Positions 1 through 64,000 of a stretch of DNA of 64,000 bases are shown piece after piece. The notes below the pieces were generated by a model. That model had not been told where the DNA came from, searched no databases, and saw only the letters and a list, made by a program, of their open reading frames with translations. Origin of the DNA: Tepidisphaeraceae bacterium. Lineage in GTDB: Bacteria; Planctomycetota; Phycisphaerae; Tepidisphaerales; Tepidisphaeraceae. A program made the translations under genes and the position numbers. The DNA is taken from the NCBI GenBank assembly GCA_035998445.1, contig DASYHQ010000018.1, forward strand, positions 310,001 through 374,000, in the 5' to 3' direction. Position 1 is the stretch's first letter. Every line of letters begins with the position of its first letter.

Positions 1-11
1 GTCACCCGATT

Positions 12-377
12 CTACCCCTGCCACTTGCGCAGGACGACCCCGTCCTTCATCTCGAAGTAGGCGGCGCTGTCGGTGCTTTTGACGTCGCTGCCGCCGAAGA
101 TCAGGAACACGTATGCGCTGCTGCGCTTGGTCTCGGTGTAGGCGTACTTCCAGATCTCGTTGCTCCCCTCGACCGAGAGCCGCTGGGTCGGCTCGCCCAG
201 CACCGCCATCACCCACGCCGACGAGGTGGTGCCCGGTTCGATCTGCTGCAGCGTGGCCGACGACACGTATTTTCCTTCGCGCTGGATGTTCGACGACCCA
301 CCCACGAGGCACCCGCCGCTTACCAGCACCCCCACCCCAAGGGTCAGCGTGACGAATGTGCTTCGGAGGTTGCTCAT
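12..377 (-). CDS. BamE/SmpA-like small lipoprotein
   Basis: This 121-residue protein starts with a hydrophobic signal segment that ends in a lipobox-like VSGGC (Cys23), so it is probably a lipoprotein. The rest has the SmpA/OmlA/BamE pattern: a segment around residues 45-65 with 'IEPGTTSSAWVMAVLGEP', then a strand-rich part with WKYAYTE. BamE-type proteins support outer-membrane protein assembly or act as generic periplasmic lipoproteins. This copy stands alone, divergent from the RRM gene, so its exact role is open. The fold assignment is fairly secure and the function is inferred. Confidence 0.7.
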   Translation of the reverse strand: MSNLRSTFVTLTLGVGVLVSGGCLVGGSSNIQREGKYVSSATLQQIEPGTTSSAWVMAVLGEPTQRLSVEGSNEIWKYAYTETKRSSAYVFLIFGGSDVKSTDSAAYFEMKDGVVLRKWQG

Positions 378-476
378 CTCGATATGCCCCTGTTGAAGTG
401 ACGGTCAATCACAGATGTAGCTTACCCGTCCAATGGGCGTCTGCAAAAAGCGGATCAGATTCGGTTGGGAAATTAC

Positions 477-505
477 TCGACAGGGGGTTTTCCGTCAGGT
501 ATAGT
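477..505 (+). promoter_or_regulatory. Sigma-70-type promoter of the RRM gene
   Basis: TCGACA (477-482) and TATAGT (500-505) are separated by 17 nt, a near-consensus housekeeping promoter. It would start transcription near position 512 and leave a 5' leader of about 160 nt before the RRM start codon. The leader contains a perfect 7-bp hairpin (AGGCCAA/TTGGCCT, 593-610). Long leaders are usual for cold-inducible RNA-binding protein genes. Function is inferred. Confidence 0.5.
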
Positions 506-672
506 CTCCGCGGTTGGTCAGCTGACAAGAATCGGTCCGGCGACAGTTCATTTTCTGGCCGCAGTCCCCTTCTCGACTCCTTTCCTACTTTTAGGCCAAA
601 AGGTTGGCCTCTTTCCACACTGGCTCGGAAAGTAAAACATCGGGTCTACGCCCTATTCTATCGGAGAACACA

Positions 673-1080
673 ATGGGCAAGAAGTTGTATTGCGGTAACT
701 TGAGCTACGACGTCGACAGCAGCACCCTTCAGGAGCTGTTCAGCGCGTACGGAACTGTCATCAGCGCCGAGATCATCAGCGACCGGGACACCGGCCGCAG
801 CAAGGGTTTCGGCTTCGTCGAGATGGGTAGCGATTCGGAGGCCCAGGCGGCCATCGCGGCCCTCGACGGCCAGCAGAACGGCGGTCGCGCGTTGACCGTC
901 AACGAAGCCAAGCCGAAGGAAAACCGCAGCGGTGGCGGTGGTGGTGGCTACGGTGGTGGTGGTAACCGTGGCGGTGGCGGCGGTTACGGTGGTGGTGGCA
1001 ACCGTGGCGGCGGCGGCGGCGGCGGTTACGCCGGTGGCTCGCGCGGTGGCAGTGGTGGTGGCGGTCGCGACCGCTACTAA
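673..1080 (+). CDS. Glycine-rich RRM RNA-binding protein
   Basis: This 135-residue protein has one RNA recognition motif: RNP2 is LYCGNL (residues 5-10) and RNP1 is KGFGFVEM (44-51). A glycine-rich tail with RG/YGGGG repeats follows from about residue 88. Such RRM-Gly proteins bind single-stranded RNA and act as RNA chaperones, often in the cold, as in cyanobacterial Rbp proteins. The start at 673 is chosen because RNP2 falls at the usual distance from it and GGAG lies 6 nt upstream; longer in-frame starts would add leader sequence that looks non-coding. A strong terminator follows. Confidence 0.92.
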   Translation: MGKKLYCGNLSYDVDSSTLQELFSAYGTVISAEIISDRDTGRSKGFGFVEMGSDSEAQAAIAALDGQQNGGRALTVNEAKPKENRSGGGGGGYGGGGNRGGGGGYGGGGNRGGGGGGGYAGGSRGGSGGGGRDRY

Positions 1081-1117
1081 ACCACGTTCGCCTGCCAAGG
1101 CAAACTGATTTAGCAAC

Positions 1118-1150
1118 AAGAGGCCGTCCCCCACAAAGGGACGGCCTCTT
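1118..1150 (+). terminator. Intrinsic terminator after the RRM gene
   Basis: A perfect 13-bp inverted repeat (AAGAGGCCGTCCC against GGGACGGCCTCTT) encloses a 7-nt loop, 38 nt after the RRM stop codon. The arm ends in TT followed by CCATTT. The stem lies between convergent genes (RRM forward, DinB reverse) and could serve both strands. Confidence 0.8.
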
Positions 1151-1217
1151 CCATTTAACCGACACTCTCGTTTCACCGGGCTTGCCGCTTCAGCGGCAGG
1201 CTTCTTCGCTGCACGCG

Positions 1218-1730
1218 TTACCGCGCGTCCATCCGGCTCTGCGTGATCAGCATCACGTCGGGCAACGGGTCGACGCCCAATTGCCTCAGCATGTTCTTCA
1301 ATTGTGCCGCGGTGTACTGCGAGTGGGTGAACAGGTGCATCAGGACGTCGCCCGCGGGCGTCGCGAACGTCCGCCCCGCGCCGCTCGACGTGCTGCGCTT
1401 GGTGATGGGTCGATCCAGTTCCGCCTCGATCAACCGGTCGTAGTAGTCGGCCCACCGCGCATTCAGCTCTCCCCAGGCTTCCGCCAGCTCGTCCATCGAT
1501 GCGAACCGCCTGCTGAAGGGTGAGACCGGCTCAACGACGCCGCTGATCGCCTCCATCCATGCCGCCTCGGCGGCGTACAGGTGCACGATCGTCGCCCGCG
1601 CCGATCCCTGCCCCATCGCCATCGGCCGATCCAACTGCTCCGCCGACAACGGCCGGCACGCCTCCAGCAACCGTGCGTTCGCCCAAAGCTGGTGCCGCCG
1701 TAAACGATGGATCACATCCGTTGCGTTCAT
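1218..1730 (-). CDS. DinB/YfiT-family metal-binding protein
   Basis: This 170-residue four-helix-bundle protein of the DinB superfamily shows the characteristic three-histidine metal site: His50 in 'ATIVHLY', and His132 and His136 in 'LMHLFTHSQYT'. DinB/YfiT proteins are thiol-dependent metalloenzymes; most are uncharacterised, and some are bacillithiol or mycothiol transferases. The ATG at 1730 is chosen because the helical domain begins there; an alternative ATG lies at 1739. It is convergent with the RRM gene. Family assignment is firm and the substrate is unknown. Confidence 0.85.
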   Translation of the reverse strand: MNATDVIHRLRRHQLWANARLLEACRPLSAEQLDRPMAMGQGSARATIVHLYAAEAAWMEAISGVVEPVSPFSRRFASMDELAEAWGELNARWADYYDRLIEAELDRPITKRSTSSGAGRTFATPAGDVLMHLFTHSQYTAAQLKNMLRQLGVDPLPDVMLITQSRMDAR

Positions 1731-1820
1731 GCCTATCATGCTACTGCCGGTACCGCCCGTGACCAATCGAACGGCTCGTGAGTCGTTGGCGAGCGGGCAG
1801 CGGCTTAAGAGGATCGATCT

Positions 1821-2186
1821 ATGTCCAAATTCGTCGTGCTCGTCGGTCATTGCAACTTCGATGGTCCGCGCCTTCAGCGGGAGATCGAGACGAAGGTCGC
1901 CCCCTGCAAGGTGCTGCGCGTCAACGATGTCCCCAGCCTCACCGAGGCCTGCGAGAACGGCGTCGACCTGCTCCTGATCAACCGCGAGCCCGTCGGCTTC
2001 GACGAGGCCGGCCTCGACCTCGTGAAGGACCTCCACTCGCGCTACCCGCAGCAGAAGATCATGCTCGTCAGCGACTACGCCGACGCGCAACAGCAAGCCA
2101 TCGGTTGCGGCGCCCTCCCCGGCTTCGGCAAGGCCGACATGGGCTCTCCCAAGCTCATCGAGACCGTGAAGGGCGCGATCGGCTGA
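1821..2186 (+). CDS. Receiver-like single-domain protein, probably not phosphorylated
   Basis: This 121-residue protein has the alternating beta/alpha pattern of a CheY-type receiver, but the usual acceptor motif is replaced by VDLLLINREP, with Asn where the phosphorylatable Asp would sit. The N-terminal acidic pair is also missing (VLVGHCNFDG). A pseudo-receiver role in protein-protein contacts is therefore more likely than classical phosphorelay. AAGAGG (1807-1812) lies 8 nt before the ATG. No kinase gene is adjacent. Receiver homology is moderately sure. Confidence 0.6.
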   Translation: MSKFVVLVGHCNFDGPRLQREIETKVAPCKVLRVNDVPSLTEACENGVDLLLINREPVGFDEAGLDLVKDLHSRYPQQKIMLVSDYADAQQQAIGCGALPGFGKADMGSPKLIETVKGAIG

Positions 2187-2220
2187 TCCGCCCGCACGAT
2201 CCCCCACCGGTCGGGCCCTT

Positions 2221-2900
2221 CGTCTGTAGGACAGGCATTCCTGCCTGTCTCTCCCCCCGTATTTATCTCCCCCCGTATTCGGTCTTCTGTGGCACAGGCA
2301 TCTTGGGCATCAACATACTTGATGCACGTGTTCCCAGTCCCCTCTCCCGCGTACTCGCGGGGGAGGGCAAGGGAGGGGGCTGCGCGTACGACCTGGAACA
2401 TGTTGGCGCTCGCCCCCACCCTAACCCTCCCCCGGAGTACCGGGCGAGGGGACCGGAGGGACGCGCGGGCACGGTGTGCATCAAATATGTTGTTGCCCGT
2501 TTTGTGTCTCTTCTGCCCTTCCTTCTTCCGGTGGGACGGACATTCTTGTCCGGACCTATGCACTTGAGAAAGTAGCCCGTTGTCGAGCCGTCATCCTGAG
2601 GTACTCCGCAGGATCTCCCCCCGTATTCGCCGTCGGATGATGGCGTGATGGAAGCGGAGGGCATTGCGCCAAATCAACTTCAATTGCGCAGCGCGAGCGT
2701 AAAAACGGATAGTGTGTTCTTTGACAACCGAATAGCCGACGCCGCACCAACGCCAGCGCCCGTCACCTTCCCCCGATGGTGCACAATGGTGCAAAATGGT
2801 GCACGAAATCCAAGTTTCCCTTACCCAGACCGCCGCGACGATCGCTCAAAGTCTCCTTCGCGGTCCTTCGCGTCTGCCCTTCGCGCCTTCGCGTTCCCTT
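2221..2900. repeat. Composite repeat block 1 (modules A, B, C, D)
   Basis: The gene-free stretch 2187-2937 is built of modules that recur at 32890-33425 (inverted) and 40970-41565. Module A is the REP-like palindrome around ACAGGCATTCCTGCCTGT with adjoining CTCCCCCCGTATT. Module B (2682-2739) runs from GCGCAGCGCG to ACAACCGAATAGCC. Module C (2775-2806) is three 10-bp units ATGGTGCACA/ATGGTGCAAA/ATGGTGCACG. Module D starts CCTTACCCAGACCGCCGCGA and runs on into CTTCGCGGTCCTTCGCG. No convincing coding sequence is present. A different 122-bp element (2337-2458) sits inside this block. Confidence 0.75.
2337..2458 (+). repeat. 122-bp dispersed element, copy 1
   Basis: This GC-rich element begins CCCCTCTCCCGCGTACTC and ends GAGTACCGGGCGAGGGGACC. 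An inverted copy lies at 5652-5782; the central part (CCTGGAAC, then GTTGGCG) is also shared, so the two are copies of one unit and not merely similar hairpins. Each end contains a CTCCCGG-type stem. No coding content is seen. It is probably a non-autonomous mobile or REP-type element. Confidence 0.7.
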
Positions 2901-2937
2901 CCGACGCAATCGGCGCGCACCACCAGTTCCTGACTCT

Positions 2938-3429
2938 TCAAGAAACCCGCCTCACCAGCGCCATCATGAATACCACCGCCGCCGCGACCGCAGCGGCGGT
3001 GCGGACGTGGTTGCCGAGCGTCCACGAGCGCACGTAGCGCGCCCAGTGCTCGGCCGCCCCCGCACTGGCCGGATCGACGACCGCCAGCGCGTCGTTCCGC
3101 GGCACGTGGAACACGATCGTCAGCACAGCCGTGCCGATGACGTACAGCAACCCGCCCGCCAGCAGGTAGGGCGCGATCGGCCGTTGCCAGTTCAGCATCG
3201 CCCAGACGCTCAGCGACGTGCATAGCGCAGCCGTGCCGAACATCGCCGCCATGAACCACACGTTGATCACGACGATGTTGATCGACTGCATCGCCGCGAT
3301 GCCCTGCGCGGGGGCCAGGCGGGCCAGCGCCTTCATCACGAAGGTGGAGAACGCGAAGAACGCCCCACCCACCACCCCGCTTCCCACCGCCGCCAGCAGG
3401 GTCAGGATCATCAGCACGCGATCGCTCAT
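2938..3429 (-). CDS. DUF1772 (anthrone oxygenase-like) membrane protein
   Basis: This 163-residue protein has four predicted transmembrane helices and the DUF1772 pattern: an N-terminal helix with GGAFFAFSTFVMKAL, 'AAMQSINIVVIN' and a final helix before LVRRVS. The family includes fungal anthrone oxygenases, but bacterial members are mostly uncharacterised. The ATG at 3429 is chosen because AGGGGG lies 6 nt upstream; an ATG at 3444 lacks a ribosome site. It follows the next gene by a short gap, so the two are probably cotranscribed. Confidence 0.75.
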   Translation of the reverse strand: MSDRVLMILTLLAAVGSGVVGGAFFAFSTFVMKALARLAPAQGIAAMQSINIVVINVWFMAAMFGTAALCTSLSVWAMLNWQRPIAPYLLAGGLLYVIGTAVLTIVFHVPRNDALAVVDPASAGAAEHWARYVRSWTLGNHVRTAAAVAAAVVFMMALVRRVS

Positions 3430-3453
3430 GGGTTGCCCCCTCATCGAAACCGT

Positions 3454-3816
3454 CTAGTCGCGCATCGCGAGAAACAATCCACGTGCGCCCGTCACGAGCA
3501 TCACGACCCCGCCGGCCACCGACGCGAAGGCCAGCACGTACAGCACGACCATCAGCGTGAACTGTGCCGGCGTCAGCGACCCCGTGCCGCCGGGCGTTAA
3601 TGGGCCGAAGAACAGGCCCGGCGTGATGATCGACAGCACGCCGATCAGGAAGCATCCACCGATCACCAATAGCCCCAACCCCGCCAGCACGATCGCAGCC
3701 GCCGCCCAGACGCGCATGGCGGATCGTTCCGGTGGCGTGGCATACGCGATCGCGGGCACGGCTCGATCCGGAGACGTCGACTCTACCAGCTGCTCCGTGC
3801 CGCTCATCTGCATCAT
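3454..3816 (-). CDS. Small two-helix membrane protein, unknown
   Basis: This 120-residue protein has a polar N-terminus of about 30 residues, two long hydrophobic segments (about residues 36-68 and 85-110) and a short Gly/Pro-rich loop (TPGGTGSLTP) between them. I do not recognise a family. It lies 24 nt upstream of the DUF1772 start in the same direction and is probably its operon partner. The start at 3816 is the first ATG; an ATG three residues in is equally possible. Confidence 0.55.
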   Translation of the reverse strand: MMQMSGTEQLVESTSPDRAVPAIAYATPPERSAMRVWAAAAIVLAGLGLLVIGGCFLIGVLSIITPGLFFGPLTPGGTGSLTPAQFTLMVVLYVLAFASVAGGVVMLVTGARGLFLAMRD

Positions 3817-3873
3817 GATTGCCGCCTCGTCATCGCTGAAACCAACTCCATCGACGCGCCAGATCGCACCGAT

Positions 3874-4332
3874 CTAATCGAGCGCTTTATCGACCTTCAC
3901 TTCGTGTTTCCCAGCACCGTCGGTCACCGCTACCGCCGCCACGGGTTCGTCCGCCTTGAAGGTCGCGTTCACCTCGAATGGCCAGATCGCCTGGAACGCC
4001 GGGCCGTCCGGCTTCTTCCACTGCAGCAGATACTGGGGCGGGTAGATCTTCAACTTGCTCGGCTGCAACTTCACTTCATAGCCACCCGTTGGCGCCTCGC
4101 CGCGCGCGGTGATCGTCATCTCACCCGGCGTCTGCGTGGCCGTGTAGTTCGCGCTCGGCACGAGTTCCCAACCGCCCGCCTCAGCCTGTTGCGCGCTGGC
4201 CATCGTGGTCGCCTTTGCAGGATGAACCTTGTTCCCCTTCATCGTCGCCGCCTTGGGTTGGGGTGGTTCGCCGTGCGTGCACCCGGTGAAGACCAGCACG
4301 CCGCACAGCATCGCCGCGATTTCGTTTCGCAT
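3874..4332 (-). CDS. Putative lipoprotein with PrcB-like segment
   Basis: This 152-residue protein has a signal peptide with lipobox VFTGC. The mature part has a Lys/Ala/Thr-rich linker, then a beta-rich domain with 'GEAPTGGYEVKL', which resembles the TGGY motif of PrcB C-terminal/protease-inhibitor-like domains. The fold hint is weak but specific. It is followed closely by the AMP nucleosidase gene upstream on the same strand (18 nt between the stop of that gene and this start), so they may share a transcript. Function is unknown. Confidence 0.6.
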   Translation of the reverse strand: MRNEIAAMLCGVLVFTGCTHGEPPQPKAATMKGNKVHPAKATTMASAQQAEAGGWELVPSANYTATQTPGEMTITARGEAPTGGYEVKLQPSKLKIYPPQYLLQWKKPDGPAFQAIWPFEVNATFKADEPVAAVAVTDGAGKHEVKVDKALD

Positions 4333-4350
4333 AAGGAATGTCCTTTCGTT

Positions 4351-5151
4351 TTACTTCCGTATCCGCCGCGTTCCGTTCGAATCGAAGCGCAGGTGCTTCA
4401 CGCTCTCGCCGCGGTCGCGCAGCTCTGCGAGCGACTCGATCCCCAGCCGCAGGTGCAGTTCCACGAAGCTCGCGTTGGCCGCCCGGTCGCTGCGGCGGGT
4501 CTTCACACCGTCGGGCGTCATCGGGCTGTCGCTGACCAGCAGCAGCGCGCCGCGCGGGATCTCGTTGGTAAAGCCGACGGTGAAGATGGTGGCCGTCTCC
4601 ATGTCGATCGCGTTGGCGCGGATCTTCGTCAGGTACTTCTTGAACTCGTCGTCGTGCTCCCACACGCGCCGGTTGGTCGTGTAGACGACGCCGGTCCAGT
4701 AGTTGATGTTGTGCCTGCTGATCGTCGTCGCGACCGCCATCTGCAAGCGGAACGACGGCAAACTTGGCACCTCGGCCGGCACGTACTGCTCGCTGGTCCC
4801 CTCACCGCGAATGGCCGCGATCGGCAGGATGAGATCGCCCACCTTGTACGTCGACTTCAGGCTGCCGCACTTGCCCAAAAAAAGCACGGCGAGCGGCTTG
4901 ATCGCGGTCAGCAGGTCCATGATGGTGGCCGCCATCGCGCTGCCCATGCCGAAGTTGATGATCGTGATGTCGTTGGCCGTCGCCGTCTGCATCGGGCTGC
5001 CACGGCCCATCACGCGCACGTCGAACTGATGCGCGAACGACTCGACGTAATCCGTGAAGTTCGTCAGCAGGATGTACTTCCCGAACGCCTTCAGCGACCG
5101 CTGCGTGTACCGCGGCAGCCAGTCGCGCACGATCTCCTGTTTGGTCTTCAT
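4351..5151 (-). CDS. amn: AMP nucleosidase
   Basis: This 266-residue cytoplasmic enzyme hydrolyses AMP to adenine and ribose 5-phosphate. It starts KTKQEIVRDWLPRYT, typical of short AMP nucleosidases that lack the large N-terminal domain of E. coli Amn. Nucleoside-phosphorylase-fold motifs follow: INFGMGSAMAA, FLGKCGSL, VGDLILPIAAIRGEGTS, AIDMETATIF and SDSPMTPDG. The start at 5151 matches the family N-terminus; upstream in-frame codons overlap the divergent neighbour. Identity is strong. Confidence 0.92.
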   Translation of the reverse strand: MKTKQEIVRDWLPRYTQRSLKAFGKYILLTNFTDYVESFAHQFDVRVMGRGSPMQTATANDITIINFGMGSAMAATIMDLLTAIKPLAVLFLGKCGSLKSTYKVGDLILPIAAIRGEGTSEQYVPAEVPSLPSFRLQMAVATTISRHNINYWTGVVYTTNRRVWEHDDEFKKYLTKIRANAIDMETATIFTVGFTNEIPRGALLLVSDSPMTPDGVKTRRSDRAANASFVELHLRLGIESLAELRDRGESVKHLRFDSNGTRRIRK

Positions 5152-5254
5152 CCGCTGCGTAGTATACGCGCGGCGATCGACGATGAGCACGTTCGCCGCC
5201 CGGCACGGCACCCGATTTGCAGAGTTTCGGAGACGTTCATTCAAGGAAATCTCA

Positions 5255-5599
5255 ATGCCGAACCGCAAAACGACTTCCCGCAAAAATCCCGCCGGTGGCC
5301 TTACCGCTGCCGGTCGTCGTCATTTTAAGGAAACCGAAGGCGCCAACCTGAAGCCCGGCGTGAAGGAGGCCAAGTCGCCGGACGACCTGCGCCGCAAGGG
5401 ATCGTTCCTGCGCCGCCACTACGGCAAGGCCGACATCCCGCCACTGAAGGACGCCGACGGCCAGCCCACCCGCTTCGCCAAGCAGGCCCACGCCTGGGGC
5501 GAACCCGTTCCGACAACGAAGGCCGCGGTCAAACGACTGGCCAGCAAAGGCACGAAACTGCTGGAGCGCTACCACCGCGAGAAGGACAAGAAGGCGTAG
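5255..5599 (+). CDS. DUF6321 small basic protein
   Basis: This 114-residue, very basic protein (Lys/Arg-rich ends) has the blocks GGLTAAGRRHF, EGANLKPGVKE, RRKGSFLRRHYG and PTRFAKQAHAWGEPVP, which match the DUF6321 family of small, possibly nucleic-acid-binding proteins. Biochemical role is not established. AAGGA (5243-5247) sits 7 nt before the ATG. It is divergent from amn with about 100 nt between them. Nothing in the sequence suggests a partner gene. Confidence 0.8.
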   Translation: MPNRKTTSRKNPAGGLTAAGRRHFKETEGANLKPGVKEAKSPDDLRRKGSFLRRHYGKADIPPLKDADGQPTRFAKQAHAWGEPVPTTKAAVKRLASKGTKLLERYHREKDKKA

Positions 5600-5651
5600 T
5601 CGCCCGCGAGATAAGGCAACACCATACCTGACGCACACCGTACCCACGCGT

Positions 5652-5782
5652 TCCTCCGGTCCCCTCTCCCGGTACTCCGGGGGAGGGTCAGGGTGGGGGC
5701 GCGATCGCCAACCGTTCCAGGTCGACGCGAAGCCCCCTCCCTAGCCCTCCCCCGCGAGTACGCAGGAGAGGGGACCGGAACC
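5652..5782 (-). repeat. Dispersed ~125-bp element, copy 2 (inverted)
   Basis: Read on the minus strand this is a close copy of 2337-2458: both ends (CCCCTCTCC...GTACTCGCGG and GAGTACCGGGAGAGGGGACC) and the middle (GACCTGGAAC, GTTGGCG) are shared. The flanking CTGTGCATCAA also resembles the GTGTGCATCAA beside copy 1, so the unit may be some 30 bp longer. It fills the gap between two convergent genes. Confidence 0.7.
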
Positions 5783-5796
5783 TGTGCATCAAGTAT

Positions 5797-6297
5797 TCAA
5801 CGCTGCGTCCGCTCCATGATACCGCGGTACGCTTTCTCATCGATTCGGCCAGTCAGGAACTGATGGCTGGCCGCGTATCGTGCCAACCGCGGCAAATCCT
5901 GCTTCAGCTTGCCGGGCCGAAACGTCACGCGCCGCAGATCGGCGTTATCCATCAAATCCGCGATCTTCACCGCGCGGGCGAGCGGGTCGCGCTTCAGCTT
6001 TACGATGTAGTCCGCGTACGCCGTCCCCTCGTCGTGCGTCAACCGCTGCACCGCCCGCACGACGGCCAGTGGCATGCCGGCGCGCCGCAGATCGTCCGCC
6101 GTGGTCGCCGTTCGCTCGAGCACATCGTGCAACACCGCCACGCAGCGCAGCCGTTCGTCCACCTGCGCGTTACCACTAAGCGCCACCGCCGCCATCACGC
6201 GCAGCGGATGCAGCACGTACGCCTCACCCTGCGAATGTTCCTGCCCCGCGTGGGCCGCAGCGGCCAGCGCGATCGCCTTGGAAAGTAGATCTGCCAT
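5797..6297 (-). CDS. HD-domain (RelA/SpoT-like) phosphohydrolase
   Basis: This 166-residue protein is a stand-alone HD domain of the kind found at the N-terminus of RelA/SpoT. Visible are the first His (AAHAGQ), YVLHPLRVM, the HD pair in VAVLHDVLERT, and a KIADLMDN block. SpoT normally has HDxxED; here it is HDxxER, so whether it hydrolyses (p)ppGpp or another nucleotide is uncertain. The start at 6297 fits the domain. The HNH gene ends 11 nt upstream and is probably cotranscribed. Confidence 0.8.
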   Translation of the reverse strand: MADLLSKAIALAAAAHAGQEHSQGEAYVLHPLRVMAAVALSGNAQVDERLRCVAVLHDVLERTATTADDLRRAGMPLAVVRAVQRLTHDEGTAYADYIVKLKRDPLARAVKIADLMDNADLRRVTFRPGKLKQDLPRLARYAASHQFLTGRIDEKAYRGIMERTQR

Positions 6298-6308
6298 CGC
6301 CCCCCAGT

Positions 6309-6659
6309 CTACCGCCGCCGCCGACGCTTCGGGTGATCGTTCGATGTGACAACGCGGAAGTTTCGGTCCGGCGACTGCTTCGCGATCCACTTCAGGAACG
6401 GCTGCAACTGCGGATGCGCGCGCAGCTGTTCGACCTGCGCCAGCTCCCGCTCCAGCGTTTTATTATCGAACGTCGCGTGGATCTGCTTATGGCACGGCTT
6501 GCACAACGGCACGCGCTGCTCCGCCGTGCCGCCACGCGATTTGGGCGTCAGGTGATGCAGTGTGATCAACCGCCGTGGCACGTCGCGCTCGCAGAGGGAG
6601 CACCGCTCGGTTGGCTCGTTCGAACGGTGGTCGACCATCTCCACAGTGTAGGCGGCCAT
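6309..6659 (-). CDS. HNH endonuclease-type protein
   Basis: This 116-residue protein has a zinc-braced HNH fold: CSLCERDV, then LITLHHLTPKSRGG (the HH catalytic pair), then VPLCKPCHKQIHATFDN. A basic Lys/Arg tail ends the protein. Such short HNH proteins are DNA nucleases of unknown role, sometimes in defence or mobile elements. The ATG at 6659 is chosen; a later ATG at about 6638 would still keep the domain. It lies 11 nt upstream of the HD-domain gene. Confidence 0.8.
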   Translation of the reverse strand: MAAYTVEMVDHRSNEPTERCSLCERDVPRRLITLHHLTPKSRGGTAEQRVPLCKPCHKQIHATFDNKTLERELAQVEQLRAHPQLQPFLKWIAKQSPDRNFRVVTSNDHPKRRRRR

Positions 6660-6726
6660 CGTAAGCTGCCGCGACGAACACCGCTTTCCTGTTGCCGTCA
6701 GCCGTGGCGGCGTTACGTTGAGCGAT

Positions 6727-7266
6727 ATGGCAGCCAGAACCATCTACATCATCCTCTTTCGCGGCGTGGGTGGCGCGACTCAGCTGCCCACCGCCCCACT
6801 CCGCGCTGCACTGACGGCCGCGGGGTTCGAAGGCGTTGCGACGTACATCAACAGCGGCAACGCCGTCCTCGCCAGCAAGCTGCCGCGCGAGAAGGTCATC
6901 GAGACGGTCGCCGCCGTTTGCCGCGAGAAGTTTGACTTCACGAAGGCGATCTTCGCGCCCACCTTGGCCGAGTGGGAGGTGCTGATCGCCAACAACCCTT
7001 TCCCCGACTTCCGCGAGGGCAAGCACCTGCACGCCGCCCTGCTCGCCGCCCGCCCCACTCCAGCGGCCGTCAGCTCGCTGCTATCTCACGCGAAGCCCGG
7101 CGAAGGCCTGAAGATCGTTGGCGACGTCGCTTACCTCCACACGCCCTTCGGGTTCGGCACCTCGAAACTGGCCGAGCGCTTCGACAAGGGCCTCGGCGTG
7201 ACGAACACCGCCCGCAACTGGAACACCGTCCAGAAACTTCGCAACCTAGCCGCGGCCATCGCGTAG
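6727..7266 (+). CDS. DUF1697 family protein
   Basis: This 179-residue protein matches DUF1697: an N-terminal LFRGVGGATQLPTAPLRAAL, TYINSGNAVL, a middle NNPFPD block, and a C-terminal NWNTVQKLRNLA. The family is widespread in soil bacteria and has no defined biochemical activity. The ATG at 6727 is preferred over an upstream TTG. A short gap precedes the YdeI-like gene, which is often a neighbour of this family. Confidence 0.88.
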   Translation: MAARTIYIILFRGVGGATQLPTAPLRAALTAAGFEGVATYINSGNAVLASKLPREKVIETVAAVCREKFDFTKAIFAPTLAEWEVLIANNPFPDFREGKHLHAALLAARPTPAAVSSLLSHAKPGEGLKIVGDVAYLHTPFGFGTSKLAERFDKGLGVTNTARNWNTVQKLRNLAAAIA

Positions 7267-7349
7267 GGCGGGATGGCGATCCCGCCTTCACCCTTCACCG
7301 CCCCCGCCATCGATTGCCGCGTTCGGACTGCCTCGCTACGCTTTTCGGC

Positions 7350-7943
7350 ATGCCGGTAATCGTCGATCCCGCCATGGTCCGCACCTTCCGCGACGCCGCC
7401 GCGTTCGAGCGGTGGCTCGCCAAGCACCACGATCGCGAGACGGAACTCTGGATCAAGATTCATAAGAAGGCGTCGGGGCTGAAGTCGATCACCGCGGTCG
7501 AGGCGATCGACGTCTGCCTCTGCTGGGGCTGGATCGACGGCATCCGCAAGGGGCTGGATGAGACGAGCTTCCTGCAACGCTACACGCCGCGCGGCCGCAA
7601 GAGCGTCTGGTCGAAGGTGAACGTCGCCAACGTCGCCCGCCTCACCGCCGCCGGCCGCATGACCGCCCAAGGCCAGCGCCACGTCGACGCCGCCCAAGCC
7701 GACGGCCGCTGGGCCGCCGCCTACCAGATCAAGTCCGCCACCGTCCCACCCGACCTGAAGCAAGCCATCGACGCCTCGCCAACCGCCCGCGCCACCTTCG
7801 CCACCCTATCGGCCCAGAACCGCTTCGCGATCATCTACCGTACGAACGCCCTGAAGACGCCCGCCGGGCGGGCGAAAAAGATCGCCGCGATCGTCAACAT
7901 GCTGGCCCGCGGGGAGACGATCTACCCGCAGAGGAAGCGATAA
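7350..7943 (+). CDS. YdeI/OmpD-associated family protein
   Basis: This 197-residue protein has the N-terminal FRDAAAFERWLAKHH segment, WIKIHKKASG, and the conserved core VCLCWGWIDGIRKGLDE...QRYTPRGRKSVWSKVN of the YdeI (bacteriocin-protection, OmpD-associated) family. The C-terminal part carries the RAKKIAAIVNMLARGE helix. Bacterial members are implicated in antimicrobial-peptide tolerance, but no enzyme activity is known. It lies 83 nt after the DUF1697 gene. Confidence 0.88.
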   Translation: MPVIVDPAMVRTFRDAAAFERWLAKHHDRETELWIKIHKKASGLKSITAVEAIDVCLCWGWIDGIRKGLDETSFLQRYTPRGRKSVWSKVNVANVARLTAAGRMTAQGQRHVDAAQADGRWAAAYQIKSATVPPDLKQAIDASPTARATFATLSAQNRFAIIYRTNALKTPAGRAKKIAAIVNMLARGETIYPQRKR

Positions 7944-8150
7944 CTGCGTGGGATGGTGGTGGCACCGGCTTCATACTGGCCACCTATGCTATTCAGGTCG
8001 GTTTGTGATCTGGGTCTGATGAAGACACAGGTCGCGAGTACACAACCTTTGCCCCCCGCCTACATCCATCCCCAGCGCCCCTCTCAACTTACACCCCGCT
8101 TCACACCCACAACCCGCCGCATCGGCTTGCGGGGCGAAGGTCCGAATAAT

Positions 8151-8390
8151 GCTTTCTCGTTTTCCCTGAAGCTCTCAGAGAAACCCTCACGCCCTCTCGT
8201 TTACTGCGCAACCTTCTCGTTTTCCCTGCGGCCTTCCCATTTACCCTGACGCCTTCCCACTTTCCCTCACGCCCTCTCGTTTTCCCTGAGCCCTTCTCGT
8301 TCGCCCTCAGCCCGTAAGGGAAAACGACACGCCCTCCCACTTACTGCGCACCCTTCAGAGTAAACGACACGCCCTCCCGCTAAACGAGAA
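8151..8390. repeat. 20-bp minisatellite, 12 units
   Basis: Twelve consecutive units of exactly 20 bp are visible, for example GCCCTCTCGTTTTCCCTGAG, GCCTTCCCACTTTCCCTCAC and GCCCTCTCGTTTACTGCGCA. Each begins (G/C)CC(T/C)TC and ends in a pyrimidine run with CCCT or in ACGACAC/TGCGCA. Some units carry the inner part inverted (GTAAGGGAAAACGACAC). The length is not a multiple of three, so it is unlikely to be protein-coding. Confidence 0.85.
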
Positions 8391-8590
8391 GCCTCGCCCT
8401 TTTCTCCCAAGCCAAGTGCCAGAGGTCGCGGTACTCCAGGAGCTGTTTCTTCGTCGGGCGGATAAGACCCAGGTCTGCGAGTACGCCGAAATGTGGCACC
8501 CGGCCCGCCCGATAAAATCGCCCTTCGCCCGCTGCCGATCTGCCGCGCCATAACATCCCGTTTTTCTCCGTGCGATGGTGGGCTGTTAAT

Positions 8591-8758
8591 CTTCCGTGGT
8601 GGACGACGGAACTTCCGTGCAAGTGCACGGAATCTCCGTGGTGGACCACGGAACTCGCGTGGTGGACCATATGACTCGCGTGGTGGACCACGCAACTCGC
8701 GTGGTGGACGACGCGACCTCCGTGGTGGACCACGGAACTCCCGTACAAGTGCCGGATG
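8591..8758. repeat. 21-bp minisatellite, 8 units with palindromic core
   Basis: Eight consecutive units of exactly 21 bp are seen, typified by CTCGCGTGGTGGACCACGCA. Most hold the near-palindrome CGTGGTGGACCACG, and variants GTGCAAGTGCAC and GTACAAGTGC keep the symmetry. The unit length equals two helical turns. Because 21 is a multiple of three, several frames remain open, but the predicted peptides are low-complexity and lack a start or ribosome site. Confidence 0.85.
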
Positions 8759-8911
8759 CCATGGCCACGCTTTGCCGAAGACCGCAGCCGCATCGCACCC
8801 CCGCCCCGCGTGGCCATGTCTTGGTCACCCCTCCCCCATAGGCATGGCCACGCCCCATCCATCCCGACCGCTGAACGCAACTCGCCCGCGTGGCCATGCC
8901 ACCCGCCCACC

Positions 8912-10057
8912 CTACTTGCTAGCATTTCGGCCGCGTACGGCCACAGATAGAAGAGAAATTATTGAGTTCTTCTCCGGACACTCGGTCAGAAGTGCTGCCC
9001 GTTCAAGCGGAGTCGTTCCCAGTAAACTGTCGCGGGCCGTTACGTCCGCCCCGAGTTCAATCAGTCGCCGGACCACTGAAGGGAACTTCGCGTGGACTGC
9101 GTAGTGCAACGGCGTAAGGCCACTTGGACCAGGCGCATTAATTGACGCACCAAGGGCCGCGAGCGTTTCGACGATATTTAACACCTTCGCCTCTGGGTTG
9201 AAGTGAAGCACCGAATCCGCAATGAGCGAGGAATTGCGATCCAGTGGGCATCCCGCCTTCACCAGTGCCTTCACTAGTTCGGCCTCGCCGGCAAAAGCAG
9301 CCAGTTCCAAGGGTGTCGTCCGCGACCCCGGCGAATGAAGAGAACTTGCGCCATCCGACAGCGCGCGCAGCGCGTTGGGGAGGCATCTTTCGTTGATCGC
9401 CGCTAGGAGCCGGTCGCTAGCGGGGCATTCCCCACTTTCCAGCGGGTTCAGTTCGGTCAGGGTGATCGACTGGTATTCAGCCGGATCCCCTTCTAATTTG
9501 AAACCACCGTCTACAGCCCGCAAGGGTGGCTGAACATTGATCTTGATCCCTAGTCGCGCAGTGATGGTCTGCAGGACCTCCCCTAGGTTATTGTTGCAGC
9601 GGAAGGGGTACTTCCCATACATCGTACCTGTGAATGATCGGACCCGGACGGGGCCTGAATTCTCGATGCCGCTTGCGTCCAAAGACACCTTCAACATCCC
9701 CCGCTTCCAGTAACGGAAATGCGTCTGCTCTTCGTACAGATCCGCCCATGCCATCGCAACATCTGTCTGTTCATTCAACTGGACATCCGATTCGCGAACC
9801 GGTCTCTCGGATGTCACGAACACGTAGACCCACGGATCACCATAGAGACTTGCCGTCATGTAGTATGGCGGTGCAACAACGGACGGCGGATGATCGCGCA
9901 AGCTTATGCGATCGTATGGCGCATTCCAGAGCCGTGTACGACTATAGCTGGGGGTAAACCTAATAAGCGACTCGGTGTTACAAGGGTTTTTTGCCTTTGT
10001 TCCGTTCGTATGCCGCCAAGCGAAAACTCGAAGGAGTATAGAACCTGTGGTGTGCAT
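8912..10057 (-). CDS. Ankyrin-repeat protein
   Basis: Up to 381 residues. The C-terminal third holds ankyrin repeats: 'TPLELAAFAGEAELVKALVKAG', 'NIVETLAALGASINAPGPSGLTPLHYAVH' and 'VVRRLIELGADVTARD'. The N-terminal two thirds are unrecognised; the segment LGEVLQTITARLGIKINV resembles FecR-C/STN-type modules, weakly. No signal peptide or membrane segment is seen. The start is uncertain: 10057 gives the longest product and an ATG at 9859 is an alternative. Codon use looks less GC-rich than the neighbours, so acquisition by transfer is possible. Confidence 0.65.
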   Translation of the reverse strand: MHTTGSILLRVFAWRHTNGTKAKNPCNTESLIRFTPSYSRTRLWNAPYDRISLRDHPPSVVAPPYYMTASLYGDPWVYVFVTSERPVRESDVQLNEQTDVAMAWADLYEEQTHFRYWKRGMLKVSLDASGIENSGPVRVRSFTGTMYGKYPFRCNNNLGEVLQTITARLGIKINVQPPLRAVDGGFKLEGDPAEYQSITLTELNPLESGECPASDRLLAAINERCLPNALRALSDGASSLHSPGSRTTPLELAAFAGEAELVKALVKAGCPLDRNSSLIADSVLHFNPEAKVLNIVETLAALGASINAPGPSGLTPLHYAVHAKFPSVVRRLIELGADVTARDSLLGTTPLERAALLTECPEKNSIISLLSVAVRGRNASK

Positions 10058-10127
10058 AGGTTCCGGCCGGCGGAAGTGAGTAGCATCCCACGACGCTGCC
10101 GTCCAGCTCTTTCATATTAGACGAAAA

Positions 10128-10156
10128 GGGGTCGGGCGTCTATCAACGCCCGACCC
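10128..10156 (-). terminator. Intrinsic terminator of groEL
   Basis: A perfect 11-bp stem (GGGTCGGGCGT against ACGCCCGACCC) with a 6-nt loop lies 37 nt beyond the groEL stop. On the minus strand it is followed by CCTTTTCGTC, giving a short U tract. Confidence 0.75.
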
Positions 10157-10192
10157 TTGGTTTGAACTCAGCTTGTCAGCGACTTCAATCGC

Positions 10193-11836
<1,644 letters not shown>

Positions 11837-11855
11837 GTTAATTGCTCCTGCTATT

Positions 11856-11943
11856 TGTCAGTTGTCAGTGGTCCGTTGTCAGTTGTGAAAGACCTTTCGG
11901 CCACGCGTGTCCGCAACGGACAACGGACAACTGACCACGGACA
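11856..11943. repeat. Heptad inverted element between groES and groEL
   Basis: The left arm is four 7-bp units of the type TGTCAGT/GGTCCGT (11856-11883). The right arm is four inverted units of the type ACGGACA/ACTGACC (11916-11943), with a 32-nt spacer. The element begins 19 nt upstream of the groEL ATG and ends 6 nt short of the groES stop, so it fills the intercistronic gap and would form a large mRNA stem-loop. Confidence 0.85.
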
Positions 11944-11949
11944 AATTGC

Positions 11950-12240
11950 TTACTCGACCACTGCCAGGACGTCGTCCTCGCTCATGATCATGAGTTCTTC
12001 GCCGTCGATCTTCACTTCGGTGCCGGCGTAGCTGGTGAAGATGACCTCGTTGCCGACCTTCACGCTGAACGACGACAGCTCGCCGTTGTCCATGCGCTTG
12101 CCCGCGCCGACGGCGATGATCTTGCCGCGCTTGGGCTTTTCCTTGGCGCTGTCGGGCAGCACGATGCCGCTCTTGGTCTTGGATTCAGCTTCGACGCGCT
12201 TCACGAGAATCTTGTCGCCGAGAGGACGTAGCTTGGCCAT
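11950..12240 (-). CDS. groS: Co-chaperonin GroES
   Basis: This 96-residue GroES caps the GroEL chamber. LRPLGDKILVKRVEAE at the N-terminus, GIVLPDSAKEKPKRG (mobile loop) and VGNEVIFTSYAGTEVKIDGEELMIM are all typical. The GGCGCTCC region upstream has no strong ribosome site. It is first in the groES-groEL operon; a further heptad element lies 23 nt upstream. Confidence 0.97.
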   Translation of the reverse strand: MAKLRPLGDKILVKRVEAESKTKSGIVLPDSAKEKPKRGKIIAVGAGKRMDNGELSSFSVKVGNEVIFTSYAGTEVKIDGEELMIMSEDDVLAVVE

Positions 12241-12263
12241 TGTTTGGCGCTCCTTAGTGTGAC

Positions 12264-12342
12264 TGTCAGTGGTCCGTGGTCAGTTGTGAAAGCATTGTGA
12301 TCCGATCCGTTGCAACTGACCCCTGACAACGGATGACGGATG
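12264..12342. repeat. Heptad inverted element upstream of groES
   Basis: The left arm has TGTCAGT, GGTCCGT and GGTCAGT in tandem (12264-12284), followed by TGTGAAA as in the groES-groEL element. The right arm has ACTGACC, CCTGACA and two ACGGATG units (12315-12342). It lies between the response-regulator stop and the groES start. Confidence 0.8.
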
Positions 12343-12353
12343 AATTTCTATTA

Positions 12354-12782
12354 CTATCCCGGCCAACGGCTTTCGTAATGCCGTTTCATGACGCGGGCCA
12401 TGGCGTCCAGCAGCAGGTTGAAGTCGACCGGCTTGCTGAGGACGCTGAACACGTGCATGCCCAGGGCCTCGCGAAGCAACGCGCTCGAGAGGTCGTCGGC
12501 CACCAGGATGGCCGGCGGCGACTTGCGGTGGTCGGCCTTGGCCATCTCGCGCATCAGCTTCACCACCTGCAGCCCACCGAGGCCGGGCATCTGGGCATCC
12601 AGCACGGCCAGGTGGATCGGCTGGGCCTCCATCAGCTGGATCGCCTCGCGCCCGGAACGGGCCGAGATGGTGGTGACGCCCTGCGGTTCCAACAGTCCGC
12701 GCACCGTCTGGTGCCAGCCTTCCTGTTCGTTGGCCAGCAGCACCGTCAGACGGTTTGTGAGGTTCGCGTGGACCATGTGCAT
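12354..12782 (-). CDS. Single-domain response regulator (CheY-like)
   Basis: This 143-residue receiver domain has LTVLLANEQEG at the start, the phospho-acceptor Asp in HLAVLDAQMPG, and a late Lys in VLSKPVDF. It lacks an output domain, so it probably acts on a partner protein. The start at 12782 is the first ATG before the domain; 12776 is an alternative. No kinase is adjacent. It lies upstream of groES on the same strand, 113 nt away, which raises the possibility of read-through. Confidence 0.85.
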   Translation of the reverse strand: MHMVHANLTNRLTVLLANEQEGWHQTVRGLLEPQGVTTISARSGREAIQLMEAQPIHLAVLDAQMPGLGGLQVVKLMREMAKADHRKSPPAILVADDLSSALLREALGMHVFSVLSKPVDFNLLLDAMARVMKRHYESRWPG

Positions 12783-13083
12783 GCGGGTCGAACGACACGT
12801 TCGCCCGAGCGTGCAATAACAAGCCGTGTGCCGCAAACGAACGACAGAGGCGGGAGGACGATCATCGCTAAGCGATGGATTTTCCATTACTTAGAATGCG
12901 ATCACCAACGGTGAGCTTAGCGGTTGATCTGGCCGATTCTGCCAAAACAATTTCAGAACGGCCGTAGACTGCCACTGTGGCACCGCCTTATTTTCCGCAA
13001 AGTCGCTATCCATTGGGGCGATCGCGGGTCTGGATCGCTAGGGGTGGCGGGTCGTACTTCAACCTTCACGGAGGACTGCGCCG

Positions 13084-13737
13084 ATGCGCATCGCAACCTT
13101 AGTCGCGTCAGTTGTATCGACGGTCGGGCTATTCGCATCCACCACGGCTCTAGCGGCGCCTGGCCGGCCCGCACTCGATTTGGGCGTTGGGTTTGGCGGG
13201 GTGACGCTGGAGAACTCGGTCCCGGAAATCGAGAACAGCGTTGGTGGGAACTTTCACCTGAACTACTCGTTCGCGCCGTTCCGCGACGTCGAACAACTCC
13301 GGTTCGGCGTGGGGTTCATGATCGAGGGGGCCAGCGAACAAGGGCCGCGGACGCAATCGACGTTCGACCCACGCGTGCGCGAACGGCCGTACTCGCGGGT
13401 GTCGTCGTTTACGCCAGAGTTTAAGGTCGCGTGGTCGCAGCCGCTGGGCGAGCGATGGTTCATCGAGCCGAGCGTCGCGCTGGCGGTGCCGATCGCGCAC
13501 TACGAGGTGGGCGAACTGGAGTCGTACCGCGACTACTACGGCTATTACGACGTGGACGATTCGGAGACGCGCATCGGCATTGGCGTACGGCCGGGCCTGC
13601 AGGTCGGCTATTGGCTGGCCGAGCGCCACGCGATTGGGTTGGAACTGAACTACCTGTTCGCGACGATCGATTTCCGCAATGTGGGGCCGAGTTTCGAGGC
13701 GTACAGCATCGGGTTCTTCTATCGGTTGGCGTTCTAA
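13084..13737 (+). CDS. Outer-membrane beta-barrel-like protein
   Basis: This 217-residue protein has a clear signal peptide (cleavage after ALAAP region, about residue 25) and a strand-rich mature part with alternating hydrophobics (FHLNYSFAPF, FRDVEQLRFGVGF, GLQVGYWLAERHAIGLELNYLF). It ends in Phe (FFYRLAF), like outer-membrane barrels recognised by BamA. Eight strands are plausible. GGAGG (13070-13074) lies 9 nt before the ATG. The exact function is unknown. Confidence 0.7.
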   Translation: MRIATLVASVVSTVGLFASTTALAAPGRPALDLGVGFGGVTLENSVPEIENSVGGNFHLNYSFAPFRDVEQLRFGVGFMIEGASEQGPRTQSTFDPRVRERPYSRVSSFTPEFKVAWSQPLGERWFIEPSVALAVPIAHYEVGELESYRDYYGYYDVDDSETRIGIGVRPGLQVGYWLAERHAIGLELNYLFATIDFRNVGPSFEAYSIGFFYRLAF

Positions 13738-13785
13738 CGCATTTGCCGTGGCAACATCTGGTCGCGATGCGTTTTCCGTACCATA

Positions 13786-13837
13786 GGCGGCCCGCCCGTG
13801 CTTCTTTTTTAGGGAAATAAGACACGGGCGGGCCGCC
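13786..13837. terminator. Bidirectional terminator-like hairpin
   Basis: A perfect 15-bp inverted repeat (GGCGGCCCGCCCGTG and its complement) encloses 22 nt with a T-run (CTTCTTTTTT). It lies between the convergent barrel gene and cinA. It could equally be a mobile palindromic repeat; no second copy is in the window. Confidence 0.55.
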
Positions 13838-13851
13838 CGTGATACGGCCGT

Positions 13852-15132
13852 TCACGCGATGGCGTTGAACTGCGTGCCGAACGGGAACGGCTTGCCGAGC
13901 AGTTCGTAGCGCAGCATGGTGATGGCCATCTTGGCGCTGCGGTCACGGATCATCTCGCGGTCGCCGAAGGTGTTGAATCGGCGGACCAGCGTGCCGCTGG
14001 CCGACGCCAGGGCGATCCAGACGGTGCCCACGGGCTTGTCGGCCGTACCACCATCGGGGCCAGCGATGCCGGTGATCGCCAGGGCGTAGGTCGATCCGGA
14101 CTTTTGACGTGCGCCCTCGGCCATCGCGCGGGCGACGGGTTCACTGACGGCGCCGACGTCGTTCAGCAGCGCCTCGGGGACGCCCAGTTCGCTGGTCTTG
14201 GCGGCGTTGGCGTAGGTGACCCAGCCGTAGCGGAAGATCGCGCTGGAGCCGGGCAGGTCGGTCAGCATCTTCGCCAGCAGCCCACCCGTGCAGCTCTCGG
14301 CCGTCGCGACGGTGGGTTGATTCGGGGCGGCCTTCAACATCGTCAGGACCGCGCCCTGCAGCGTCTCATCCCCACGGCCGAAGACCAATTCGCCCATCAC
14401 CTCGCGGCAGGCGGCTTCGGTGTCGTTCAATTGCCGATCGGCCTCCTCGCGCGACGCCGCCCGCACGTTCAGGCGTAGCGAGACGAACCCACCGCTGACC
14501 GTAGTGCCCACGCTGGGATTGCGGCCGCGCGTCATGAGGGCGCCGAGGCGCTCGCCAACAGCACTTTCGCCAAGGCCGAAGGTGTGCAGAATGCGCGACG
14601 CGATGACCGCCCCACCGCCGCGTTCGACGAGCCAGGGGAGGACGTCGCGCTCGAACATCGCCTTCATTTCCTTCGGCACGCCGGGCGTCGAGAAGATCTC
14701 GCACGTGCCCAGCCGCGCCCGAACGCCGGCGGCGGTGCCGGCGTGGTTGTAGATCATGGTGGCGCCGCGCGGGATCATCGCCTGCACCTTGTTGATCTCG
14801 GGCATCTTGCGATTCGTGCGCGCGAAGTACGTCTCCAGCACGGCCATCCACTCATCGTTGCGATCCAGCGGCGCGTCGAGCACGGCCGAGAGGGCTTGGC
14901 GCGTGAGGTCGTCTTCGGTGGGACCGATGCCGCCGGAGATCACCAGCACATCGGCGCGCTGCGACAGTTCGCGGATGGCGGTCTCGATTTCAAGCTGGCC
15001 GTCCCCCACGGTGGCGTGCGCGACGATCTCGCATCCGACGGCGGCCATCTGCTTGGCGATCCAAGCCGTGTTGGTGTCGACCGTTTGCCCTAAGACAAGC
15101 TCGTCGCCGATGGAGAGGATGCAGGCGTTCAT
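13852..15132 (-). CDS. cinA: CinA: molybdopterin-like and nicotinamide-nucleotide deamidase domains
   Basis: This 426-residue full CinA has an N-terminal MoCF-like pyrophosphatase domain (SIGDELVLGQTVDTN, VISGGIGPTEDDLT, IFSTPGVPKEM). A C-terminal PncC domain (TVATAESCTGGLLAKMLTD, GWVTYANAAKTSELGVPEALL, AITGIAGPDGGT) deamidates NMN in pyridine nucleotide salvage. The start at 15132 follows the usual MNACILSIGDEL form. It follows the SecA-like gene with 242 nt between, which holds a heptad repeat and a CTCCCGG hairpin. Confidence 0.95.
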   Translation of the reverse strand: MNACILSIGDELVLGQTVDTNTAWIAKQMAAVGCEIVAHATVGDGQLEIETAIRELSQRADVLVISGGIGPTEDDLTRQALSAVLDAPLDRNDEWMAVLETYFARTNRKMPEINKVQAMIPRGATMIYNHAGTAAGVRARLGTCEIFSTPGVPKEMKAMFERDVLPWLVERGGGAVIASRILHTFGLGESAVGERLGALMTRGRNPSVGTTVSGGFVSLRLNVRAASREEADRQLNDTEAACREVMGELVFGRGDETLQGAVLTMLKAAPNQPTVATAESCTGGLLAKMLTDLPGSSAIFRYGWVTYANAAKTSELGVPEALLNDVGAVSEPVARAMAEGARQKSGSTYALAITGIAGPDGGTADKPVGTVWIALASASGTLVRRFNTFGDREMIRDRSAKMAITMLRYELLGKPFPFGTQFNAIA

Positions 15133-15142
15133 TTTTGCGGGG

Positions 15143-15170
15143 TGTCCGTGGTCAGTGGTCCGTCGTCAGT
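15143..15170. repeat. Single heptad arm upstream of cinA
   Basis: Four exact 7-bp units (TGTCCGT, GGTCAGT, GGTCCGT, CGTCAGT) lie 10 nt upstream of the cinA ATG. No inverted partner arm is visible downstream, so this is either a degraded element or a half-site. Confidence 0.75.
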
Positions 15171-15273
15171 AGGTTGATGCGGCAGCACTGTAACGTACGG
15201 CGGGCGGGTGACAATGGATGATGGCTGGGGGGAAGTACGGCGGCGTCGGTCAATGATCCGCAGCTACGGGTAA

Positions 15274-15325
15274 ATCGAAATCACCCTCACCTAACCTCTC
15301 CCGGAGTACCGGGAGAGGGACCGGA
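15274..15325. repeat. CTCCCGG hairpin repeat
   Basis: The motif CACCCTCACCTAACCTCTCCC is followed by a CGGAGTACCGG loop and a GGGAGAGGG return arm, then ACCGGAG. The same element recurs at 31389-31434, 36590-36634, 36756-36804 and 54061-54114. It is a REP-like dispersed hairpin, here between the SecA-like gene and cinA. Confidence 0.75.
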
Positions 15326-15374
15326 GTCTGGGCCGCGTCGTTCGACAACGGGCGACGGGCCGCAGACCCACCAA

Positions 15375-17312
15375 CTAGAACGGCAGCGACTGATCCATCC
15401 AGTCGTCGTTCTTCAGCACCTGCTTGCGATTGAATCGCGCGATGCGTTCGGCGCGGCTTTGTGCCATCTTGATCAGGCGGTCGGCGCCGATCGCGCGCCA
15501 GTGCCGGCGCGACTGGCGGGCGTGGCGGATGAACAGGTCGTCCTCGACGCAGACGAACTGCTGCGCGCAACCGGGATCGCCCTGGCGGGCGGCGCGGCCG
15601 AAGAGCTGGCGGTCGACGCGGTAGCTGCCGTGCGGTTCGGCGCTGATCACGTGCAGCCCGCCCAGCTCGGCAACGCCGCGGCCCAGCTTGATGTCGGTAC
15701 CGCGGCCGGCCATGTTCGTGGCGACCGTGATGCGCTTCGGTTGGCCCGCCTCGGCGACGATCGTCGCCTCCTGCTCGTTCTGCGCGGCGTTCAGCACGCG
15801 GTGGACGCGGCCCAGCTTCGCCAGCCGACGGCTCACCTCTTCGCTCGCCAGCACGCTGCGCGTGCCCACCAGCACCGGCACGCCCTTGTCGTTCAGCTCG
15901 ATCACGCGTTCGACGACGGCGTCGTACTTCTGGTCCATCGTGTCGAACATCTGCGTCGGCAGCTGCACGCGGATGTTCGGCTTGTTCGTCGGGATCTTGA
16001 TCACCCGGCGGTGGAAGATGTTCCACAGTTCGCCGGCGGCCTCCCAAGCGGTGCCCGTCATGCCGCCCATGATCGGGTACTGGCGGAAGAAGCGCTGGAA
16101 CGACAGGCGCGCCAGATTCTCCTTGTCGGCCGTCACCTTCACGCCTTCCTTCACCTCGATCGCCTGGTGCAGCCCGTGCCGCCAGCTGCGGTCGGCCATC
16201 ACGCGGCCGGTGAACTCATCGATGATCTGTACCTTGCCATCGGGCGCCACAAGATACTGTTCGTCGCGCACGAAGCAGTGCCGTGCCGACAGCGCCTGCT
16301 GCACGAGTTCCTCGCGCCGGCGCTGTCCGCGCCAGAAGCCCTTGTCGTCTGACAGGTGTTCCAGCCGATCCTGCCCGCGGGCGGTCAGCTCGACCTGCCG
16401 CACGGTCCGGTCGATCGTGAAATCTTTGCCCAGCTCGAGCTGCGCGGCCAGATCGTTGGCGGCAATGTACAGGTCGGCGTTGGGCTCTTCCTGTGGGCTG
16501 TTGCTGATGATCAGCGGCGTCACGGCCTCGTCGATCAGCAGGCTGTCGGCCTCGTCGACCAGCACGCGAGACAGCCCCGGCACCAGCAGGCCCGACGCGC
16601 CCCGGCCGCTCATGAGCAGCTGGATCGACGTCTGCGTGCTGTTGCGCAAATTGCCCAGCGCGATCTGGTCGCGCAGGAAGTCGGCGACGAGCTCCTTGCT
16701 GGTGCAGTAGATCACGTCGCGGCGATAGTGGTCGATGCGCTCGCCCTGCGCGGTCTCATGGGTGACGTGGCCGACCTTCAGGCCGCACATCTTGTAAACC
16801 GGGCCCATCTCCTCGGCGTCGCGGGCGACGAGGTAGTCGTTGACCGTGATGACGTGCACCGGCTTGCCATACCAACCCCACAACGTGGCGGCAAGCGACG
16901 CGGTCAGCGTTTTGCCCTCACCCGTGGCCATCTCGGCGATGGCGCCCTGGCACATCGCCAGCGCGCCCATGATCTGCACCGGGTACGGCCGCATGCCCGT
17001 GGCGCGGAACGCGCCCTCGCGGATGATCGCCATCGCGCGCTCGAGCGCCGGTCCGGTCAACCGATCCAACCGCGCCAGTTCGCGCGATTCGGTCACCGCC
17101 TCCTTGAACCGCGCGGCCGACAGGTTCTTGATCTCCGGCTCCAGCGCCGAGATATGCCCTTCCTGCGTGCGCAGCGTCGACAACACCCGCTGCCGGTTTT
17201 TAAAGAACCCGACCCAGCTGTTCACCAGCGCATCGAGCCCCTTCAGCTCCGGCGCTTTCACCCGCCGGGCGTTGAACACGGACCAGAGTTCTTGATTAGC
17301 TAGACGAGACAT
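15375..17312 (-). CDS. Short SecA-like export ATPase
   Basis: This 645-residue SecA homologue shows Walker A MATGEGKT (about 128-135), VNDYLVARDAEEMGP, the DEAD box (253-256, in VLVDEADSLLIDEA), IDEFTGRVM, MGGMTGTA, MAGRGTDIKLG and GRAARQGDPG. It is about 200 residues shorter than housekeeping SecA and ends soon after the second helicase domain, so most of the C-terminal helical part and the zinc tail are missing. It is therefore an accessory SecA. It is last in a block with the PqqD-M50-HlyD gene, suggesting a role in that export system. No Shine-Dalgarno is visible: a heptad arm begins 4 nt before the ATG. Confidence 0.88.
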   Translation of the reverse strand: MSRLANQELWSVFNARRVKAPELKGLDALVNSWVGFFKNRQRVLSTLRTQEGHISALEPEIKNLSAARFKEAVTESRELARLDRLTGPALERAMAIIREGAFRATGMRPYPVQIMGALAMCQGAIAEMATGEGKTLTASLAATLWGWYGKPVHVITVNDYLVARDAEEMGPVYKMCGLKVGHVTHETAQGERIDHYRRDVIYCTSKELVADFLRDQIALGNLRNSTQTSIQLLMSGRGASGLLVPGLSRVLVDEADSLLIDEAVTPLIISNSPQEEPNADLYIAANDLAAQLELGKDFTIDRTVRQVELTARGQDRLEHLSDDKGFWRGQRRREELVQQALSARHCFVRDEQYLVAPDGKVQIIDEFTGRVMADRSWRHGLHQAIEVKEGVKVTADKENLARLSFQRFFRQYPIMGGMTGTAWEAAGELWNIFHRRVIKIPTNKPNIRVQLPTQMFDTMDQKYDAVVERVIELNDKGVPVLVGTRSVLASEEVSRRLAKLGRVHRVLNAAQNEQEATIVAEAGQPKRITVATNMAGRGTDIKLGRGVAELGGLHVISAEPHGSYRVDRQLFGRAARQGDPGCAQQFVCVEDDLFIRHARQSRRHWRAIGADRLIKMAQSRAERIARFNRKQVLKNDDWMDQSLPF

Positions 17313-17316
17313 AAGA

Positions 17317-17410
17317 GATTGCCGATTTTCGACCGCCGATTTTCGATTGAGAAGTCGACCTGCTGAAGTTGCCTTTCAATCGGCAATCGCAAATCCAAAA
17401 TCGACAATCG
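17317..17410. repeat. Heptad inverted element filling a 98-nt gap
   Basis: The left arm is built of 7-bp units GATTGCC, GATTTTC, GACCGCC, GATTTTC (17317-17344) plus GATTG. The right arm (17377-17410) is the inverse, with CAATCGG, CAATCGC and AAAATCG units. It begins 4 nt from the SecA-like ATG and ends at the stop of the M50 gene. The heptad sequence differs from the groES type but the architecture is the same. Confidence 0.85.
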
Positions 17411-19615
17411 TTAGATCCACTTATCCGTCTGGTGCGTCTTCACCAGCTGCCAGAAACGGCGCGTCCAGTTCCACGCGAGCGGCTCGTACCGGACCTTGAA
17501 ACGCACCGTCGCGGTCTGGCCGGGGAGATACTCGGCGTCCGTGGCGTCCAGCGTCATCTTGGCCTCGAACTGCATGCTCATCGGGCGACGCCCCGTCTGG
17601 TCGCTGGGGTCGATCGCGATGCTGTTGCCACCGGCCTGGCCGAGCGCGGCGTGAGGCAACTCGGGCTGAACCGAGTCGTAAATCGTCAGCGTCACCGCGT
17701 TCAACACCGTGCCCACCGCGCCGGCCAACCGAACCTCGACGGGCGACTCGTCATCGGCCGCGTTCATGTTGGCAAGGACCTTCGAATCGCGGATGACCTC
17801 GTAGTCGCGCTGTTGCAGCGCCGCCCGCACGATCAGTGGCCCCTCGGCCGACACCTGACCGATCGACCGGCCGCGCTGCAGGTAGACGCCCTTCAGCTGT
17901 TCCACGTTGGGCGCCAGCAGTTTGCCGGCGATCGGGGCCTTCACTTCAAGCTCGCCCTTCTGCTTCTCGTAGTAGGCGATGTTCTCCAGCGTCAGGTCGA
18001 TCGCTTCCTGATCGATGCGCGCCTGCGCCACGTCGGTCACGCTCGAGAGCATCTTGCGGGCCTGAAGCGACGCCAGGCGCGCGTCGAGCGTCTTCAGGCG
18101 GGCGTCGAGCGTCTCGTCGCGCATGCGCAGGATCACGTCGCCGGGCTCCACGTGTTGGCCGTCGAGGGCGACGATCTCCGTCACCCAACCCTCGGCCTGC
18201 GGGGAGACCATCTGCTTGGCCGACGGTTCGACGATGCCCTTTTCCTCCACGTACACCCAGAACGGGATGACGCCGATCGCGATCACGATCGCCGCCGCCA
18301 CGCCAGCGCAGAACGCGGTCGCCTGCCCGCGCTTGCGGTGCAGTTCGGGCTCGAGCGCCAGGTACTTGAACAGCTTCGACGCCGGCACGACCAGCCACGT
18401 GATGATGCCACCGATGGCCATCAGCACGCCCAGGATCGGGATCTGCCACGTCACCACGAGGATGATGACGATGCCGATGATCGTGCGGTACACCACGCTG
18501 GTGATGTGGTACAGGAACAGCTCGATGCGCTGCCGCACGGGCGGCAGTGGCTGCGTCTGCTTCACGCGGAACACGTGGCGCTTCACCAGCCCCAACGTGT
18601 ACTCGGCGGCCTTCTGCCGCATGTTCGGGATCTCGAGGAAGTCCGACAGGATGTAGTACCCGTCGTAACGCAACAGCGGGTTGGCGTTGAAGATGACCGT
18701 GGTCACGCTGGCCACCAGCATCGCGTTGTACGCCAGCTGGTTGATCAGCGAGTTGCTGTCGGTCGCCAGCCACACGAACGCGCACAGCGCCGCGAAGAAC
18801 ATCTCCACGATCATGCCGGCGCAACCGACGAAGATGCGGTGCCACTTGTTCGGGAAGCTCCAGGCCGTGCTGGCGTCCACGTACGGCGTGGGGATGAAGA
18901 TCAGGAACATGATGCCCATCTCGTGACACTCACCGCCAAAGCGGCGGCACGAGAAGGCGTGGCCCAGTTCGTGGATCAGCTTCACGAAGACGAACACCAG
19001 CCATAGCCAGAAAGCGTTCCACGGGTTGCCGACCATGTCGATCGAGCTGCGCGCCGCATCCTTCACGGCCTCCCAGTGCGGCGCGACGGCGATGCAGGCG
19101 GCCAACAGCGTCAGGATCCAGACGACCGCGCCCTTCCTGCTCAGCATGTGCCGCACCAGCGGCATCCAGCGGACGAGGAAGCGGTCCGGGTCCCACAGCG
19201 GGATCCGCGGGAACATCGCCTGCATCAACCGGCCCTGCAGCTTCTTCTGCTGCTGCTTCTTCTGGCGGCGCAGCAGAACGGTGGCGTCGGGCGTGACGTC
19301 GGCGTCGATCAGGTTGGCGCTGTACAGGTGCGTGAGGATCTGGATGACTTCCGGCTGCGTCGGCGCATCGTCGGCCAACTGCCCGCCTACCAGGTCCCAG
19401 GCCTCTTCCACGGTGCGCGTGCCGTCCAGCAGCCCGACGAAGCGATAAGCGGCGTCCGACAGGCGGTGGAACTGGTTGCCGGCCGGATCGCGCACGACGT
19501 ACCAACGCTCGCCACGGTAGAACTGCCGGCTGATCTGCGCGCTGCTGCGCAGCTTCGCCTTCAGCGTCTTCACGCGATACCAGGACTCGGAAAATGTCGG
19601 GCGGACTGCGAGCAT
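17411..19615 (-). CDS. PqqD-like / M50 site-2 protease / HlyD fusion
   Basis: This 734-residue fusion has a PqqD-like recognition domain at about residues 30-110 (QFHRLSDAAYRFVGLLDGTRTVEEAWDL). Membrane segments follow, with the M50 zinc motif HELGH (215-219) and the second motif NANPLLRYDGYY (310-321), which supplies the metal-binding Asp. A periplasmic lipoyl/HlyD adaptor half occupies about 440-720 (VSPQAEGWVTEIVALDGQHVEPGDVILRM, long coiled coil, VKAPIAGKL). This suggests leader recognition, membrane proteolysis and export coupling in one chain. PqqD-like domains are RiPP recognition elements in known systems; here the substrate is unknown. Confidence 0.85.
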   Translation of the reverse strand: MLAVRPTFSESWYRVKTLKAKLRSSAQISRQFYRGERWYVVRDPAGNQFHRLSDAAYRFVGLLDGTRTVEEAWDLVGGQLADDAPTQPEVIQILTHLYSANLIDADVTPDATVLLRRQKKQQQKKLQGRLMQAMFPRIPLWDPDRFLVRWMPLVRHMLSRKGAVVWILTLLAACIAVAPHWEAVKDAARSSIDMVGNPWNAFWLWLVFVFVKLIHELGHAFSCRRFGGECHEMGIMFLIFIPTPYVDASTAWSFPNKWHRIFVGCAGMIVEMFFAALCAFVWLATDSNSLINQLAYNAMLVASVTTVIFNANPLLRYDGYYILSDFLEIPNMRQKAAEYTLGLVKRHVFRVKQTQPLPPVRQRIELFLYHITSVVYRTIIGIVIILVVTWQIPILGVLMAIGGIITWLVVPASKLFKYLALEPELHRKRGQATAFCAGVAAAIVIAIGVIPFWVYVEEKGIVEPSAKQMVSPQAEGWVTEIVALDGQHVEPGDVILRMRDETLDARLKTLDARLASLQARKMLSSVTDVAQARIDQEAIDLTLENIAYYEKQKGELEVKAPIAGKLLAPNVEQLKGVYLQRGRSIGQVSAEGPLIVRAALQQRDYEVIRDSKVLANMNAADDESPVEVRLAGAVGTVLNAVTLTIYDSVQPELPHAALGQAGGNSIAIDPSDQTGRRPMSMQFEAKMTLDATDAEYLPGQTATVRFKVRYEPLAWNWTRRFWQLVKTHQTDKWI

Positions 19616-19622
19616 TCGATTG

Positions 19623-19710
19623 GGTCCGTTTTCAGTGGTCCGTCGTCAGTCGAGATCGCCCGTCGATCGCTGTCTTTCAACAACGGACAACGGAATACCG
19701 ACGACGGACG
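19623..19710. repeat. Heptad inverted element between GAF-HlyD and M50 genes
   Basis: The left arm has GGTCCGT, TTTCAGT, GGTCCGT and CGTCAGT (19623-19650). The right arm has ACGGACA, ACGGAAT, ACCGACG and ACGGACG (19683-19710). It fills the 100-nt gap and ends 7 nt from the M50-gene start. It belongs to the same heptad family as the groES elements. Confidence 0.85.
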
Positions 19711-19715
19711 AGGTC

Positions 19716-21623
19716 TTACATCCACAGCTTCAGCTGCATGAACTCGACGAGGCGGTGCGTCCAGATCCAGATCAGGGGCTTCTTCTCGATGTTGATGCGG
19801 GCCTCGCCCTCGGCGCCGGGGCGCCAGCTGGGGCTGACCGTGTCGGCCGTCGCGTAGACGGTGAAGACGTTGCTGGATTCCTTCGGCGTGCTCATCGGAA
19901 CGATGCGCTCGATCTTGATCGCGTAGCCCTCGCTCGGCAGCGCGTTAGTGGCGATCTCGCCGGTCTGCGTCTGGTTGATGAACTGGATGTCGCGCTCGTT
20001 GACGGCCAGCTCGACCTTCAGGTTGTCGATCGGGCCGACCTCCATCAGCACATCCTCGCGCTTCACGGGCGAGCCGACCTTGTCGGCCAAATCGCCCTTC
20101 AGCACCTCGCCGTCCATCGGCGCGACTACGGTCGCCTGCGCGACCTGCCACGCGAGCAGATCGGCCTCGGCCTTGGCGGCGTCGTGGTCGGCCATCGCGA
20201 TCTTGTAGTCGGCGATCCTCGTGCGGTCGGCGCGGTGCTTATCAGCCGTGCGCATCGCGCTCAGGGCGCGCTTCTCGGCGTCCAGCTGCTTCAGGCGCAG
20301 TTCTTCGGTCTTCAGCTCGAACAGCTTCTGACCCTTCACGACCTTCTCGCCGGGCTTGGCGTGAACCGCGCCCAGGAAACCTTCGAACGGCGCCGACAAC
20401 GAGGCCTTCTCGACGGCGGTGAAGCGGAAGGGGGCGCTGACGCGGTACATCGGCTCGTAGAACGTGACGAACAGCAACAGCGCGATCGATGCGACCACGA
20501 TCAGCTTCGTGATCATGTACTTCTTGCCGATCGCCTTCTCGCCCAGCTCACGCGTGCTGATGCCCGCCTTGGTGATCAGCCAACGATCGTTGACGTAGCG
20601 GTCCTGCAGCTGCGGGGCGAGCAAGTCGACCGCGACGGCCAAGCCGCTGGCGACATTGGGCCCAAGCGGTTGGTTGGCGGGGAATTCCAGCGTGGTGACG
20701 CCGACGATCTCCTCACCCTTGCGCAGTGGCAGTGACAACACGATGTTGCCCCCCTGCGCCCGCGACACGATCTGGGCCGCCCGCGCAACGTTCGGCGTGC
20801 TGCTGGCGCCAGTGGGGTCGTACAGGACCACTTCCTCCTGGTCCAGGCACTCCTCCATCGCGTTCTGGAGCTGCACGACCAGTTCCTGCTTCTTGTCGAA
20901 CTGTTCAGTGTGCGACAACGCCTTCACCTTGATCGTGCGGCCCTTCAGCCAGCCCAGCGCAACACGCACCGCGCCGCTGCGGTTGGCGAGCTCGTTACAC
21001 AGGTTGCGGGCGGCGGCCTCGAACCCCTCGGCGACGGCGACGGCGGTCGCCAGCTGCAGCACGTGCTGGTGGCTCTGCGCGATCACGCGCGCCTGCTCGC
21101 TGTTGCGGCGCAGCGAGAACAGTTCGAAGTAGCCGGCGACCAATTGCATGCTCATCAGCCGCTGGCGGGCACGCTCCAGGTTCATGCAGCGGGTGATGAC
21201 CGCGCTGGCCGCGACGATCTCACCGTCGGCGCGCAGCAGCGTGACGAGGCAGAACTGCGGTTCCATTGACGTGCCGTCGGCGGCGTTGATCTCGATCGCG
21301 CCGTCCTTGCCCTGGTCGATGCACGGCTTGATGATGTCCTGAAACGCCTGGATGGCGGCGGTTCGCGTCTCGGCGTTGGAATTGTCCGGGCGCACGTGCG
21401 CGATCGGGCGCAGCAGCACGTCGTCGCTCGACTTCTCGAGCATGAAGCCCGCCGCCTCGGTGCCGGCGACGGTAACCGCCTGGGCGGTCACGAGGTCGGT
21501 CACGAACGCCGGCAGGTTCGACCCCGCCGTCAGCAGCCGCTGCACCAGCTTCGAGCGTGACCCTGCCTGGTGGGCGTCCTCCTGCCCCTTCTGTGACTGC
21601 GATTCAATGACTTCGTTGGCCAC
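19716..21623 (-). CDS. GAF-like sensor domain fused to HlyD-type adaptor
   Basis: This 635-residue protein has a cytoplasmic GAF-like region at about 170-340 (VLQLATAVAVAEGFEAAARNLC, VLSLPLRKGEEIVGVTTLEF). One transmembrane helix follows (about 375-395, KLIVVASIALLLFVTFYEP). The periplasmic HlyD/biotinyl-lipoyl adaptor (SAPFEGFLGAVHAKPGEKVVKGQ, coiled coil, VVAPMDGEVLKGDLADKVG) completes it. A GAF domain on the inside of an export adaptor is unusual and could let a small ligand or signal gate the exporter. It lies between the RND adaptor and the M50 fusion in the same operon-like block. Confidence 0.82.
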   Translation of the reverse strand: MANEVIESQSQKGQEDAHQAGSRSKLVQRLLTAGSNLPAFVTDLVTAQAVTVAGTEAAGFMLEKSSDDVLLRPIAHVRPDNSNAETRTAAIQAFQDIIKPCIDQGKDGAIEINAADGTSMEPQFCLVTLLRADGEIVAASAVITRCMNLERARQRLMSMQLVAGYFELFSLRRNSEQARVIAQSHQHVLQLATAVAVAEGFEAAARNLCNELANRSGAVRVALGWLKGRTIKVKALSHTEQFDKKQELVVQLQNAMEECLDQEEVVLYDPTGASSTPNVARAAQIVSRAQGGNIVLSLPLRKGEEIVGVTTLEFPANQPLGPNVASGLAVAVDLLAPQLQDRYVNDRWLITKAGISTRELGEKAIGKKYMITKLIVVASIALLLFVTFYEPMYRVSAPFRFTAVEKASLSAPFEGFLGAVHAKPGEKVVKGQKLFELKTEELRLKQLDAEKRALSAMRTADKHRADRTRIADYKIAMADHDAAKAEADLLAWQVAQATVVAPMDGEVLKGDLADKVGSPVKREDVLMEVGPIDNLKVELAVNERDIQFINQTQTGEIATNALPSEGYAIKIERIVPMSTPKESSNVFTVYATADTVSPSWRPGAEGEARINIEKKPLIWIWTHRLVEFMQLKLWM

Positions 21624-21644
21624 GTTTCACCTTTCCAAATTTGC

Positions 21645-21723
21645 GACTTGCGATCGCCGATACTCGATTGTGCCCTGCGACCTCTTCAAATCGCAAATCC
21701 GCGTTCGTTACGTCGCAAACGTC
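21645..21723. repeat. Heptad inverted element between adaptor and GAF-HlyD genes
   Basis: The left arm has GACTTGC, GATCGCC, GATACTC and GATTGTG (21645-21672), the same GAT-type heptad as 17317-17410. The right arm (about 21687-21723) carries CAAATCG, CAAATCC and TTACGTC units. It ends 1 nt before the adaptor stop. Confidence 0.75.
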
Positions 21724-21724
21724 C

Positions 21725-22606
21725 TTATCGTCCTTCCGCCAGCGCCGCGACGTTCTCGGGCAGCGTAACGGAGACCTGCAGGCCGCTCGAGCGGTTGTCG
21801 GGATTTGGCAGTTCCAACCGAACCAGCTGCGTGTCGCTGGCGGCGTCGGCGACGGGATTGATGTAGATGATTTTGGCGGGAATCGCTTGCGCCTTCTCGT
21901 CACCGACGTGCTTCACCATCAGCGGCGCATTGCGGTCCAGGTGCTGGCTCTGGCGTGTCGGCAGGTGAACCTCGACCCACAGCGGGTTGTTCTGCACCAC
22001 CGTCACCGCGCCCGTCTGCTTCTGCGGGTCGGCCCATTCACCGGGGCCGACGTCGATCGACTCGACCTGCCCGTCGATCGGACTCTTGAGCTCCATCAGT
22101 TCGACCTTCAGCTTCTGCGCATCACGCTCCAGCGCCTTGATTGCTTGCGCCTCCCGCTGAATCTTCTCGCGGAACTGGCCGATCTCCACCTCAAGGCGTG
22201 CCTGTTCTACTTCCGACACGCTTCCAGCCCGATCCTGCAGCAGCTTCTCTTTACGCGCGAGTTGGACCTTGTTCAGCTCGTACTGGGCCAACGCCGCATC
22301 GATCTGCCCGGTGCTGGCCGCTTCCATCTCCAGCGAGGCGAGCCTGCTCTTCTCGATGGTGTCGTCCAGTCGAATCAGAACTTGCCCCTTCGTTACCGTC
22401 TCGCCGGATTTCACTGCCCGTTCGAGGACGATCCCGGGAACCGGCGAGGCCAGCTTCAATCGCTGCGACGGTGCCGTGATGCCGGTAACCGTTGTTGCGC
22501 TAAGGTCCGAATTCAAGGGCGATGACTGGCCGCGAAGATCGGTTGCGAAGACCGACAAACCCACCGCGAGCAAGCCCGCGGCGCCAAAGAGGGTGCGCTG
22601 GATCAT
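21725..22606 (-). CDS. RND/HlyD-type periplasmic adaptor
   Basis: This 293-residue periplasmic adaptor has an N-terminal signal segment (LFGAAGLLAVGLSVFA), a lipoyl half (LASPVPGIVLERAVKSGETVTKGQ), a long coiled coil (about 95-165), the second lipoyl half (ELKSPIDGQVESIDVGPGEW), then a beta-barrel part. It resembles the membrane-fusion subunit of tripartite efflux. No RND pump or ABC transporter follows; the next genes are GAF-HlyD, PqqD-M50-HlyD and a SecA-like ATPase, so it probably serves that system. Confidence 0.82.
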   Translation of the reverse strand: MIQRTLFGAAGLLAVGLSVFATDLRGQSSPLNSDLSATTVTGITAPSQRLKLASPVPGIVLERAVKSGETVTKGQVLIRLDDTIEKSRLASLEMEAASTGQIDAALAQYELNKVQLARKEKLLQDRAGSVSEVEQARLEVEIGQFREKIQREAQAIKALERDAQKLKVELMELKSPIDGQVESIDVGPGEWADPQKQTGAVTVVQNNPLWVEVHLPTRQSQHLDRNAPLMVKHVGDEKAQAIPAKIIYINPVADAASDTQLVRLELPNPDNRSSGLQVSVTLPENVAALAEGR

Positions 22607-22877
22607 GTGCTTTCAATCTCGTTAAACAACTACTGACAACATCTGCCGATAAGCTCGGCATCCCGCCCGGAGCGGGTCGTGCAAAACGTACAGCTTGGAT
22701 TATCGGACCACCCACGACAGTCGTGCGGGGAACGGCCCCTTCTCGGACCATCGGCTGATGGTACGACCCCGCTTTAGAGCACAACCCCTCCGGATCGCGC
22801 CGAGGGCCCATTGTGCATAAAACTCAATGTAATACGAACAGAATAGACGCCACTCAAGAGAAATCTTTCCAAACTTG

Positions 22878-23258
22878 CTATCCAAAGCCGAGCTCATCCA
22901 GCTGCTCCTCGGTCATGCCGTAGTGATGACCAATTTCATGCAGCACCGTCACCCGAACTTCATTGATGAGCTCGACTTCGCTATCGCAGGCTAACTCGAT
23001 GTCTTCCTGAAAGACGTACACCACGTCCGGGAGGTTCCCGGAATCCATCACGCTTCGGTCGGTTCTCGGCCGGCCTTGGTAGAGGCCCATCAGCAGGTCG
23101 TTCGAACCCAGCCCCACGCTGCGCAGCTCCTTCTTCGTCGGCCGATCGCGAACCTCGACCGGCACCTCGTCCAAGTGACTTGCAAACGGTTCGGGCAGCG
23201 ACGACAGCGCCTCCTCGACCAGTTCCGCAAATCGTGCTTTGCTCACATGATAGGCCAT
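22878..23258 (-). CDS. Zinicin-like metallopeptidase family protein
   Basis: This 126-residue protein has a C-terminal HExxH zinc motif (VTVLHEIGHHYGMTEEQLDELGFG), with a third ligand candidate in the GMTEEQL block typical of the family. The N-terminus (VSKARFAELVEEALSSLPEPF) is conserved. The preferred start is ATG at 23258. A GTG at 23270 has an AGGA 7 nt upstream and cannot be excluded. The family has no established substrate; it is divergent from sppA. Confidence 0.82.
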   Translation of the reverse strand: MAYHVSKARFAELVEEALSSLPEPFASHLDEVPVEVRDRPTKKELRSVGLGSNDLLMGLYQGRPRTDRSVMDSGNLPDVVYVFQEDIELACDSEVELINEVRVTVLHEIGHHYGMTEEQLDELGFG

Positions 23259-23370
23259 GGGTAAGATCACCCCGTCGTCCTGTCGCGTCTTTCTAAATCG
23301 GGTCCGTCGGCATTATAGCCGCGACCTGGCCTGTCCGAAGTGGGCATCGGTCTGAATCCACAGGAGTTTC

Positions 23371-24351
23371 ATGCGGCACGCGCTCATCAGTTGCATCGCG
23401 ATGTGTCTTCTAATGATCGGCTGTGGCACGCCCAGCCTGCTGATCACGCCCGTCTCGAACAACAACGCGCTTCAGGAGATCACCGTGCAGCCCGGCCGAG
23501 GGTGGTCGCCGGACAAGATTGCGATCATCGAGATCGAAGGCCTGATCAGTAACTCGCGCACCGAAGGCCTGTTAGGTGGCGGCGAGAACCCGGTTTCCCG
23601 CTTTACCCAGCAGATCGAAGCAGCCGAGCGCGATCGGAAGGTCAAGGCGATCGTTCTGCGCCTCAATTCGCCCGGTGGCACGGTGACTGGCTCCGACACG
23701 CTCTACCAGCTGGTCGAGCGATACAAGAAGCGCACCGGTAACCCGGTCATCGCCTCGGCACAGGAAGTCGCCTGCAGCGGCGCCTACTACGCGGCGCTGT
23801 CGGCCGACCAGATCGTGGTGCAGCCCACTAGCGTCGTCGGCAGCATCGGCGTGGTCTTCAACGCGTTCGAATTCAGTGGTGGGCTCTCGAAACTTGGCAT
23901 ACGGACCGACGCCATCAAGAGCGGCGAATTTAAAGACATGGGCTCGCCGTTCAAGCCCCTGCCGGTGGACGAACGCGCCCTGATGCAGGCGATGGTGGAC
24001 GAGTACTTCAACCTGTTCGCATCGCTGGTCAAAAAGCACCGCCCCGGGCTGAAAGGCTCCGACTTCGCCGTCGCGACGGACGGGCGGGTCTTCTCCGGTG
24101 CGCAGGCGGTCGAGATCGGCCTGGCCGACCGAATTGGCTTGCTTGCCGACGCGATCACGCTCGCCCGGCAGGCGGCCAACGCGCCCAAGGCCAAGGCGAT
24201 CTTATACAAACGGCCGCACGGGTACTCGGGGTCGATCTACGCATCGTCCCACGACCCCCAACCCCGGTCCGATACGCTGACGTTGCGGCTTCCAGAGTCT
24301 GTGACGCCATTGCCGGGCGGCTTTTACTACCTGTGGGAAGCCGGCCGGTAA
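23371..24351 (+). CDS. SppA-like signal peptide peptidase (S49), lipoprotein
   Basis: This 326-residue S49 serine peptidase carries a lipobox (LLMIGC), so it is probably membrane-anchored on the periplasmic side. The nucleophile is Ser136 (VACSGAYYA) and the general base is probably Lys188 (GEFKDMGSPFK); the 52-residue separation equals that of B. subtilis SppA. LRLNSPGGTVTGSD is the usual strand-turn. It cleaves leftover signal peptides. CAGGAG precedes the ATG by about 8 nt. Confidence 0.92.
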   Translation: MRHALISCIAMCLLMIGCGTPSLLITPVSNNNALQEITVQPGRGWSPDKIAIIEIEGLISNSRTEGLLGGGENPVSRFTQQIEAAERDRKVKAIVLRLNSPGGTVTGSDTLYQLVERYKKRTGNPVIASAQEVACSGAYYAALSADQIVVQPTSVVGSIGVVFNAFEFSGGLSKLGIRTDAIKSGEFKDMGSPFKPLPVDERALMQAMVDEYFNLFASLVKKHRPGLKGSDFAVATDGRVFSGAQAVEIGLADRIGLLADAITLARQAANAPKAKAILYKRPHGYSGSIYASSHDPQPRSDTLTLRLPESVTPLPGGFYYLWEAGR

Positions 24352-24464
24352 GTTGGCACTTGCAATCAATGTGAAATGCCGAAGGAAGACGGGGCAATCC
24401 TGGTCGGCGTGCGGTAGACTGACCTCCACACTTGGCACCGGGCATCCGAGACTCGACATTTCCT

Positions 24465-25481
24465 ATGATTTCAATCTCCTGCACCAACTGCAAAGCGATG
24501 TTGACGATCGACGAGGCCTTCGCCGGTGGCGTTTGCCGATGCCAGCACTGCGGCACGATCCAGACCGTCCCCACCGCCGCCAAGGGCAACGACGGGTTGG
24601 TCGGGGGCTCGATTACCGGTCAATCGCTGGGTGGGTCGAAGGTGATGGTGCCCAAGCAGCAGTCGTCGGGCACCGGACTGGACGATTTGGCCGACATCGT
24701 CGCCAGCAGTGGCCTGGCTGGCAGTGGACTCACGTCCCGCCGGCTCAGTCGCACCCCCGCCACGCCCGGCGCAGGCGCCGCGGCGCAGAAGCCGAAGTTG
24801 ATGCCGATGATCGTCGGTGGCGCCGCGATGGGCGTCGTCGTCGTGGCGGCGATCGCGTACTTCGCGACGCGCGGTGACGCAACGGCCGGCGCTGGGGGTG
24901 ACGTCGTGACGGCGGTCGACGGTGACGGTGGCGCCAGCGCCGCGGCCGCGGTGCGCGGACCGGCGTTCGCGGGCGTGAGCCTGGACGGCAACAACGTCAT
25001 CTACGTCCTGGACCGTGGCAGTGGCACGCGCGAGGTCTTCGAACTGATGAAGCTCGCCACGCTCCGGTCCATTGGCTCGCTAGGCAACGACCGCAAATTT
25101 CAGGTGATCTTCTGGGACAACACCAGCGACGAGATGATGTTCCCCGAGACCGGCCCCACCTACGCCACCGCAAAGAAGATCGAGGAACTGCGCACCTTCC
25201 TCGACGGCGCCGCCGCGTTCGGCGCCACCGATGCCGGCCCGGCGTTGGCGAAGGCGTACGCGCAGTCGCCAGACACGGTCGTGCTGGCGACGGGCAAGGG
25301 CCCAGACCTGAACGATGAGTTCATCGCGGGCGTCGACGCGGCCCGCAAGGGCGCCAACATCCGCACCCACACCTTCAGCCTCGGTGAAGGTGGAAGCGAT
25401 GCGCTGAAGTCGATCGCGGAGAAGACGAACGCCCAGTACCAGCACCTGACGCCTCGTCAGTTGGACGCGTTCACGCGATAA
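24465..25481 (+). CDS. Zinc-ribbon, transmembrane, VWA-like protein
   Basis: This 338-residue protein has an N-terminal zinc ribbon (Cys6/Cys9 and Cys26/Cys29), a low-complexity linker, one transmembrane helix (about 104-125) and a C-terminal VWA-like domain (VIYVLDRGSGTREVFELMK, FQVIFWDNTSDEM, IRTHTFSLGEGGSDALKSIAE). The MIDAS-type DxSxS is degraded (LDRGSGT). Such zinc-ribbon/VWA-like proteins are typical of planctomycetes and of unknown function. The ATG at 24465 is where the ribbon begins. It is downstream of sppA, possibly in the same unit. Confidence 0.8.
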   Translation: MISISCTNCKAMLTIDEAFAGGVCRCQHCGTIQTVPTAAKGNDGLVGGSITGQSLGGSKVMVPKQQSSGTGLDDLADIVASSGLAGSGLTSRRLSRTPATPGAGAAAQKPKLMPMIVGGAAMGVVVVAAIAYFATRGDATAGAGGDVVTAVDGDGGASAAAAVRGPAFAGVSLDGNNVIYVLDRGSGTREVFELMKLATLRSIGSLGNDRKFQVIFWDNTSDEMMFPETGPTYATAKKIEELRTFLDGAAAFGATDAGPALAKAYAQSPDTVVLATGKGPDLNDEFIAGVDAARKGANIRTHTFSLGEGGSDALKSIAEKTNAQYQHLTPRQLDAFTR

Positions 25482-25499
25482 GCGTGCGTCGACTTTAAT

Positions 25500-25595
25500 C
25501 GCGTACCGACATAGCCCCTGGCTTGCCCGGGATCTTTCTTTGAACCTGTATCGATACGAAGACCCCGGACAAGCCCGGGGCTAAGTCGGTACGCG
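25500..25595. repeat. Long imperfect palindrome between genes
   Basis: The left arm begins CGCGTACCGACATAGCCCC and the right arm ends GGGGCTAAGTCGGTACGCG. About 30 bp pair on each side, including CTGGCTTGCCCGGG, with a 30-nt centre. It could act as a terminator for the upstream gene or as a mobile palindrome. No second copy is in the window. Confidence 0.6.
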
Positions 25596-25659
25596 TCTCC
25601 ACAACCTTGCACCGCGCCCACGCCACCTTATATTGATTCCCCTTCACGGGAGACCACTT

Positions 25660-26754
25660 TTGCTGGGACGTTGGATTATCGTCGTCGCCGTCGGTTGTTA
25701 CGCATTGATCGTCGGCTGCATGCTATTGCCGGCCCAGACGCCCGCGAACGAGGCTACTGCCGACCCGGTTCAGGCCGCACCCGCCGTCGGCGCGCCACTG
25801 ACGGGCCTGCCGTACCGCGGGGTGGGCATGCAGATCCAGCGGGTCGACTGGATCGACCGCTACGAGCAGAGCATCGACGAGATCGCCGCGCTGGGCGCCG
25901 ACACCGTCTCGCTCGTGGTCGACGCCCGGCAGGAGAACGGCAGCAGCAACCGCATCTACCTCGACATGCGGCTTACGCCGTCGCCCGAGCAACTGGGCCG
26001 GCTCATCCAGCACGCGCGCGGCAAGGGGCTGCGCGTCATCCTCATGCCGATCGTCCTGCTCGACGCGCCGCGCGATAACGAGTGGCGCGGCACCATCGCG
26101 CCGCAGGACTGGGAGGAATGGTGGACCAGCTACCGCCAAATGCTCGGCCACTTCGCGTGGATCGCCCAGTCGTACGGCGCCAACGTGCTGTCGGTGGGAT
26201 CGGAACTCGTCAGCACTGAGGACGCGCGATTCGTCGACCAATGGCGGCGCGTCATCCGGGAAGTCCGCCAGTCCTTCCACGGCCAACTCACCTATTCCGC
26301 CAATTGGGACCACTACCGTGCAGTGAAGTTCTGGGACCAGCTCGACCTGATCGGCATGAACAGCTACTACAAACTGGGCTCCGATCGCAACGTGAAGGTG
26401 CCGGAGATCGTCAAGCGCTGGCAGGAAATCCAGAAGGACCTGCTGGCCTTCCAGCGCGACGTCGGCAAGCCGCTATTGTTCCTGGAGGTCGGCTGGTGCA
26501 GTCTGGCCAACGCTGCCCACGAACCGTGGGATTACACCAAGACCACCGAACCGCTCGACCTGGACCTGCAGAAGCGCCTCTACCAAGGCTTCTTCCAGGC
26601 CTGGTACGGCAAGCCCCAACTCGGCGGCTTCATGATCTGGGAATGGACGCCCGGCGACGGTGGGCCGAAAGACAAAGGCTACACCCCCGAAGGCAAGCCC
26701 GCGGAAAAGGTGATCGAAGAGTGGTACGCCAAGCCGCGTTGGGACGTGAAGTGA
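25660..26754 (+). CDS. GH113-like glycoside hydrolase, lipoprotein
   Basis: This 364-residue TIM-barrel glycoside hydrolase most resembles GH113 (beta-mannanase-like). The likely acid/base Glu is in VLSVGSELVS (about residue 182) and the nucleophile in LLFLEVGWCS (about 276). Catalytic-pocket blocks include GMQIQRVDW, YSANWDHYRAVKFWDQLDLIGMNSYY and GGFMIWEWTPG. A lipobox (LIVGC) follows the N-terminal hydrophobic stretch. No ATG exists in range; TTG at 25660 is chosen because GGGAG lies about 8 nt upstream. Family is likely, substrate unknown. Confidence 0.78.
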   Translation: MLGRWIIVVAVGCYALIVGCMLLPAQTPANEATADPVQAAPAVGAPLTGLPYRGVGMQIQRVDWIDRYEQSIDEIAALGADTVSLVVDARQENGSSNRIYLDMRLTPSPEQLGRLIQHARGKGLRVILMPIVLLDAPRDNEWRGTIAPQDWEEWWTSYRQMLGHFAWIAQSYGANVLSVGSELVSTEDARFVDQWRRVIREVRQSFHGQLTYSANWDHYRAVKFWDQLDLIGMNSYYKLGSDRNVKVPEIVKRWQEIQKDLLAFQRDVGKPLLFLEVGWCSLANAAHEPWDYTKTTEPLDLDLQKRLYQGFFQAWYGKPQLGGFMIWEWTPGDGGPKDKGYTPEGKPAEKVIEEWYAKPRWDVK

Positions 26755-26807
26755 CGACTGCCAGAACCGTTCGATGACCGGTCACCCGGACCTTTTCTGA
26801 TGTCGCT

Positions 26808-27287
26808 CTACAGTCGCTCAGATCCATCGGCTTCGTTCTTCGATTCGGCCGGAAGCGAGACGACCTTCAACTGGTCGACAACAAAATCTACGAGTCGAAT
26901 CGCATCCTGATCGAGCGACGCGACGTCTGCCAATGCGATCCAGGAATCGATACCGTCCTGTGCCTGCCGGGCGGCTCGCGTCGTCACCTCATTTGGAACG
27001 GCGAGCGCCGAGATCACCGGCGTTGCCGTCGTGGCGTGTGCGGGCTCGCGCGACGTCGTCGGCCACCACGACACGCCACCCACCACGATTGCCATCCCCG
27101 CTGCGACCGCGACGGACGCCGCGACGCCGATCCAGTACCGCCGCGGATTGCGATCAACCCCGTTCGCGCAGGCCGCGGATTGGCGAACACGATTCATCGT
27201 TCGCTCGTGCAGGGATGCCGAGAACGCCGGAGGTGTTTCCTTGGTCGCCGCACTGCATAGGAGATCATCGAATTGTCCGTCGTTCAT
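26808..27287 (-). CDS. Anti-sigma-like membrane protein
   Basis: This 159-residue protein has a short polar N-terminus, one transmembrane helix (about 56-76, YWIGVAASVAVAAGMAIVVGGV) and a C-terminal acidic domain. Its position directly after an ECF sigma gene makes an anti-sigma or sigma-partner role likely. The ATG at 27287 has AAGGA 7 nt upstream. No zinc-finger motif (HC2) is visible, so it is not a canonical ZAS protein. Confidence 0.6.
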   Translation of the reverse strand: MNDGQFDDLLCSAATKETPPAFSASLHERTMNRVRQSAACANGVDRNPRRYWIGVAASVAVAAGMAIVVGGVSWWPTTSREPAHATTATPVISALAVPNEVTTRAARQAQDGIDSWIALADVASLDQDAIRLVDFVVDQLKVVSLPAESKNEADGSERL

Positions 27288-27361
27288 TGCATTCCTTTCG
27301 ACCATCGCAGCTGAGCATCGTCGCACACACGGATTAAGAGGCGATGGCTCAAGAGGCGTCG

Positions 27362-27982
27362 TCAAACGTCACTCAAGTACTTCGCCAGTCGTTGCCTCGC
27401 GCGGTGCAGCAGCACCTTGGTCGTCAGCCGCGATCGGCCGAGCGCCCGAGCCAAGTCGGGCATTGGTAGTTGTTCAACGTAGTACAGCCACAGCACGTCG
27501 AACTGGTCCGGCCGAAGGTTCCGCCGGGCGATCGCCCATAGATTTCGATGCTCATCCTGCACGACGGCCATCGCATCCGGACCGGGATCGTCCGACGCCC
27601 GATCATAAACTGGGGCCCCGTCGGCGATGCGCAACCGCCGATGGTGCGTCGCCGCCTGCCGGACGGCGATCGCGAACAGCCAGCCCGACAGCCGCCAGCG
27701 CGGGTCGTACTTGCCGATCTTGCGGAACGCGCAGACGAACGTCTCCTGCAGCACGTCCTCGGCGTCGGCCGGGTTCGCCATCCGCCGATTCAGGAACCGC
27801 ATCAGCGGCGCTTGATACGCTCGTGCGATCCGATCGAACGCTGCCAGTGAACCGCTGGCGGCGTCCATCGCCCACCGCCGTTCGTCGGCATCCTCAGGTC
27901 GCCCGTCCGACATTGCGACCGAAGGCGACAACGCCGCGACGGCCGGGCTCGTCGCGGCGAGGTTGTTGCTGATCGATCGCAC
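27362..27982 (-). CDS. ECF-type sigma-70 factor
   Basis: Up to 206 residues with region 2 (DRIARAYQAPLMRFLNRRM, PADAEDVLQETFVCAFRKI, WRLSGWLFAIAVRQAATHHRR) and region 4 (LRPDQFDVLWLYYVEQLPMPDLARALGRSR). It binds core RNA polymerase and directs it to alternative promoters. The longest start is GTG at 27982; an ATG at 27913 (MSDGRPEDAD) is an alternative that still keeps region 2. The anti-sigma-like gene follows 74 nt downstream. Confidence 0.88.
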   Translation of the reverse strand: MRSISNNLAATSPAVAALSPSVAMSDGRPEDADERRWAMDAASGSLAAFDRIARAYQAPLMRFLNRRMANPADAEDVLQETFVCAFRKIGKYDPRWRLSGWLFAIAVRQAATHHRRLRIADGAPVYDRASDDPGPDAMAVVQDEHRNLWAIARRNLRPDQFDVLWLYYVEQLPMPDLARALGRSRLTTKVLLHRARQRLAKYLSDV

Positions 27983-28029
27983 GGAACTAGTTTCCTCAGG
28001 CGTCGCCGGTAACGCGAGCTTCTGCTCTT

Positions 28030-28170
28030 ACCGTGGCATGGGCGTCTCGCCCATGCGTGTAATGAGGCCCTGAATTTCTTTCTGTGGCAACCGCGTGGCC
28101 CGCGCAGTCTGGCACAAACCCAGTTTCTCATTCCAATCCATAGGCATGGGCGAGACGCCCATGCCACGGT
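28030..28170. mobile_element. CATGGGCG palindrome element, copy 1 (141 bp)
   Basis: The terminal inverted repeats are 26 bp and perfect. Each begins ACCGTGGCATGGGCG and contains an internal palindrome CATGGGCG-TCT-CGCCCATG, so each end can also fold alone. The 89-bp centre has no coding capacity. Other copies are at 31508-31646 and 53876-54016; this centre shares ATGAGGCC and TTCCA blocks with the last one. The structure is that of a non-autonomous MITE. Confidence 0.8.
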
Positions 28171-28177
28171 GAGCCCC

Positions 28178-29137
28178 CTACTTCACCGCCGCGGGCCGTC
28201 GCAGGACCTGCGACTTGATCGCCTCCACCACCTTCTCGGCCGGTGTTTCGAACGAAAGGTCGACGCCTTGTTCCGTCTGCGACAGCTTCAACTTCGTCAG
28301 CAGTTCGTCCGCCATCTGCAATCGATCGTCGGCGTCGGCCTCAGCGGCCTTCATCGACACGATCGCCCGGATTCCCTCCGCCGCCCGCAGCAGCCGCTGG
28401 GCGCGTTGGGCATCGGGCGCTTCCACGTGCCCCTTGGCGAACAGCTGCTTGTCGGCGTTCTCGCCCATCGTGATCCACGCCGACTCCACGTTCGCCATCG
28501 CCGGTGACGCCTGTTGGGTCTTCGCCAGTTCGGCCAGCCCACGGCCCTCAACGTACATCAGCACCCCCGCGTCTTTCGCTGGCACCGCCCCGGCCAGTGG
28601 CGCCATCGTCTCCGCCTTCTTATCCAACACGTCCGCTGCCCGCTTCACCAGGTCGGCCGACCGCGCGATGGCGATCAGGTCGTTGCGGAGGAACGAGCCG
28701 TACATGGTCTTGCCCTTGTCTTCCCAAGAGACGACCTCGCGATCGCCGTATATTTCGTTGGTGTAGGACGGCGCCAGTTCGAGCACGCCCAGGACGCGGT
28801 TGCTGTCGAACGTGCCGTGGACGAGGACGACGTTGTGTTCCTCCCCGAACGCGTCGCCGTAGAGCGTGACGCCGTGCAGATCGTTCGGGAACGAGAAGCC
28901 CGCGAGTCGTAGGAGCATGTCGAGCCCCTGCTGCGTGTCTGGCCGGGCCAACACCTCATCGATGATGGCCGACCCGACCGTCGACGTCTTCGTTTGATCG
29001 GCGTCGAAGTGGATGACCCACTTTGGATCTTTCGGCACCTGCTGCGGGTCCAACGGCGCTGCGTGGGTGGTGGACGAGCCGAGAATCGCCAGAGCGCCGG
29101 TGAAGGTGAGGCCGATGATGAGGTTGCGCATCCGCAT
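28178..29137 (-). CDS. Secreted protein of unknown function
   Basis: This 319-residue protein has an N-terminal signal peptide (LIIGLTFTGALAILGSSTTHA, cleavage near residue 27). The mature part (WVIHFDADQTKTSTVG, GVTLYGDAFGEEHNVVLVHG, VLGVLELAPSYTNEIYGDREVVSWEDKGKTMYG) resembles uncharacterised planctomycete exported proteins that may have a substrate-binding or protease-inhibitor fold. No catalytic motif is seen. ATG at 29137 is chosen over 29131; GGAG lies 11 nt upstream. It is divergent from aspS. Confidence 0.65.
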   Translation of the reverse strand: MRMRNLIIGLTFTGALAILGSSTTHAAPLDPQQVPKDPKWVIHFDADQTKTSTVGSAIIDEVLARPDTQQGLDMLLRLAGFSFPNDLHGVTLYGDAFGEEHNVVLVHGTFDSNRVLGVLELAPSYTNEIYGDREVVSWEDKGKTMYGSFLRNDLIAIARSADLVKRAADVLDKKAETMAPLAGAVPAKDAGVLMYVEGRGLAELAKTQQASPAMANVESAWITMGENADKQLFAKGHVEAPDAQRAQRLLRAAEGIRAIVSMKAAEADADDRLQMADELLTKLKLSQTEQGVDLSFETPAEKVVEAIKSQVLRRPAAVK

Positions 29138-29360
29138 GGTCAATTGCTCCAGTGAGTTTTCGAATTGCCGCACGCCAATGGCCGCGGGGTCGCAAGCCTA
29201 TACGCGTGCTGCGGAGCGCCGGTTACCGCGCAAATGGGCGATCTCGACATTTGCCGGCGGTTCTGGGAAACTTCCCGACCGCGCGCCGCCAACTTGGCGC
29301 CCGCCGGGCTGCCGTCGAACGACGGTGCCGCAACCGCTTTTTCTTAGGATCCGTCGCGTC

Positions 29361-31166
29361 ATGGAAGCTATCGAAACCCGTTATCGTACCCATACCTGTG
29401 GCCAGTTGCGCAAGAGCGACGTCGGCAAGGACGTCGCGCTGGCCGGTTGGGTCCACAGCTACCGCGACCACGGCGGGCTGGTCTTCATCGATCTGCGCGA
29501 CCGCGACGGCCTGACCCAGCTCGTCTTCAACGCCGACACCTGCGGTGCGCAGACGCTCGAGGAAGCGCGCAAGCTGCGCGCCGAATGGGTGGTCAACGTT
29601 CGCGGCACCGTGCAGGCGAGGGCCGCCGAGGTGGTGAACTCGAAGCTGGCGACGGGCGAGATCGAGATCCACGTGAAGACGATGGACGTGCTGACGCCGT
29701 CCCCCACGCCCCCCTTCACGCCCGATGAGCACGAGAACGTGAACGAAGAGCGCCGGCTCCAGTATCGCTTCATCGACCTGCGCCGCCCGGAGATGCAGCA
29801 GACGCTGAAGACGCGCTACCGCGTGACAAAGATCATGCGCGACGTCCTCGGCGACCTGGGTTTCTGGGAGATCGAGACGCCCATCCTGACCAAGAGCACC
29901 CCCGAGGGCAGCCGCGACTTCATCGTGCCCAGCCGCCTGGTGCCGGGCAGCTTTTACGCGCTGCCGCAGAGCCCGCAGCTGTTCAAGCAGATTTTGATGG
30001 TCAGCGGCTGCGACAAGTACATGCAGATCGTCCGCTGTTTCCGCGATGAAGACCCGCGCGCCGATCGGCAGGCGGAGTTCACGCAGCTCGACGTCGAGAT
30101 GTCGTTCATCGATCGCGAAAACATCATGACGATCATCGAGGACCTGCTGCGCACCATCTGGAAGCAGATCCTCGACGTCGACATCCCGGCCAAGGTGGCC
30201 CACATGGAGTACGACGAGGCGATGAACAAGTACGGGAGCGACCGCCCCGATCTGCGCTTCGGCATGGAACTGCACGACGTAACCGACCTCGGCCAGAAGA
30301 CCGACTTCGGCGTCTTCAAGAGCGCCGCGATGGTGAAGTGCATCGTGGTGCCCGGCGGCGCGAAACTGAGCCGCAAGGAGACCGACGCGCTGGCGGAGTG
30401 GTCCAAGGGCTTCGGCGCCAAGGGCTTGGCCGTCACCAAGGTGACCGCGACCGGCCTGGACACCGGCGTGGCCAAGTTCCTGGCGCCGATCGCGCAGGAC
30501 CTCATCAGCCGCACCGGCGCCAAGGAAGGCGATCTGCTCGCCTTCGGCGCCGACAAGCCGAACATCGTTCACAAAGTGCTCGGCGAGCTGCGCCTGAAGA
30601 TGGCGCGCGACCTCAAGATCGAGCCCAGCACGAAGTGGGCCTGGGTCTGGATCGTCAACTTCCCGCTGTTGGACTACGACGAGGCCGAGAAGAAGTGGAA
30701 CAGCGTCCACCACCCCTTCACCTCGCCGCTCGACGAAGACCTGCCCAAGCTGGCTGCGGCCAAGCACGAGGAACTGACGACGATGAAGAGCAAGGCGTAC
30801 GACATCGTGCTGAACGGCTCGGAACTGGGCGGCGGCAGCATTCGTATCCACCGGGCCGATATTCAGCAGCAGATGTTCAGCGTGCTGGGCGTGGACGCCG
30901 AGGCCCAGCGCAGCCGCTTCGGCTTCCTGCTGGACGCCCTGCAGTACGGCGCCCCGCCGCATGGCGGGCTGGCGCTGGGCGTCGACCGCATCGTCATGCT
31001 GCTGCGCAACACCACCAACATCCGCGACGTCATCGCGTTCCCCAAGACGCAGAGCGGCGCCGACCTGATGGTGGGCGCCCCGTCGCAGATCGACGACAAG
31101 CAGCTCAAGGAAGCCCACGTCCGCGTCGCTGCGCCACCACCGAAGGCGCCGGAAGTGAAGGCGTAG
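29361..31166 (+). CDS. aspS: Aspartyl-tRNA synthetase
   Basis: This 601-residue class II synthetase has an N-terminal OB-fold anticodon-binding domain (GWVHSYRDHGGLVFIDLRDRDG, FTPDEHENVNEERRLQYRFIDLRR). Motif 2 is RCFRDEDPRADRQAEFTQLDVEMSF and motif 3 is GGLALGVDRIVMLLRN, with the usual GAD insertion. It charges tRNA-Asp; whether it also mischarges tRNA-Asn cannot be read here. The start at 29361 follows AGGA at about 29347. The 224-nt region upstream is divergent from the secreted-protein gene. Confidence 0.97.
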   Translation: MEAIETRYRTHTCGQLRKSDVGKDVALAGWVHSYRDHGGLVFIDLRDRDGLTQLVFNADTCGAQTLEEARKLRAEWVVNVRGTVQARAAEVVNSKLATGEIEIHVKTMDVLTPSPTPPFTPDEHENVNEERRLQYRFIDLRRPEMQQTLKTRYRVTKIMRDVLGDLGFWEIETPILTKSTPEGSRDFIVPSRLVPGSFYALPQSPQLFKQILMVSGCDKYMQIVRCFRDEDPRADRQAEFTQLDVEMSFIDRENIMTIIEDLLRTIWKQILDVDIPAKVAHMEYDEAMNKYGSDRPDLRFGMELHDVTDLGQKTDFGVFKSAAMVKCIVVPGGAKLSRKETDALAEWSKGFGAKGLAVTKVTATGLDTGVAKFLAPIAQDLISRTGAKEGDLLAFGADKPNIVHKVLGELRLKMARDLKIEPSTKWAWVWIVNFPLLDYDEAEKKWNSVHHPFTSPLDEDLPKLAAAKHEELTTMKSKAYDIVLNGSELGGGSIRIHRADIQQQMFSVLGVDAEAQRSRFGFLLDALQYGAPPHGGLALGVDRIVMLLRNTTNIRDVIAFPKTQSGADLMVGAPSQIDDKQLKEAHVRVAAPPPKAPEVKA

Positions 31167-31205
31167 GGAGGTCTGGTCCCCTCTCCCGCCTGCGCCGGGA
31201 GAGGG

Positions 31206-31343
31206 CTAGGTTCTGTCTGAAAACCCAATTTGGGGCGATCGCCCGTAGGGGCAGGCCTCCGTGCCTGCCCGTTTTTTCGGCAGAAGACGAGGCGGGCATG
31301 CACGGAGGCCTGCCCCTACGAGACCTTTTCAGACAGAACCTAG
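31206..31343. mobile_element. 138-bp element with perfect 18-bp ends, inserted in a hairpin repeat
   Basis: The left end is CTAGGTTCTGTCTGAAAA (31206-31223) and the right end its exact complement (31326-31343). The interior also pairs (GTAGGGGCAGGCCTCCGTGC against GGCATGCACGGAGGCCTGCC...). Both outer ends read CTAG. The element interrupts a CTCCCGG repeat: GGGAGAGGGCTAG lies before it and CTAGGGTGAGGGTGG after it, whereas uninterrupted copies read continuously. It is therefore a MITE with a CTAG target duplication, as in YTAR-targeting IS5-type elements (inference). Confidence 0.85.
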
Positions 31344-31388
31344 GGTGAGGGTGGTTTCGAGCAGGTGACCGCACCAGCAGGAACAAGG

Positions 31389-31434
31389 GCACCCTCACCT
31401 AGCCTCTCCCGGAGTACCGGGAGAGGGACCGGAG
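31389..31434. repeat. CTCCCGG hairpin repeat
   Basis: CACCCTCACCTAGCCTCTCCC, a CGGAGTACCGG loop, and GGGAGAGGGACCGGA. It is a close copy of the element at 15274-15325, in the intergenic stretch between aspS and lrgA (31167-31753), which is otherwise composed of the two mobile elements described here. Confidence 0.75.
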
Positions 31435-31507
31435 CAAACTCGTCGCACTTGGTGAACACCCTCGGCTTACCTCAGAGGGTGTTAAGGAACAGTGCCGCGT
31501 CCGCTCC

Positions 31508-31646
31508 ACCGTAACATGGGCGTCCCGCCCATGACCACCAGCAGGGCGACGAATCGGTTTAGTTGCAGAGGACATCGGTAAGTCGGTCGGCAGAACAACG
31601 GATTCTGCTTCGGCCACAGTCATGGGCGGGACGCCCATGCTACGGT
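31508..31646. mobile_element. CATGGGCG palindrome element, copy 2 (139 bp)
   Basis: Inverted ends of 26 bp match 25 of 26. The inner palindrome is CATGGGCG-TCC-CGCCCATG. Beyond these ends a second, weaker pair is visible (AGGGTGTTAAGGAACAG at 31476 against its inverse at about 31650-31682), so the full unit may extend over about 31472-31686. The outer part is shared with copy 3 (AGGGTGT and GCGTCCGCTCC). Confidence 0.78.
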
Positions 31647-31753
31647 GAAGAGCGAGCCCGACGCTGTTCATAAACGCCCTCTCAGGATGACGATCGGTTG
31701 CCACTCCCGACCGCATTTGTTCCGCCGCATCAACGCCCCTACACTCCGCCTCC

Positions 31754-32173
31754 ATGCGTGGCTTTGCCATCCTCCTGCTGGCCAATCTGCTCGGCCTGTT
31801 CCTTCACCATTACGCCCACGTGCCGCTGCCCGCGAACGTGATCGGGCTGATTTTGCTCTTGATCGGCCTTGGCACCGGCATCGTCAAACAAAGCTGGGTC
31901 GAGACGGCGTCGACGTTCGTCCTGCGGCACATGCTGCTGCTGTTCGCCCCGGTGATCGTCGGTGCGCTGGCGCTGGGGCAGGTTTTAAAGGCCGATTGGC
32001 CTGCGTTGCTGGCGACGGGCGTCGTGTCGCCATTGGTGACGCTGATCGCATCGGCCATCCTTGCCAAGTTTGTGATCGATGACGCCGGCGAACCCGTCGC
32101 TGCGGGCGACGCGCCACTGGCGGCCACGGTGCTGCCCGAGTTTTCCACCAAACGCCCGGATGGCCTGCCGTGA
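31754..32173 (+). CDS. lrgA: LrgA/CidA-family membrane protein
   Basis: This 139-residue protein has four transmembrane helices and the CidA/LrgA pattern (LLANLLGLFLHHYAHVPLPANVIGLILLLIGLG, VRHMLLLFAPVIVGAL). In Gram-positives LrgA is holin-like and the pair affects murein hydrolase activity or acts as a transporter for small organic acids. The stop overlaps the lrgB start (GTGA), so the two are translationally coupled. An ATG at 31754 begins the first helix. Confidence 0.88.
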   Translation: MRGFAILLLANLLGLFLHHYAHVPLPANVIGLILLLIGLGTGIVKQSWVETASTFVLRHMLLLFAPVIVGALALGQVLKADWPALLATGVVSPLVTLIASAILAKFVIDDAGEPVAAGDAPLAATVLPEFSTKRPDGLP

Positions 32174-32880
32174 TCGCAAGCGAACTGACCGCCAATCCTA
32201 TGTTTGGGCTCACGCTGACCGTCGTCGTCTACGCGATGTCGCTGGCGATCCAGCGTCGCGTGCGCTGGCTGCACCCGCTGCTGGTCACGTGTGCTGTGAT
32301 CATGGTCTTGCTGACCGTCACGAAGATCCCATTGGCCGACTACCGCGCTGGCGGGCAGATGATCACGATCTTCCTCGGTCCCGCGACCGTCGCGCTGGCG
32401 GTGCCGCTGTACAAGCACCGGGCGGCGCTGCGCCGGCACGCGATCGGCATCGCGATCACCGTTTGCGCCGGCTGCCTGATCGGCATCGCGTCGGCCTTCG
32501 CGTGCGCGTGGCTGCTGGGCGGGTCGACGCTGGCGGTGATCTCGGTGCTGCCCAAGTCGGTGACGACGCCGATCTCGATGGAGGTCTCCCGCGCCCTGGC
32601 CGGTTCCCCGGAACTGACGGCCGCCATCACGCTCGGTTCAGGCTTGGTCGGCGCGGTGATCGGCATTCCCCTGCTGCGCGCCACGCGCTTGCTGAAACCC
32701 TCCGCCGGTGGATTGGCCATGGGCATCTCCTCGCACGGCGTCGGCACCGCATCGATCCTGCCGATCTCCGAACTGCACGGCACCTACGCCGCCCTAGGCA
32801 TGGCACTGAACGGCCTCCTGACCGCGACGATCCTGACGCCCCTCGCCCCCTGGATCCACCGCCTGCTGTACGGCGTGTGA
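32170..32880 (+). CDS. lrgB: LrgB-family membrane protein
   Basis: This 236-residue protein has six to eight transmembrane helices with LrgB blocks: DYRAGGQMITIFLGPATVALAVPLY, VISVLPKSVTTPISMEVS and GISSHGVGTASILPISE. It starts at a GTG (32170) whose codon overlaps the lrgA stop. The pair forms an operon of two genes, as in other bacteria, with a proposed role in pyruvate or glycolate transport or cell-wall turnover. Confidence 0.9.
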   Translation: MIASELTANPMFGLTLTVVVYAMSLAIQRRVRWLHPLLVTCAVIMVLLTVTKIPLADYRAGGQMITIFLGPATVALAVPLYKHRAALRRHAIGIAITVCAGCLIGIASAFACAWLLGGSTLAVISVLPKSVTTPISMEVSRALAGSPELTAAITLGSGLVGAVIGIPLLRATRLLKPSAGGLAMGISSHGVGTASILPISELHGTYAALGMALNGLLTATILTPLAPWIHRLLYGV

Positions 32881-32889
32881 CCTTCTCAC

Positions 32890-33425
32890 CGCCTTTTGTA
32901 GAACAGGCATTCCTGCCTGTCACTCTTGCGCTCATTTATTGCGCACCAGAAGAGAACGCGTAGGCCGCAAAGGGCGGACGCGCGGGACCGCGAAGAAGAC
33001 GATGAGCTTCGCGACGGCGGTTTGGGTAAGGCAAAACGCGATCTCGTGCACCATTATGCACCATTGTGCACCATCGAGTGATGTCGAAGAGGATGCACCA
33101 TTCCAGGCGCGTCCGCTATTCGGTTGTCAAAGAGCACGCTATCCATCTCTACGCCCGCGCTGCGCACTTGACGTTGGATTGGCGCAACACCATCCGCATT
33201 TCTTCGCGTCCGCCTTCGCGTCCTTCGCGCCTTCGCGTCTCTGCCTCTTCGCCATCGCTGGCTAGCGTTGCATGCCAGACAAGATTGTCCGCCACACAAA
33301 AACGAAAACAGAAAGAGACGCAGGCCAGAATGCGTGTGCAACAGAAGAGAGAAGAAGGAATACGGGGGGAGATGAAGACGAGGGGGAGAGACAGGCAGGA
33401 ATGCCTGTCCTACAGAAGAGGGGTG
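32890..33425. repeat. Composite repeat block 2 (inverted)
   Basis: The 572-nt gene-free stretch 32881-33453 is the inverted counterpart of block 1. It starts and ends with the REP-like ACAGGCATTCCTGCCTGT. It holds the D module (33001-33035, TTTGGGTAAGGC), three 10-bp TGCACCAT units (33044-33075, module C), and module B (about 33107-33170, GCTATTCGGTTGTCAAAGAGC). Module order is that of block 1 read from the other strand. No coding sequence is seen. Confidence 0.75.
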
Positions 33426-33453
33426 ACGGCGTAGCGATCGTGAGCCGTCGCGG

Positions 33454-35367
33454 TCAACCTTGCTCGGCGATCGCCTGGCGGTAGCGGCGCATCAGTGCGG
33501 CGCGGCTGAGGATGCCGATGATCTTCTTGCTGCGCTTGGCGACGCAGACGGGCAGACAGTCGACGTTGGCCTGCGTGAAGCGATCCATGACGGTCGCGAG
33601 GTCGTCGGTCGTGCTGACGGGCCGCACGTCGCTGCGCATCACGTCGCGCACGAGCAGCAACGGCACGGCGTCGCGGTCGACCAGCGCGGCGCGCAGGTCG
33701 TCGTCGCAGATCATGCCGGCATAATCGCCCGCGGCGTCGATCGCGACGAAGTGGCCATCGGTGCCGCCAGCGACGGCGGTCAGCACGCGCTCGATCGGCT
33801 CGTTGGCCGAGACCACGTTGGCCGGTTGCAGTTCGACCTGTTCGATGCTTAGCCTGCGCAGCAGCAGCAGGTCGGTGCCGGTGCCGATCGGCACGCCGCG
33901 CTCGCGCAGCGCGTGCGTGTAGATGGAATCGGGCAAAATCAACCGTGCGATGCTGGTGGCGACGACCGCCGTCAACATCGCCGGCAGCACGAGCGTGCTG
34001 TCGCCGGTGATCTCCATGAGGATCAATATCGACGCCAGCGGCGCATGCACGACCGCCGCCAGCACGCCGGCCATGCCCAGCAGCGCGTACAGCTCGGGGC
34101 GAATGCCGTCGAAGACACCCGTGGCCTGCAACGCCAGGCCCATCAATCCGCCACCTGCGGCGCCGATGAACAGCGACGGCGCGATGATGCCACCACTACC
34201 ACCGCTCGACAGCGTTACGCACGTGCCGAGCACCTTCAGCACCACCAGCACTGCCAGCAGCCCCGCAACGAAGGCCGGGCCGCGCAGCGTGTAGAACTCC
34301 GGGCCGAGCATCGATTGGATCGCGCCATATCCGTCGCTGAAGAACGCCGGCAGCGCGTAGTTGGACAGTGGGATCGGCTTCTCACCGGCATCGGCGGTCA
34401 TGAACTGGTACGCCAGCACGTAGGCGACGCCCATCGCCCCCAGCATCGCCCCACCCACCGCCGGTCGGATGGCGCGTGGCCAGCGCCGCCGGCCGAACCA
34501 TCGCTCGGACGCGAACATCGACTTCGTCAGCCAGATCGCCAGCAGCCCGCACGACACGCCGAGGATCGCGAACGCCGCCAGCTGGGGCCAGAGCACGTCG
34601 GCGTGGGCCTCGCGCACCCAGGGAGGAATGAAGAAGATCGAGTCGTACCCGCCGGCGTGTTCGGTCCAGTGGTGCAGCGCCCGGTAGATCGCCTGGGTCG
34701 TCACGTTCGCCACCACGCTGGCCACCACGAGGGGCGTGAGCGTGCGAATGGAGAAGTCCTGAAGGATGACCTCGAGCGTGAACAGCAGGCCACCGATGGG
34801 CGCGTTGAAGATCGAGCTGATGCCCGCCGCCACACCGCAACCGACCACCACGGGCATGTGCTGGCGCGTGAGCGCGAAGATCGATCCCACGCCCGATGAG
34901 ATGGCCGCGCCGATCTGTACGATGGGTCCTTCGGCGCCCGCGCTGCCACCGGTGCCGATGGTGATGGCGCTGGTGAGAATCTTCTCGATCGCGCTGCCGG
35001 GCTTAACGAAGCCGCTGGAGCGCACGACCGACTCGATCACGTCGATCACGCCGTGCCCTTCGCGCGCGCGGAAGACGTAGTGACCGAGCACGCCCACCGC
35101 CAGCCCGCCCAGCGTGGGCCAAAGGATGAGCAGCCACAGGTGCGTCCCGTAGAGCGACGAGCCGTAGTCGCTGAACATGCGGCCGCGGAACAGCGCGATC
35201 AGCTCGTGAAAGCCGACCGCAGCGGCGCTGGCGATGATGCCGATGACCACCGCGACGATGACGAGGAACGAGTCGTCGCGGAAGCCCAGGGTGACCAGCA
35301 GGCGTTGCATCAGCAGGCGCATGCGCAACGCGATGCCGGAGATCACTGCATACATCTGGCGCAGCAT
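33454..35367 (-). CDS. ClC chloride channel/antiporter with CBS pair
   Basis: This 637-residue protein has a ClC transport core of many helices: GTGGSAGAEGPIVQIGA with the gating Glu, GGIIAPSLFIGAAGG, and an internal helix set. Two CBS domains close the C-terminus (ELQPANVVSANEPIERVLTAVA...RDVMRSDVRPVSTTDDLATVMD). The gating Glu is kept, which favours Cl-/H+ exchange, but the activity is not proven. ATG at 35367 is chosen; 35355 is an alternative. The mnmA gene diverges with 71 nt between starts. Confidence 0.92.
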   Translation of the reverse strand: MLRQMYAVISGIALRMRLLMQRLLVTLGFRDDSFLVIVAVVIGIIASAAAVGFHELIALFRGRMFSDYGSSLYGTHLWLLILWPTLGGLAVGVLGHYVFRAREGHGVIDVIESVVRSSGFVKPGSAIEKILTSAITIGTGGSAGAEGPIVQIGAAISSGVGSIFALTRQHMPVVVGCGVAAGISSIFNAPIGGLLFTLEVILQDFSIRTLTPLVVASVVANVTTQAIYRALHHWTEHAGGYDSIFFIPPWVREAHADVLWPQLAAFAILGVSCGLLAIWLTKSMFASERWFGRRRWPRAIRPAVGGAMLGAMGVAYVLAYQFMTADAGEKPIPLSNYALPAFFSDGYGAIQSMLGPEFYTLRGPAFVAGLLAVLVVLKVLGTCVTLSSGGSGGIIAPSLFIGAAGGGLMGLALQATGVFDGIRPELYALLGMAGVLAAVVHAPLASILILMEITGDSTLVLPAMLTAVVATSIARLILPDSIYTHALRERGVPIGTGTDLLLLRRLSIEQVELQPANVVSANEPIERVLTAVAGGTDGHFVAIDAAGDYAGMICDDDLRAALVDRDAVPLLLVRDVMRSDVRPVSTTDDLATVMDRFTQANVDCLPVCVAKRSKKIIGILSRAALMRRYRQAIAEQG

Positions 35368-35438
35368 AGCGAGGCCAGCAGTGGATGAGAACCCCGCGCC
35401 CTCAAGACCCACCCTCGCGAATGTGCTAGAATGCCCGC

Positions 35439-36572
35439 ATGGCGGTTGCCCGAAAGAAGGTCGTGCTGGCAATGAGCGGCGGGGTCGATAGCTCCGTCGC
35501 CGCAGCGCTGCTGCTGCGCCAAGGGTACGACGTCATGGGCGTCTTCATGCGCCTCGGTTCGCCCGCGGGCGTGGAAGAGGCGCCCGAGACGTGCGACCCG
35601 ACCGCTGCGGGCGCCACGAAAAACAAGCAGGGGTGCTGCAGCGTGCTGGACGCCGCCGACGCCCGCCGGGTCGCCGGGCTGCTCGACATCCCGTTTTACG
35701 TGCTGAACTTTCAGGATGACTTCGGCAAGGTCATCGACTACTTCGTCGGCGAGTACAACCGGGGCCGTACGCCCAACCCGTGCGTTCGCTGCAACGACTG
35801 GCTGAAGTTCGGCAAGCTCGCGCGGTACGCGGAGGCCGTTGGCGCGGAATACGTGGCGAGCGGTCACTACGCCCGTGTAGGCATCGACCCTGCGACGGGC
35901 CAGAAGGCGCTCATGCGCGGCTTGGATCACAAGAAGGACCAGAGCTACGTGCTGTTCGGCATGTCGCGGCAAACGATGGAGCACACGCTGCTGCCGATCG
36001 GCGGTTACGAGAAGCACGAGGTGCGCGCGATCGCCGAGGAAATGAAGCTGCCAGTCTTCAACAAGCCCGACAGCCAGGAGATCTGTTTCGTGCCCAACCA
36101 GGACTACGCCGGCCTCGTCCGCCGGCGCAGCCCTGAGACGTTTCGTGCCGGTGAACTCGTGACGACCGACGGCCAGGTCGTCGGCCAGCACGAGGGGCAC
36201 CAGCACTTCACGATCGGCCAGCGCAAGGGCGTCGGCGTGGCGTTTGGCCACCCGATTTACGTCGTCGACATCAACTCGGAATCGAACCGCGTCACGGTCG
36301 GCACCAAGGAAGACACGCTGCGCTCGGAACTGGTCGCCAATCAGCTCAATCTGCTGACCGATCGCCTGACCAACCCCGGCGACCGCACGACCTGCACCGC
36401 CAAGATCCGCTACAACCACTCGCCCCAGCCCGCGACGGCGGAACTGTTGGATGGCGGTGAACTACGCGTGACGTTCACGGAACCGCAGAGCGCGATTACG
36501 CCCGGGCAGGCGGTGGTTTTGTATGACGGGGACGTCGTGCTGGGCGGTGGGTGGATCGACCGGGTCGTGTGA
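35439..36572 (+). CDS. mnmA: tRNA 2-thiouridylase MnmA
   Basis: This 377-residue PP-loop ATPase has SGGVDSSVAAALL near the N-terminus, the first catalytic Cys at 115 (PNPCVRCND) and the second at 216 (SQEICFVPN). It installs s2U34 in tRNA-Lys, Glu and Gln, receiving sulfur from a desulfurase relay. Remaining blocks ASGHYARVG, DHKKDQSYVLFGM and FTIGQRKGVGVA are conserved. The start at 35439 is the ATG just before the PP-loop. Confidence 0.96.
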   Translation: MAVARKKVVLAMSGGVDSSVAAALLLRQGYDVMGVFMRLGSPAGVEEAPETCDPTAAGATKNKQGCCSVLDAADARRVAGLLDIPFYVLNFQDDFGKVIDYFVGEYNRGRTPNPCVRCNDWLKFGKLARYAEAVGAEYVASGHYARVGIDPATGQKALMRGLDHKKDQSYVLFGMSRQTMEHTLLPIGGYEKHEVRAIAEEMKLPVFNKPDSQEICFVPNQDYAGLVRRRSPETFRAGELVTTDGQVVGQHEGHQHFTIGQRKGVGVAFGHPIYVVDINSESNRVTVGTKEDTLRSELVANQLNLLTDRLTNPGDRTTCTAKIRYNHSPQPATAELLDGGELRVTFTEPQSAITPGQAVVLYDGDVVLGGGWIDRVV

Positions 36573-36589
36573 AACGCCTAGGGCATTTC

Positions 36590-36634
36590 CGGTCCCTCAC
36601 CCGGTACGCCGGGAGAGGTTAGGTGAGGGTGGAT
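36590..36634. repeat. CTCCCGG hairpin repeat (inverted)
   Basis: GGTCCCTCACCCGGTACGCC, a GGGAGAGGTTAGGTGAGGG return arm, then GTGG. It is the inverted orientation of the element at 31389-31434. It lies 17 nt after mnmA and may help end its transcript. The inner loop is CCGGTACGCCGG here instead of CGGAGTACCGG. Confidence 0.72.
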
Positions 36635-36666
36635 TTTTCTTCCCCACGCGTTGCGATCAAAGAGTC

Positions 36667-36804
36667 GCCCACGAATTAGCACGAAGGAATACGAATAAGA
36701 GCTACGCAATCCTGCGTTTTCCTATTCGTGCCCATTCGTGGGCCGTCTGCATTTCGAAATCACCCTCACCCAGCCTCTCCCGGCGTACCGGGAGAGGGGC
36801 CGGA
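36667..36804. repeat. CCCACGAAT palindrome joined to CTCCCGG hairpin, copy 1
   Basis: The GCCCACGAAT/ATTCGTGGGC palindrome (36667-36743, inner CACGAAGGAATACG) is followed through ATTTCGAAAT by a CTCCCGG hairpin (36756-36804). The same composite, in inverted order, is at 54061-54206, with the same joining ATTTCGAAAT. This shows a fixed two-part unit and not chance adjacency. It separates mnmA from the convergent DUF1361 gene. Confidence 0.75.
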
Positions 36805-36820
36805 ACGCCGTGCCCGCAGC

Positions 36821-37573
36821 TTACCCCGCTTTCAGCTCGTCCGTCCTCACGCTGCGTTCCGGCGCTGTCGCGGCGGCCACCTGAGCGACCATCACGATCG
36901 CCACGTAACCCAGCAACACGAACCCCGCGTACAAGCTCGACGTCAGCAACGTCTTCGGCAGCAGGTAATCGCTGGTGAACTGCTGGACGATCAACTCCAT
37001 CGATCGCAGCGGCCGCGTAAAGACGTCCCAGCTGTTCAGGCGTACGAACCGCCCGAGGTAGATCGCAAACCCACTGGCCGCGCTAGCGAGCGTGATGATC
37101 GTCCACCCACCGGCCACGCCGAAGCGCCTGCGGGCCAGGTCGTGCACCAGCACGAGCGACGCGAACCCGGTCAACACGCCCGTCAGCACGAACGACCCCA
37201 CCATCACCGCGTCAAACCAAAGCGGCGCCTCCGGCCGCCAGACGGCCAGGTGCTTTAGATCGCTCACCAGGTACGGCGCGTTCGGGAAGAACAACAACCA
37301 GAGCACCAGCGTTCCCAACAGCAGCAACCGCCGGCCCACCAGGTCGCGCGCCACGTAGGCCCAGTGGGCGATCGTCGCAAAGACCAGCGGTGCCCATGCC
37401 AGGATCAGGTTCCAGATGAGAAAGCGATACTCGGGCTGTCCCGTCTCCAGCCGCCTGGCGAGATACGTGCAGCAACAGACGAACGAGCAGAACCCCAGCA
37501 CGAAGATCAGCAGCGCGTGCCGCTTGTGAAGTTCCCGGTCACGCGGATGAATAGCAGCGAAAATCGCAGTCAT
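36821..37573 (-). CDS. DUF1361 membrane protein
   Basis: This 250-residue protein has seven predicted transmembrane helices and the DUF1361 signature: YRFLIWNLILAWAPLVFA, LLFFPNAPYLVSDLKHL and SWDVFTRPL. Biochemical function is unknown. The start at 37573 is the ATG that gives the first helix (LLIFVLGFCSFVCCC). It is divergent from the downstream ECF sigma gene; the 250-nt region between contains the promoter-like site at 37793-37820. Confidence 0.85.
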   Translation of the reverse strand: MTAIFAAIHPRDRELHKRHALLIFVLGFCSFVCCCTYLARRLETGQPEYRFLIWNLILAWAPLVFATIAHWAYVARDLVGRRLLLLGTLVLWLLFFPNAPYLVSDLKHLAVWRPEAPLWFDAVMVGSFVLTGVLTGFASLVLVHDLARRRFGVAGGWTIITLASAASGFAIYLGRFVRLNSWDVFTRPLRSMELIVQQFTSDYLLPKTLLTSSLYAGFVLLGYVAIVMVAQVAAATAPERSVRTDELKAG

Positions 37574-37792
37574 TGGTTGAGTCTACCATGCATGACGCTG
37601 AAAAAAGTTGCTGGCACGCCGTTGTCAGGAGAATGCCAAGCCCATTTGGTATCACCGACCATTCCTTCACTTCAGCTGGCGTCCGAAGAAAGTGGAGCCC
37701 GCATCCTAGATCCGCGTTTCGCAATCGTTTGACGTCTTCCGATCAGCAACCGATACTTTCCAAGGGGCCCGATTTATCGGACCGACACCCGT

Positions 37793-37820
37793 GGAACCTT
37801 CGGCACCGTTTTGCGTCTAA
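37793..37820 (+). promoter_or_regulatory. ECF-type promoter just upstream of the sigma gene
   Basis: GGAACC (37793-37798) and GTCTAA (37815-37820) are 16 nt apart, like the GGAAC/GTC promoters of many ECF sigma factors, which often drive their own gene. Transcription would begin within a few nucleotides of the ATG at 37825, so the message would be nearly leaderless. Motif match only. Confidence 0.4.
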
Positions 37821-37824
37821 CCCT

Positions 37825-38475
37825 ATGACAAGCCTGCACGGCACAAAACCCGATCCCGCGGCCGACTTGCAAGTGGCGCGAGACGTCGACCTGTTGAAGA
37901 AGGCCCAGCTCGGCGACCGCGGGGCGTACGGGCAGATCGTCCTGAAGTACCAGGACCGGTTGTACAACGGTGTGCTGCGCATGGTCGGCGATGCCGACGA
38001 GGCGCGCGAGCTGACGCAGGAGGCGTTCACGCGCGGCCTGATGAAGCTCGACAGCTTCCGAGGTGATTCGGCCCCGTATACGTGGCTGTTCCGCATCGCG
38101 GTCAACCTGGCGATCAGCCAGCTGCGAAAAGTGCAAAGGCGTCGCGTCTTCTCGCTGGATGCCGCCACACCGGCTGCCAAATCCAACGGCCGGCACCCGC
38201 AGGACCAGGCCGCCGGCCTCGCCGACCGCTTTGGTCGGGCCGGGGCCCCATCACCGGCGCAGCAGGCCGAGAATCACGAGCGCGACGGTCAGGTGTTGGC
38301 GGCGCTGGGCCGATTGGACGCCGAGTATCGCGCGGTGCTGGTGATGCGCGACGTCGAAGGTTTCGACTACCAACAGATGGCCGACGTGCTCGGCCTGCCG
38401 CTGGGCACGCTGAAGAGCCGCCTGTTTCGCGCCCGTTTGGCGCTGCGGGACGAGTTGAAGGGATACTTTAAGTGA
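37825..38475 (+). CDS. ECF-type sigma-70 factor
   Basis: This 216-residue protein has region 2 (YGQIVLKYQDRLYNGVLRMVG, EARELTQEAFTRGLMKLDSFRGDSAPYTWLFRIAVNLA) and region 4 (LGRLDAEYRAVLVMRDVEGFDYQQMADVLGLPLGTLKSRLFRARLALRDEL). A 40-residue linker rich in Ala/Pro lies between them. The ATG at 37825 is preferred; a longer open frame upstream lacks domain sequence. The anti-sigma-type gene follows after a 99-nt heptad element. Confidence 0.9.
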   Translation: MTSLHGTKPDPAADLQVARDVDLLKKAQLGDRGAYGQIVLKYQDRLYNGVLRMVGDADEARELTQEAFTRGLMKLDSFRGDSAPYTWLFRIAVNLAISQLRKVQRRRVFSLDAATPAAKSNGRHPQDQAAGLADRFGRAGAPSPAQQAENHERDGQVLAALGRLDAEYRAVLVMRDVEGFDYQQMADVLGLPLGTLKSRLFRARLALRDELKGYFK

Positions 38476-38570
38476 ATGGCCGAACGCCGATTGCCAAATG
38501 CCGAATGAAGAGCAAGTCGCTCGCCATCCTCGCATTCCATTCGGCACTCTGCGTTCGGCATTCGGCATTG
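38476..38570. repeat. Heptad inverted element between sigma and anti-sigma genes
   Basis: The left arm has CCGAACG, CCGATTG, CCAAATG and CCGAATG (38480-38507). The right arm has CATTCGG, CACTCTG, CGTTCGG and CATTCGG (38538-38565). It is a third heptad sequence type, but four units per arm as in the groES and M50 elements. It starts at the sigma stop and ends 4 nt before the next ATG. Confidence 0.85.
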
Positions 38571-38574
38571 TTTT

Positions 38575-40434
38575 ATGGCTGAATCACAGGAAAACATCGA
38601 AGCCAAGCTCATCGCCTTCGTCGAAGGCGACCTGGACGCGGCCGGTCGGGCTGAGATCGAGCAGCACCTGGCGGCCAACCCCACGCATCGCAAGCTGCTG
38701 GACGAACTGATGCGCACGCGCCAGTACGTGCGCCAGCTGCCCCGCGCCAAGGCGCCGCCGGAACTGGTGGAAACGCTGCAGGGGCAACTCGAACGGTCGG
38801 CGTTGCTGGACAACATCGGCACCGATGCCGGTTCGCTGCAGTTGCGGTCGAATCGCTGGCCACAGCTGATTTCGATCGCCGCCGTCGTGCTGCTGGCGCT
38901 GGGGTTGGCGGCGGTCGTCTACATGGCGTTGCCGCGCGACGACCGCCAGACGATTGCCCGCGACACGAACGATGGCGCCGCCACCACCACCCGCCCCGCG
39001 GCCCGCACGACGCGACCGAGCGGGCAGACCGTCTCCACGATCACGATCGCCCCACCGGAAGCCGCCATTCCCACCGCGGCCGTGCCCGGCGCCCCCGATA
39101 CCACAGCGATGGTCGCGCGTGCCGGTGATCCTTCGAACGCCGCGACCCCGGAAGTCGCCGAGATGGCCGCTAAGGACGACGCCGCCGCCCCGGTGCCGCC
39201 CATCTCCCCCGTCGCCACCGCCAAGCCCACCGATCTGACCCCGATGGCCGTCGCCGCCGCAGCGAACGAGCAGACATCCACCACGCTTCCCGCAGCCGTC
39301 GAAGTTGCTACGGCCAACGAGCCGGCGCTGCAACGGCAGATGGCGCAACAACAGCAGATGCAGTTGCAGCCGCAGGAGTACGACGAGGCGCTGTACGTCG
39401 TGGTGAACGCCGCCAACCCCGCGATGGCGAACGACCGCGTGGCGTCGTACCTATCGCAGAACCAGATCGACTATCAAAACGTCGTGCCAAACATGACGGC
39501 GCTGGAGAACGTGCGCCAATCCCAGCGCGCCACCGTTGGCCTTACCGCGCCGCTGCACGGCGGCGACGTAGCGATGCAGAACAACACCGAACCCGGCAGC
39601 AAAGCGGAAGCCGGCGCCCTGTCCGACGCGTCGGTTGACGGGGAAGCCAGGTCGACCAATGCAGTGCAGGCAGATCGCCAGCTGCAGCAATTGCCGCTCG
39701 TTGAGGCGCGCGTCGCGCAACAGATCTTCGCCAAGCGAATGACGCGTCAACAGGTGACGGAACTGCAGACCGCCATCGCCGAGCCCGACGTTGCGCTGAT
39801 CGAGCCACCGCCCCCATCGCCCGACGCGCTGCAACCCGGCGACGAGGTCGAGATCACGGTGAACGAACTGGTGGGCCCCGGCGTCGAAAAGACGAACCGC
39901 GCCAAGATCGCCGCTGACGGCAACGTGACGATGCCGATGGTGGAGCCCGTGCGGGCCCAGGGCCTGACGCCCGAAGCACTCTCGGCCGCCATAACCCAGC
40001 GGTACCAGGATTCCAGCCTGATCGACCGGCCGACCGTCACCGTCGCTCGCGTGTCGCCTGCCTTGCCAACCACGGCCCCCATTGGTGCACCGGCCGAGGG
40101 CGCCGCCACCACCTTGCCCGCGACGAACCCGACGACGCAAGCCATCGCGACCGTGGCGGCTGACCCGGACGCGCCGGTCGACGTGATGATCGTCGTGCAG
40201 ACGGCCGCCCCGGTCGTGCCCCCCGCGGCCACCACGTTGCCCGCGACGCAACCGACGACGATGTCGGCCACCCAACCCGCAACCGCGCCGGCGACACAAG
40301 CCACGACTCAAACGACCACCGCCCCGGTGGAGGCCATCGCCGCCGAGCCGTCCGCAACGACACTGCCCGCGGCCACCCAACCCGCGACCGTACCTGCAGA
40401 GATGGAACCGGTCCTCGAAGGCATCATGCCTTAA
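38575..40434 (+). CDS. Anti-sigma-type protein with Wza-like (poly_export) domain
   Basis: This 619-residue protein has an N-terminal domain resembling anti-sigma/zinc-finger-like partners but without the His/Cys ligands (IEAKLIAFVEGDLDAAGRAEIEQHLAANPTHRKLLDEL). One transmembrane helix (about 98-120) and long Ala/Thr/Pro-rich linkers follow. A folded segment at about 415-492 (DALQPGDEVEITVNELVG, NVTMPMVEPVRAQGLTPEALSAAITQRY) matches the poly_export domain of Wza-type polysaccharide export proteins. It is probably periplasmic. Position after the sigma gene supports a sigma-control role. Confidence 0.68.
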   Translation: MAESQENIEAKLIAFVEGDLDAAGRAEIEQHLAANPTHRKLLDELMRTRQYVRQLPRAKAPPELVETLQGQLERSALLDNIGTDAGSLQLRSNRWPQLISIAAVVLLALGLAAVVYMALPRDDRQTIARDTNDGAATTTRPAARTTRPSGQTVSTITIAPPEAAIPTAAVPGAPDTTAMVARAGDPSNAATPEVAEMAAKDDAAAPVPPISPVATAKPTDLTPMAVAAAANEQTSTTLPAAVEVATANEPALQRQMAQQQQMQLQPQEYDEALYVVVNAANPAMANDRVASYLSQNQIDYQNVVPNMTALENVRQSQRATVGLTAPLHGGDVAMQNNTEPGSKAEAGALSDASVDGEARSTNAVQADRQLQQLPLVEARVAQQIFAKRMTRQQVTELQTAIAEPDVALIEPPPPSPDALQPGDEVEITVNELVGPGVEKTNRAKIAADGNVTMPMVEPVRAQGLTPEALSAAITQRYQDSSLIDRPTVTVARVSPALPTTAPIGAPAEGAATTLPATNPTTQAIATVAADPDAPVDVMIVVQTAAPVVPPAATTLPATQPTTMSATQPATAPATQATTQTTTAPVEAIAAEPSATTLPAATQPATVPAEMEPVLEGIMP

Positions 40435-40557
40435 TCGCGATGCACGCGGTCCTCCGTCATCGGGCGGCATAGGCGATAGCGCCGCTGCCCTGTGAAGCCG
40501 GCGGACGATCACCTCACTTGATCGGCCTGCCCCCCATCGCCTACGCTGTAGTTGGAT

Positions 40558-40956
40558 ATGGCGAACCGGGATGTGCAGTCGTGGTTGGACGAGTTCGGCT
40601 TGGACGAGTTCGTGCGCCAGCACGTGCTGAACGTCCTGGCGACCCTGCCCAGCGACGTGCAGTCCGATTTGATCGACGATCCCGCATTCCACTTGAGCGA
40701 CTACGAACCCGTGCCCGGCCGCGCGTTTATGGTTCGCGTCGCCAGCCCCATCGCGCGGTCGGCCAGTCGATCGGTCGTCCTGAAACGCACATTGCGCCAC
40801 CGCCCCACCGCGTTCGTACGCTGGGTGATCGCCCATGAGCTGGCCCACGCCCACCTGCGCAACGCTGGTCGTTTCCCCGGTGAAGACCCCGAACGCGCCG
40901 CTGACGCCCTCGCCGCCCAATGGGGCCACCCCCGCCCCGGCGACGCGCGGTGGTAG
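40558..40956 (+). CDS. Zincin-like protein (HELAH)
   Basis: This 132-residue protein has a zinc-binding-type HELAH motif (WVIAHELAHAHLRNAG) and an otherwise short helical fold. A third ligand could lie in the following GEDPERAADALAAQWGH block. It resembles stand-alone metallopeptidase-like proteins, but no signal peptide is present. The ATG at 40558 is chosen over an upstream TTG. Function is unknown; the zinc motif is the main evidence. Confidence 0.6.
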   Translation: MANRDVQSWLDEFGLDEFVRQHVLNVLATLPSDVQSDLIDDPAFHLSDYEPVPGRAFMVRVASPIARSASRSVVLKRTLRHRPTAFVRWVIAHELAHAHLRNAGRFPGEDPERAADALAAQWGHPRPGDARW

Positions 40957-40969
40957 TTCGCCTTCCTCC

Positions 40970-41565
40970 TCTTCTGTAGGACAGGCATTCCTGCCTGTCT
41001 CTCCCCCCGTCCGGTCTCCCCCCGTATTCTCTTGCCTGTGTCTCTTTCTGTCTTCTGACTCCGGCACGGCGGACATGCTTGTCTGCATGCGGTGGAGCCG
41101 CGATCGAATACGGGAAGCCACCAAGGCACGAAGACGCAAAGGTCGCGAAGGAAAACAGAGAGCTTTGCGCCGGAGCTGCCTCAATCGCGCAGCGCGTCCG
41201 TAGAGATGGATAGCGTCTTCTTTAACAACCGAATAGCCGATGGGGTGCACCTCACCTGCCCGCCTCGCGACCACCCGATGGTGCACAATGGTGCATAATG
41301 GTGCACGAATTCACGTTTCGCCTTACCCAGACCGCCGCGACGAACCATGTTTCTCTTCTTCGCGGTCCTTCGCATCCGCCCTTCGCGACCTTCGCATTCG
41401 TTTTGGTACGTGTGAGATCGCAGCCAGCGATGCGGCGCAGACAAAAATGTCCGCCCCGCCGGAAGAGGGAAACGACAGAAGAGACACAGGCAAGAATGCC
41501 TGTGCCACAGAAGACAGAATACGGGGGGAGAGACAGGCAGGAATGCCTGTCCTACAGAAGAAGAA
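40970..41565. repeat. Composite repeat block 3
   Basis: The 624-nt stretch 40957-41580 repeats the modules of block 1: REP palindromes ACAGGCATTCCTGCCTGT at both ends, module B (41182-41240, GCGCAGCGCGTCCGTAGAGA ... ACAACCGAATAGCC), module C (41277-41308, three 10-bp ATGGTGCAC(A/G) units) and module D (CCTTACCCAGACCGCCGCGA...CTTCGCGGTCCTTCGC). The order B-C-D is as in block 1. No gene is visible. Confidence 0.78.
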
Positions 41566-41580
41566 ATGCCCAGGTCGCCA

Positions 41581-42537
41581 TCACGGGTACGGCGTCTTGC
41601 GCGGTTCGTCGCCAGGCATTTGGAGGGCGCCGACCAGGTCCGTCAGCCGTTCGATGCCCTGCTTTTGCAGGTAGTCGCTCAGGCCCGTCACCACCTTGTT
41701 CGGCGTCGCGGGGTCGACGAACAACGCCGTGCCGATGCTGACGCCGGTCGCGCCGGCCAGTACGAACTCCGCGGCATCCTGCCAGGTTTGCACGCCACCC
41801 ATACCGATGAGCGGCGTGCCCGTGTGCTTGGCGACCGTTCGATACACCCGGCTGACCAGATGCAGCGCGATCGGCTTGATCGCTGGGCCGCTCAGACCAC
41901 CGGTGACGTTCGCGAGTCGCGGGCGCTTCTTGTGGATGTCGATCGCCATCGCGGTGAACGTGTTCACCAGCGACAGCACGTCCGCCCCGCCTTCGATCGC
42001 GGCTTTGGCGGTGACCGTGATGTCCTCCACGTTCGGTGACAGCTTCACGATCAACGGCTTGCTCGGCAGCACCTTCTTCACCTCGGCCACCAACTCCTTG
42101 AGCCGACCGGGATGCGTGCCGAACGTCAGGCCGTCCTTGACGTTGGGGCACGACACGTTCAGCTCGACACCGGCGGCGCAATCGAGGCCGTTCATCGCGG
42201 CGACCGTCTCGGTGTATTCGTCGAAGCTATGGCCGGCGACGTTCACGATCACCGGGCACGGCATCTTGCGCAGCTGTGGAACCTTCTCGTCCAGGAAGCG
42301 CTTCAGGCCCACGTTGGCCAGGCCGATGGCGTTCAGCATGCCGGCGCGCGTCTCGACGATGCGCGTCGGCTCATTGCCGCGGCGTTCCTCGCGCGTGATC
42401 GACTTCGTCACGAACGCGCCAAGCTGCGACAAATCCATGAAGTCCGCGTACTCGAACGCGTACCCGCACGTGCCCGAGCAGGTCATGGTGGGGTTGGCGA
42501 GCTTCAGGCCGGCAAGGTTGATCGAAAGGTCAGGCAT
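41581..42537 (-). CDS. pyrD: Dihydroorotate dehydrogenase, class 1B catalytic subunit
   Basis: This 318-residue FMN enzyme oxidises dihydroorotate to orotate in pyrimidine synthesis. NVAGHSFDEYTETV, the catalytic Cys in VELNVSCPNV, LVNTFTAMAID and TPLIGMGGVQTWQDAAEF are typical of class 1B. The class 1B enzyme needs the PyrK electron-transfer subunit, whose gene lies just upstream (pyrK stop to pyrD start 35 nt). Start at 42537 is the ATG of MPDLSINLAG. Confidence 0.95.
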   Translation of the reverse strand: MPDLSINLAGLKLANPTMTCSGTCGYAFEYADFMDLSQLGAFVTKSITREERRGNEPTRIVETRAGMLNAIGLANVGLKRFLDEKVPQLRKMPCPVIVNVAGHSFDEYTETVAAMNGLDCAAGVELNVSCPNVKDGLTFGTHPGRLKELVAEVKKVLPSKPLIVKLSPNVEDITVTAKAAIEGGADVLSLVNTFTAMAIDIHKKRPRLANVTGGLSGPAIKPIALHLVSRVYRTVAKHTGTPLIGMGGVQTWQDAAEFVLAGATGVSIGTALFVDPATPNKVVTGLSDYLQKQGIERLTDLVGALQMPGDEPRKTPYP

Positions 42538-42572
42538 GTTTTTGAGATCGCTGGAGAGACAGTGGAATGACG

Positions 42573-43541
42573 TTACCAGAGCAGATCGCTGCCGGCGAAC
42601 ACGGGGCCATCGGTGCAGGCCAGCTTGTATCGCCACGGGGCGGCGGCGTCGTCGGTCTTCACCTTGATGACGCAGCTCTGGCAGGTGCCCATGCCGCAGG
42701 CCATCGCGCGTTCGACCGCGATCTGCACCGGCAACTGGCGAGACGCCGCGATGTCGGCAATGCGCTTCATCATCGGTTCAGGCCCGCAGGTGTAAATTGT
42801 CGGCCGAGGCGCTGGCCCGCCGGTGGGGAAGAATTGGTCGAGGTACTGCTCCAGCGCCTGCGTGACGAACCCGCGGTAACCGTACGACCCATCGTCGGTG
42901 CTGATGACCGCCGGCACACCATGGCGGGCGAACTCGGTGATGTTCATCGCCCCGCCAACCGCCGGCGGCTCGCTTTTCGGCTCGATCGACAGCGCCAGCA
43001 AGTCGCGTGTCAGTGCCCCGCAAAACGCCACCGCCGGCGTGCCACTCAGTTGCGACGCGAGGTAAATCATCGGTGGGATACCGACGCCACCCCCGACCAG
43101 CAACGCCGTCCCACCATTCTGCGGCAGCGTGAACGTATTACCCAGCGGCCCGATGACGCTCACCGTGTCACCGACCGACAGCCGGCTGAGCCAGTCCGTC
43201 CCTACCCCCACCACGCGATGGATCAAGTCGATTTCGACGCCCTCCGCAGTGTCGCGCCGCCCCGCCAGTGAGAACGGCCGGCGCAGGATTGCGGTGCGAT
43301 CGGCGATCTCCGTTCCGCTCAACCGCGGTGGCCGGTTCTCGTCCCATTCCACTTCCGAAAGCTCATCCGGCCAGTCGGCGCACGTCACCTGCACGAACTG
43401 CCCCGGCGCCGTCACAGAGAACGAAGGCAGGCGCAGCGTAAGCTCGAAATGCTCGCGGCAGAGCGTGCGATTCACCGCGACCGTGGCATCAAACTGCCCG
43501 CGCTTCGAATTCAACTGGGGAACACTGGAACCAAAGGTCAT
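42573..43541 (-). CDS. pyrK: Dihydroorotate dehydrogenase electron-transfer subunit
   Basis: This 322-residue PyrK passes electrons from the PyrD FMN to NAD+ via FAD and a [2Fe-2S] cluster. Visible are RPFSLAGRRD and GPLGNTFTLP (flavin), LLVGGGVGIPP (NAD), and the C-terminal cluster cysteines (CGMGTCQSC and LACTDGPVF). It is first in the pyrK-pyrD operon. The upstream region carries a terminator and promoter-like site (43678-43820) that may attenuate it. Confidence 0.93.
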   Translation of the reverse strand: MTFGSSVPQLNSKRGQFDATVAVNRTLCREHFELTLRLPSFSVTAPGQFVQVTCADWPDELSEVEWDENRPPRLSGTEIADRTAILRRPFSLAGRRDTAEGVEIDLIHRVVGVGTDWLSRLSVGDTVSVIGPLGNTFTLPQNGGTALLVGGGVGIPPMIYLASQLSGTPAVAFCGALTRDLLALSIEPKSEPPAVGGAMNITEFARHGVPAVISTDDGSYGYRGFVTQALEQYLDQFFPTGGPAPRPTIYTCGPEPMMKRIADIAASRQLPVQIAVERAMACGMGTCQSCVIKVKTDDAAAPWRYKLACTDGPVFAGSDLLW

Positions 43542-43677
43542 GAGACGTGAAATACTACCACACTAAGCCGGAAACGCACCCCGCCCCAAGGCCTTGCCAC
43601 TTCAGTGCCACGATGCCTCGCGTCCGACACTGCTTCCCCTTCGCCATACCGAAGCATCACCCCAAAACCATCCGCGC

Positions 43678-43722
43678 AAAAAAAGACTTCCGGAGGGGTG
43701 GCTCCTATCCACCTCCGGAAGT
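43678..43722 (-). terminator. Strong intrinsic terminator upstream of pyrK
   Basis: On the minus strand a perfect 11-bp stem (ACTTCCGGAGG and CCTCCGGAAGT, + strand 43686-43696 and 43712-43722) is followed by a run of seven T (43678-43684). This is the clearest intrinsic terminator in the window. It lies 137 nt before the pyrK ATG, on the same strand. Confidence 0.85.
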
Positions 43723-43784
43723 GCGCCACGGCTAAGAAGCCGCAAAAACCGCATATGATTCGCGTCGAAGCACATCATCCGACG
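43678..43784 (-). ncRNA. Candidate ~107-nt small RNA or pyrKD leader
   Basis: A near-consensus promoter (43791-43820) and the strong terminator (43678-43722) bound a transcript of about 107 nt on the minus strand. It has a second possible hairpin (GGCUUCUUAGCC) ahead of the terminator. It could be an independent small RNA or the attenuated leader of pyrKD, since pyrK follows 137 nt downstream. No PyrR-binding or known leader motif is recognised. No gene is seen elsewhere in 43542-44036. Confidence 0.55.
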
Positions 43785-43790
43785 GCCGGA

Positions 43791-43820
43791 ACTATACCGG
43801 TCTTGGCGATCCCATGTCAA
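43791..43820 (-). promoter_or_regulatory. Near-consensus sigma-70 promoter (minus strand)
   Basis: On the minus strand TTGACA (complement of 43815-43820) and TATAGT (complement of 43791-43796) are separated by 18 nt. This is the best promoter match found in the window. The transcript would begin near 43784 and reach the terminator at 43678 after about 107 nt. An AT-rich stretch (about 43856-43893) lies just upstream. Confidence 0.65.
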
Positions 43821-43992
43821 CGAAACAATTATGTCGCCGCCGAAAAACGACATCGCCATAACCTATTTATTAACATATACTTATAAAAATTCCCTCTGGC
43901 CCCGTTTTCGCTAGTCGCAAGCGACGACAGCGGCTGTTATGGGCTTGTACGTATCCCCAACTTGCCACGGCGAGCCACACATGCAAACTCAC

Positions 43993-44020
43993 TTGCGTTC
44001 CAATTTCAAACGTGTAAACT
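43993..44020 (+). promoter_or_regulatory. Promoter-like site of tRNA-Val
   Basis: TTGCGT (43993-43998) and TAAACT (44015-44020) are 16 nt apart, with the tRNA 5' end 17 nt after the -10 box. The match is moderate. Confidence 0.4.
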
Positions 44021-44036
44021 TCCCCTCTCGTTTCAC

Positions 44037-44110
44037 GGGCGTTTAGCTCAGTTGGCTAGAGCGCAGGTATCACACACCTGAGGTCACAGGTTCGAGCCCT
44101 GTATCGCCCA
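44037..44110 (+). tRNA. tRNA-Val (CAC)
   Basis: The 74-nt gene folds as a cloverleaf: acceptor GGGCGTT/ATCGCCC (one U-U at position 6-67), D arm GCTC...GAGC, anticodon stem CAGGT/ACCTG with loop ATCACAC giving anticodon CAC, variable AGGTC, T arm ACAGG-TTCGAGC-CCTGT. The discriminator is A and CCA is not encoded. It reads GUG codons. Confidence 0.93.
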
Positions 44111-44498
44111 TTTACTGTAACTCCTGTCGGTAGCTGTATCAGCGGCCCACCCAACTTCCAGTTCTGCAGCCTTGTTATGTTTGATGAAGGCGGTCTTTCG
44201 GATCGTCTGTTTCAGGCGCAGCACGCCGTGCCGATGCTTCCGGCCAGTCCCGTTTAGAATGGGTTCCAGCGCGCTGGACACGTGTACGCTGAGTTCGATG
44301 GGTGCCAAAATCACGATCAAGTCGGGTGATATGTGGCGGGCGGGCGGGCGACCTTTGACGATCTCGCCGAAGTGAATTTCATCGAGTTCCCACGCTAGCA
44401 ACACCGACTTCCGCGCCACTTGCTGCGCAACATCTAGCATAACCTGACCGCCGACCTCAGCTGGCCCGCCGGCCGTTGCGCCCACCGGCCGTGCGGAC
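44111..44498. other. Region between tRNA-Val and the secretion-like cluster
   Basis: No gene is supported. A minus-strand open frame across it runs into the tRNA and ends in WAIQGSNL, a peptide typical of tRNA-overlapping false frames. Its middle (IVKGRPPARHISPDLIVIL) has no recognised family. A degraded gene cannot be excluded. Confidence 0.5.
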
Positions 44499-45614
44499 AT
44501 GTATATTGACCCGACCATGGCCGCCCCAACTTCACTACCGCCGTCCGATCCGCGTCTTGTGGTCGACGAAATGTTGGCCGACGCCGTTCGTCGGTCGGCG
44601 TCGGACGTGCACGTGGAACCGACCGCCGATGGCTACGAACTGCGCTACCGCATCGATGGTCTGCTGCATCCCGTGCGGCAGCTGGACCCGACCACCGGGC
44701 GAACGGCCGTGACGCGCCTGATGGTGATGGCGCAGTTGCTCACCTATCGGCTCGACGTGCCGCAGGAAGGACGCGTGCGCTATGGCGGAGATGACGCGAG
44801 CCAACGGCCGCTCGAACTGCGACTGGCCGTCATGCCCACCACGCACGGCCTGCGCGCCGCGATCCGGCTTCCCGCGGAACTCGATCGACCCCTTCAATTG
44901 GACACGCTGACGCTGCCCGACAAGGTGCTGCAGGGCCTGAGCCAGTTCACTAAAGCCGACAGTGGCATGCTGCTGCTTACCGGGCCGGCGGGCTCGGGGA
45001 AGACCACCACCATCCACGCGTTGCTCGCACAGCTGGCATCCCAGGCGCAGGGCATCAGCATCATTGCGCTGGAGGACCCGGTCGAGCGTGACCTGCCGGG
45101 CGTCACGCAGATCGAGGTGTCGCGCTTTGGCGAACTGACGTACGAACGCGCGCTGCGCAGCATCCTGCGGCAAGATCCACAAGTGCTGATGATCGGTGAG
45201 ATTCGCGATGCCGCGACGGCATCGTTGGCGGTGCAGGCGGCGCTATCGGGGCACCGCGTGGTGTCGACGCTGCACGCCGCGAGCCCCGGTGGCGCGGTCT
45301 CGCGACTGCTGGAGATGGGCTTGGAGCCCTACCAGATCACCAGCGCGCTCTTCGCCGTCGTTGCGCAGCGACTGCTGCGGCGGCGCACCGGTGACGAAGG
45401 GGTGTATCGAGGTCGCGCGCCGGTCGCGTCCATCGCGATGATCGACAACGCCGTCCGGCACGCCATCCTGCAGCGGGCCGACGCTGCGGAGATCGGATCG
45501 CTTTTCGCAGCACAACCCCTGTACAGTTCCCTCCACGACGCCGCGGCCGACCTCGTTCGGTCCGGTGTGACGGACGCCGCAGAGGTCACACGCGTGCTGG
45601 GCACGCCGGTGTAG
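44499..45614 (+). CDS. GspE/PilB-type ATPase, short form
   Basis: This 371-residue ATPase of the secretion/pilus superfamily has N2-type SASDVHVEPT...YRIDGLLHPV, Walker A GPAGSGKTTT, Asp box ALEDPVERDL, Walker B LMIGEIRD and HRVVSTLHA. It lacks an MshEN-type N-terminal domain and the four-Cys zinc site of classical GspE. It is first in a compact cluster with two GspF-like proteins. ATG at 44499 is used; 44517 is an alternative. Confidence 0.88.
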   Translation: MYIDPTMAAPTSLPPSDPRLVVDEMLADAVRRSASDVHVEPTADGYELRYRIDGLLHPVRQLDPTTGRTAVTRLMVMAQLLTYRLDVPQEGRVRYGGDDASQRPLELRLAVMPTTHGLRAAIRLPAELDRPLQLDTLTLPDKVLQGLSQFTKADSGMLLLTGPAGSGKTTTIHALLAQLASQAQGISIIALEDPVERDLPGVTQIEVSRFGELTYERALRSILRQDPQVLMIGEIRDAATASLAVQAALSGHRVVSTLHAASPGGAVSRLLEMGLEPYQITSALFAVVAQRLLRRRTGDEGVYRGRAPVASIAMIDNAVRHAILQRADAAEIGSLFAAQPLYSSLHDAAADLVRSGVTDAAEVTRVLGTPV

Positions 45615-45801
45615 AATTGGCGGTGGTTTATAGAGCCCGCTCCAAACATGGCGAACCGAATTGCGGTTAGCATTGTCGCTCGGCCGGACATTCTAATGAA
45701 CGGCGGGGACGACCTGCGGCCCGTTCGGCGGAACTCGCCGAGCGGTGCCCGCGGATCGTTTGAGTGGCACCTTGATGCGCAACCTTGGGAGGGCCGGCAG
45801 C

Positions 45802-47046
45802 ATGCAATCGCAAGACGCAGTTTCGACGGGCGAGCCAACAGCGACGGGCCCCGTCGTCAGCTTCGCCTACCGCGCCCAATCCAACGCGGGCGATGCGATC
45901 AACGGTTCCATCGACGCGCGCGATGCAGACGATGCGCAGGCCCGTCTGTCGCGCCTGGGATTGCGCGTGCTGGAACTCAACAGCGCAACGCCCGTCAAAC
46001 CAAAACCCCTTCGCGGCGACGATTTCGTCGCGTTCAACCAACAGCTCGGCCAACTCGCCAGCGCTGGCCTGCCTTTGGAACAGGGCTTGCGGTTGATTGC
46101 GCAGGACATGCGGTCCGGCCGACTGTCGCGCACCGTGAACCTGGTGGCCGAGGAACTCGAACGGGGCGTGCCGATCGGTGAGGCGTTTCAACGGCACCAG
46201 ACGCAGTTCCCACCGCTGTACGGTCGGCTGATGGACGCGGGCGTGCGCAGTGGCAACCTGCCGGCGATGCTGCTGAACCTCAGCCGGTACAGCGAGCTTG
46301 TGCAACGCCTGCGCGGCCTGCTCTGGCGATCGGCGGCGTACCCGTTGATGGTGCTGATCGGCCTGGCGCTGGTGCTGCTGTTCCTCAGCCAGTTCGTCCT
46401 GCCCCAGTTCGAATCTATCTTCGAATCGTTCCGCGTGCAGCTGCCTGCCGTCACTCAGTTGCTGCTGTGGTTTGGTCGCGTGCTGCCGATGCTGCTGATC
46501 GTGGTCGTGATCCTCTGCGTCGGCGCGTTCGTCCTGTTGCCCATGTTGCGCCACCGGGGCGATGGGTTCGGTCAGTCGGCGATGCTGTCACTACCGTTGG
46601 TTGGCCCGGTCCTTCGCCGCAGCCTGCTGGCGCGCTGGTGCGACGCGGTGAAGCTCGCGGTGGACGCCGGCCTCGACCTCCCCGCCGCGGTGGGCCTGGC
46701 GTCCGACGCGGTGCGCTCGCCAGCGTTGCGACATGATGGCGACGCGCTGTTGGACTGGCTGCAATCGTCTCCCGTGGCGCACCAACCCCCGCCGGGCCTT
46801 CGCCTGCTGCCGGCCAGTGTGACCGCGACGGTCGCGCTGGCGGTGCGCGAGCAGCAACTGTCGAACGGCTTGGGAACGCTCGCGCAGATGTACGCCCAGC
46901 AGGCCGAGCAACGGATGGCTGTCATCCCGGCAGTGCTCGGACCAGTGCTGTTGATCGTCGTCACGATCATCATCGGGTTCATCCTGCTGGGCATCCTGGC
47001 GCCGATGATCAGCCTTTTGAAATCGATCACTGGAGGCGGGCTATGA
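45802..47046 (+). CDS. GspF/PilC-like platform protein, first copy
   Basis: This 414-residue inner-membrane protein has the T2SSF pattern: N-terminal FAYRAQSNAGDAINGSIDARD, an F domain (FVAFNQQLGQLASAGLPLEQGLRLIAQDM), helices, and a second F domain that is degraded in the middle, closing with GPVLLIVVTIIIGFILLGILAPMISLL. The ATG at 45802 follows GGGAGG (45787-45792). The 187-nt gap after the ATPase gene is non-coding. Its stop overlaps the next ATG. Confidence 0.88.
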   Translation: MQSQDAVSTGEPTATGPVVSFAYRAQSNAGDAINGSIDARDADDAQARLSRLGLRVLELNSATPVKPKPLRGDDFVAFNQQLGQLASAGLPLEQGLRLIAQDMRSGRLSRTVNLVAEELERGVPIGEAFQRHQTQFPPLYGRLMDAGVRSGNLPAMLLNLSRYSELVQRLRGLLWRSAAYPLMVLIGLALVLLFLSQFVLPQFESIFESFRVQLPAVTQLLLWFGRVLPMLLIVVVILCVGAFVLLPMLRHRGDGFGQSAMLSLPLVGPVLRRSLLARWCDAVKLAVDAGLDLPAAVGLASDAVRSPALRHDGDALLDWLQSSPVAHQPPPGLRLLPASVTATVALAVREQQLSNGLGTLAQMYAQQAEQRMAVIPAVLGPVLLIVVTIIIGFILLGILAPMISLLKSITGGGL

Positions 47047-48335
47047 ACAGTGCATCCCGCGCGCCATTGGCCGCCCCCGCGCCGCCGCGCGCGCCGGGCG
47101 ATCGTTCGGTATTGCACGCACTGGCCGCCAGCCTTTTCTGGTGTTTCGCTGCGGTCGTGATCCTCGTGCTGCTGGGCGGCGCGTTGTACTTCACGATCCC
47201 GATGATGCTCGTGGTGGCGCCCCTGCTGGCGTTGCTGCTTTTGGCATCGGCCGCCGAGGCGGTTCGCTACGTGCGCCGGCAGCGCAGCATGGCGATCCTG
47301 AGCTACCTTGACCAGGCCGTGCGCCTGAACCTGCCGTTGCCCGCGATGCTCGCCAGTGCCGCGCGGTCGGAGCGTGGCGTGACGCGCCGGCGACTGCGAG
47401 ACCTGCGCGCGATGGTCGAACAGGGTCACCCGATCAGCAACAGCCTGCGCCACACGACGCCGGAGATGCCGGACCGCGCGGTGGCGCTCATCCGCGCCGG
47501 CGAAGCGACCGGCGCCGTGGCGCCCGCGCTGCAACGGCTGCTGCGCGAGAACGGCCGGGCAATGCTGCCCGACCCGCTAAACGTCGCTTTCTACCGGATT
47601 TATCCGCTCGCCCTGGCGCTCATGATCACGCTCGTGCTGACGATGTTGATGATCTTCGTCATGCCCAAGTACGAGCAGATCTTCCTCGACTTCAAGATCT
47701 CGTTCCCACCGATCACGCTGCTCGTGCTGAGCTTCAGCCGGGACATCCTCTTCCCACTGACGTTCCTCCTCGCCGTCGTAGCGCTGCTGGTCGCCGGGCG
47801 GGCGGCCGAGCGATTTTTCGTCGTGCGGTCCGGCTTCCACGGCGTGTTTCGCGGGCTGACCGATCGGGTCACGTGGTTCATCCCACTGGCCGGCGCCGCA
47901 GCGCGCGACCGGGGACTGGCCGACACGTTCGCGACGCTCGGTGATGCCGTGCGCAGCGGGCGTCCGCTGCCGCGTGCCGTGGAAGAAGCGGGCCGGATCG
48001 ACGTGAATGCCGTACTGGCAGCGAAGCTGTCGCGCTGGCGTCGCGAACTGGAAGCCGGCGCGAGCATGGCCGATGCCGCGCGGCTCGCGGGCTTGCCGCG
48101 GCTGGTGGTTGGCCTGCTGGCGACGGCGCACGGTAGCAACGGCGCGCTGGTGGTGTGCGATTTTCTATCGCGCTACTACGGTTCGAAGTACAGCCGATCG
48201 CGCGCGCTGATCGTCGGCGCGTACGTGCCGGCGGTGACGCTGGTCCTGGGCGTGTGCGTGGCCGCCGTCGCGCTGGCCATGCTGGTGCCGTTAACGCGAA
48301 TGGCCGACCAGGTGTCCATCGGCTTTGGAGGATAA
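47043..48335 (+). CDS. GspF-like protein, second and divergent copy
   Basis: This 430-residue membrane protein starts in the stop of the first F-like gene (ATGA) and carries GspF-type blocks: 'YLDQAVRLNLPLPAMLASAARSE', 'MLIFVMPKYEQIFLDFKISFPPIT' and 'FATLGDAVRSGRPLPRAVEEAG'. The N-terminal two helices are extra. Two different F-like platform proteins in one cluster are unusual; a heteromeric platform is a reasonable guess. GGAGG precedes its ATG. Confidence 0.82.
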   Translation: MNSASRAPLAAPAPPRAPGDRSVLHALAASLFWCFAAVVILVLLGGALYFTIPMMLVVAPLLALLLLASAAEAVRYVRRQRSMAILSYLDQAVRLNLPLPAMLASAARSERGVTRRRLRDLRAMVEQGHPISNSLRHTTPEMPDRAVALIRAGEATGAVAPALQRLLRENGRAMLPDPLNVAFYRIYPLALALMITLVLTMLMIFVMPKYEQIFLDFKISFPPITLLVLSFSRDILFPLTFLLAVVALLVAGRAAERFFVVRSGFHGVFRGLTDRVTWFIPLAGAAARDRGLADTFATLGDAVRSGRPLPRAVEEAGRIDVNAVLAAKLSRWRRELEAGASMADAARLAGLPRLVVGLLATAHGSNGALVVCDFLSRYYGSKYSRSRALIVGAYVPAVTLVLGVCVAAVALAMLVPLTRMADQVSIGFGG

Positions 48336-48338
48336 GGG

Positions 48339-48734
48339 ATGCGACAGCGAAACGCGTTCGTGCTGCTGGACGTCGTCGCGGGGCTCACGCTCATCGGCAT
48401 CCTGCTGGCAGCGCTCACGGGCGTCATCGTCCGCCATAACCATGTGACGGCGACGCTGGCCGATTCGCGGTCGACGACGGCCGCGGTGGAGGAAGCGATG
48501 AACCGCCTGCAGGCCGGTGCCCCACCAGCGCCCACCGCGGGCCTGAGCCTGAAGCTGCGCCGGCTGGATGCCGACCCGGTCGACGGCCGTGCTTGGGTCG
48601 AAATGACCGGCCAACGTGGACGGCAACGCATCACGCTCGCAGGTCTCGTTCCCGAGCAGTCGATCGCAAGCTGGCAGGATGTGGAAAGCGCGAACCCGCG
48701 ACCGGCGGAGAACGCCGGCAAGGAGGAGCGATGA
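48339..48734 (+). CDS. Pilin-like minor pseudopilin (H/I-like)
   Basis: This 131-residue protein has a short basic leader and a pilin-type helix (FVLLDVVAGLTLIGILLAALTGVIV). Asp replaces the usual Glu5 in the mature N-terminus (FVLLD), and the residue before the cleavage site is Ala, not Gly. The soluble part is small. Its stop overlaps the next ATG, so coupling is tight. Confidence 0.7.
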   Translation: MRQRNAFVLLDVVAGLTLIGILLAALTGVIVRHNHVTATLADSRSTTAAVEEAMNRLQAGAPPAPTAGLSLKLRRLDADPVDGRAWVEMTGQRGRQRITLAGLVPEQSIASWQDVESANPRPAENAGKEER

Positions 48735-49246
48735 TCTGTTGCTCCACATCAACTCGTCCCATCTCGACATCGTCCGTTGCCGGTCAACTCAACGGCTTCA
48801 TGTTGATCGAGATGCTGATCACGCTCGTGCTGTTCAGCACGTTCGCCCTTGTCGCGGGCCGACTGTTTCACACGACGTTCCGCACGACGCACCGCGTGGA
48901 GGTGGCTCATACGGCGATGTCGCAATGGGCAGATGCCAGCCTTCAGCTTCGGCAGGACGTTTGGGGCGCCCGCGACATCACCGTCGCCAACCCGCAACGG
49001 TGTGAGATTCGACTGTCAGGCGCAGATACCGCCATCTGGGAAGCCACCGAGTCGGGCGAGCTCCAGCGAACGTTAAAGCGCAATGGCGAACCCACTTCGC
49101 CGCGTCGATGGAACGACCTGCAGCGTACGACCACATTCGAGCGAGATGACGCCGGCCTGGCCGTCCTTTCGCAGGTTACGGGTGCGCCACCCGCGCGGCT
49201 GTCGCTGGCCCGCGCGATCCCCCTGATGCAGGAGGGCCAACCATGA
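48731..49246 (+). CDS. GspJ-like pseudopilin
   Basis: This 171-residue protein has a 22-residue leader and the cleavage motif G-FMLIEMLITLVLF, with Glu5 kept. The C-terminal domain (VWGARDITVANPQRCEIRL) resembles GspJ-type minor pseudopilins. AGGAGG lies 4 nt before the ATG at 48731. It overlaps its upstream neighbour by ATGA and precedes the next gene by the same arrangement. Confidence 0.78.
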   Translation: MICCSTSTRPISTSSVAGQLNGFMLIEMLITLVLFSTFALVAGRLFHTTFRTTHRVEVAHTAMSQWADASLQLRQDVWGARDITVANPQRCEIRLSGADTAIWEATESGELQRTLKRNGEPTSPRRWNDLQRTTTFERDDAGLAVLSQVTGAPPARLSLARAIPLMQEGQP

Positions 49247-49677
49247 GACGGCACAGACGTGGGCTGGCGATGTTGACCACGATCCTCACGCTGCCGCTGG
49301 TCGCGACCGCGATGCTCGCGGTCGCGCTGTTGGCAACCGCCGACGCCCGGCGAACCGCCGGCGAAACGCACGACGCCCAACTACGGCAACTGCTCGTCGC
49401 GGGTGGGACCGTGCTGCTGGACCAATCGCGATCGTGGCCGGCGGCACCGAAAGCGACAACGTTCGAAGTGCCGGTGCCGCAATACGCAGCGACCGAGGGG
49501 GATGGCATTCAGATTTCAACGCAGCCCGATGGCGATGCCGTCATCGCAACGGTGGCCGCTCGCCATGCCGGTCGGCAGGCGACGCAGCGGCTGCGCCTGA
49601 CGCGTTCCGGGAATGCGTGGACGATCGAAAGCGTCGCGTTAGATGCGCCGGATGCACTGGATTCTGAACAAAAATGA
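49243..49677 (+). CDS. Membrane-anchored K/X-like protein
   Basis: This 144-residue protein has a basic N-terminus (MRRHRRG), a long hydrophobic helix (LAMLTTILTLPLVATAMLAVALLA) and a small periplasmic part. It is probably a minor pilin-like or K/PilX-like component, without a recognisable cleavage motif. The stop of the upstream gene overlaps its ATG. The next gene, an ECF sigma, is on the other strand and 18 nt away. Confidence 0.6.
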   Translation: MRRHRRGLAMLTTILTLPLVATAMLAVALLATADARRTAGETHDAQLRQLLVAGGTVLLDQSRSWPAAPKATTFEVPVPQYAATEGDGIQISTQPDGDAVIATVAARHAGRQATQRLRLTRSGNAWTIESVALDAPDALDSEQK

Positions 49678-49695
49678 CCCATGAAATCACGCCGG

Positions 49696-50577
49696 CTAAT
49701 CCATCACCATCGCGCGGTCCGGTGGCGCCTTGATCGGCGTTGGACGGGCGATCGTCCACATCAGATGACACAGCACGCAGATCGCCAGCACGACCGCGGC
49801 GGTGGTCGCGGTTAGCCGTAGGAGCGCGACCGCGCGGTCGTACCGCATGGCGCGGGTGGCGTCGCCAATGATCTCGATCATCGGGTGCGAATCGCCGGCG
49901 GCGGGTGCGGTGGGATCGGCAGGCGTGGCGTTGATCGTCATGGCGGCTTGGGAGGTCGTCTCGGCCAGTTGCGGTGGCGCGTTGCGGACGGCGATCGCCA
50001 TCATCAGCGTGCCGGCCTCGGTGGCGTTCAGCGTGAGCTTGCGCGACTGGAAGAACTGCCGCAACTTGCCGATCGCCCGGCTGACCCGCATCGCCGCGGC
50101 GTCCTCGGAGACGCCCATCGCGGCGCCAGCCTCGGCCAGGCTGCGCTGCTCGAAGAACCGCAGCACGATCGCGGCCCGCTCGCGGTCGTTCAGCTGGTTC
50201 ATGCCCTCATCGAGCAAATCGGACATCGTCGACGCCACGTCGCCCACCGCTAGCGAACGGACGCTCATTTCCGCCGCCTTTCTCTCGTATTTTCGCCTGC
50301 GATTCTCGTATTTCAGCGTATTTTTGGACATGTAATACGCGGCCTTCAGCAGGTACGCCGACAGGATCACGCCCGCGCCCAGCGAGTGCGCCTTCTGCGC
50401 CAGCAGCACGAAGACCGCCTGCGTCACCTCCTCGGCGAGGTGCCGGTCGCGCACCTGGCGCAGCGCCGCCGAGTAGACGAGGTCGATATGCCCGGACACC
50501 AGCCGCGCAAACGCGGCTTGGTCGCGGTCGCGCACGTAGGCCTGCAGCAGTTCCCAGTTGTCGCGCTGTGAGATCAT
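49696..50577 (-). CDS. ECF-type sigma factor with C-terminal membrane extension
   Basis: This 293-residue protein has ECF regions 2 and 4 (ARLVSGHIDLVYSAALRQVRDRHLAEEVTQAVFVLLAQ and LNDRERAAIVLRFFEQRSLAEAGAAMGVSEDAAAMRVSRAI). After about residue 185 an extension of about 110 residues ends in one transmembrane helix (LRLTATTAAVVLAICVLCHLMW). A GGGG precedes the ATG at 50577. Such tethered sigma factors may be released by proteolysis or hold their partner. Its target is unknown. Confidence 0.85.
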   Translation of the reverse strand: MISQRDNWELLQAYVRDRDQAAFARLVSGHIDLVYSAALRQVRDRHLAEEVTQAVFVLLAQKAHSLGAGVILSAYLLKAAYYMSKNTLKYENRRRKYERKAAEMSVRSLAVGDVASTMSDLLDEGMNQLNDRERAAIVLRFFEQRSLAEAGAAMGVSEDAAAMRVSRAIGKLRQFFQSRKLTLNATEAGTLMMAIAVRNAPPQLAETTSQAAMTINATPADPTAPAAGDSHPMIEIIGDATRAMRYDRAVALLRLTATTAAVVLAICVLCHLMWTIARPTPIKAPPDRAMVMD

Positions 50578-50807
50578 CCCCCTGCTATGTACGCCGGCGC
50601 CCGGCAGGTAACAAACGAATTTCGTTTTTCGCATCCGTTGGGCGCAACGCGCCGTACCGTCCGGCGGGCGCACGGTGGGATGTTCCGACCGACCGTCCCG
50701 CGCGTGACGTTTTTTCGGTCGTGTTCAGAAAACTCGCCGACCGGTAATGTGTTGACCGGCCGCCGCCTGGGCTTAGGACGACGGATGATCGGCTGCGGTA
50801 TGGACTT

Positions 50808-51515
50808 ATGGTGATCGCTCGCAAGCACGTCGCCGAACGAATGGATGCGCCCGACCTGGCGCCGCAGTCGCACCTGCGCGCGCTAGCCGGCCTGCGGCGG
50901 ATCAACCGCATCTCGTTCGCGGCACGATCCATGCTCGGCCCGCTTCGCCAGGTGGCGGCACGCGAGAGGTGGCGCACCGTGCGATTACTGGATGTGGCAT
51001 CGGGCGGGGCTGACGTGCCCATCGCACTCGCGACCGCGGCGAAGCGGCACGGGTTGGAACTGAACCTCACGTTGTTCGATCAGAGCGATGTTGCCCTCGA
51101 CCACGCCCGCCAGCAGGCTGAGCAGGCGGGGCATCGCGTGAAGGTGCATGCGGGCAACGCGGTGGACACATTGCCGCCCGGCGAATTCGACGTCATCACG
51201 AGCAGCCTGTTCTTGCATCACCTCACCGAGGCCGATGCCGTCGCGGTGCTGGCCAACATTCGCCGGGCGGCGCCGCGCGTTCTGCTTATAAGCGATTTGC
51301 GCCGTTCGCTGCCGGGCCTGGCGGCGGCGCATGTGGGATGCCGGGTGCTGAGCCGGAGCGAGATCGTCCACTACGACGGCCCCGCGAGCGTGCGCGGCGC
51401 GTGGACGATCGACGAGATGCGGCGGATGGCGACGCGCAGCGGCCTCGAGGGTGCGACGGTGCGACGGCAATTCCCCTGGCGCATGCTGCTGCAGTGGGAG
51501 GCCCGCCATGACTGA
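50808..51515 (+). CDS. SAM-dependent methyltransferase of a phenolic-lipid-type operon
   Basis: This 235-residue class I methyltransferase has motif I VRLLDVASGGADVPIAL, a post-I Asp, and FDVITSSLFLHHLT. It is the first of three overlapping genes with a flavoprotein and a type III polyketide synthase, the set seen in Streptomyces griseus srsABC, where SrsB methylates alkylresorcinols. The gene's stop overlaps the next ATG. Order here is B-C-A. Its substrate is inferred. Confidence 0.82.
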   Translation: MVIARKHVAERMDAPDLAPQSHLRALAGLRRINRISFAARSMLGPLRQVAARERWRTVRLLDVASGGADVPIALATAAKRHGLELNLTLFDQSDVALDHARQQAEQAGHRVKVHAGNAVDTLPPGEFDVITSSLFLHHLTEADAVAVLANIRRAAPRVLLISDLRRSLPGLAAAHVGCRVLSRSEIVHYDGPASVRGAWTIDEMRRMATRSGLEGATVRRQFPWRMLLQWEARHD

Positions 51516-52689
51516 ACGCGCGCTCGCGGCAGCGGCCGAACAAACGTGGGATGCGATCGTGGTCGGCGCCGGCCCTGCGGGCGCGACGGCCGGCGCGATC
51601 CTCGCGCGGCGCGGCTGGCGCGTCCTGCTGCTGGAACGATCGGCCTGGCCGCGCAGGAAGGTGTGCGGCGGTTGCCTGAACGCCACCGCCGTCGAGATCC
51701 TGCGCCAGGCCGGCCTTGGCGCTGCACTGCGGTCGGCGGTTCCATTGGAACGCGTGCGGGTGCGCATCGGTCACCGGGTCGCCGACGTGTCGACACCCGG
51801 TGGCGCCGCGATCGATCGCAAGACGCTCGATGAGCAGTTGGTCGCCGTCTTCATCCAACGCGGTGGCACGTTCATCACTGGCGCAACCGCGAGCGTGCAG
51901 CCGCAGGATGGCGACACCGCGATGCGCTCCGTCAACGCGCGGTGTGGTTCGACGACCGTCTCGTTGCGCAGCCGAGCGGTGCTGGCCTGCGACGGCTTGG
52001 CCGGCACGAGCGTCAGCGATGAACCGTGGGCCGGATGGCGCGTCGCCCGGCACGCGTGGATGGGCGTCGCGGCGCCGGCGGCGCAGCTCCAACTGGACCT
52101 GCCGCACGGCACCATCGAGATGAACGTCGGCGAGCGCGGTTACGTCGGCCTCACGCGATACGATGACGCTTCCATCCACCTCGCCGCAGCGCTCGACCCG
52201 TCTGCGTGCCGCGAATTGGGTGGGCCGGCGGCTTTGATTGAACGCATTCTGCGCGGTTGCGGCTACGCGATCAACGCGGACCAGTTCGGCCACCTGCAGG
52301 GCACGCCGTTGCTGACGCGGCAGCGCGTCGGCAACGGGGGGCATCGCGTGCTGGTGGTCGGCGACGCGTGCGGCTACGTCGAACCGTTCACTGGTGAAGG
52401 TATCGCGTGGGCGCTTCGCGGCGCGACGGAAGTTTCCGCCCTGCTTCCCGATCCTTCAGAGGCGTGGCCGGCCGATCTCGCCACTAAATGGGCACAGCGT
52501 CATCATCGCACTGTTCATCGCCAGCAGTACGCCTGCCGTGCGGTCCGGTATGCCGCTCGCCGGCCGACCGTTGCCACGGCGGCCGTGGCGATGCTGAAGC
52601 GCTGGCCGGCGCTTGCACGATTGGTCAACCGTCCCGCGGAATCAGCGCCGCTCGACAGACCATCGTACGAGAAGGCGGTGACGGCATGA
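51508..52689 (+). CDS. FAD-dependent oxidoreductase (SrsC-like)
   Basis: This 393-residue flavoprotein has an N-terminal GxGxxG (AIVVGAGPAGATAG), the CGGCLN block of geranylgeranyl-reductase-like enzymes, and RVLVVGDACGYVEPFTGEGI. It would hydroxylate or reduce the product of the adjacent polyketide synthase, as SrsC does. GGGAGG (51496-51501) lies 6 nt before the ATG. It overlaps the methyltransferase stop and its own stop overlaps the PKS ATG. Confidence 0.85.
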   Translation: MTERALAAAAEQTWDAIVVGAGPAGATAGAILARRGWRVLLLERSAWPRRKVCGGCLNATAVEILRQAGLGAALRSAVPLERVRVRIGHRVADVSTPGGAAIDRKTLDEQLVAVFIQRGGTFITGATASVQPQDGDTAMRSVNARCGSTTVSLRSRAVLACDGLAGTSVSDEPWAGWRVARHAWMGVAAPAAQLQLDLPHGTIEMNVGERGYVGLTRYDDASIHLAAALDPSACRELGGPAALIERILRGCGYAINADQFGHLQGTPLLTRQRVGNGGHRVLVVGDACGYVEPFTGEGIAWALRGATEVSALLPDPSEAWPADLATKWAQRHHRTVHRQQYACRAVRYAARRPTVATAAVAMLKRWPALARLVNRPAESAPLDRPSYEKAVTA

Positions 52690-53813
52690 GCAGCGCGACC
52701 GTCGATCGCCCCCCCGTCATCGGCCTGCTGAGCATCGGGCTGGCAACGCCGCGCTCCATCGCGCAAACGGAATCGGCCGCCATGGGGGAACGGCTGTCGT
52801 GCGACGAGGAACAGCAGCGCTCGTGGCTTCGCCGCGTCTTCTCGCGCGCTGGTGCCGTGAACCGCGGCAGCGTGCTGCAACAATCGGACGATCCCAATGA
52901 CGGCCGTTCCATCGCCGAGTTCTATCCACCTCGCGCAGAACCGACGGATCGCGGCCCCGGCACCGCGCAGCGAATGAATCGGTACGCGATCGAAGCCCCG
53001 CAACTGGCGCATCGCGCCGCCGGTGATGCGCTGGCCGATGCCGCGGTTCCGCCCGAGCGTGTGACGCATCTGATCACGGTCTCCTGCACCGGCTTCACCG
53101 CGCCGGGCCTGGACGTGGAGCTGATCGAACGCCTGGCGCTTCGCCCGAGCGTGTCGCGGTTGCACGTGGGGTTCATGGGATGCCACGCGGCCTTGAATGC
53201 GCTGGGCGCCGCCCGCGCGATCGCGCTGGCAGACGCGGATGCCGTCGTGCTGGTTTGCTGCGTGGAACTCTGCAGCCTGCACTTCGCCTACGGCTGGAGC
53301 CCCGACCGCGTCGTCGCCAACTCGCTTTTCGCCGACGGCGCCGCAGCGGCGGTCGTGGCCAACGTGGATCGTGTGGGGCGCCCGCACCTCTGGCAGTTGG
53401 ATGCGGTCGCGAGCCTGCTCGTACCCGGATCGCGCGAGGCGATGACCTGGCGCATCGGCGACCACGGGTTCGAAATGACCCTGTCTGCCCAGGTGCCCGA
53501 GATGATCGAGCGCCACCTGCGCCCGTGGTGTCAGGAATGGCTCGGCAGCAACGGCGTGCGCATCGCCGACGTCGATCAATGGGCCGTGCATCCTGGCGGC
53601 CCGCGCATCCTGACCGCGGCTGGCACGGCACTGGAACTGCCCGACGATGCGCTTCAACGATCGCGCGATATCCTCGCGGCCCGTGGCAACATGTCGTCGG
53701 CGACCGTCCTGTTCATCCTGCGACAAATGGCCGACGAGAACGCCCACGGCCGCTGCGTCGCGATGGGATTTGGGCCGGGGTTGATGCTGGAAGGCGTCTT
53801 GTTGTATCGGTGA
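52686..53813 (+). CDS. Type III polyketide synthase
   Basis: This 375-residue chalcone/stilbene synthase-type enzyme has the catalytic triad Cys166 (GFMGCHAA), His302 (WAVHPGG) and Asn335 (ARGNMSSAT). Bacterial relatives make alkylresorcinols, alkylpyrones or 1,3,6,8-tetrahydroxynaphthalene. Starter use cannot be read from sequence. The start overlaps the flavoprotein stop. Together the three genes should make a methylated, oxidised phenolic lipid or quinone. Confidence 0.93.
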   Translation: MSSATVDRPPVIGLLSIGLATPRSIAQTESAAMGERLSCDEEQQRSWLRRVFSRAGAVNRGSVLQQSDDPNDGRSIAEFYPPRAEPTDRGPGTAQRMNRYAIEAPQLAHRAAGDALADAAVPPERVTHLITVSCTGFTAPGLDVELIERLALRPSVSRLHVGFMGCHAALNALGAARAIALADADAVVLVCCVELCSLHFAYGWSPDRVVANSLFADGAAAAVVANVDRVGRPHLWQLDAVASLLVPGSREAMTWRIGDHGFEMTLSAQVPEMIERHLRPWCQEWLGSNGVRIADVDQWAVHPGGPRILTAAGTALELPDDALQRSRDILAARGNMSSATVLFILRQMADENAHGRCVAMGFGPGLMLEGVLLYR

Positions 53814-53875
53814 TGCACGGCTGGGTCGATCGTCATCTCAAAAGGGTGTCACAGGACAGGATAGCGTCCGCTCCA

Positions 53876-54016
53876 ACCGTGGCATGGGCGTCTCGCCCAT
53901 GCATGTCATGAGGCCGGAAGACACAACTCGTTTCAGCGGCTTGATCAGCGCGGTAACCAGCAAATCGAACTACCCGTTCCAGTCCACACGCATGGGCGGG
54001 ACGCCCATGCCACGGT
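53876..54016. mobile_element. CATGGGCG palindrome element, copy 3 (141 bp)
   Basis: The 26-bp ends match 25 of 26, with inner palindrome CATGGGCG-TCT-CGCCCATG. The left side shares AGGGTGT (53844) and GCGTCCGCTCC (53864) with copy 2; the centre shares ATGAGGCC and TTCCA with copy 1. It lies 63 nt downstream of the polyketide synthase stop. Confidence 0.8.
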
Positions 54017-54060
54017 AAGGCAGCCGCGAACCGTCGCCATTCGGCCGGACGAGTACGCTC

Positions 54061-54206
54061 CGGTCCCTCTCCCGGTACGCCGGGAGAGGCTAGGTGAGGG
54101 TGATTTCGAAATACAGTCGGCCCACGAATGGGCACGAATCGACACGAATAAAAAGACGCAGCGGCTCTCCGCTCTTATTCGTGTTCCTTCGTGCCTGTTC
54201 GTGGGC
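54061..54206. repeat. CTCCCGG hairpin joined to CCCACGAAT palindrome, copy 2
   Basis: The CTCCCGG hairpin (54061-54114) is followed by ATTTCGAAAT and a palindrome with ends GCCCACGAAT and TTCGTGGGC (54120-54206). It is the inverted version of the composite at 36667-36804. The gene-free stretch 53814-54419 contains this, the CATGGGCG element and otherwise unremarkable sequence. Confidence 0.75.
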
Positions 54207-54419
54207 AACTCTGCGATCACGACGCCCGGGAAGTTCAGATCATCGTTCCCTGTCCCCTGCCCGCCCGCGGGGAATCCACCGAATTCCACCTGCAGGAATA
54301 AATCTCGACCCGTGGCGTTTGTAGGGGTGTTGCAAGCCGTCGGATGAGACGGCAAACCCAAAACGGGCTCAACCGGGCGACCAGGCGCCTTATCTCCCCC
54401 TGGCTACTGGAGGAACGCA

Positions 54420-55025
54420 ATGAATTGGAAACTTCTCTGCAGCAGTCTGGCCCTCGGCGTCGCGGTTATCGCGAGCCCCACCCTGGCCCAAGATGCCCCC
54501 CAAGGTGACGGCGGTGGCCGCCAGCGCGACCGTGGTGGTGAAGGTGGCGGTGGTGGTGGCGACCGCCAGCGCGGCGACCGCCCGCGCATGGATCCCGAGC
54601 AGATGCAGCAGCGCATGCTGGAGCGCATGAAGGAACAGCTGGACGTGCCGGACGACGAGTGGGCCGTCCTGGAACCTAAGATCAAGCGCGTGGCCACGGC
54701 CCAGCGCGAGGCCCGCGCCGGCATGATGATGGGCGGCGGACGCTGGGGTGGCGGGCCCGGTGGCCCCGGTGGCCCGGGCGGTGGCCAAGGCGGCCCCGGT
54801 GGTGGTCAGGAGCCCACGACCGAAATGGGCAAGGCCGCTCGCGACTTACGCGAGGCCGTCCGCAACGACAACGCCTCGGAGACCGACCTCACCGCCAAGC
54901 TGACCGCCTACCGCGCGGCCCAGGAAAAGACGGCCGAGGAACTGAAGACCGCCCGCGCCGAACTGAAGGAAGTCGTCACCGTGCATCAGGAAGCGGTGCT
55001 CGTGCTGACCGGCATGCTGGAGTAA
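54420..55025 (+). CDS. Secreted glycine-rich protein with helical C-terminus
   Basis: This 201-residue protein has a signal peptide (LLCSSLALGVAVIASPTLAQ), a Gly/Arg-rich stretch, then a helical part with 'DPEQMQQRMLERMKEQLDVPDDEW', a Gly-rich loop, and a helical tail with TAKLTAYRAAQEKTAEEL. The helical ends are reminiscent of CpxP/LTXXQ-type periplasmic proteins. GGAGG (54410-54414) precedes the ATG by 5 nt. It stands immediately upstream of the type II secretion operon, but a terminator separates them. Confidence 0.65.
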   Translation: MNWKLLCSSLALGVAVIASPTLAQDAPQGDGGGRQRDRGGEGGGGGGDRQRGDRPRMDPEQMQQRMLERMKEQLDVPDDEWAVLEPKIKRVATAQREARAGMMMGGGRWGGGPGGPGGPGGGQGGPGGGQEPTTEMGKAARDLREAVRNDNASETDLTAKLTAYRAAQEKTAEELKTARAELKEVVTVHQEAVLVLTGMLE

Positions 55026-55048
55026 CATCCATCGCATCCAATTTTCGT

Positions 55049-55077
55049 CCCCGCCATGGTGTAAAGCCATGGCGGGG
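55049..55077 (+). terminator. Intrinsic terminator before the GspE gene
   Basis: A perfect 11-bp stem (CCCCGCCATGG and CCATGGCGGGG) with a 7-nt loop lies 23 nt after the stop, followed by GCTTTCGTTTC. It separates the glycine-rich protein gene from the secretion operon. Confidence 0.75.
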
Positions 55078-55090
55078 GCTTTCGTTTCTC

Positions 55091-56857
55091 GTGACGAAAT
55101 CGTCTCCCCCCGCTGGCCCAAGGGAACCCGAAGTGAATCAGTTGCTGGACCAGATGTTTCGCCGCGGCCTGCTGGACGCCGATGCCCGCGATCGCGCCGC
55201 CGGCGCGATCGACACCGGCAAGCCACTGGAAGAGGCCGTGCTGTCGGCCGACGGGGTGACCGAAGAGGTCATGCTGCGCTTCCTCGCCGATTCGCTCGAG
55301 CTGCCGTACATCGACGTCGAGCAGCAGACCCCCACGAAGGAATTCCTGGCCGCGTTTCCCGCGCGCGTGCTCGTGCGGCACAACGTGCTGCCGATCTACG
55401 AGGCTGACGGCGCGGTCGTCGTGGCCTCGTCGCGCGTGAGCGACCATACCGCCCTCGACGAGCTGCGCCTGCTGACCAACCGCGAGTACACGCTCGGCCT
55501 GGCGCCATCCACCGAGATCGACCGCGCGATCAAGCGGCTGCTGGGCGTTGGCGCCGACACGCTGCAATCGCTGGATGCCGAGGCCGGACTGAGCGTCATC
55601 GACGCCGAGGGCGACAACGACCTCGACGATGCGTCGGCGGCGCAGGACGCGTCGATCATCCGCTTCGTCAACCAGGTGCTGACCGAGGCGATCGAGTCGC
55701 GCGCGACCGACGTGCACATCGAGCCGTTCGAGGACCAGCTGCGCCTGCGATACCGCATCGACGGCGTTCTGGTCGAGGCCAACGTGCCCGGCTCCGTCCG
55801 CCGGTTTCACGCGGCCATCGTGAGCCGGTTGAAGATTTTGTCGCACCTGGACATCGCCGAGAAGCGCCTGCCGCAGGACGGCCGCATCAAGCTGAAGCTG
55901 GCGGGCAACGAGATCGACGTGCGCGTGAGCATCATCCCGATGATCCACGGCGAGGCGGTCGTGCTGCGCATCCTGCACCGCATGAGCGCGCTCATGGGCA
56001 CCGAACACCTCGGCATGGCGTCGCGCGACCGCACGCTGTTCGACCAGGTGCTGGACATGCCGCACGGCATCGTGCTGGTGACCGGTCCCACCGGCTCGGG
56101 CAAAACCACCACGCTGTACGCGGCGCTCAGCAAGATCAACGACGTGCAGCGCAAGATCGTGACGATCGAGGACCCGGTCGAATACCAGCTGCGCGGCGTG
56201 AACCAGATTCAGGTATCGAACAAGACCGGCCTCACCTTTTCGGCCGGCCTTCGCGCCATCTTACGTCACGACCCGGATGTGGTGCTGGTGGGCGAAATTC
56301 GCGACCGCGAGACCGCCGAGATCGCCGTGCAGGCATCGCTCACCGGTCACCTGGTCTTCAGCACGCTGCACACGAACGATGCGCCCGGCGCCGCCACGCG
56401 GCTGGTGGATATGGGCGTCGAACCTTATCTGGTCGCGTCGTCGCTGGAAGTGGTCATCGCCCAGCGATTGGTGCGGTTGATCTGCGAGAAGTGCAAGCAA
56501 CCGCTCGGTCGCGACGAGACCGACCGCCTGCGGCAACTGTACGGCGACCGCACGCCCGAGGTGATGTACCACGGCACCGGTTGCCGCGCGTGCAGCGGCA
56601 CGGGTTTCCGCGGGCGTCAGGGCGTGTTCGAGATGATGGGCATTAGCGATGAGGTGCGCTCGCTGATCCTCAGCCGTGCGCCGTCGCAGGCCATTCGCAA
56701 GGTGGCGATGCAGCAAGGCATGCGCAGCCTGCGCGACGACGGTTGGCGCCTGCTGCGCAGCGGGCAGACCACGGTCGAGGAGATCCTGCAGAACACGAAG
56801 GACGAAGAGTCGCACCTGAGCTTCGCCGACCCCGTGGTGGAGGCCACGCGCACATGA
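55091..56857 (+). CDS. gspE: Type II secretion ATPase GspE
   Basis: This 588-residue ATPase powers pseudopilus assembly. It has an MshEN-type N-terminal domain (LDQMFRRGLLDADARDRA, LRFLADSLELPYIDVE), N2 (ATDVHIEPFEDQLRLRYRIDG), Walker A GPTGSGKTTT, Asp box IEDPVEYQL, Walker B VLVGEIRD and the four-Cys zinc site (CEKCKQPL, CRACSGTGF). The start is a GTG at 55091 without a visible ribosome site, so a slightly later start is possible. First gene of the main secretion operon. Confidence 0.94.
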   Translation: MTKSSPPAGPREPEVNQLLDQMFRRGLLDADARDRAAGAIDTGKPLEEAVLSADGVTEEVMLRFLADSLELPYIDVEQQTPTKEFLAAFPARVLVRHNVLPIYEADGAVVVASSRVSDHTALDELRLLTNREYTLGLAPSTEIDRAIKRLLGVGADTLQSLDAEAGLSVIDAEGDNDLDDASAAQDASIIRFVNQVLTEAIESRATDVHIEPFEDQLRLRYRIDGVLVEANVPGSVRRFHAAIVSRLKILSHLDIAEKRLPQDGRIKLKLAGNEIDVRVSIIPMIHGEAVVLRILHRMSALMGTEHLGMASRDRTLFDQVLDMPHGIVLVTGPTGSGKTTTLYAALSKINDVQRKIVTIEDPVEYQLRGVNQIQVSNKTGLTFSAGLRAILRHDPDVVLVGEIRDRETAEIAVQASLTGHLVFSTLHTNDAPGAATRLVDMGVEPYLVASSLEVVIAQRLVRLICEKCKQPLGRDETDRLRQLYGDRTPEVMYHGTGCRACSGTGFRGRQGVFEMMGISDEVRSLILSRAPSQAIRKVAMQQGMRSLRDDGWRLLRSGQTTVEEILQNTKDEESHLSFADPVVEATRT

Positions 56858-58074
56858 GCGCCTTCACTTACGTCGCGATCGACAAGGCAGGCAAGCGGAC
56901 CACCGGTACCGTTGGCGCCGACACGCGCGCCGCTGCGATGGACGAGGTGATGCGCCAGGGGCTGTCGCCGTTGTCGCTTCAGGAATCGGGCGGCAACGCC
57001 GGATCGTTCATCACCGCCACCGATGGCGTGCCGGCGAAGGTGCCGGGCAAGGCGGTGGAGGCGTTCACGCGTGAGCTGGCCAACCTGCTGGCTGGCGGCC
57101 TGCCTCTGGCCCGGGCGCTGGCGTTGCTGAAGCGCGAGGCCGCTCATCCCGCAGCGAAGGCCGCGTGGACGAAGATTCACGATGACGTGGTGGGCGGTGA
57201 ATCGCTCGGCGATTCGCTGGCGAAGTTTCCGCAGGCGTTCTCCGGCGTCTACGTCGCCATGGTGCGCGCCGGTGAGGCGGGCGGCTTTCTGCCCGTTGTG
57301 CTGCAACAGATCTCCGACTTCCGCGAACGCGAACGCGACCTCACCGGCAAGGTGAAGGCCGCCATGATCTACCCGCTGGCCCTGGCCACCGTGGCGACGG
57401 TCGTGCTGATCTTTTTGCTGACGTTCTTCATCCCGAAGTTCTCCGGCATCTTCGCGCAGTTCGGCTCGAAGCTGCCGTTGCTCACGCAGTTCGTCGTCGC
57501 AATCAGCAACAGTTTGCTGAGGTACGGCCCGTTTATCGCGATCGTGTTGGTCGTGGTCGTCGTCATGATCCGGCGATGGTTCGCCACGCCCCCGGGCCGG
57601 CGGTTCCTGGAACGGCTGATCCTGCGCACACCGGTGCTCGGCACCGTCGCGGCGCGGTTTGCGCTCGTGCGCTTCTGCCGCATGCTGGGCACGCTGATCG
57701 CCGCCGGCGTGCCGCTGGTGGCATCGCTGCGGGTGGCGCGGGAAGCGCTGGGCAATCAGTCGCTGGCCGACTCCATCTCGCACGCGATCGAACAGGTGCA
57801 GCGCGGCACGGCCCTCAGCAAGGCGCTGGCGGTTAATCAACAGCTGTTCCCGCCAAGCGTGATCGAGATGATCGCGATGGCCGAGGAAACCAGCCGTGTG
57901 GATAAGGAACTGGTTCGGCTGGCCGGTGCGTACGAAGGGGATCTCGACCGCCACCTGCGCATGTTCGTCGCGCTGGCCGAACCGTTGTTGCTGGTCATCA
58001 TGGCGGCGCTGATCGGCACGGTGGTGGTCAGCATGTTGCTGCCGGTGTTTACGTTGCAGGACATGATCAATTAG
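56854..58074 (+). CDS. gspF: Type II secretion platform protein GspF
   Basis: This 406-residue polytopic inner-membrane protein has two T2SSF domains: FTYVAIDKAGKRTTGTVGADTR and 'FTRELANLLAGGLPLARALALLK', then 'RFCRMLGTLIAAGVPLVASLRVAREAL'. It forms the platform with E and L. ATGA overlap with gspE (stop 56857) indicates translational coupling. This is a canonical F protein, unlike the two diverged copies of the 44.5-kb cluster. Confidence 0.94.
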   Translation: MSAFTYVAIDKAGKRTTGTVGADTRAAAMDEVMRQGLSPLSLQESGGNAGSFITATDGVPAKVPGKAVEAFTRELANLLAGGLPLARALALLKREAAHPAAKAAWTKIHDDVVGGESLGDSLAKFPQAFSGVYVAMVRAGEAGGFLPVVLQQISDFRERERDLTGKVKAAMIYPLALATVATVVLIFLLTFFIPKFSGIFAQFGSKLPLLTQFVVAISNSLLRYGPFIAIVLVVVVVMIRRWFATPPGRRFLERLILRTPVLGTVAARFALVRFCRMLGTLIAAGVPLVASLRVAREALGNQSLADSISHAIEQVQRGTALSKALAVNQQLFPPSVIEMIAMAEETSRVDKELVRLAGAYEGDLDRHLRMFVALAEPLLLVIMAALIGTVVVSMLLPVFTLQDMIN

Positions 58075-58107
58075 CAGTGCTCAGTGAAGAGGAATGTGAG
58101 AAGAGAC

Positions 58108-58536
58108 ATGAATCGACAAATGCGAAACAACACGCGGCGAAGTGGCTTTACCCTGATCGAGCTGTTGCTCGTGCTGGTGATCCTGGCGGTGCTGGCGGCG
58201 CTGGTGGTGCCGAAGTTCACCAACCGTTCCCAACAGGCCCGCGAGACGGCGGTGAAGACGGACATCTCGAACATGCAGACGTCGCTGAACGCGTTCGAGA
58301 TCGACACGGGTCGCTTCCCAAGCTCCGAAGAGGGGCTGGGCGCCCTGCTGCAGCAGCCGGCCAGCGTGCAGGGTTGGCGCGGGCCTTACCTGGAGCGCGG
58401 CTTGCCGAAAGACCCGTGGGGCAACCCGTACGGGTATCGCTACCCGGGCCAGAAGAACACGAGCGGTTTCGATCTGTACTCGCTCGGCGTCGATGGCCGC
58501 GAGGGCAACGACGACATCGGCAACTGGGATAATTGA
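58108..58536 (+). CDS. gspG: Major pseudopilin GspG
   Basis: This 142-residue pseudopilin has a 13-residue leader and cleavage site G-FTLIELLLVLVILAVLAALVVPKF with Glu5. The C-terminal GspG body has GRFPSSEEGLGALL, PWGNPYGYRYPGQ and a calcium-site-like FDLYSLGVDGREGNDDIGNW. The start at 58108 follows AGAAGAGAC; the gene begins 33 nt after gspF. It forms the pseudopilus shaft. Confidence 0.94.
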   Translation: MNRQMRNNTRRSGFTLIELLLVLVILAVLAALVVPKFTNRSQQARETAVKTDISNMQTSLNAFEIDTGRFPSSEEGLGALLQQPASVQGWRGPYLERGLPKDPWGNPYGYRYPGQKNTSGFDLYSLGVDGREGNDDIGNWDN

Positions 58537-58552
58537 TGCGTCATGAGCGACC

Positions 58553-58654
58553 TGTAGTGGCGACGCCTGTGTCGCGGTCGATGCGCAGCATCGACGCCGA
58601 TTGAGGATCTATATTGCGGCTGCGCCGCAGCGCGACGCAGGCGTCGCCACTACA
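58553..58654. repeat. 102-bp palindromic element inside the gsp operon
   Basis: TGTAGTGGCGACGCCTGTGT at the left pairs with its near complement at the right (GCGACGCAGGCGTCGCCACTACA), and inner GATGCGCAGCATC also pairs. It lies between gspG and gspH, with the first plausible gspH start codon 12 nt after its right end. It would form a large stem in the operon message. No coding content is seen. Confidence 0.78.
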
Positions 58655-58666
58655 ACGAGGAATTTG

Positions 58667-59185
58667 TTGAACATCCGTAGCGTCCATCATCATCAGCTTC
58701 GCACGAGTCATTGCGATGATCGCCGCGCGTTCACGCTCATCGAAATGGTGCTCGTGATGGTCGTGCTGGCGATCGGCGTGTCCCTGACCGCCCCTTCGCT
58801 GCGCGGCTGGAGCCAGGGCGCGACGCTACGAGATGCCGGCCAGCAGTTCCTGGCCGCCACACAACTCGCGCGCTCGCAGGCGGCCGCGACCGGGGTGCCG
58901 CATCGGTTGCAGGTCGACACGGCGGCCAACACGTACGTGCTGGGCGCGCTCAACGGCGCCGAATGGCTCCCCGTGCCCGGCGAGTTCGGCCAACCGACGG
59001 CGCTGCCCGCCGAGCACCGCATCGAGATCAACACGACGGGCACCGAGCCCAACGCGATCGACTTTTATCCCAACGGCCGCACTACCCCCTGCAGCGTGCG
59101 GCTGATCGGGCGCACCGGTGAGGCGATCGAGTTCGCCTGCGCTTTCCCGGCCGAACCGTTTCAACGCGTGATCGCTACGCCATGA
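58667..59185 (+). CDS. gspH: Minor pseudopilin GspH
   Basis: This 172-residue protein has the pilin helix A-FTLIEMVLVMVVLAIGVSLTAP with Glu5, then GATLRDAGQQFLAATQLARSQAAATGVPH, typical of GspH. Ala replaces Gly before the cleavage site. No ATG is available; the TTG at 58667 follows GAGGAA by about 5 nt and lies just after a palindromic element. The stop overlaps the next ATG. Confidence 0.85.
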   Translation: MNIRSVHHHQLRTSHCDDRRAFTLIEMVLVMVVLAIGVSLTAPSLRGWSQGATLRDAGQQFLAATQLARSQAAATGVPHRLQVDTAANTYVLGALNGAEWLPVPGEFGQPTALPAEHRIEINTTGTEPNAIDFYPNGRTTPCSVRLIGRTGEAIEFACAFPAEPFQRVIATP

Positions 59186-59649
59186 CGCAACCGCCCGTCC
59201 AACTTCCGCAGCCGCTGAGCCGTGGTCACCGAACGACCGCGCGACGTGGGTTCACGCTGATCGAAGTGCTGGCGGCGCTGGTGCTGGTGGCCATCGTGCT
59301 GCCGGTGGCGATGCGCGGCGTAACGCTGTCGATGCAGGCCGCGGCGCGTTCACGGCAACTTACCGAAGCCGGCCAGTTGGCTGCCAGCAAGCTCGCCGAG
59401 CTCACCGTACTGAAGGACGTCACGCTGTTCAGCAGCTCGGGCGCGTTCCCCGATTTCCCCGAGTACCGCTGGGAGACGACATCCGCCCAGCGCGACAACG
59501 GGCTGTACGAGGTGAACGCGCGCGTGATCTGGACCGCGCAGGGCTTGGAACAGTGGGTCACGCTAACCACCCTCATCTACCCCGCGGCCGCGACGTCCAG
59601 TTCAACCAGCGGTGCCGCCAGTGGCGGCACAACGGGGGCGACACCATGA
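59182..59649 (+). CDS. gspI: Minor pseudopilin GspI
   Basis: This 155-residue protein has leader and cleavage site G-FTLIEVLAALVLVAIVLPVAM with Glu5, followed by a small globular part (AGQLAASKLAELT, YEVNARVIWTAQGLEQWVTLTTLIYP) that fits GspI. The C-terminal tail is Ser/Thr/Ala-rich. It overlaps gspH and gspJ by ATGA-type junctions. With H, J and K it caps the pseudopilus. Confidence 0.85.
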   Translation: MTQPPVQLPQPLSRGHRTTARRGFTLIEVLAALVLVAIVLPVAMRGVTLSMQAAARSRQLTEAGQLAASKLAELTVLKDVTLFSSSGAFPDFPEYRWETTSAQRDNGLYEVNARVIWTAQGLEQWVTLTTLIYPAAATSSSTSGAASGGTTGATP

Positions 59650-60359
59650 CGATGCCCCACCATCACCGCCGCCGCCATCGTAGCGCGTTTACGCTGCTGG
59701 AACTGATCCTGTCGCTCGGCATGGTCGCGATGATCTCGCTAACGTTGTACGGTTCGATGCGCACCGCCTTCCGCGCCCGCACGACTGCCGAGAATCAGAC
59801 CGCGGCCGCCAGGCCCGCGCAAATCCTGCTCGATTTGCTGCAGAGCGACTTCGAGTCGATCCTGCCGCCCGGTGGCACGCTCGCAGGCGCCTTTATCGCC
59901 ACCCCCGCCACCACCGGTTTCGGGTCGGCCGACCGCGTGAACTTCTTTACGATCGGTCGCGATCTATACGGCCAGGTGCCGGCGCCGTTTGCCGAGGGCG
60001 TGCGGCAGGTCGAACTGGCGCTCGACACCACCGGCCCACAGCCACTGCTGGTGCGGCGCGTGAGCCGCAACCTGCTGTCGCAGAACGAGGCGCCAATCGA
60101 GCAGGAAGTGCTGTCGCCGCGCGTGCGGGCGCTGTCGTTGCGGTACTACGACGGCACCGAATGGACCGACACGTGGGACTCGGCCGCGCTCGCCAACGCG
60201 CTGCCGCAGGCCGTGCAGATCGGCATCGAGATCGATCAACCCACGCGCGACGGCAGCGGCCCGTACCGGATGTCGCGCATCGTACCAATCGTCTGCATCG
60301 CCGCCCCCCCGGAAACAACGTCCACCACCGCGACGGAGGCGCCCGCCGAAACGCAATGA
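59646..60359 (+). CDS. gspJ: Minor pseudopilin GspJ
   Basis: This 237-residue protein has a His/Arg-rich leader and cleavage site A-FTLLELILSLGMVAMISLTLYGS with Glu5. The large C-terminal domain (LLDLLQSDFESILPPGG, FFTIGRDLYGQ, EVLSPRVRALSLRYYDGTEW) fits GspJ. Ala in place of Gly before the cleavage site is shared with gspH. Its stop overlaps the gspK ATG. Confidence 0.87.
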   Translation: MTMPHHHRRRHRSAFTLLELILSLGMVAMISLTLYGSMRTAFRARTTAENQTAAARPAQILLDLLQSDFESILPPGGTLAGAFIATPATTGFGSADRVNFFTIGRDLYGQVPAPFAEGVRQVELALDTTGPQPLLVRRVSRNLLSQNEAPIEQEVLSPRVRALSLRYYDGTEWTDTWDSAALANALPQAVQIGIEIDQPTRDGSGPYRMSRIVPIVCIAAPPETTSTTATEAPAETQ

Positions 60360-61717
60360 TGTGCCCCACCCGCACAACTTCGCTGCACGGCACGCGCCTG
60401 CGGTCACGGCGCGGCAGCATCCTCATCATCACGATGGTGGTCGTGTTCGCGATCGCGTCCATGGTGTTGTCGCTCGGCCGCTGGTCGCGCGCCGAGTCGC
60501 TCACCGCTGCCAATGGCGTGGCCGCGATGCAGGCGGTCGCCGTGCAGCGCGGGGCGGAACAGCACGTGCTCGCGCTGCTCGCCACCCAGCGCGATAGCCT
60601 GGCTACCCTGAGCGAGTCTGAGTTTGCAAACGTGCCCGTGGGGGCCGGCTACTTCTGGATCGTGCGCCCGACTTTTGGCGACACCACGCTGCCGCAGTAC
60701 GGGCTGCTCGACGAATCGGCGAAGGTGAACCTGAACACCGCCGATCAGCGCACGCTCGAATCGGTCCCAAACATGACGCCCGAGCTCGCCGCCGCCATCA
60801 TCGATTGGCGCGACGAGGACGACACGCTGTCGGCCAACGGCGCCGAATCGCAGGAATATCAGGCTGCCAGCGCCGCCTACGTGGCCAAGAACGCGCCGTT
60901 CGAGACGGTCGAGGAACTGCTGCTGGTGAAGGGCATGACGCCAGCACTGCTGTACGGCACGTCGGCCACCGGTAGCGTGATCACCGATAGTGCCCAGGCC
61001 AGCGTCAGCGGCACGTATGGCCTGTTTGACCGCTTCACCGTCTGGAGCAGCCGCCCCAACACCGCCGCCGACGGCACCGCACGCGTGCGCATCAACGGCC
61101 GCGGGAATCAGGACGCGCTGGAGAAGCTGCTGCAGGAAAAGCTCGGCCAGTTGCGCGGCAGCGAGATCGTGCGCGCAACGCGTCGCGGCAACTCGCGCGA
61201 CCTCTTCGACTTCGCCAACCGCGCCGGCCTGAAAGCCTCGGAACTGGCACTGATTGAAGACCAGATCACCACTGCCGACCCCGCGCAACCGTTGAAGGGG
61301 CAGATCAACGTTTTCCAGGCGCCGCGCGAGGTGCTTGGGGCCGTGCTGAATCTGTCGACCGACGACGTCGACGAGCTGGTCGCCCGCCGCGACGCCGAGC
61401 GCGCCAAGAGCCCGACGTCCATCGCGTGGGTCTATGATGCGCTGGAGGGCCGCGCTGTCGGCCTCGGCGATCGCATCGCCGGGCAGGGCCGGCAGTTCTC
61501 GGCCGACATTGTGACGGCGACGGCGAACGGTCGCGCGTTCCGGCACGTTCGAATCGTGATCGACGCGAGCGACGACACGGCGCCGCGGATCGTTTATCGT
61601 CGCGAGCTGTCCGACGGTGGCTGGCCGCTGGACCCGGCGATCCTCACATCGCTTCGTGACGGTCGGGGGTTGAACGGCGGTGGCTTCGCGTCCTCTTTCC
61701 AAGGTTCGATGCAATGA
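60356..61717 (+). CDS. gspK: Minor pseudopilin GspK
   Basis: This 453-residue protein has a short basic leader and a hydrophobic helix (ILIITMVVVFAIASMVLSLGRW). A large periplasmic body contains GspK SAM-like domains: LLDESAKVNLNTADQRTLESVPNMTPELAAAIIDWRDED and FETVEELLLVKGMTPALLYG. It caps the pseudopilus tip with I and J. The start at 60356 overlaps the gspJ stop. GspK lacks the Glu5 seen in other pseudopilins, as expected. Confidence 0.9.
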   Translation: MMCPTRTTSLHGTRLRSRRGSILIITMVVVFAIASMVLSLGRWSRAESLTAANGVAAMQAVAVQRGAEQHVLALLATQRDSLATLSESEFANVPVGAGYFWIVRPTFGDTTLPQYGLLDESAKVNLNTADQRTLESVPNMTPELAAAIIDWRDEDDTLSANGAESQEYQAASAAYVAKNAPFETVEELLLVKGMTPALLYGTSATGSVITDSAQASVSGTYGLFDRFTVWSSRPNTAADGTARVRINGRGNQDALEKLLQEKLGQLRGSEIVRATRRGNSRDLFDFANRAGLKASELALIEDQITTADPAQPLKGQINVFQAPREVLGAVLNLSTDDVDELVARRDAERAKSPTSIAWVYDALEGRAVGLGDRIAGQGRQFSADIVTATANGRAFRHVRIVIDASDDTAPRIVYRRELSDGGWPLDPAILTSLRDGRGLNGGGFASSFQGSMQ

Positions 61718-63132
61718 AGTTTCGCGCATCACCGATGCTCGGTCTCGTGTTCAGCGACGGCGCCATCCTGTGCGCGCAGGTCGCCGGTGGCGCGCGCGGC
61801 ATAGTCGTTCAGAAGGTGGGTCGCTTCACGCCCACCGCCGATGCCACGGGTGATGGCACGCAACAGGGGGCGGCACTGGGCACGTTCCTGCGCGAGCACG
61901 GCTTCACCGCCAGTCGCGCCGTGATCGGGGTGCCGGCGCGATGGCTGCTGTCGCAGGAGAAGGAACTGCCCCCGACCGGTGACGAGGAAGCCAAGGCGAT
62001 CCTTCGGCTGCACGCCGAGCGCATGACCATGGCCGACAACGCCCCGATGGTCGCCGACTTCACCGGTAGCTTTAGCGCGTCGACCGCGTCGCGCGTGCTG
62101 CTGGTGGCGATGCTGCGGACGCACCTCGACCAGGTGACGAGGACCGCCGAGGCCGCCGGCCTGTCGATCGCAGCCGTTACGTCGACCGCGCTGGCGACCG
62201 CGCGATACCTGAACGCCGCCAGTGAATCGCCGCTCGTGCTGCTGAGCGACAGGGGCGCCGAACTGGTGGTGCCGCGGGACGGTGCGCCGCGCACGCTGCG
62301 ACACGTCGCCTTCGCGACCCGCGGCCCGGGTGGGCTGGCGGCAGCATCGGCGGAGCTGCGCCGGGCACTGGCGATGGCCGGTGGCGCCGGTACCGGCGTT
62401 ATGCTGTGGGACGGCGCCGGCCTGGCCGGGCCAGAATCGCGCGAGCTGGCCGAGCGGTTGAAGGTCGACGTGCGGTCGCAGCCGACCATCGCGTCGCTTG
62501 GCGCCACGGTCGAGCAGACCGCGCTGAACGGCGCCGCCGTCGGTCGCCCGGCCGAGGCGTACCTGCCCGCGATCGCGCTCGCCGGCGCGGGGCTGGATCG
62601 CTCGCGCCTGCCGGTGGACTTCGCATCCCCGCGCTTGGCGCCGGTGGTGCAGGGCCGCTTCGGGCGGCGCACGGTGTGGGCGATCGCGATCGCCGTGCTG
62701 TCCATCGTCGGCCTCGCCACGCTCTACACGATGGTGCAACAGCGCGAGGCCGAGGCCGTGATGCTGAACACGCAGCTAACGACGCTCGAGGCCGACGTGA
62801 AGGCCGCCAAGGCCAACATCGAGCGTGTCTCCTATGGCCGCACGTTCTTCGAGGCTCGGCCGGATGCGCTGGCATGCCTGCGCGAGGTCACGCTGGCGTT
62901 CGACTATGACGAACCGATCTGGACGACCGCCTTCAACCTTCGCAGCAACGGCAAGGGACAGATCCAGGGCAAGGCCACGAATCAGCAGATCGTGCTGACG
63001 GTAACCGACCGGTTGCGCGCCAACCCGCACTTCGCCAACGTGCAGCAGGACGACCTGCGCGAGGCCGGCGGCAGCAGCGGTGGCCAGGAGGTCACCTTCA
63101 CGATCAGCTTTACCTACCTGGGGGACGAGTAA
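61714..63132 (+). CDS. gspL: GspL-like (PilM/PilN-like) assembly protein
   Basis: This 472-residue protein has an N-terminal actin-like PilM-type domain (MLGLVFSDGAILCAQV, AVIGVPARWLLSQEKELP), a transmembrane helix (about 318-337, TVWAIAIAVLSIVGLATLYTM) and a PilN-like coiled-coil and periplasmic domain. It links GspE to the inner-membrane platform. Stop of gspK overlaps its ATG. Sequence is diverged from enterobacterial GspL but position and architecture support the call. Confidence 0.82.
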   Translation: MKFRASPMLGLVFSDGAILCAQVAGGARGIVVQKVGRFTPTADATGDGTQQGAALGTFLREHGFTASRAVIGVPARWLLSQEKELPPTGDEEAKAILRLHAERMTMADNAPMVADFTGSFSASTASRVLLVAMLRTHLDQVTRTAEAAGLSIAAVTSTALATARYLNAASESPLVLLSDRGAELVVPRDGAPRTLRHVAFATRGPGGLAAASAELRRALAMAGGAGTGVMLWDGAGLAGPESRELAERLKVDVRSQPTIASLGATVEQTALNGAAVGRPAEAYLPAIALAGAGLDRSRLPVDFASPRLAPVVQGRFGRRTVWAIAIAVLSIVGLATLYTMVQQREAEAVMLNTQLTTLEADVKAAKANIERVSYGRTFFEARPDALACLREVTLAFDYDEPIWTTAFNLRSNGKGQIQGKATNQQIVLTVTDRLRANPHFANVQQDDLREAGGSSGGQEVTFTISFTYLGDE

Positions 63133-63136
63133 CGCG

Positions 63137-63706
63137 ATGAAGCTATCGAACCGAGAAAAGTACGTCGGCATCGGCGCTGCAGTGGTGATTGGGCTGTTCG
63201 CGCTCGACAGCGTTCTGTTGTCGCCGTTGCTGGCACGTCTGAATGATGCCGACCAGCGAGTTGCGCTTGCCAATCGCGAACTGCGCGAGGCCGACCAGCT
63301 GTTCCAAAACAGCCTGCGTGCCCGCCGGAAGTGGAAGGATATGGCCGGCGACACGGTGAAGACCGACGAGTCGGCCGGGCAAAGCCAGTTGCTGAACCGC
63401 GTGGACGGGTGGGCACAGGACGCCGGCCTGCCCCTGAGCGCGCTAAAGACCGGCCGCGGCGAGGGCGAGCAGGGCTTCCAACGCATTTCGGTGCAAGCCA
63501 CCGCCGCCGGCACGATGGCGCAGGTGTCGCGATTCCTGTACTCGGTGCACACGGCCAAGGTGCCGGTGCGCGTGAGCGAGTTGCAGATCGCATCGCGCAA
63601 GGAAGGGACAGACGACCTGGCGCTGCAGGTCTCGATCTCGTCGATCTACGCCCCACCGCCTCCCCCGGCCGGCGATGCCGCGGGTGGAAGGACGGGTGCC
63701 CGATGA
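63137..63706 (+). CDS. gspM: GspM-like (PilO-like) assembly protein
   Basis: This 189-residue protein has a short cytoplasmic N-terminus, one transmembrane helix (about 9-30), a coiled coil (LLARLNDADQRVALANRELREADQLF) and a ferredoxin-like periplasmic domain. It fits GspM/PilO, the partner of GspL. ATG at 63137 is 4 nt after the gspL stop codon; the last codons overlap the start of the next gene by ATGA. Confidence 0.8.
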   Translation: MKLSNREKYVGIGAAVVIGLFALDSVLLSPLLARLNDADQRVALANRELREADQLFQNSLRARRKWKDMAGDTVKTDESAGQSQLLNRVDGWAQDAGLPLSALKTGRGEGEQGFQRISVQATAAGTMAQVSRFLYSVHTAKVPVRVSELQIASRKEGTDDLALQVSISSIYAPPPPPAGDAAGGRTGAR

Positions 63707-64000
63707 GCCGATGCGCGTTGACGATGCTCTTGAGCACACTGCCCCTGCTGTCGGCCGCGTCAGCCCTGGCCCAGGACGAGCCGACAACGGATGAGGTCAC
63801 CATCTCGATACCGCTGCCGCCGTCGATCGCAGCGACCACGATTCCCGCGGCGGAGGCGGATGAAGCCGAGGCGGACGAACAATTACCGGCGACGGTCCCC
63901 GCGCCCCCGACCGCCGCGCCACCCGCCACCGCGGTGGCCCCGGCTTCGTTCGCGGGCCAGTATGGAATGCTGAGCGAGCGCAGCATCTTCCTGCGCAACC
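63703..64000 (+). CDS. Secreted GspC/PilP-like protein, cut by the window end
   Basis: The frame is open for 99 codons and runs off the window. It begins with a signal peptide (MLLSTLPLLSAASALAQ), then a Pro/Ala/Glu-rich linker, and then GQYGMLSERSIFLRN, which resembles the start of the homology region of GspC/PilP-type inner-membrane secretin partners. Its ATG overlaps the gspM stop. A secretin gene (gspD) would be expected beyond the window. Confidence 0.6.
   Translation, partial: MSRCALTMLLSTLPLLSAASALAQDEPTTDEVTISIPLPPSIAATTIPAAEADEAEADEQLPATVPAPPTAAPPATAVAPASFAGQYGMLSERSIFLRN

Follow-up and report, generated by a model that had tools for sequence, protein, structure and literature searches.

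A cluster of four genes encoding an RND-type adaptor, a GAF-HlyD protein, a PqqD-M50-HlyD fusion and a short SecA appears, judging from its sequence, to be a widely conserved and apparently undescribed bacterial machinery, most likely one for export. The cluster is probably dedicated to sorting and exporting giant surface proteins that begin with an LExLExRxLL tag in place of a Sec signal peptide. In the open-access full-text literature, no paper was found that brings these parts together. The cluster lies in the window, a stretch of 64,000 nucleotides from the 5.8 Mb genome of a Tepidisphaeraceae bacterium. A sequence-only reading of this DNA had described four same-strand genes with a PqqD/RRE domain, an S2P zinc protease (HELGH), three HlyD-type adaptors, a GAF-like domain and a SecA-family ATPase. 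All four frames are open on the minus strand, as are the features within them, with intergenic gaps of ~100 bp each, and every one of these domains was recovered by profile or fold searches apart from the GAF-like domain of the window's own protein.

The small adaptor, an RND/HlyD-type periplasmic protein of 293 aa (21725-22606), scores 118.6 bits against the TIGR01730 RND_mfp model (cut-off 94.9) and has an N-terminal hydrophobic segment at residues 6-25 in a KD scan. The GAF-HlyD protein of 635 aa (19716-21623; HlyD_3, 1.6e-16) consists of a cytosolic GAF-like region, a single transmembrane segment at residues 367-394 (20442-20525; KD19 > 1.6) and a periplasmic HlyD part. Both proteins match Pfam HlyD_3 or HlyD_D23, and with the M50 fusion they make up the three HlyD-type parts of the window cluster. 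A GAF domain is found in 66 of the 67 members of the GAF-HlyD alignment, whereas none was detected in the window's own copy; the region probably senses or regulates. The sequence-only reading had also noted the lack of an adjoining ABC transporter, RND pump or outer-membrane factor, and none is present in the scanned annotated ORFs around it in the window. The statement does not extend to all relatives, as some of their clusters include an outer-membrane factor, and TolC-family proteins are encoded elsewhere in the window's genome, not beside the cluster.

Operon promoters and terminators at the window cluster are no more numerous than in shuffles. Short GTGGTCCGTTGTC-like repeats occupy intergenic positions 11868-12337, 15148-15356 and 19635-19698 of the window (13 matches with at most two mismatches versus 2.45 expected). 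The gap between the M50 and SecA genes (17313-17410) contains short internal repeats such as TCGAAAATCGGC, and a 20-base probe from this gap has a single match in the window. An SppA-type signal peptide peptidase is encoded near the cluster on the opposite strand (23371-24351), with no sign of membership.

The M50 protein is a fusion of 734 aa (17411-19615) with matches to PqqD, Peptidase_M50 and HlyD_3. Its AlphaFold2 model (mean pLDDT 88.5, with helical membrane segments) starts with an N-terminal domain free of membrane segments, enters the membrane from residue 157 and ends in a HlyD part. The isolated N-terminus scores 24.9 bits against Pfam PqqD (cut-off 23.4), a model matched in 76 of 83 members. 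In the prediction, this RRE or PqqD-like domain (residues 14-106, 19298-19576), the proposed leader-binding part, is built of three strands followed by three helices with a core pLDDT of ~90. VIA Z scores of 9.2 to a lasso-peptide B1 protein, 9.0 to TbiB1 and 7.8 to PqqD were obtained, and the lasso-peptide RREs matched are structures solved with a leader peptide. As modelled, the domain is an RRE winged helix. In known RREs, the leader is held by the third strand and the third helix; of the invariant residues, R51 belongs to that strand and Q87 to the beginning of that helix.

The membrane core of the fusion carries the zinc motif HELGH at residues 215-219 (18959-18973) and the second S2P motif NPLLRYDGY at residues 312-320 (18656-18682), the latter giving D318 as the third zinc ligand. 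Across 43 homologues, H215, E216 and H219 as well as N312, P313 and D318 are invariant, and among 87 homologues HExGH is kept in 84 and NxNPL..D in 85. By these alignments, the zinc site is conserved, with the S2P motifs in the predicted membrane core. The periplasmic HlyD or membrane-fusion part (residues 451-712, 17480-18265) resembles MexA in Foldseek (E 1e-13) and AcrA and MacA in VIA (Z 15.7), and a fold search with the full model returned a match list filled by HlyD proteins. A second M50 gene of the window's genome, a frame of 724 aa at G000:C18:560116-562137, matches the Pfam model more strongly than the cluster M50 and is probably an ordinary site-2 protease.

The combination of an RRE with a zinc protease could also point to RiPP maturation and export, in which both would act on a small precursor in the manner of daptide or epipeptide pathways. 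The RRE fold does resemble leader-binding RiPP enzymes, and the M50 core is related by sequence to the daptide and epipeptide (YydH) intramembrane metalloproteases, with which it would share RRE-type leader recognition. Yet, the M50 protein scores 163 bits against the daptide protease model and 43 against the epipeptide model, far under the curated cut-offs of 300 (NF041824) and 225, and, unlike these proteases, it carries a HlyD part in the same chain. A non-systematic look at the clusters brought up neither a conserved small gene nor a modifying enzyme, and the conserved partners are giant proteins, making this explanation very unlikely. A small peptide precursor encoded nearby, for which the sequence-only reading had suggested a search, is not supported as cargo; linked to the cluster are giant surface proteins bearing the LExLExRxLL tag.

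The fourth protein is a short SecA-like ATPase of 645 aa (15375-17312) that is limited to the two motor domains plus the preprotein cross-linking domain, with Pfam matches to SecA_DEAD (9.7e-90), P-loop_SecA and SecA_PP_bind. By alignment, the Walker A motif TGEGKT (residues 130-135, 16908-16925) is kept in 70 of 74 operon SecAs, and the DEAD box (residues 253-256, 16545-16556) is kept as DExD in 72 of them. The protein can be aligned to residues 14-589 of B. subtilis SecA and no further; because it stops near residue 589, it has neither the scaffold with its two-helix finger nor the wing nor the C-terminal part. The same parts are missing from 73 operon SecAs, which extend a median of 13 residues past the aligned motor. 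It is the second SecA of the window's genome; a 1,297-aa open frame encodes the other. The presence of an additional SecA-family ATPase next to the canonical SecA recalls the accessory SecA2 systems, but the window protein is far under all SecA2 model cut-offs, ends early as described, and has HlyD and M50 proteins as partners. Comparison with phage records gave sporadic matches only, in short unannotated records.

A search with the M50 alignment found at least 80 genome loci with an M50 match in records titled Planctomycetota, Nitrospirota, Verrucomicrobiota, Pseudomonadota, Desulfobacterota, Omnitrophota, Acidobacteria, Rokubacteria and others. Adding six plasmid loci and the window to the 80 genome loci listed gave a set of 87, throughout which the core genes are all on one strand. 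The order GAF-HlyD, M50, SecA is kept in 67 of the 87 loci, and in most others the missing gene would lie beyond the contig end; where GAF-HlyD is lacking, the contig ends there. SecA is absent despite sufficient room in four genome loci (L093, L116, L118 and L144) and one plasmid locus (L044). Within the same set, an RND-type adaptor accompanies 65 loci and TolC-like genes 20. The conservation in at least 80 loci of many phyla rules out a chance grouping of the four genes, and the linkage proposed from the single window thereby holds in relatives. Likewise, the appearance of a recognise, cut and export machine working without an ABC transporter agrees with a motif-based test, in which an ABC-ATPase-like ORF was present within 3 kb of the cluster in two of the 87 loci and inside it in none.

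Additional genes accompany the cluster in some lineages. A gene of the SapC family (PF07277) is located in or near it in several proteobacteria and one Nitrospira locus (L040, L043, L121, L125, L137, L139, L152 and L154), and its product may be an accessory part. In Methylosinus, a DUF3467 gene is found between the giant gene and GAF-HlyD (L039:11726-12046).

It could be argued that the HlyD parts derive from a multidrug or metal efflux pump, with the other genes as passengers, as the small adaptor is by model score a good RND-type adaptor. However, the cluster has no pump permease, and none was seen to adjoin it constantly in the loci surveyed. The linkage of M50, SecA and GAF-HlyD across phyla, together with that to tagged giants, speaks further against an efflux set, to which we assign a negligible probability.

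The cargo candidates are surface proteins of very large size whose N-terminus bears the LExLExRxLL tag, described by NCBIfam as LEPR-XLL (NF012209) and by Pfam as Planc_extracel (PF07595), the latter being the planctomycete form of the LEPR-XLL tag. In 2004, the motif RRLxxExLExRxLLA was put forward as a new export signal (quoted in PMC8567305), with no receptor or exporter named there. The tag considered here is the same one, now tied to a gene cluster. At alphaproteobacterial plasmid loci, the gene upstream of the cluster encodes ~8,800 to 12,900 aa and is annotated as LEPR-XLL or LamG, and a third such locus has an LEPR-XLL gene nearby; the N-termini of the giants at these plasmid loci (MEALEPRFLLSADP, FDTLEPRVLLNADV and VEQLEPRLLLAADF) all match NF012209. 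Tagged ORFs adjoin the cluster in ten of the genome stretches read among the 80 loci listed; one of the ten is L089, from the same family as the window, where the tagged ORF is directly behind SecA. A comparison of coordinates added L105 (Thioclava pacifica DSM 10166), L106, L127, L137, L145 and L155, so that tagged genes adjoin the cluster in at least 16 of the 80 genome loci listed. In Pirellula-like planctomycetes, a diverged cluster of SecA, GAF-HlyD, RND and M50 genes is flanked by several tagged proteins.

Co-occurrence at the genome level follows the same pattern. NF012209 matched 44 of 49 cluster-bearing non-planctomycete genomes, with matching ORFs there reaching 17,246 aa, versus one of 14 control genomes. 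Among 199 Pseudomonas genomes, an M50 homologue was found in 30 of the 31 with a tag and in 58 of the 168 without (Fisher 1.8e-11, kinship ignored), and 29 of 33 tag genes are situated within ~31 kb of the homologue. For 392 Planctomycetota genomes, five or more PF07595 matches were found in 20 of 98 with an M50 relative and in one of 294 without (Fisher 3e-12, with genome-level statistics such as these ignoring shared descent). In the window's family, tag and cluster are both present in every genome examined. Overall, the linkage between tag and cluster is well supported, and its strongest part is the physical linkage across many phyla. Fewer than three tag matches are found in 68 of the 98 Planctomycetota genomes with an M50 relative, and no recognisable tag was detected in several Phycisphaerae relatives examined. 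In such tag-poor planctomycetes, variants may escape the motif model, or the cargo may be of another kind. A family with autotransporter repeats, considered as cargo before the tag was found, gave no lead.

In the window's genome, a tag profile built from relatives only gave 47 matches (E <= 1), mostly open frames of 500 to 4,900 aa, and ~40 tagged proteins lack a signal peptide. Their domains, including CBM, PKD, Ig-like, beta-helix, RTX calcium repeats and reprolysin, are extracellular in kind. The N-termini read are basic and without a hydrophobic stretch, with a maximal KD12 of 0.66-1.72, whereas three Sec-type N-termini encoded in the window reach 2.2-2.9. A regular-expression search detected no tagged gene inside the window, and none adjoins the cluster there; the cluster appears to serve many unlinked genes in this genome.

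A diverged form of the cluster, present in Pseudomonas as well as on plasmids of Citrobacter and E. coli, combines TolC and an adaptor with a shorter HlyD protein and an M50-HlyD protein, and the stretches read contain no SecA. The neighbours of this form begin with tags such as ALEPRILLDAAA or FALESRQLFDGAA. The absence of SecA from this form and from some other loci means that SecA is no universal motor, and since the SecA-less form keeps its tagged neighbours, SecA is not essential to the relation between tag and cluster. A SecA-less relative is carried on plasmids of E. coli, Citrobacter and Hafnia (27 records, e.g., L044:1-11758), and in the Citrobacter record read a giant DUF4347/Ig-like protein is encoded beside it. 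For comparison, RSP of IncHI plasmids is a plasmid-borne, large, Ig-like secreted protein, for whose export a requirement for the conjugation ATPase TrhC has been reported (PMC6764697).

From these parts, we infer a sequence of tag binding, cleavage, SecA-driven transport and conduit formation. The cytosolic RRE domain of the M50 protein would bind the tag, and the short SecA, lacking the parts that normally work on SecY, would unfold and push the chain. Within the membrane, the zinc protease may remove the tag, while the HlyD parts of the M50 protein and GAF-HlyD, together with the RND-type adaptor, would form a conduit joining a TolC-type outer-membrane channel. Alternatively, tagged proteins could exit by ordinary Sec or another route, with the cluster acting afterwards in processing, anchoring or surface release and the short SecA being chaperone-like. 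This order of events would suit the canonical SecA of the window's genome, the diverged form without SecA, and a zinc protease that could act on a membrane-bound tag. However, no Sec-like hydrophobic stretch is seen in the tagged N-termini read, and the RRE precedes the first membrane segment, so that its simplest placement is in the cytosol, as would fit a step ahead of translocation. In addition, three HlyD-type parts, and TolC in some relatives, argue for a trans-envelope conduit, and we regard this alternative as unlikely. Returning to dedicated export of the tagged giants, it may even represent a separate kind of secretion system, an idea towards which we lean slightly, in which the RRE-S2P-HlyD fusion takes the tagged giants, HlyD and TolC provide the conduit, and a stripped SecA that no longer acts on SecY drives export in most lineages.

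Type I secretion (HlyB-HlyD-TolC), as in the export of giant RTX adhesins, offers a close parallel in the HlyD-type adaptor parts, the TolC-type channel of some relatives, the giant repeat-rich or RTX-containing cargo and the trans-envelope logic. In contrast to type I secretion, the operon has no ABC transporter, in place of which a SecA-derived ATPase and the RRE-S2P-HlyD fusion are found. The cargo signal of type I secretion is C-terminal, whereas the tag linked to the cluster is N-terminal.

To our knowledge, LEPR-XLL proteins, which are among the largest in bacteria, have no known exporter, and the planctomycete motif has been without a named receptor since 2004. As one conserved cluster is linked to both, the question of receptor and exporter becomes directly testable. 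A SecA working without the two-helix finger would, if confirmed, be a novelty in SecA biology. The system is widespread, with a relative riding on Enterobacteriaceae plasmids, and, if the proposal is true, the cluster would be the missing receptor and exporter for proteins with the planctomycete extracellular motif and for LEPR-XLL proteins in many phyla.

Follow-up and report, generated by a model that had tools for sequence, protein, structure and literature searches.

A class-wide small RNA family of the Phycisphaerae, often encoded ahead of pyrK and predicted to act in trans

Introduction

The window (the whole stretch of 64,000 nt that was analysed) carries on its minus strand a near-consensus promoter and a strong terminator, which bound a short transcript upstream of pyrK and pyrD. 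This arrangement raises the question of whether the transcript is a small RNA in its own right or the leader of pyrK with an attenuator, and the earlier note had left both readings standing. Few small RNA families have been catalogued for the Planctomycetes, with 8 listed for the PVC group as a whole in one survey (PMC9029176). Literature searches on small RNAs of the Phycisphaerae and on pyrK attenuation in planctomycetes returned nothing relevant. Comparison of homologous loci favoured, with fairly good confidence, a self-contained small-RNA gene belonging to a new family that spans the class; the RNA would act in trans through its conserved core, and the neighbouring pyrK would be transcribed separately.

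Results

Promoter, transcript and terminator in the window

The features of the locus were as follows.

43858..43884, minus strand: operator-like inverted repeat ATAAGTATATGTTAATAAATAGGTTAT (RTAA-N19-TTAY), presumed regulator binding site (spacing of 19 in homologous loci and genome-wide enrichment)
43791..43820, minus strand: sigma70-type promoter TTGACA-N18-TATAGT of the small RNA (consensus match and conservation in homologous loci)
43678..43784, minus strand: small RNA gene, about 107 nt (homologue search, fold, covariance model and covariation)
43763..43784, minus strand: 5' hairpin in the variable 5' part (MFE fold; sequence unconserved between genera)
43728..43743, minus strand: hairpin 1 (CGGC-loop-GCCG) with a U-rich loop of variable length (95.9% of cells paired)
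43725..43731, minus strand: invariant CCGUGGC core, in which GUGGC is an unpaired linker between the hairpins (alignments)
43686..43722, minus strand: terminator hairpin, 11 bp plus 3 bp (class-wide covariation)
43678..43684, minus strand: seven-T run of the intrinsic terminator (sequence)
43552..43560, minus strand: candidate extended -10 (TGG-TAGTAT) of pyrK, 10 nt 5' of the ATG and outside the small RNA (sequence)
42573..43541, minus strand: pyrK, a frequent but dispensable neighbour (NCBIfam dihydroorotate dehydrogenase electron-transfer subunit, below the library cut-off)
41581..42537, minus strand: pyrD (class 1B), with its start taken at MPDLSINLAG (profile match above the cut-off)

The TTGACA box (43820-43815) and the TATAGT box (43796-43791), separated by an 18-nt spacer, matched 11 of the 12 consensus positions, as the earlier note had read them. 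The transcript start was predicted at about 43784 from the promoter, and the 3' end from the U-run. The distances of 107 nt for the transcript and 137 nt to the pyrK ATG (at 43541) given in that note were both correct, and its gene names agreed with the NCBIfam assignments of pyrK and pyrD. The predicted RNA folded with a minimum free energy of -42.8 kcal/mol (z = -2.8 vs. shuffles). Its terminator, which on the minus strand reads ACTTCCGGAGG-UGG-AUAGGAG-CCA-CC-CCTCCGGAAGT (43722-43686) followed by C and seven T (43684-43678), had the strong GC stem that had been described. A simple scan of 8 kb returned 3 promoter-like sites (1.0 expected) and missed the terminator, probably owing to the CC bulge. 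A tRNA-Val (CAC) gene was located on the plus strand at 44037-44110, about 150 nt upstream of the operator and on the strand opposite to it.

Conservation and structure of the RNA

When 60 related genomes were searched by BLAST with the region, a block of 66 nt (window 43743-43678) was recovered, once per genome, from about 18 genera belonging to the same family; its identity was 85-99%. The pieces conserved in the family alignment were the promoter, the small hairpin CGGC-loop-GCCG, and the linker with the terminator hairpin, whereas the 5'-most 40-70 nt varied between genera. The conserved RNA family corresponded to the last 66 nt of the transcript of about 107 nt. Because the promoter, hairpin 1 and terminator recurred in about 18 genera of the family and across the class, chance occurrence was ruled out.

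A first covariance model, built from 18 sequences, matched the RNA in 90 of 198 class genomes, with one match in each except for a weak second match (L121) in G147, which was discarded. In the 75-sequence alignment, 97.0% of the cells were paired and 11 of 18 pairs had changes on both sides; the covariation score was 0.361, as compared with 0.135 in shuffles (0/500) and at most 0.082 in slid controls. The terminator hairpin covaried class-wide, with 11 of its 14 pairs changed on both sides, and the CCGUGGC between it and hairpin 1 was nearly invariant across the class.

A second model run over 392 genomes of the phylum matched 25, all in the same class, and none outside the class. A strict pattern searched over 84,980 species was found in 85 contigs; almost all bore planctomycete or Phycisphaerae titles, and two of them were titled "Blastopirellula" and "Kuenenia". 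No Rfam family matched at the gathering score, and the window region was unmatched even at E ≤ 5. As judged from these sequence comparisons, the RNA is an uncatalogued family conserved across the class Phycisphaerae.

The RNA contained no conserved ORF: the longest ORFs differed in start and frame, and the loop of hairpin 1 had indels. A leader peptide or small protein was ruled out, with no common frame. That the locus is an RNA gene with its own transcription unit can be stated with high confidence.

Promoter and operator across the class

A promoter matching at least 9 of the 12 consensus positions was present in 70 of 78 homologous loci, 53 of them with a 17-nt spacer. Upstream of the promoter, the inverted repeat [AG]TAA-N19-TTA[TC] occurred in 37 of 77 loci (2.0 expected), both with pyrK-linked and with unlinked copies of the RNA; spacings other than 19 were near background, and a position-weight matrix extended the match to most loci. 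The refined operator, RTAAGTNNTT-N7-AANNACTTAY (27 bp), was commoner than its reverse in most of the class genomes tested (24 vs. 0 genome-wide in G007, 22 vs. 0 in G026, 32 vs. 2 in G005, and 5 vs. 0 in the window genome). When roughly one site was sampled from each genome (L221-L249), operator sites adjoined gyrA, gyrB, fusA, sucA, uvrA, a LysR gene and an ECF sigma factor, each in single genomes. Given that the operator is distributed genome-wide and lies beside gyrA, gyrB, fusA, sucA and uvrA, a global regulator probably has the RNA among its outputs.

Linkage to and independence from pyrK

The linkage to pyrK was real and conserved. In 54 of 78 loci, the gene came immediately after the RNA in the same orientation, at a median of 37 nt past the U-run, with PyrK proteins being just 34-60% identical and the upstream neighbours varying between lineages. 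This is unusually tight for an independent small RNA and counts against the main reading. It is what would be expected of a leader with two functions, from which most transcripts would stop as small RNA and a regulated or constant fraction would read into pyrKD, pyrimidine synthesis and the small RNA being placed under one shared promoter and operator. Terminator hairpins were slightly weaker in pyrK-linked than in unlinked loci (median -21.9 vs. -25.4 kcal/mol; p = 0.014), which also favours such a leader, but the U-runs were equally good in both. An alternative antiterminator pairing, which the earlier note had proposed to look for in relatives, was not apparent as any conserved strand: the 5' part was unconserved, only about 13-20 nt were available 5' of hairpin 1 in several loci, and the distance from the -10 to hairpin 1 was just 20-26 nt in L063, L071, L085, L114 and L118.

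The RNA was also kept where pyrK was absent or distant. It was present with pyrK undetected in G017 and in G013, G046, G078, G083, G097 and G103, the last six of which kept its promoter and terminator, and often the operator. It was unlinked from pyrK in G147, G072, G036 and G030; in G147, a single contig of 7.4 Mb, the RNA mapped to 6.34 Mb and pyrK to 1.16 Mb, a coordinate difference of 5.2 Mb. In one locus (L091), pyrK was upstream on the opposite strand, divergent from the RNA, and the next gene was convergent in 8 of 22 unlinked loci. When the 21 loci without adjacent pyrK were analysed alone, 94.3% of the cells were paired, the covariation score was 0.558 vs. 0.172, and 10 of the 14 terminator pairs were changed on both sides. 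Many genomes of families f5, f11, f13 and f20 had pyrK without the RNA, and G012, of the same family as the window genome, had pyrK with no RNA ahead of it.

With the RNA occurring without pyrK and pyrK without the RNA, neither requires the other. Since the RNA persists where pyrK is missing, it is not mainly an on/off switch of pyrK, and its main function is probably independent of that gene.

Transcription of pyrK

In pyrK-linked loci, a -10 hexamer matching at least 5 of 6 positions was over-represented within about 15 nt of the pyrK ATG (12 of 46 loci vs. 1 of 46 in the control window; Fisher p = 0.0017). The candidate in the window, TGG-TAGTAT, scored 4 of 6 plus TG. In loci lacking the RNA, a -10-like hexamer was often found a few nt 5' of the pyrK ATG, and few full two-box promoters were seen; in L208-L217, where pyrK is apart from the RNA, the hexamer was often 6-13 nt 5' of the ATG. 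These positions suggest that leaderless or near-leaderless mRNAs may be common in the class.

The over-representation of the -10 makes separate transcription of pyrK plausible for many loci. Obligate read-through into pyrK, considered for the gap of only about 37 nt, was dropped on finding the -10 hexamers by the ATG. About half or more of the linked loci were without a clear -10 ahead of pyrK, as a dual-function leader would predict, and because some loci lack an evident -10 and linked terminators are slightly weaker, partial read-through is possible. Weighed against the copies kept without pyrK, the missing antiterminator strand and the presence of pyrK without the RNA in G012, a leader with two functions is nevertheless unlikely. 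The persistence of the RNA without pyrK, the class-wide promoter and operator, and the pyrK -10 together support the small-RNA alternative of the earlier note; with no conserved antiterminator, its other alternative, a pyrK leader with a new attenuation mechanism, did not hold up as the main function.

Candidate partners and mode of action

Hfq and ProQ were each detected in 0 of 61 class genomes, with positive controls. CsrA was found in 54 of 61, with 4 matches in the window genome, and was absent from all six f11 genomes listed. The RNA might in principle sequester CsrA through a GGA in its terminator loop, given the frequency of CsrA in the class, a loop ending in GGAG in family f1, and GUGGAUGA in many Sedimentisphaerales-type members. 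However, GGA motifs were not enriched in the 5' part of the RNA (63 observed vs. 75 expected), the loop GGA was missing in families f14, f19 and f3, and the invariant part is CCGUGGC rather than GGA, all of which makes titration of CsrA very improbable.

That the RNA is purely a pyrK attenuator (riboswitch, PyrR-dependent or other) with no function in trans and with relics as its unlinked copies, as its position ahead of pyrK and PyrR matches over the cut-off in 26 of 31 genomes (that of the window included) might suggest, can hardly be upheld, given that covariation is as strong in unlinked as in linked copies and that the unlinked ones have retained promoter and operator, that pyrK is downstream in just those 54 loci and missing from some genomes with the RNA, that G030 has the RNA and no PyrR match, and that the Rfam PyrR-site model did not match. 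The latter bears out the earlier observation that no PyrR-type motif is present, though the window genome does encode PyrR (G000:C43:9020-9526; L207). With PyrR encoded in most of the genomes searched, other loci of the class may be under PyrR control.

The absence of detected Hfq and ProQ, the lack of GGA enrichment, the separate occurrence of 6S RNA and the lack of a conserved ORF led to the proposal of a trans-acting RNA that works via its exposed CCGUGGC. The near-consensus sigma70 promoter, probably regulated at the RTAA-N19-TTAY operator, would drive a transcript of about 107 nt, for which the gene has an intrinsic terminator of its own. Function would reside in a core made up of the small hairpin, the invariant CCGUGGC with GUGGC single-stranded, and the U-tailed terminator hairpin. 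The RNA would most likely be a trans-acting one that needs neither Hfq nor ProQ and offers GUGGC(G) to a conserved partner, which could be a protein or a base-paired RNA, and pyrK would be a separate neighbouring transcription unit, expressed mostly from its own promoter near the ATG. Base pairing specifically through CCGUGGC is put forward tentatively. Complements of the core near or before ATG codons were no commoner than those of the reversed control. An identical 37-nt match recurred near contig ends in G004 (C52, C141, C152, C302, C309, C319 and C324), which looks like a multicopy element.

Discussion

The present analysis adds a class-conserved RNA family, with a conserved operator and a covariance model, in a class without detected Hfq or ProQ. 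It makes two questions testable, namely what partner recognises CCGUGGC and by which regulator the operator is bound, and it cautions that a promoter-terminator pair ahead of a biosynthetic gene need not be an attenuator. A broader and more doubtful view would be that of a core regulatory RNA of the Phycisphaerae, acting through CCGUGGC without Hfq or ProQ, under a regulator shared with genes of the gyrA, gyrB, fusA and sucA type, and tied to pyrK in many lineages. If true, one promoter would couple growth state, pyrimidine synthesis and post-transcriptional control in many lineages.

As compared with known systems, the RNA resembles PyrR-dependent pyr attenuators in its place upstream of a pyrimidine gene, its terminator end and the presence of PyrR in these genomes, but differs from them in that neither a PyrR site nor an antiterminator was found and in its persistence without pyrK. 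In terminator-generated leader small RNAs, attenuation of a 5' leader yields a short product with an additional function in trans; a short terminated RNA 5' of a metabolic gene is common to both, whereas here the neighbour gene is dispensable and often absent, and no ligand-sensing domain is evident. Like 6S RNA, the family is class-wide, single-copy and of housekeeping type, yet its structure differs and 6S RNA was found elsewhere in 28 of 61 class genomes tested; identity with 6S was ruled out, as there was no match. Unlike stand-alone trans-acting small RNAs, it belongs to a class without detected Hfq or ProQ, and its 3' half with CCGUGGC is conserved and its 5' end variable, but it shares with them a sigma70 promoter, a length of 80-120 nt, stem-loops, a U-tailed terminator, the lack of a conserved ORF and a class-level spread.
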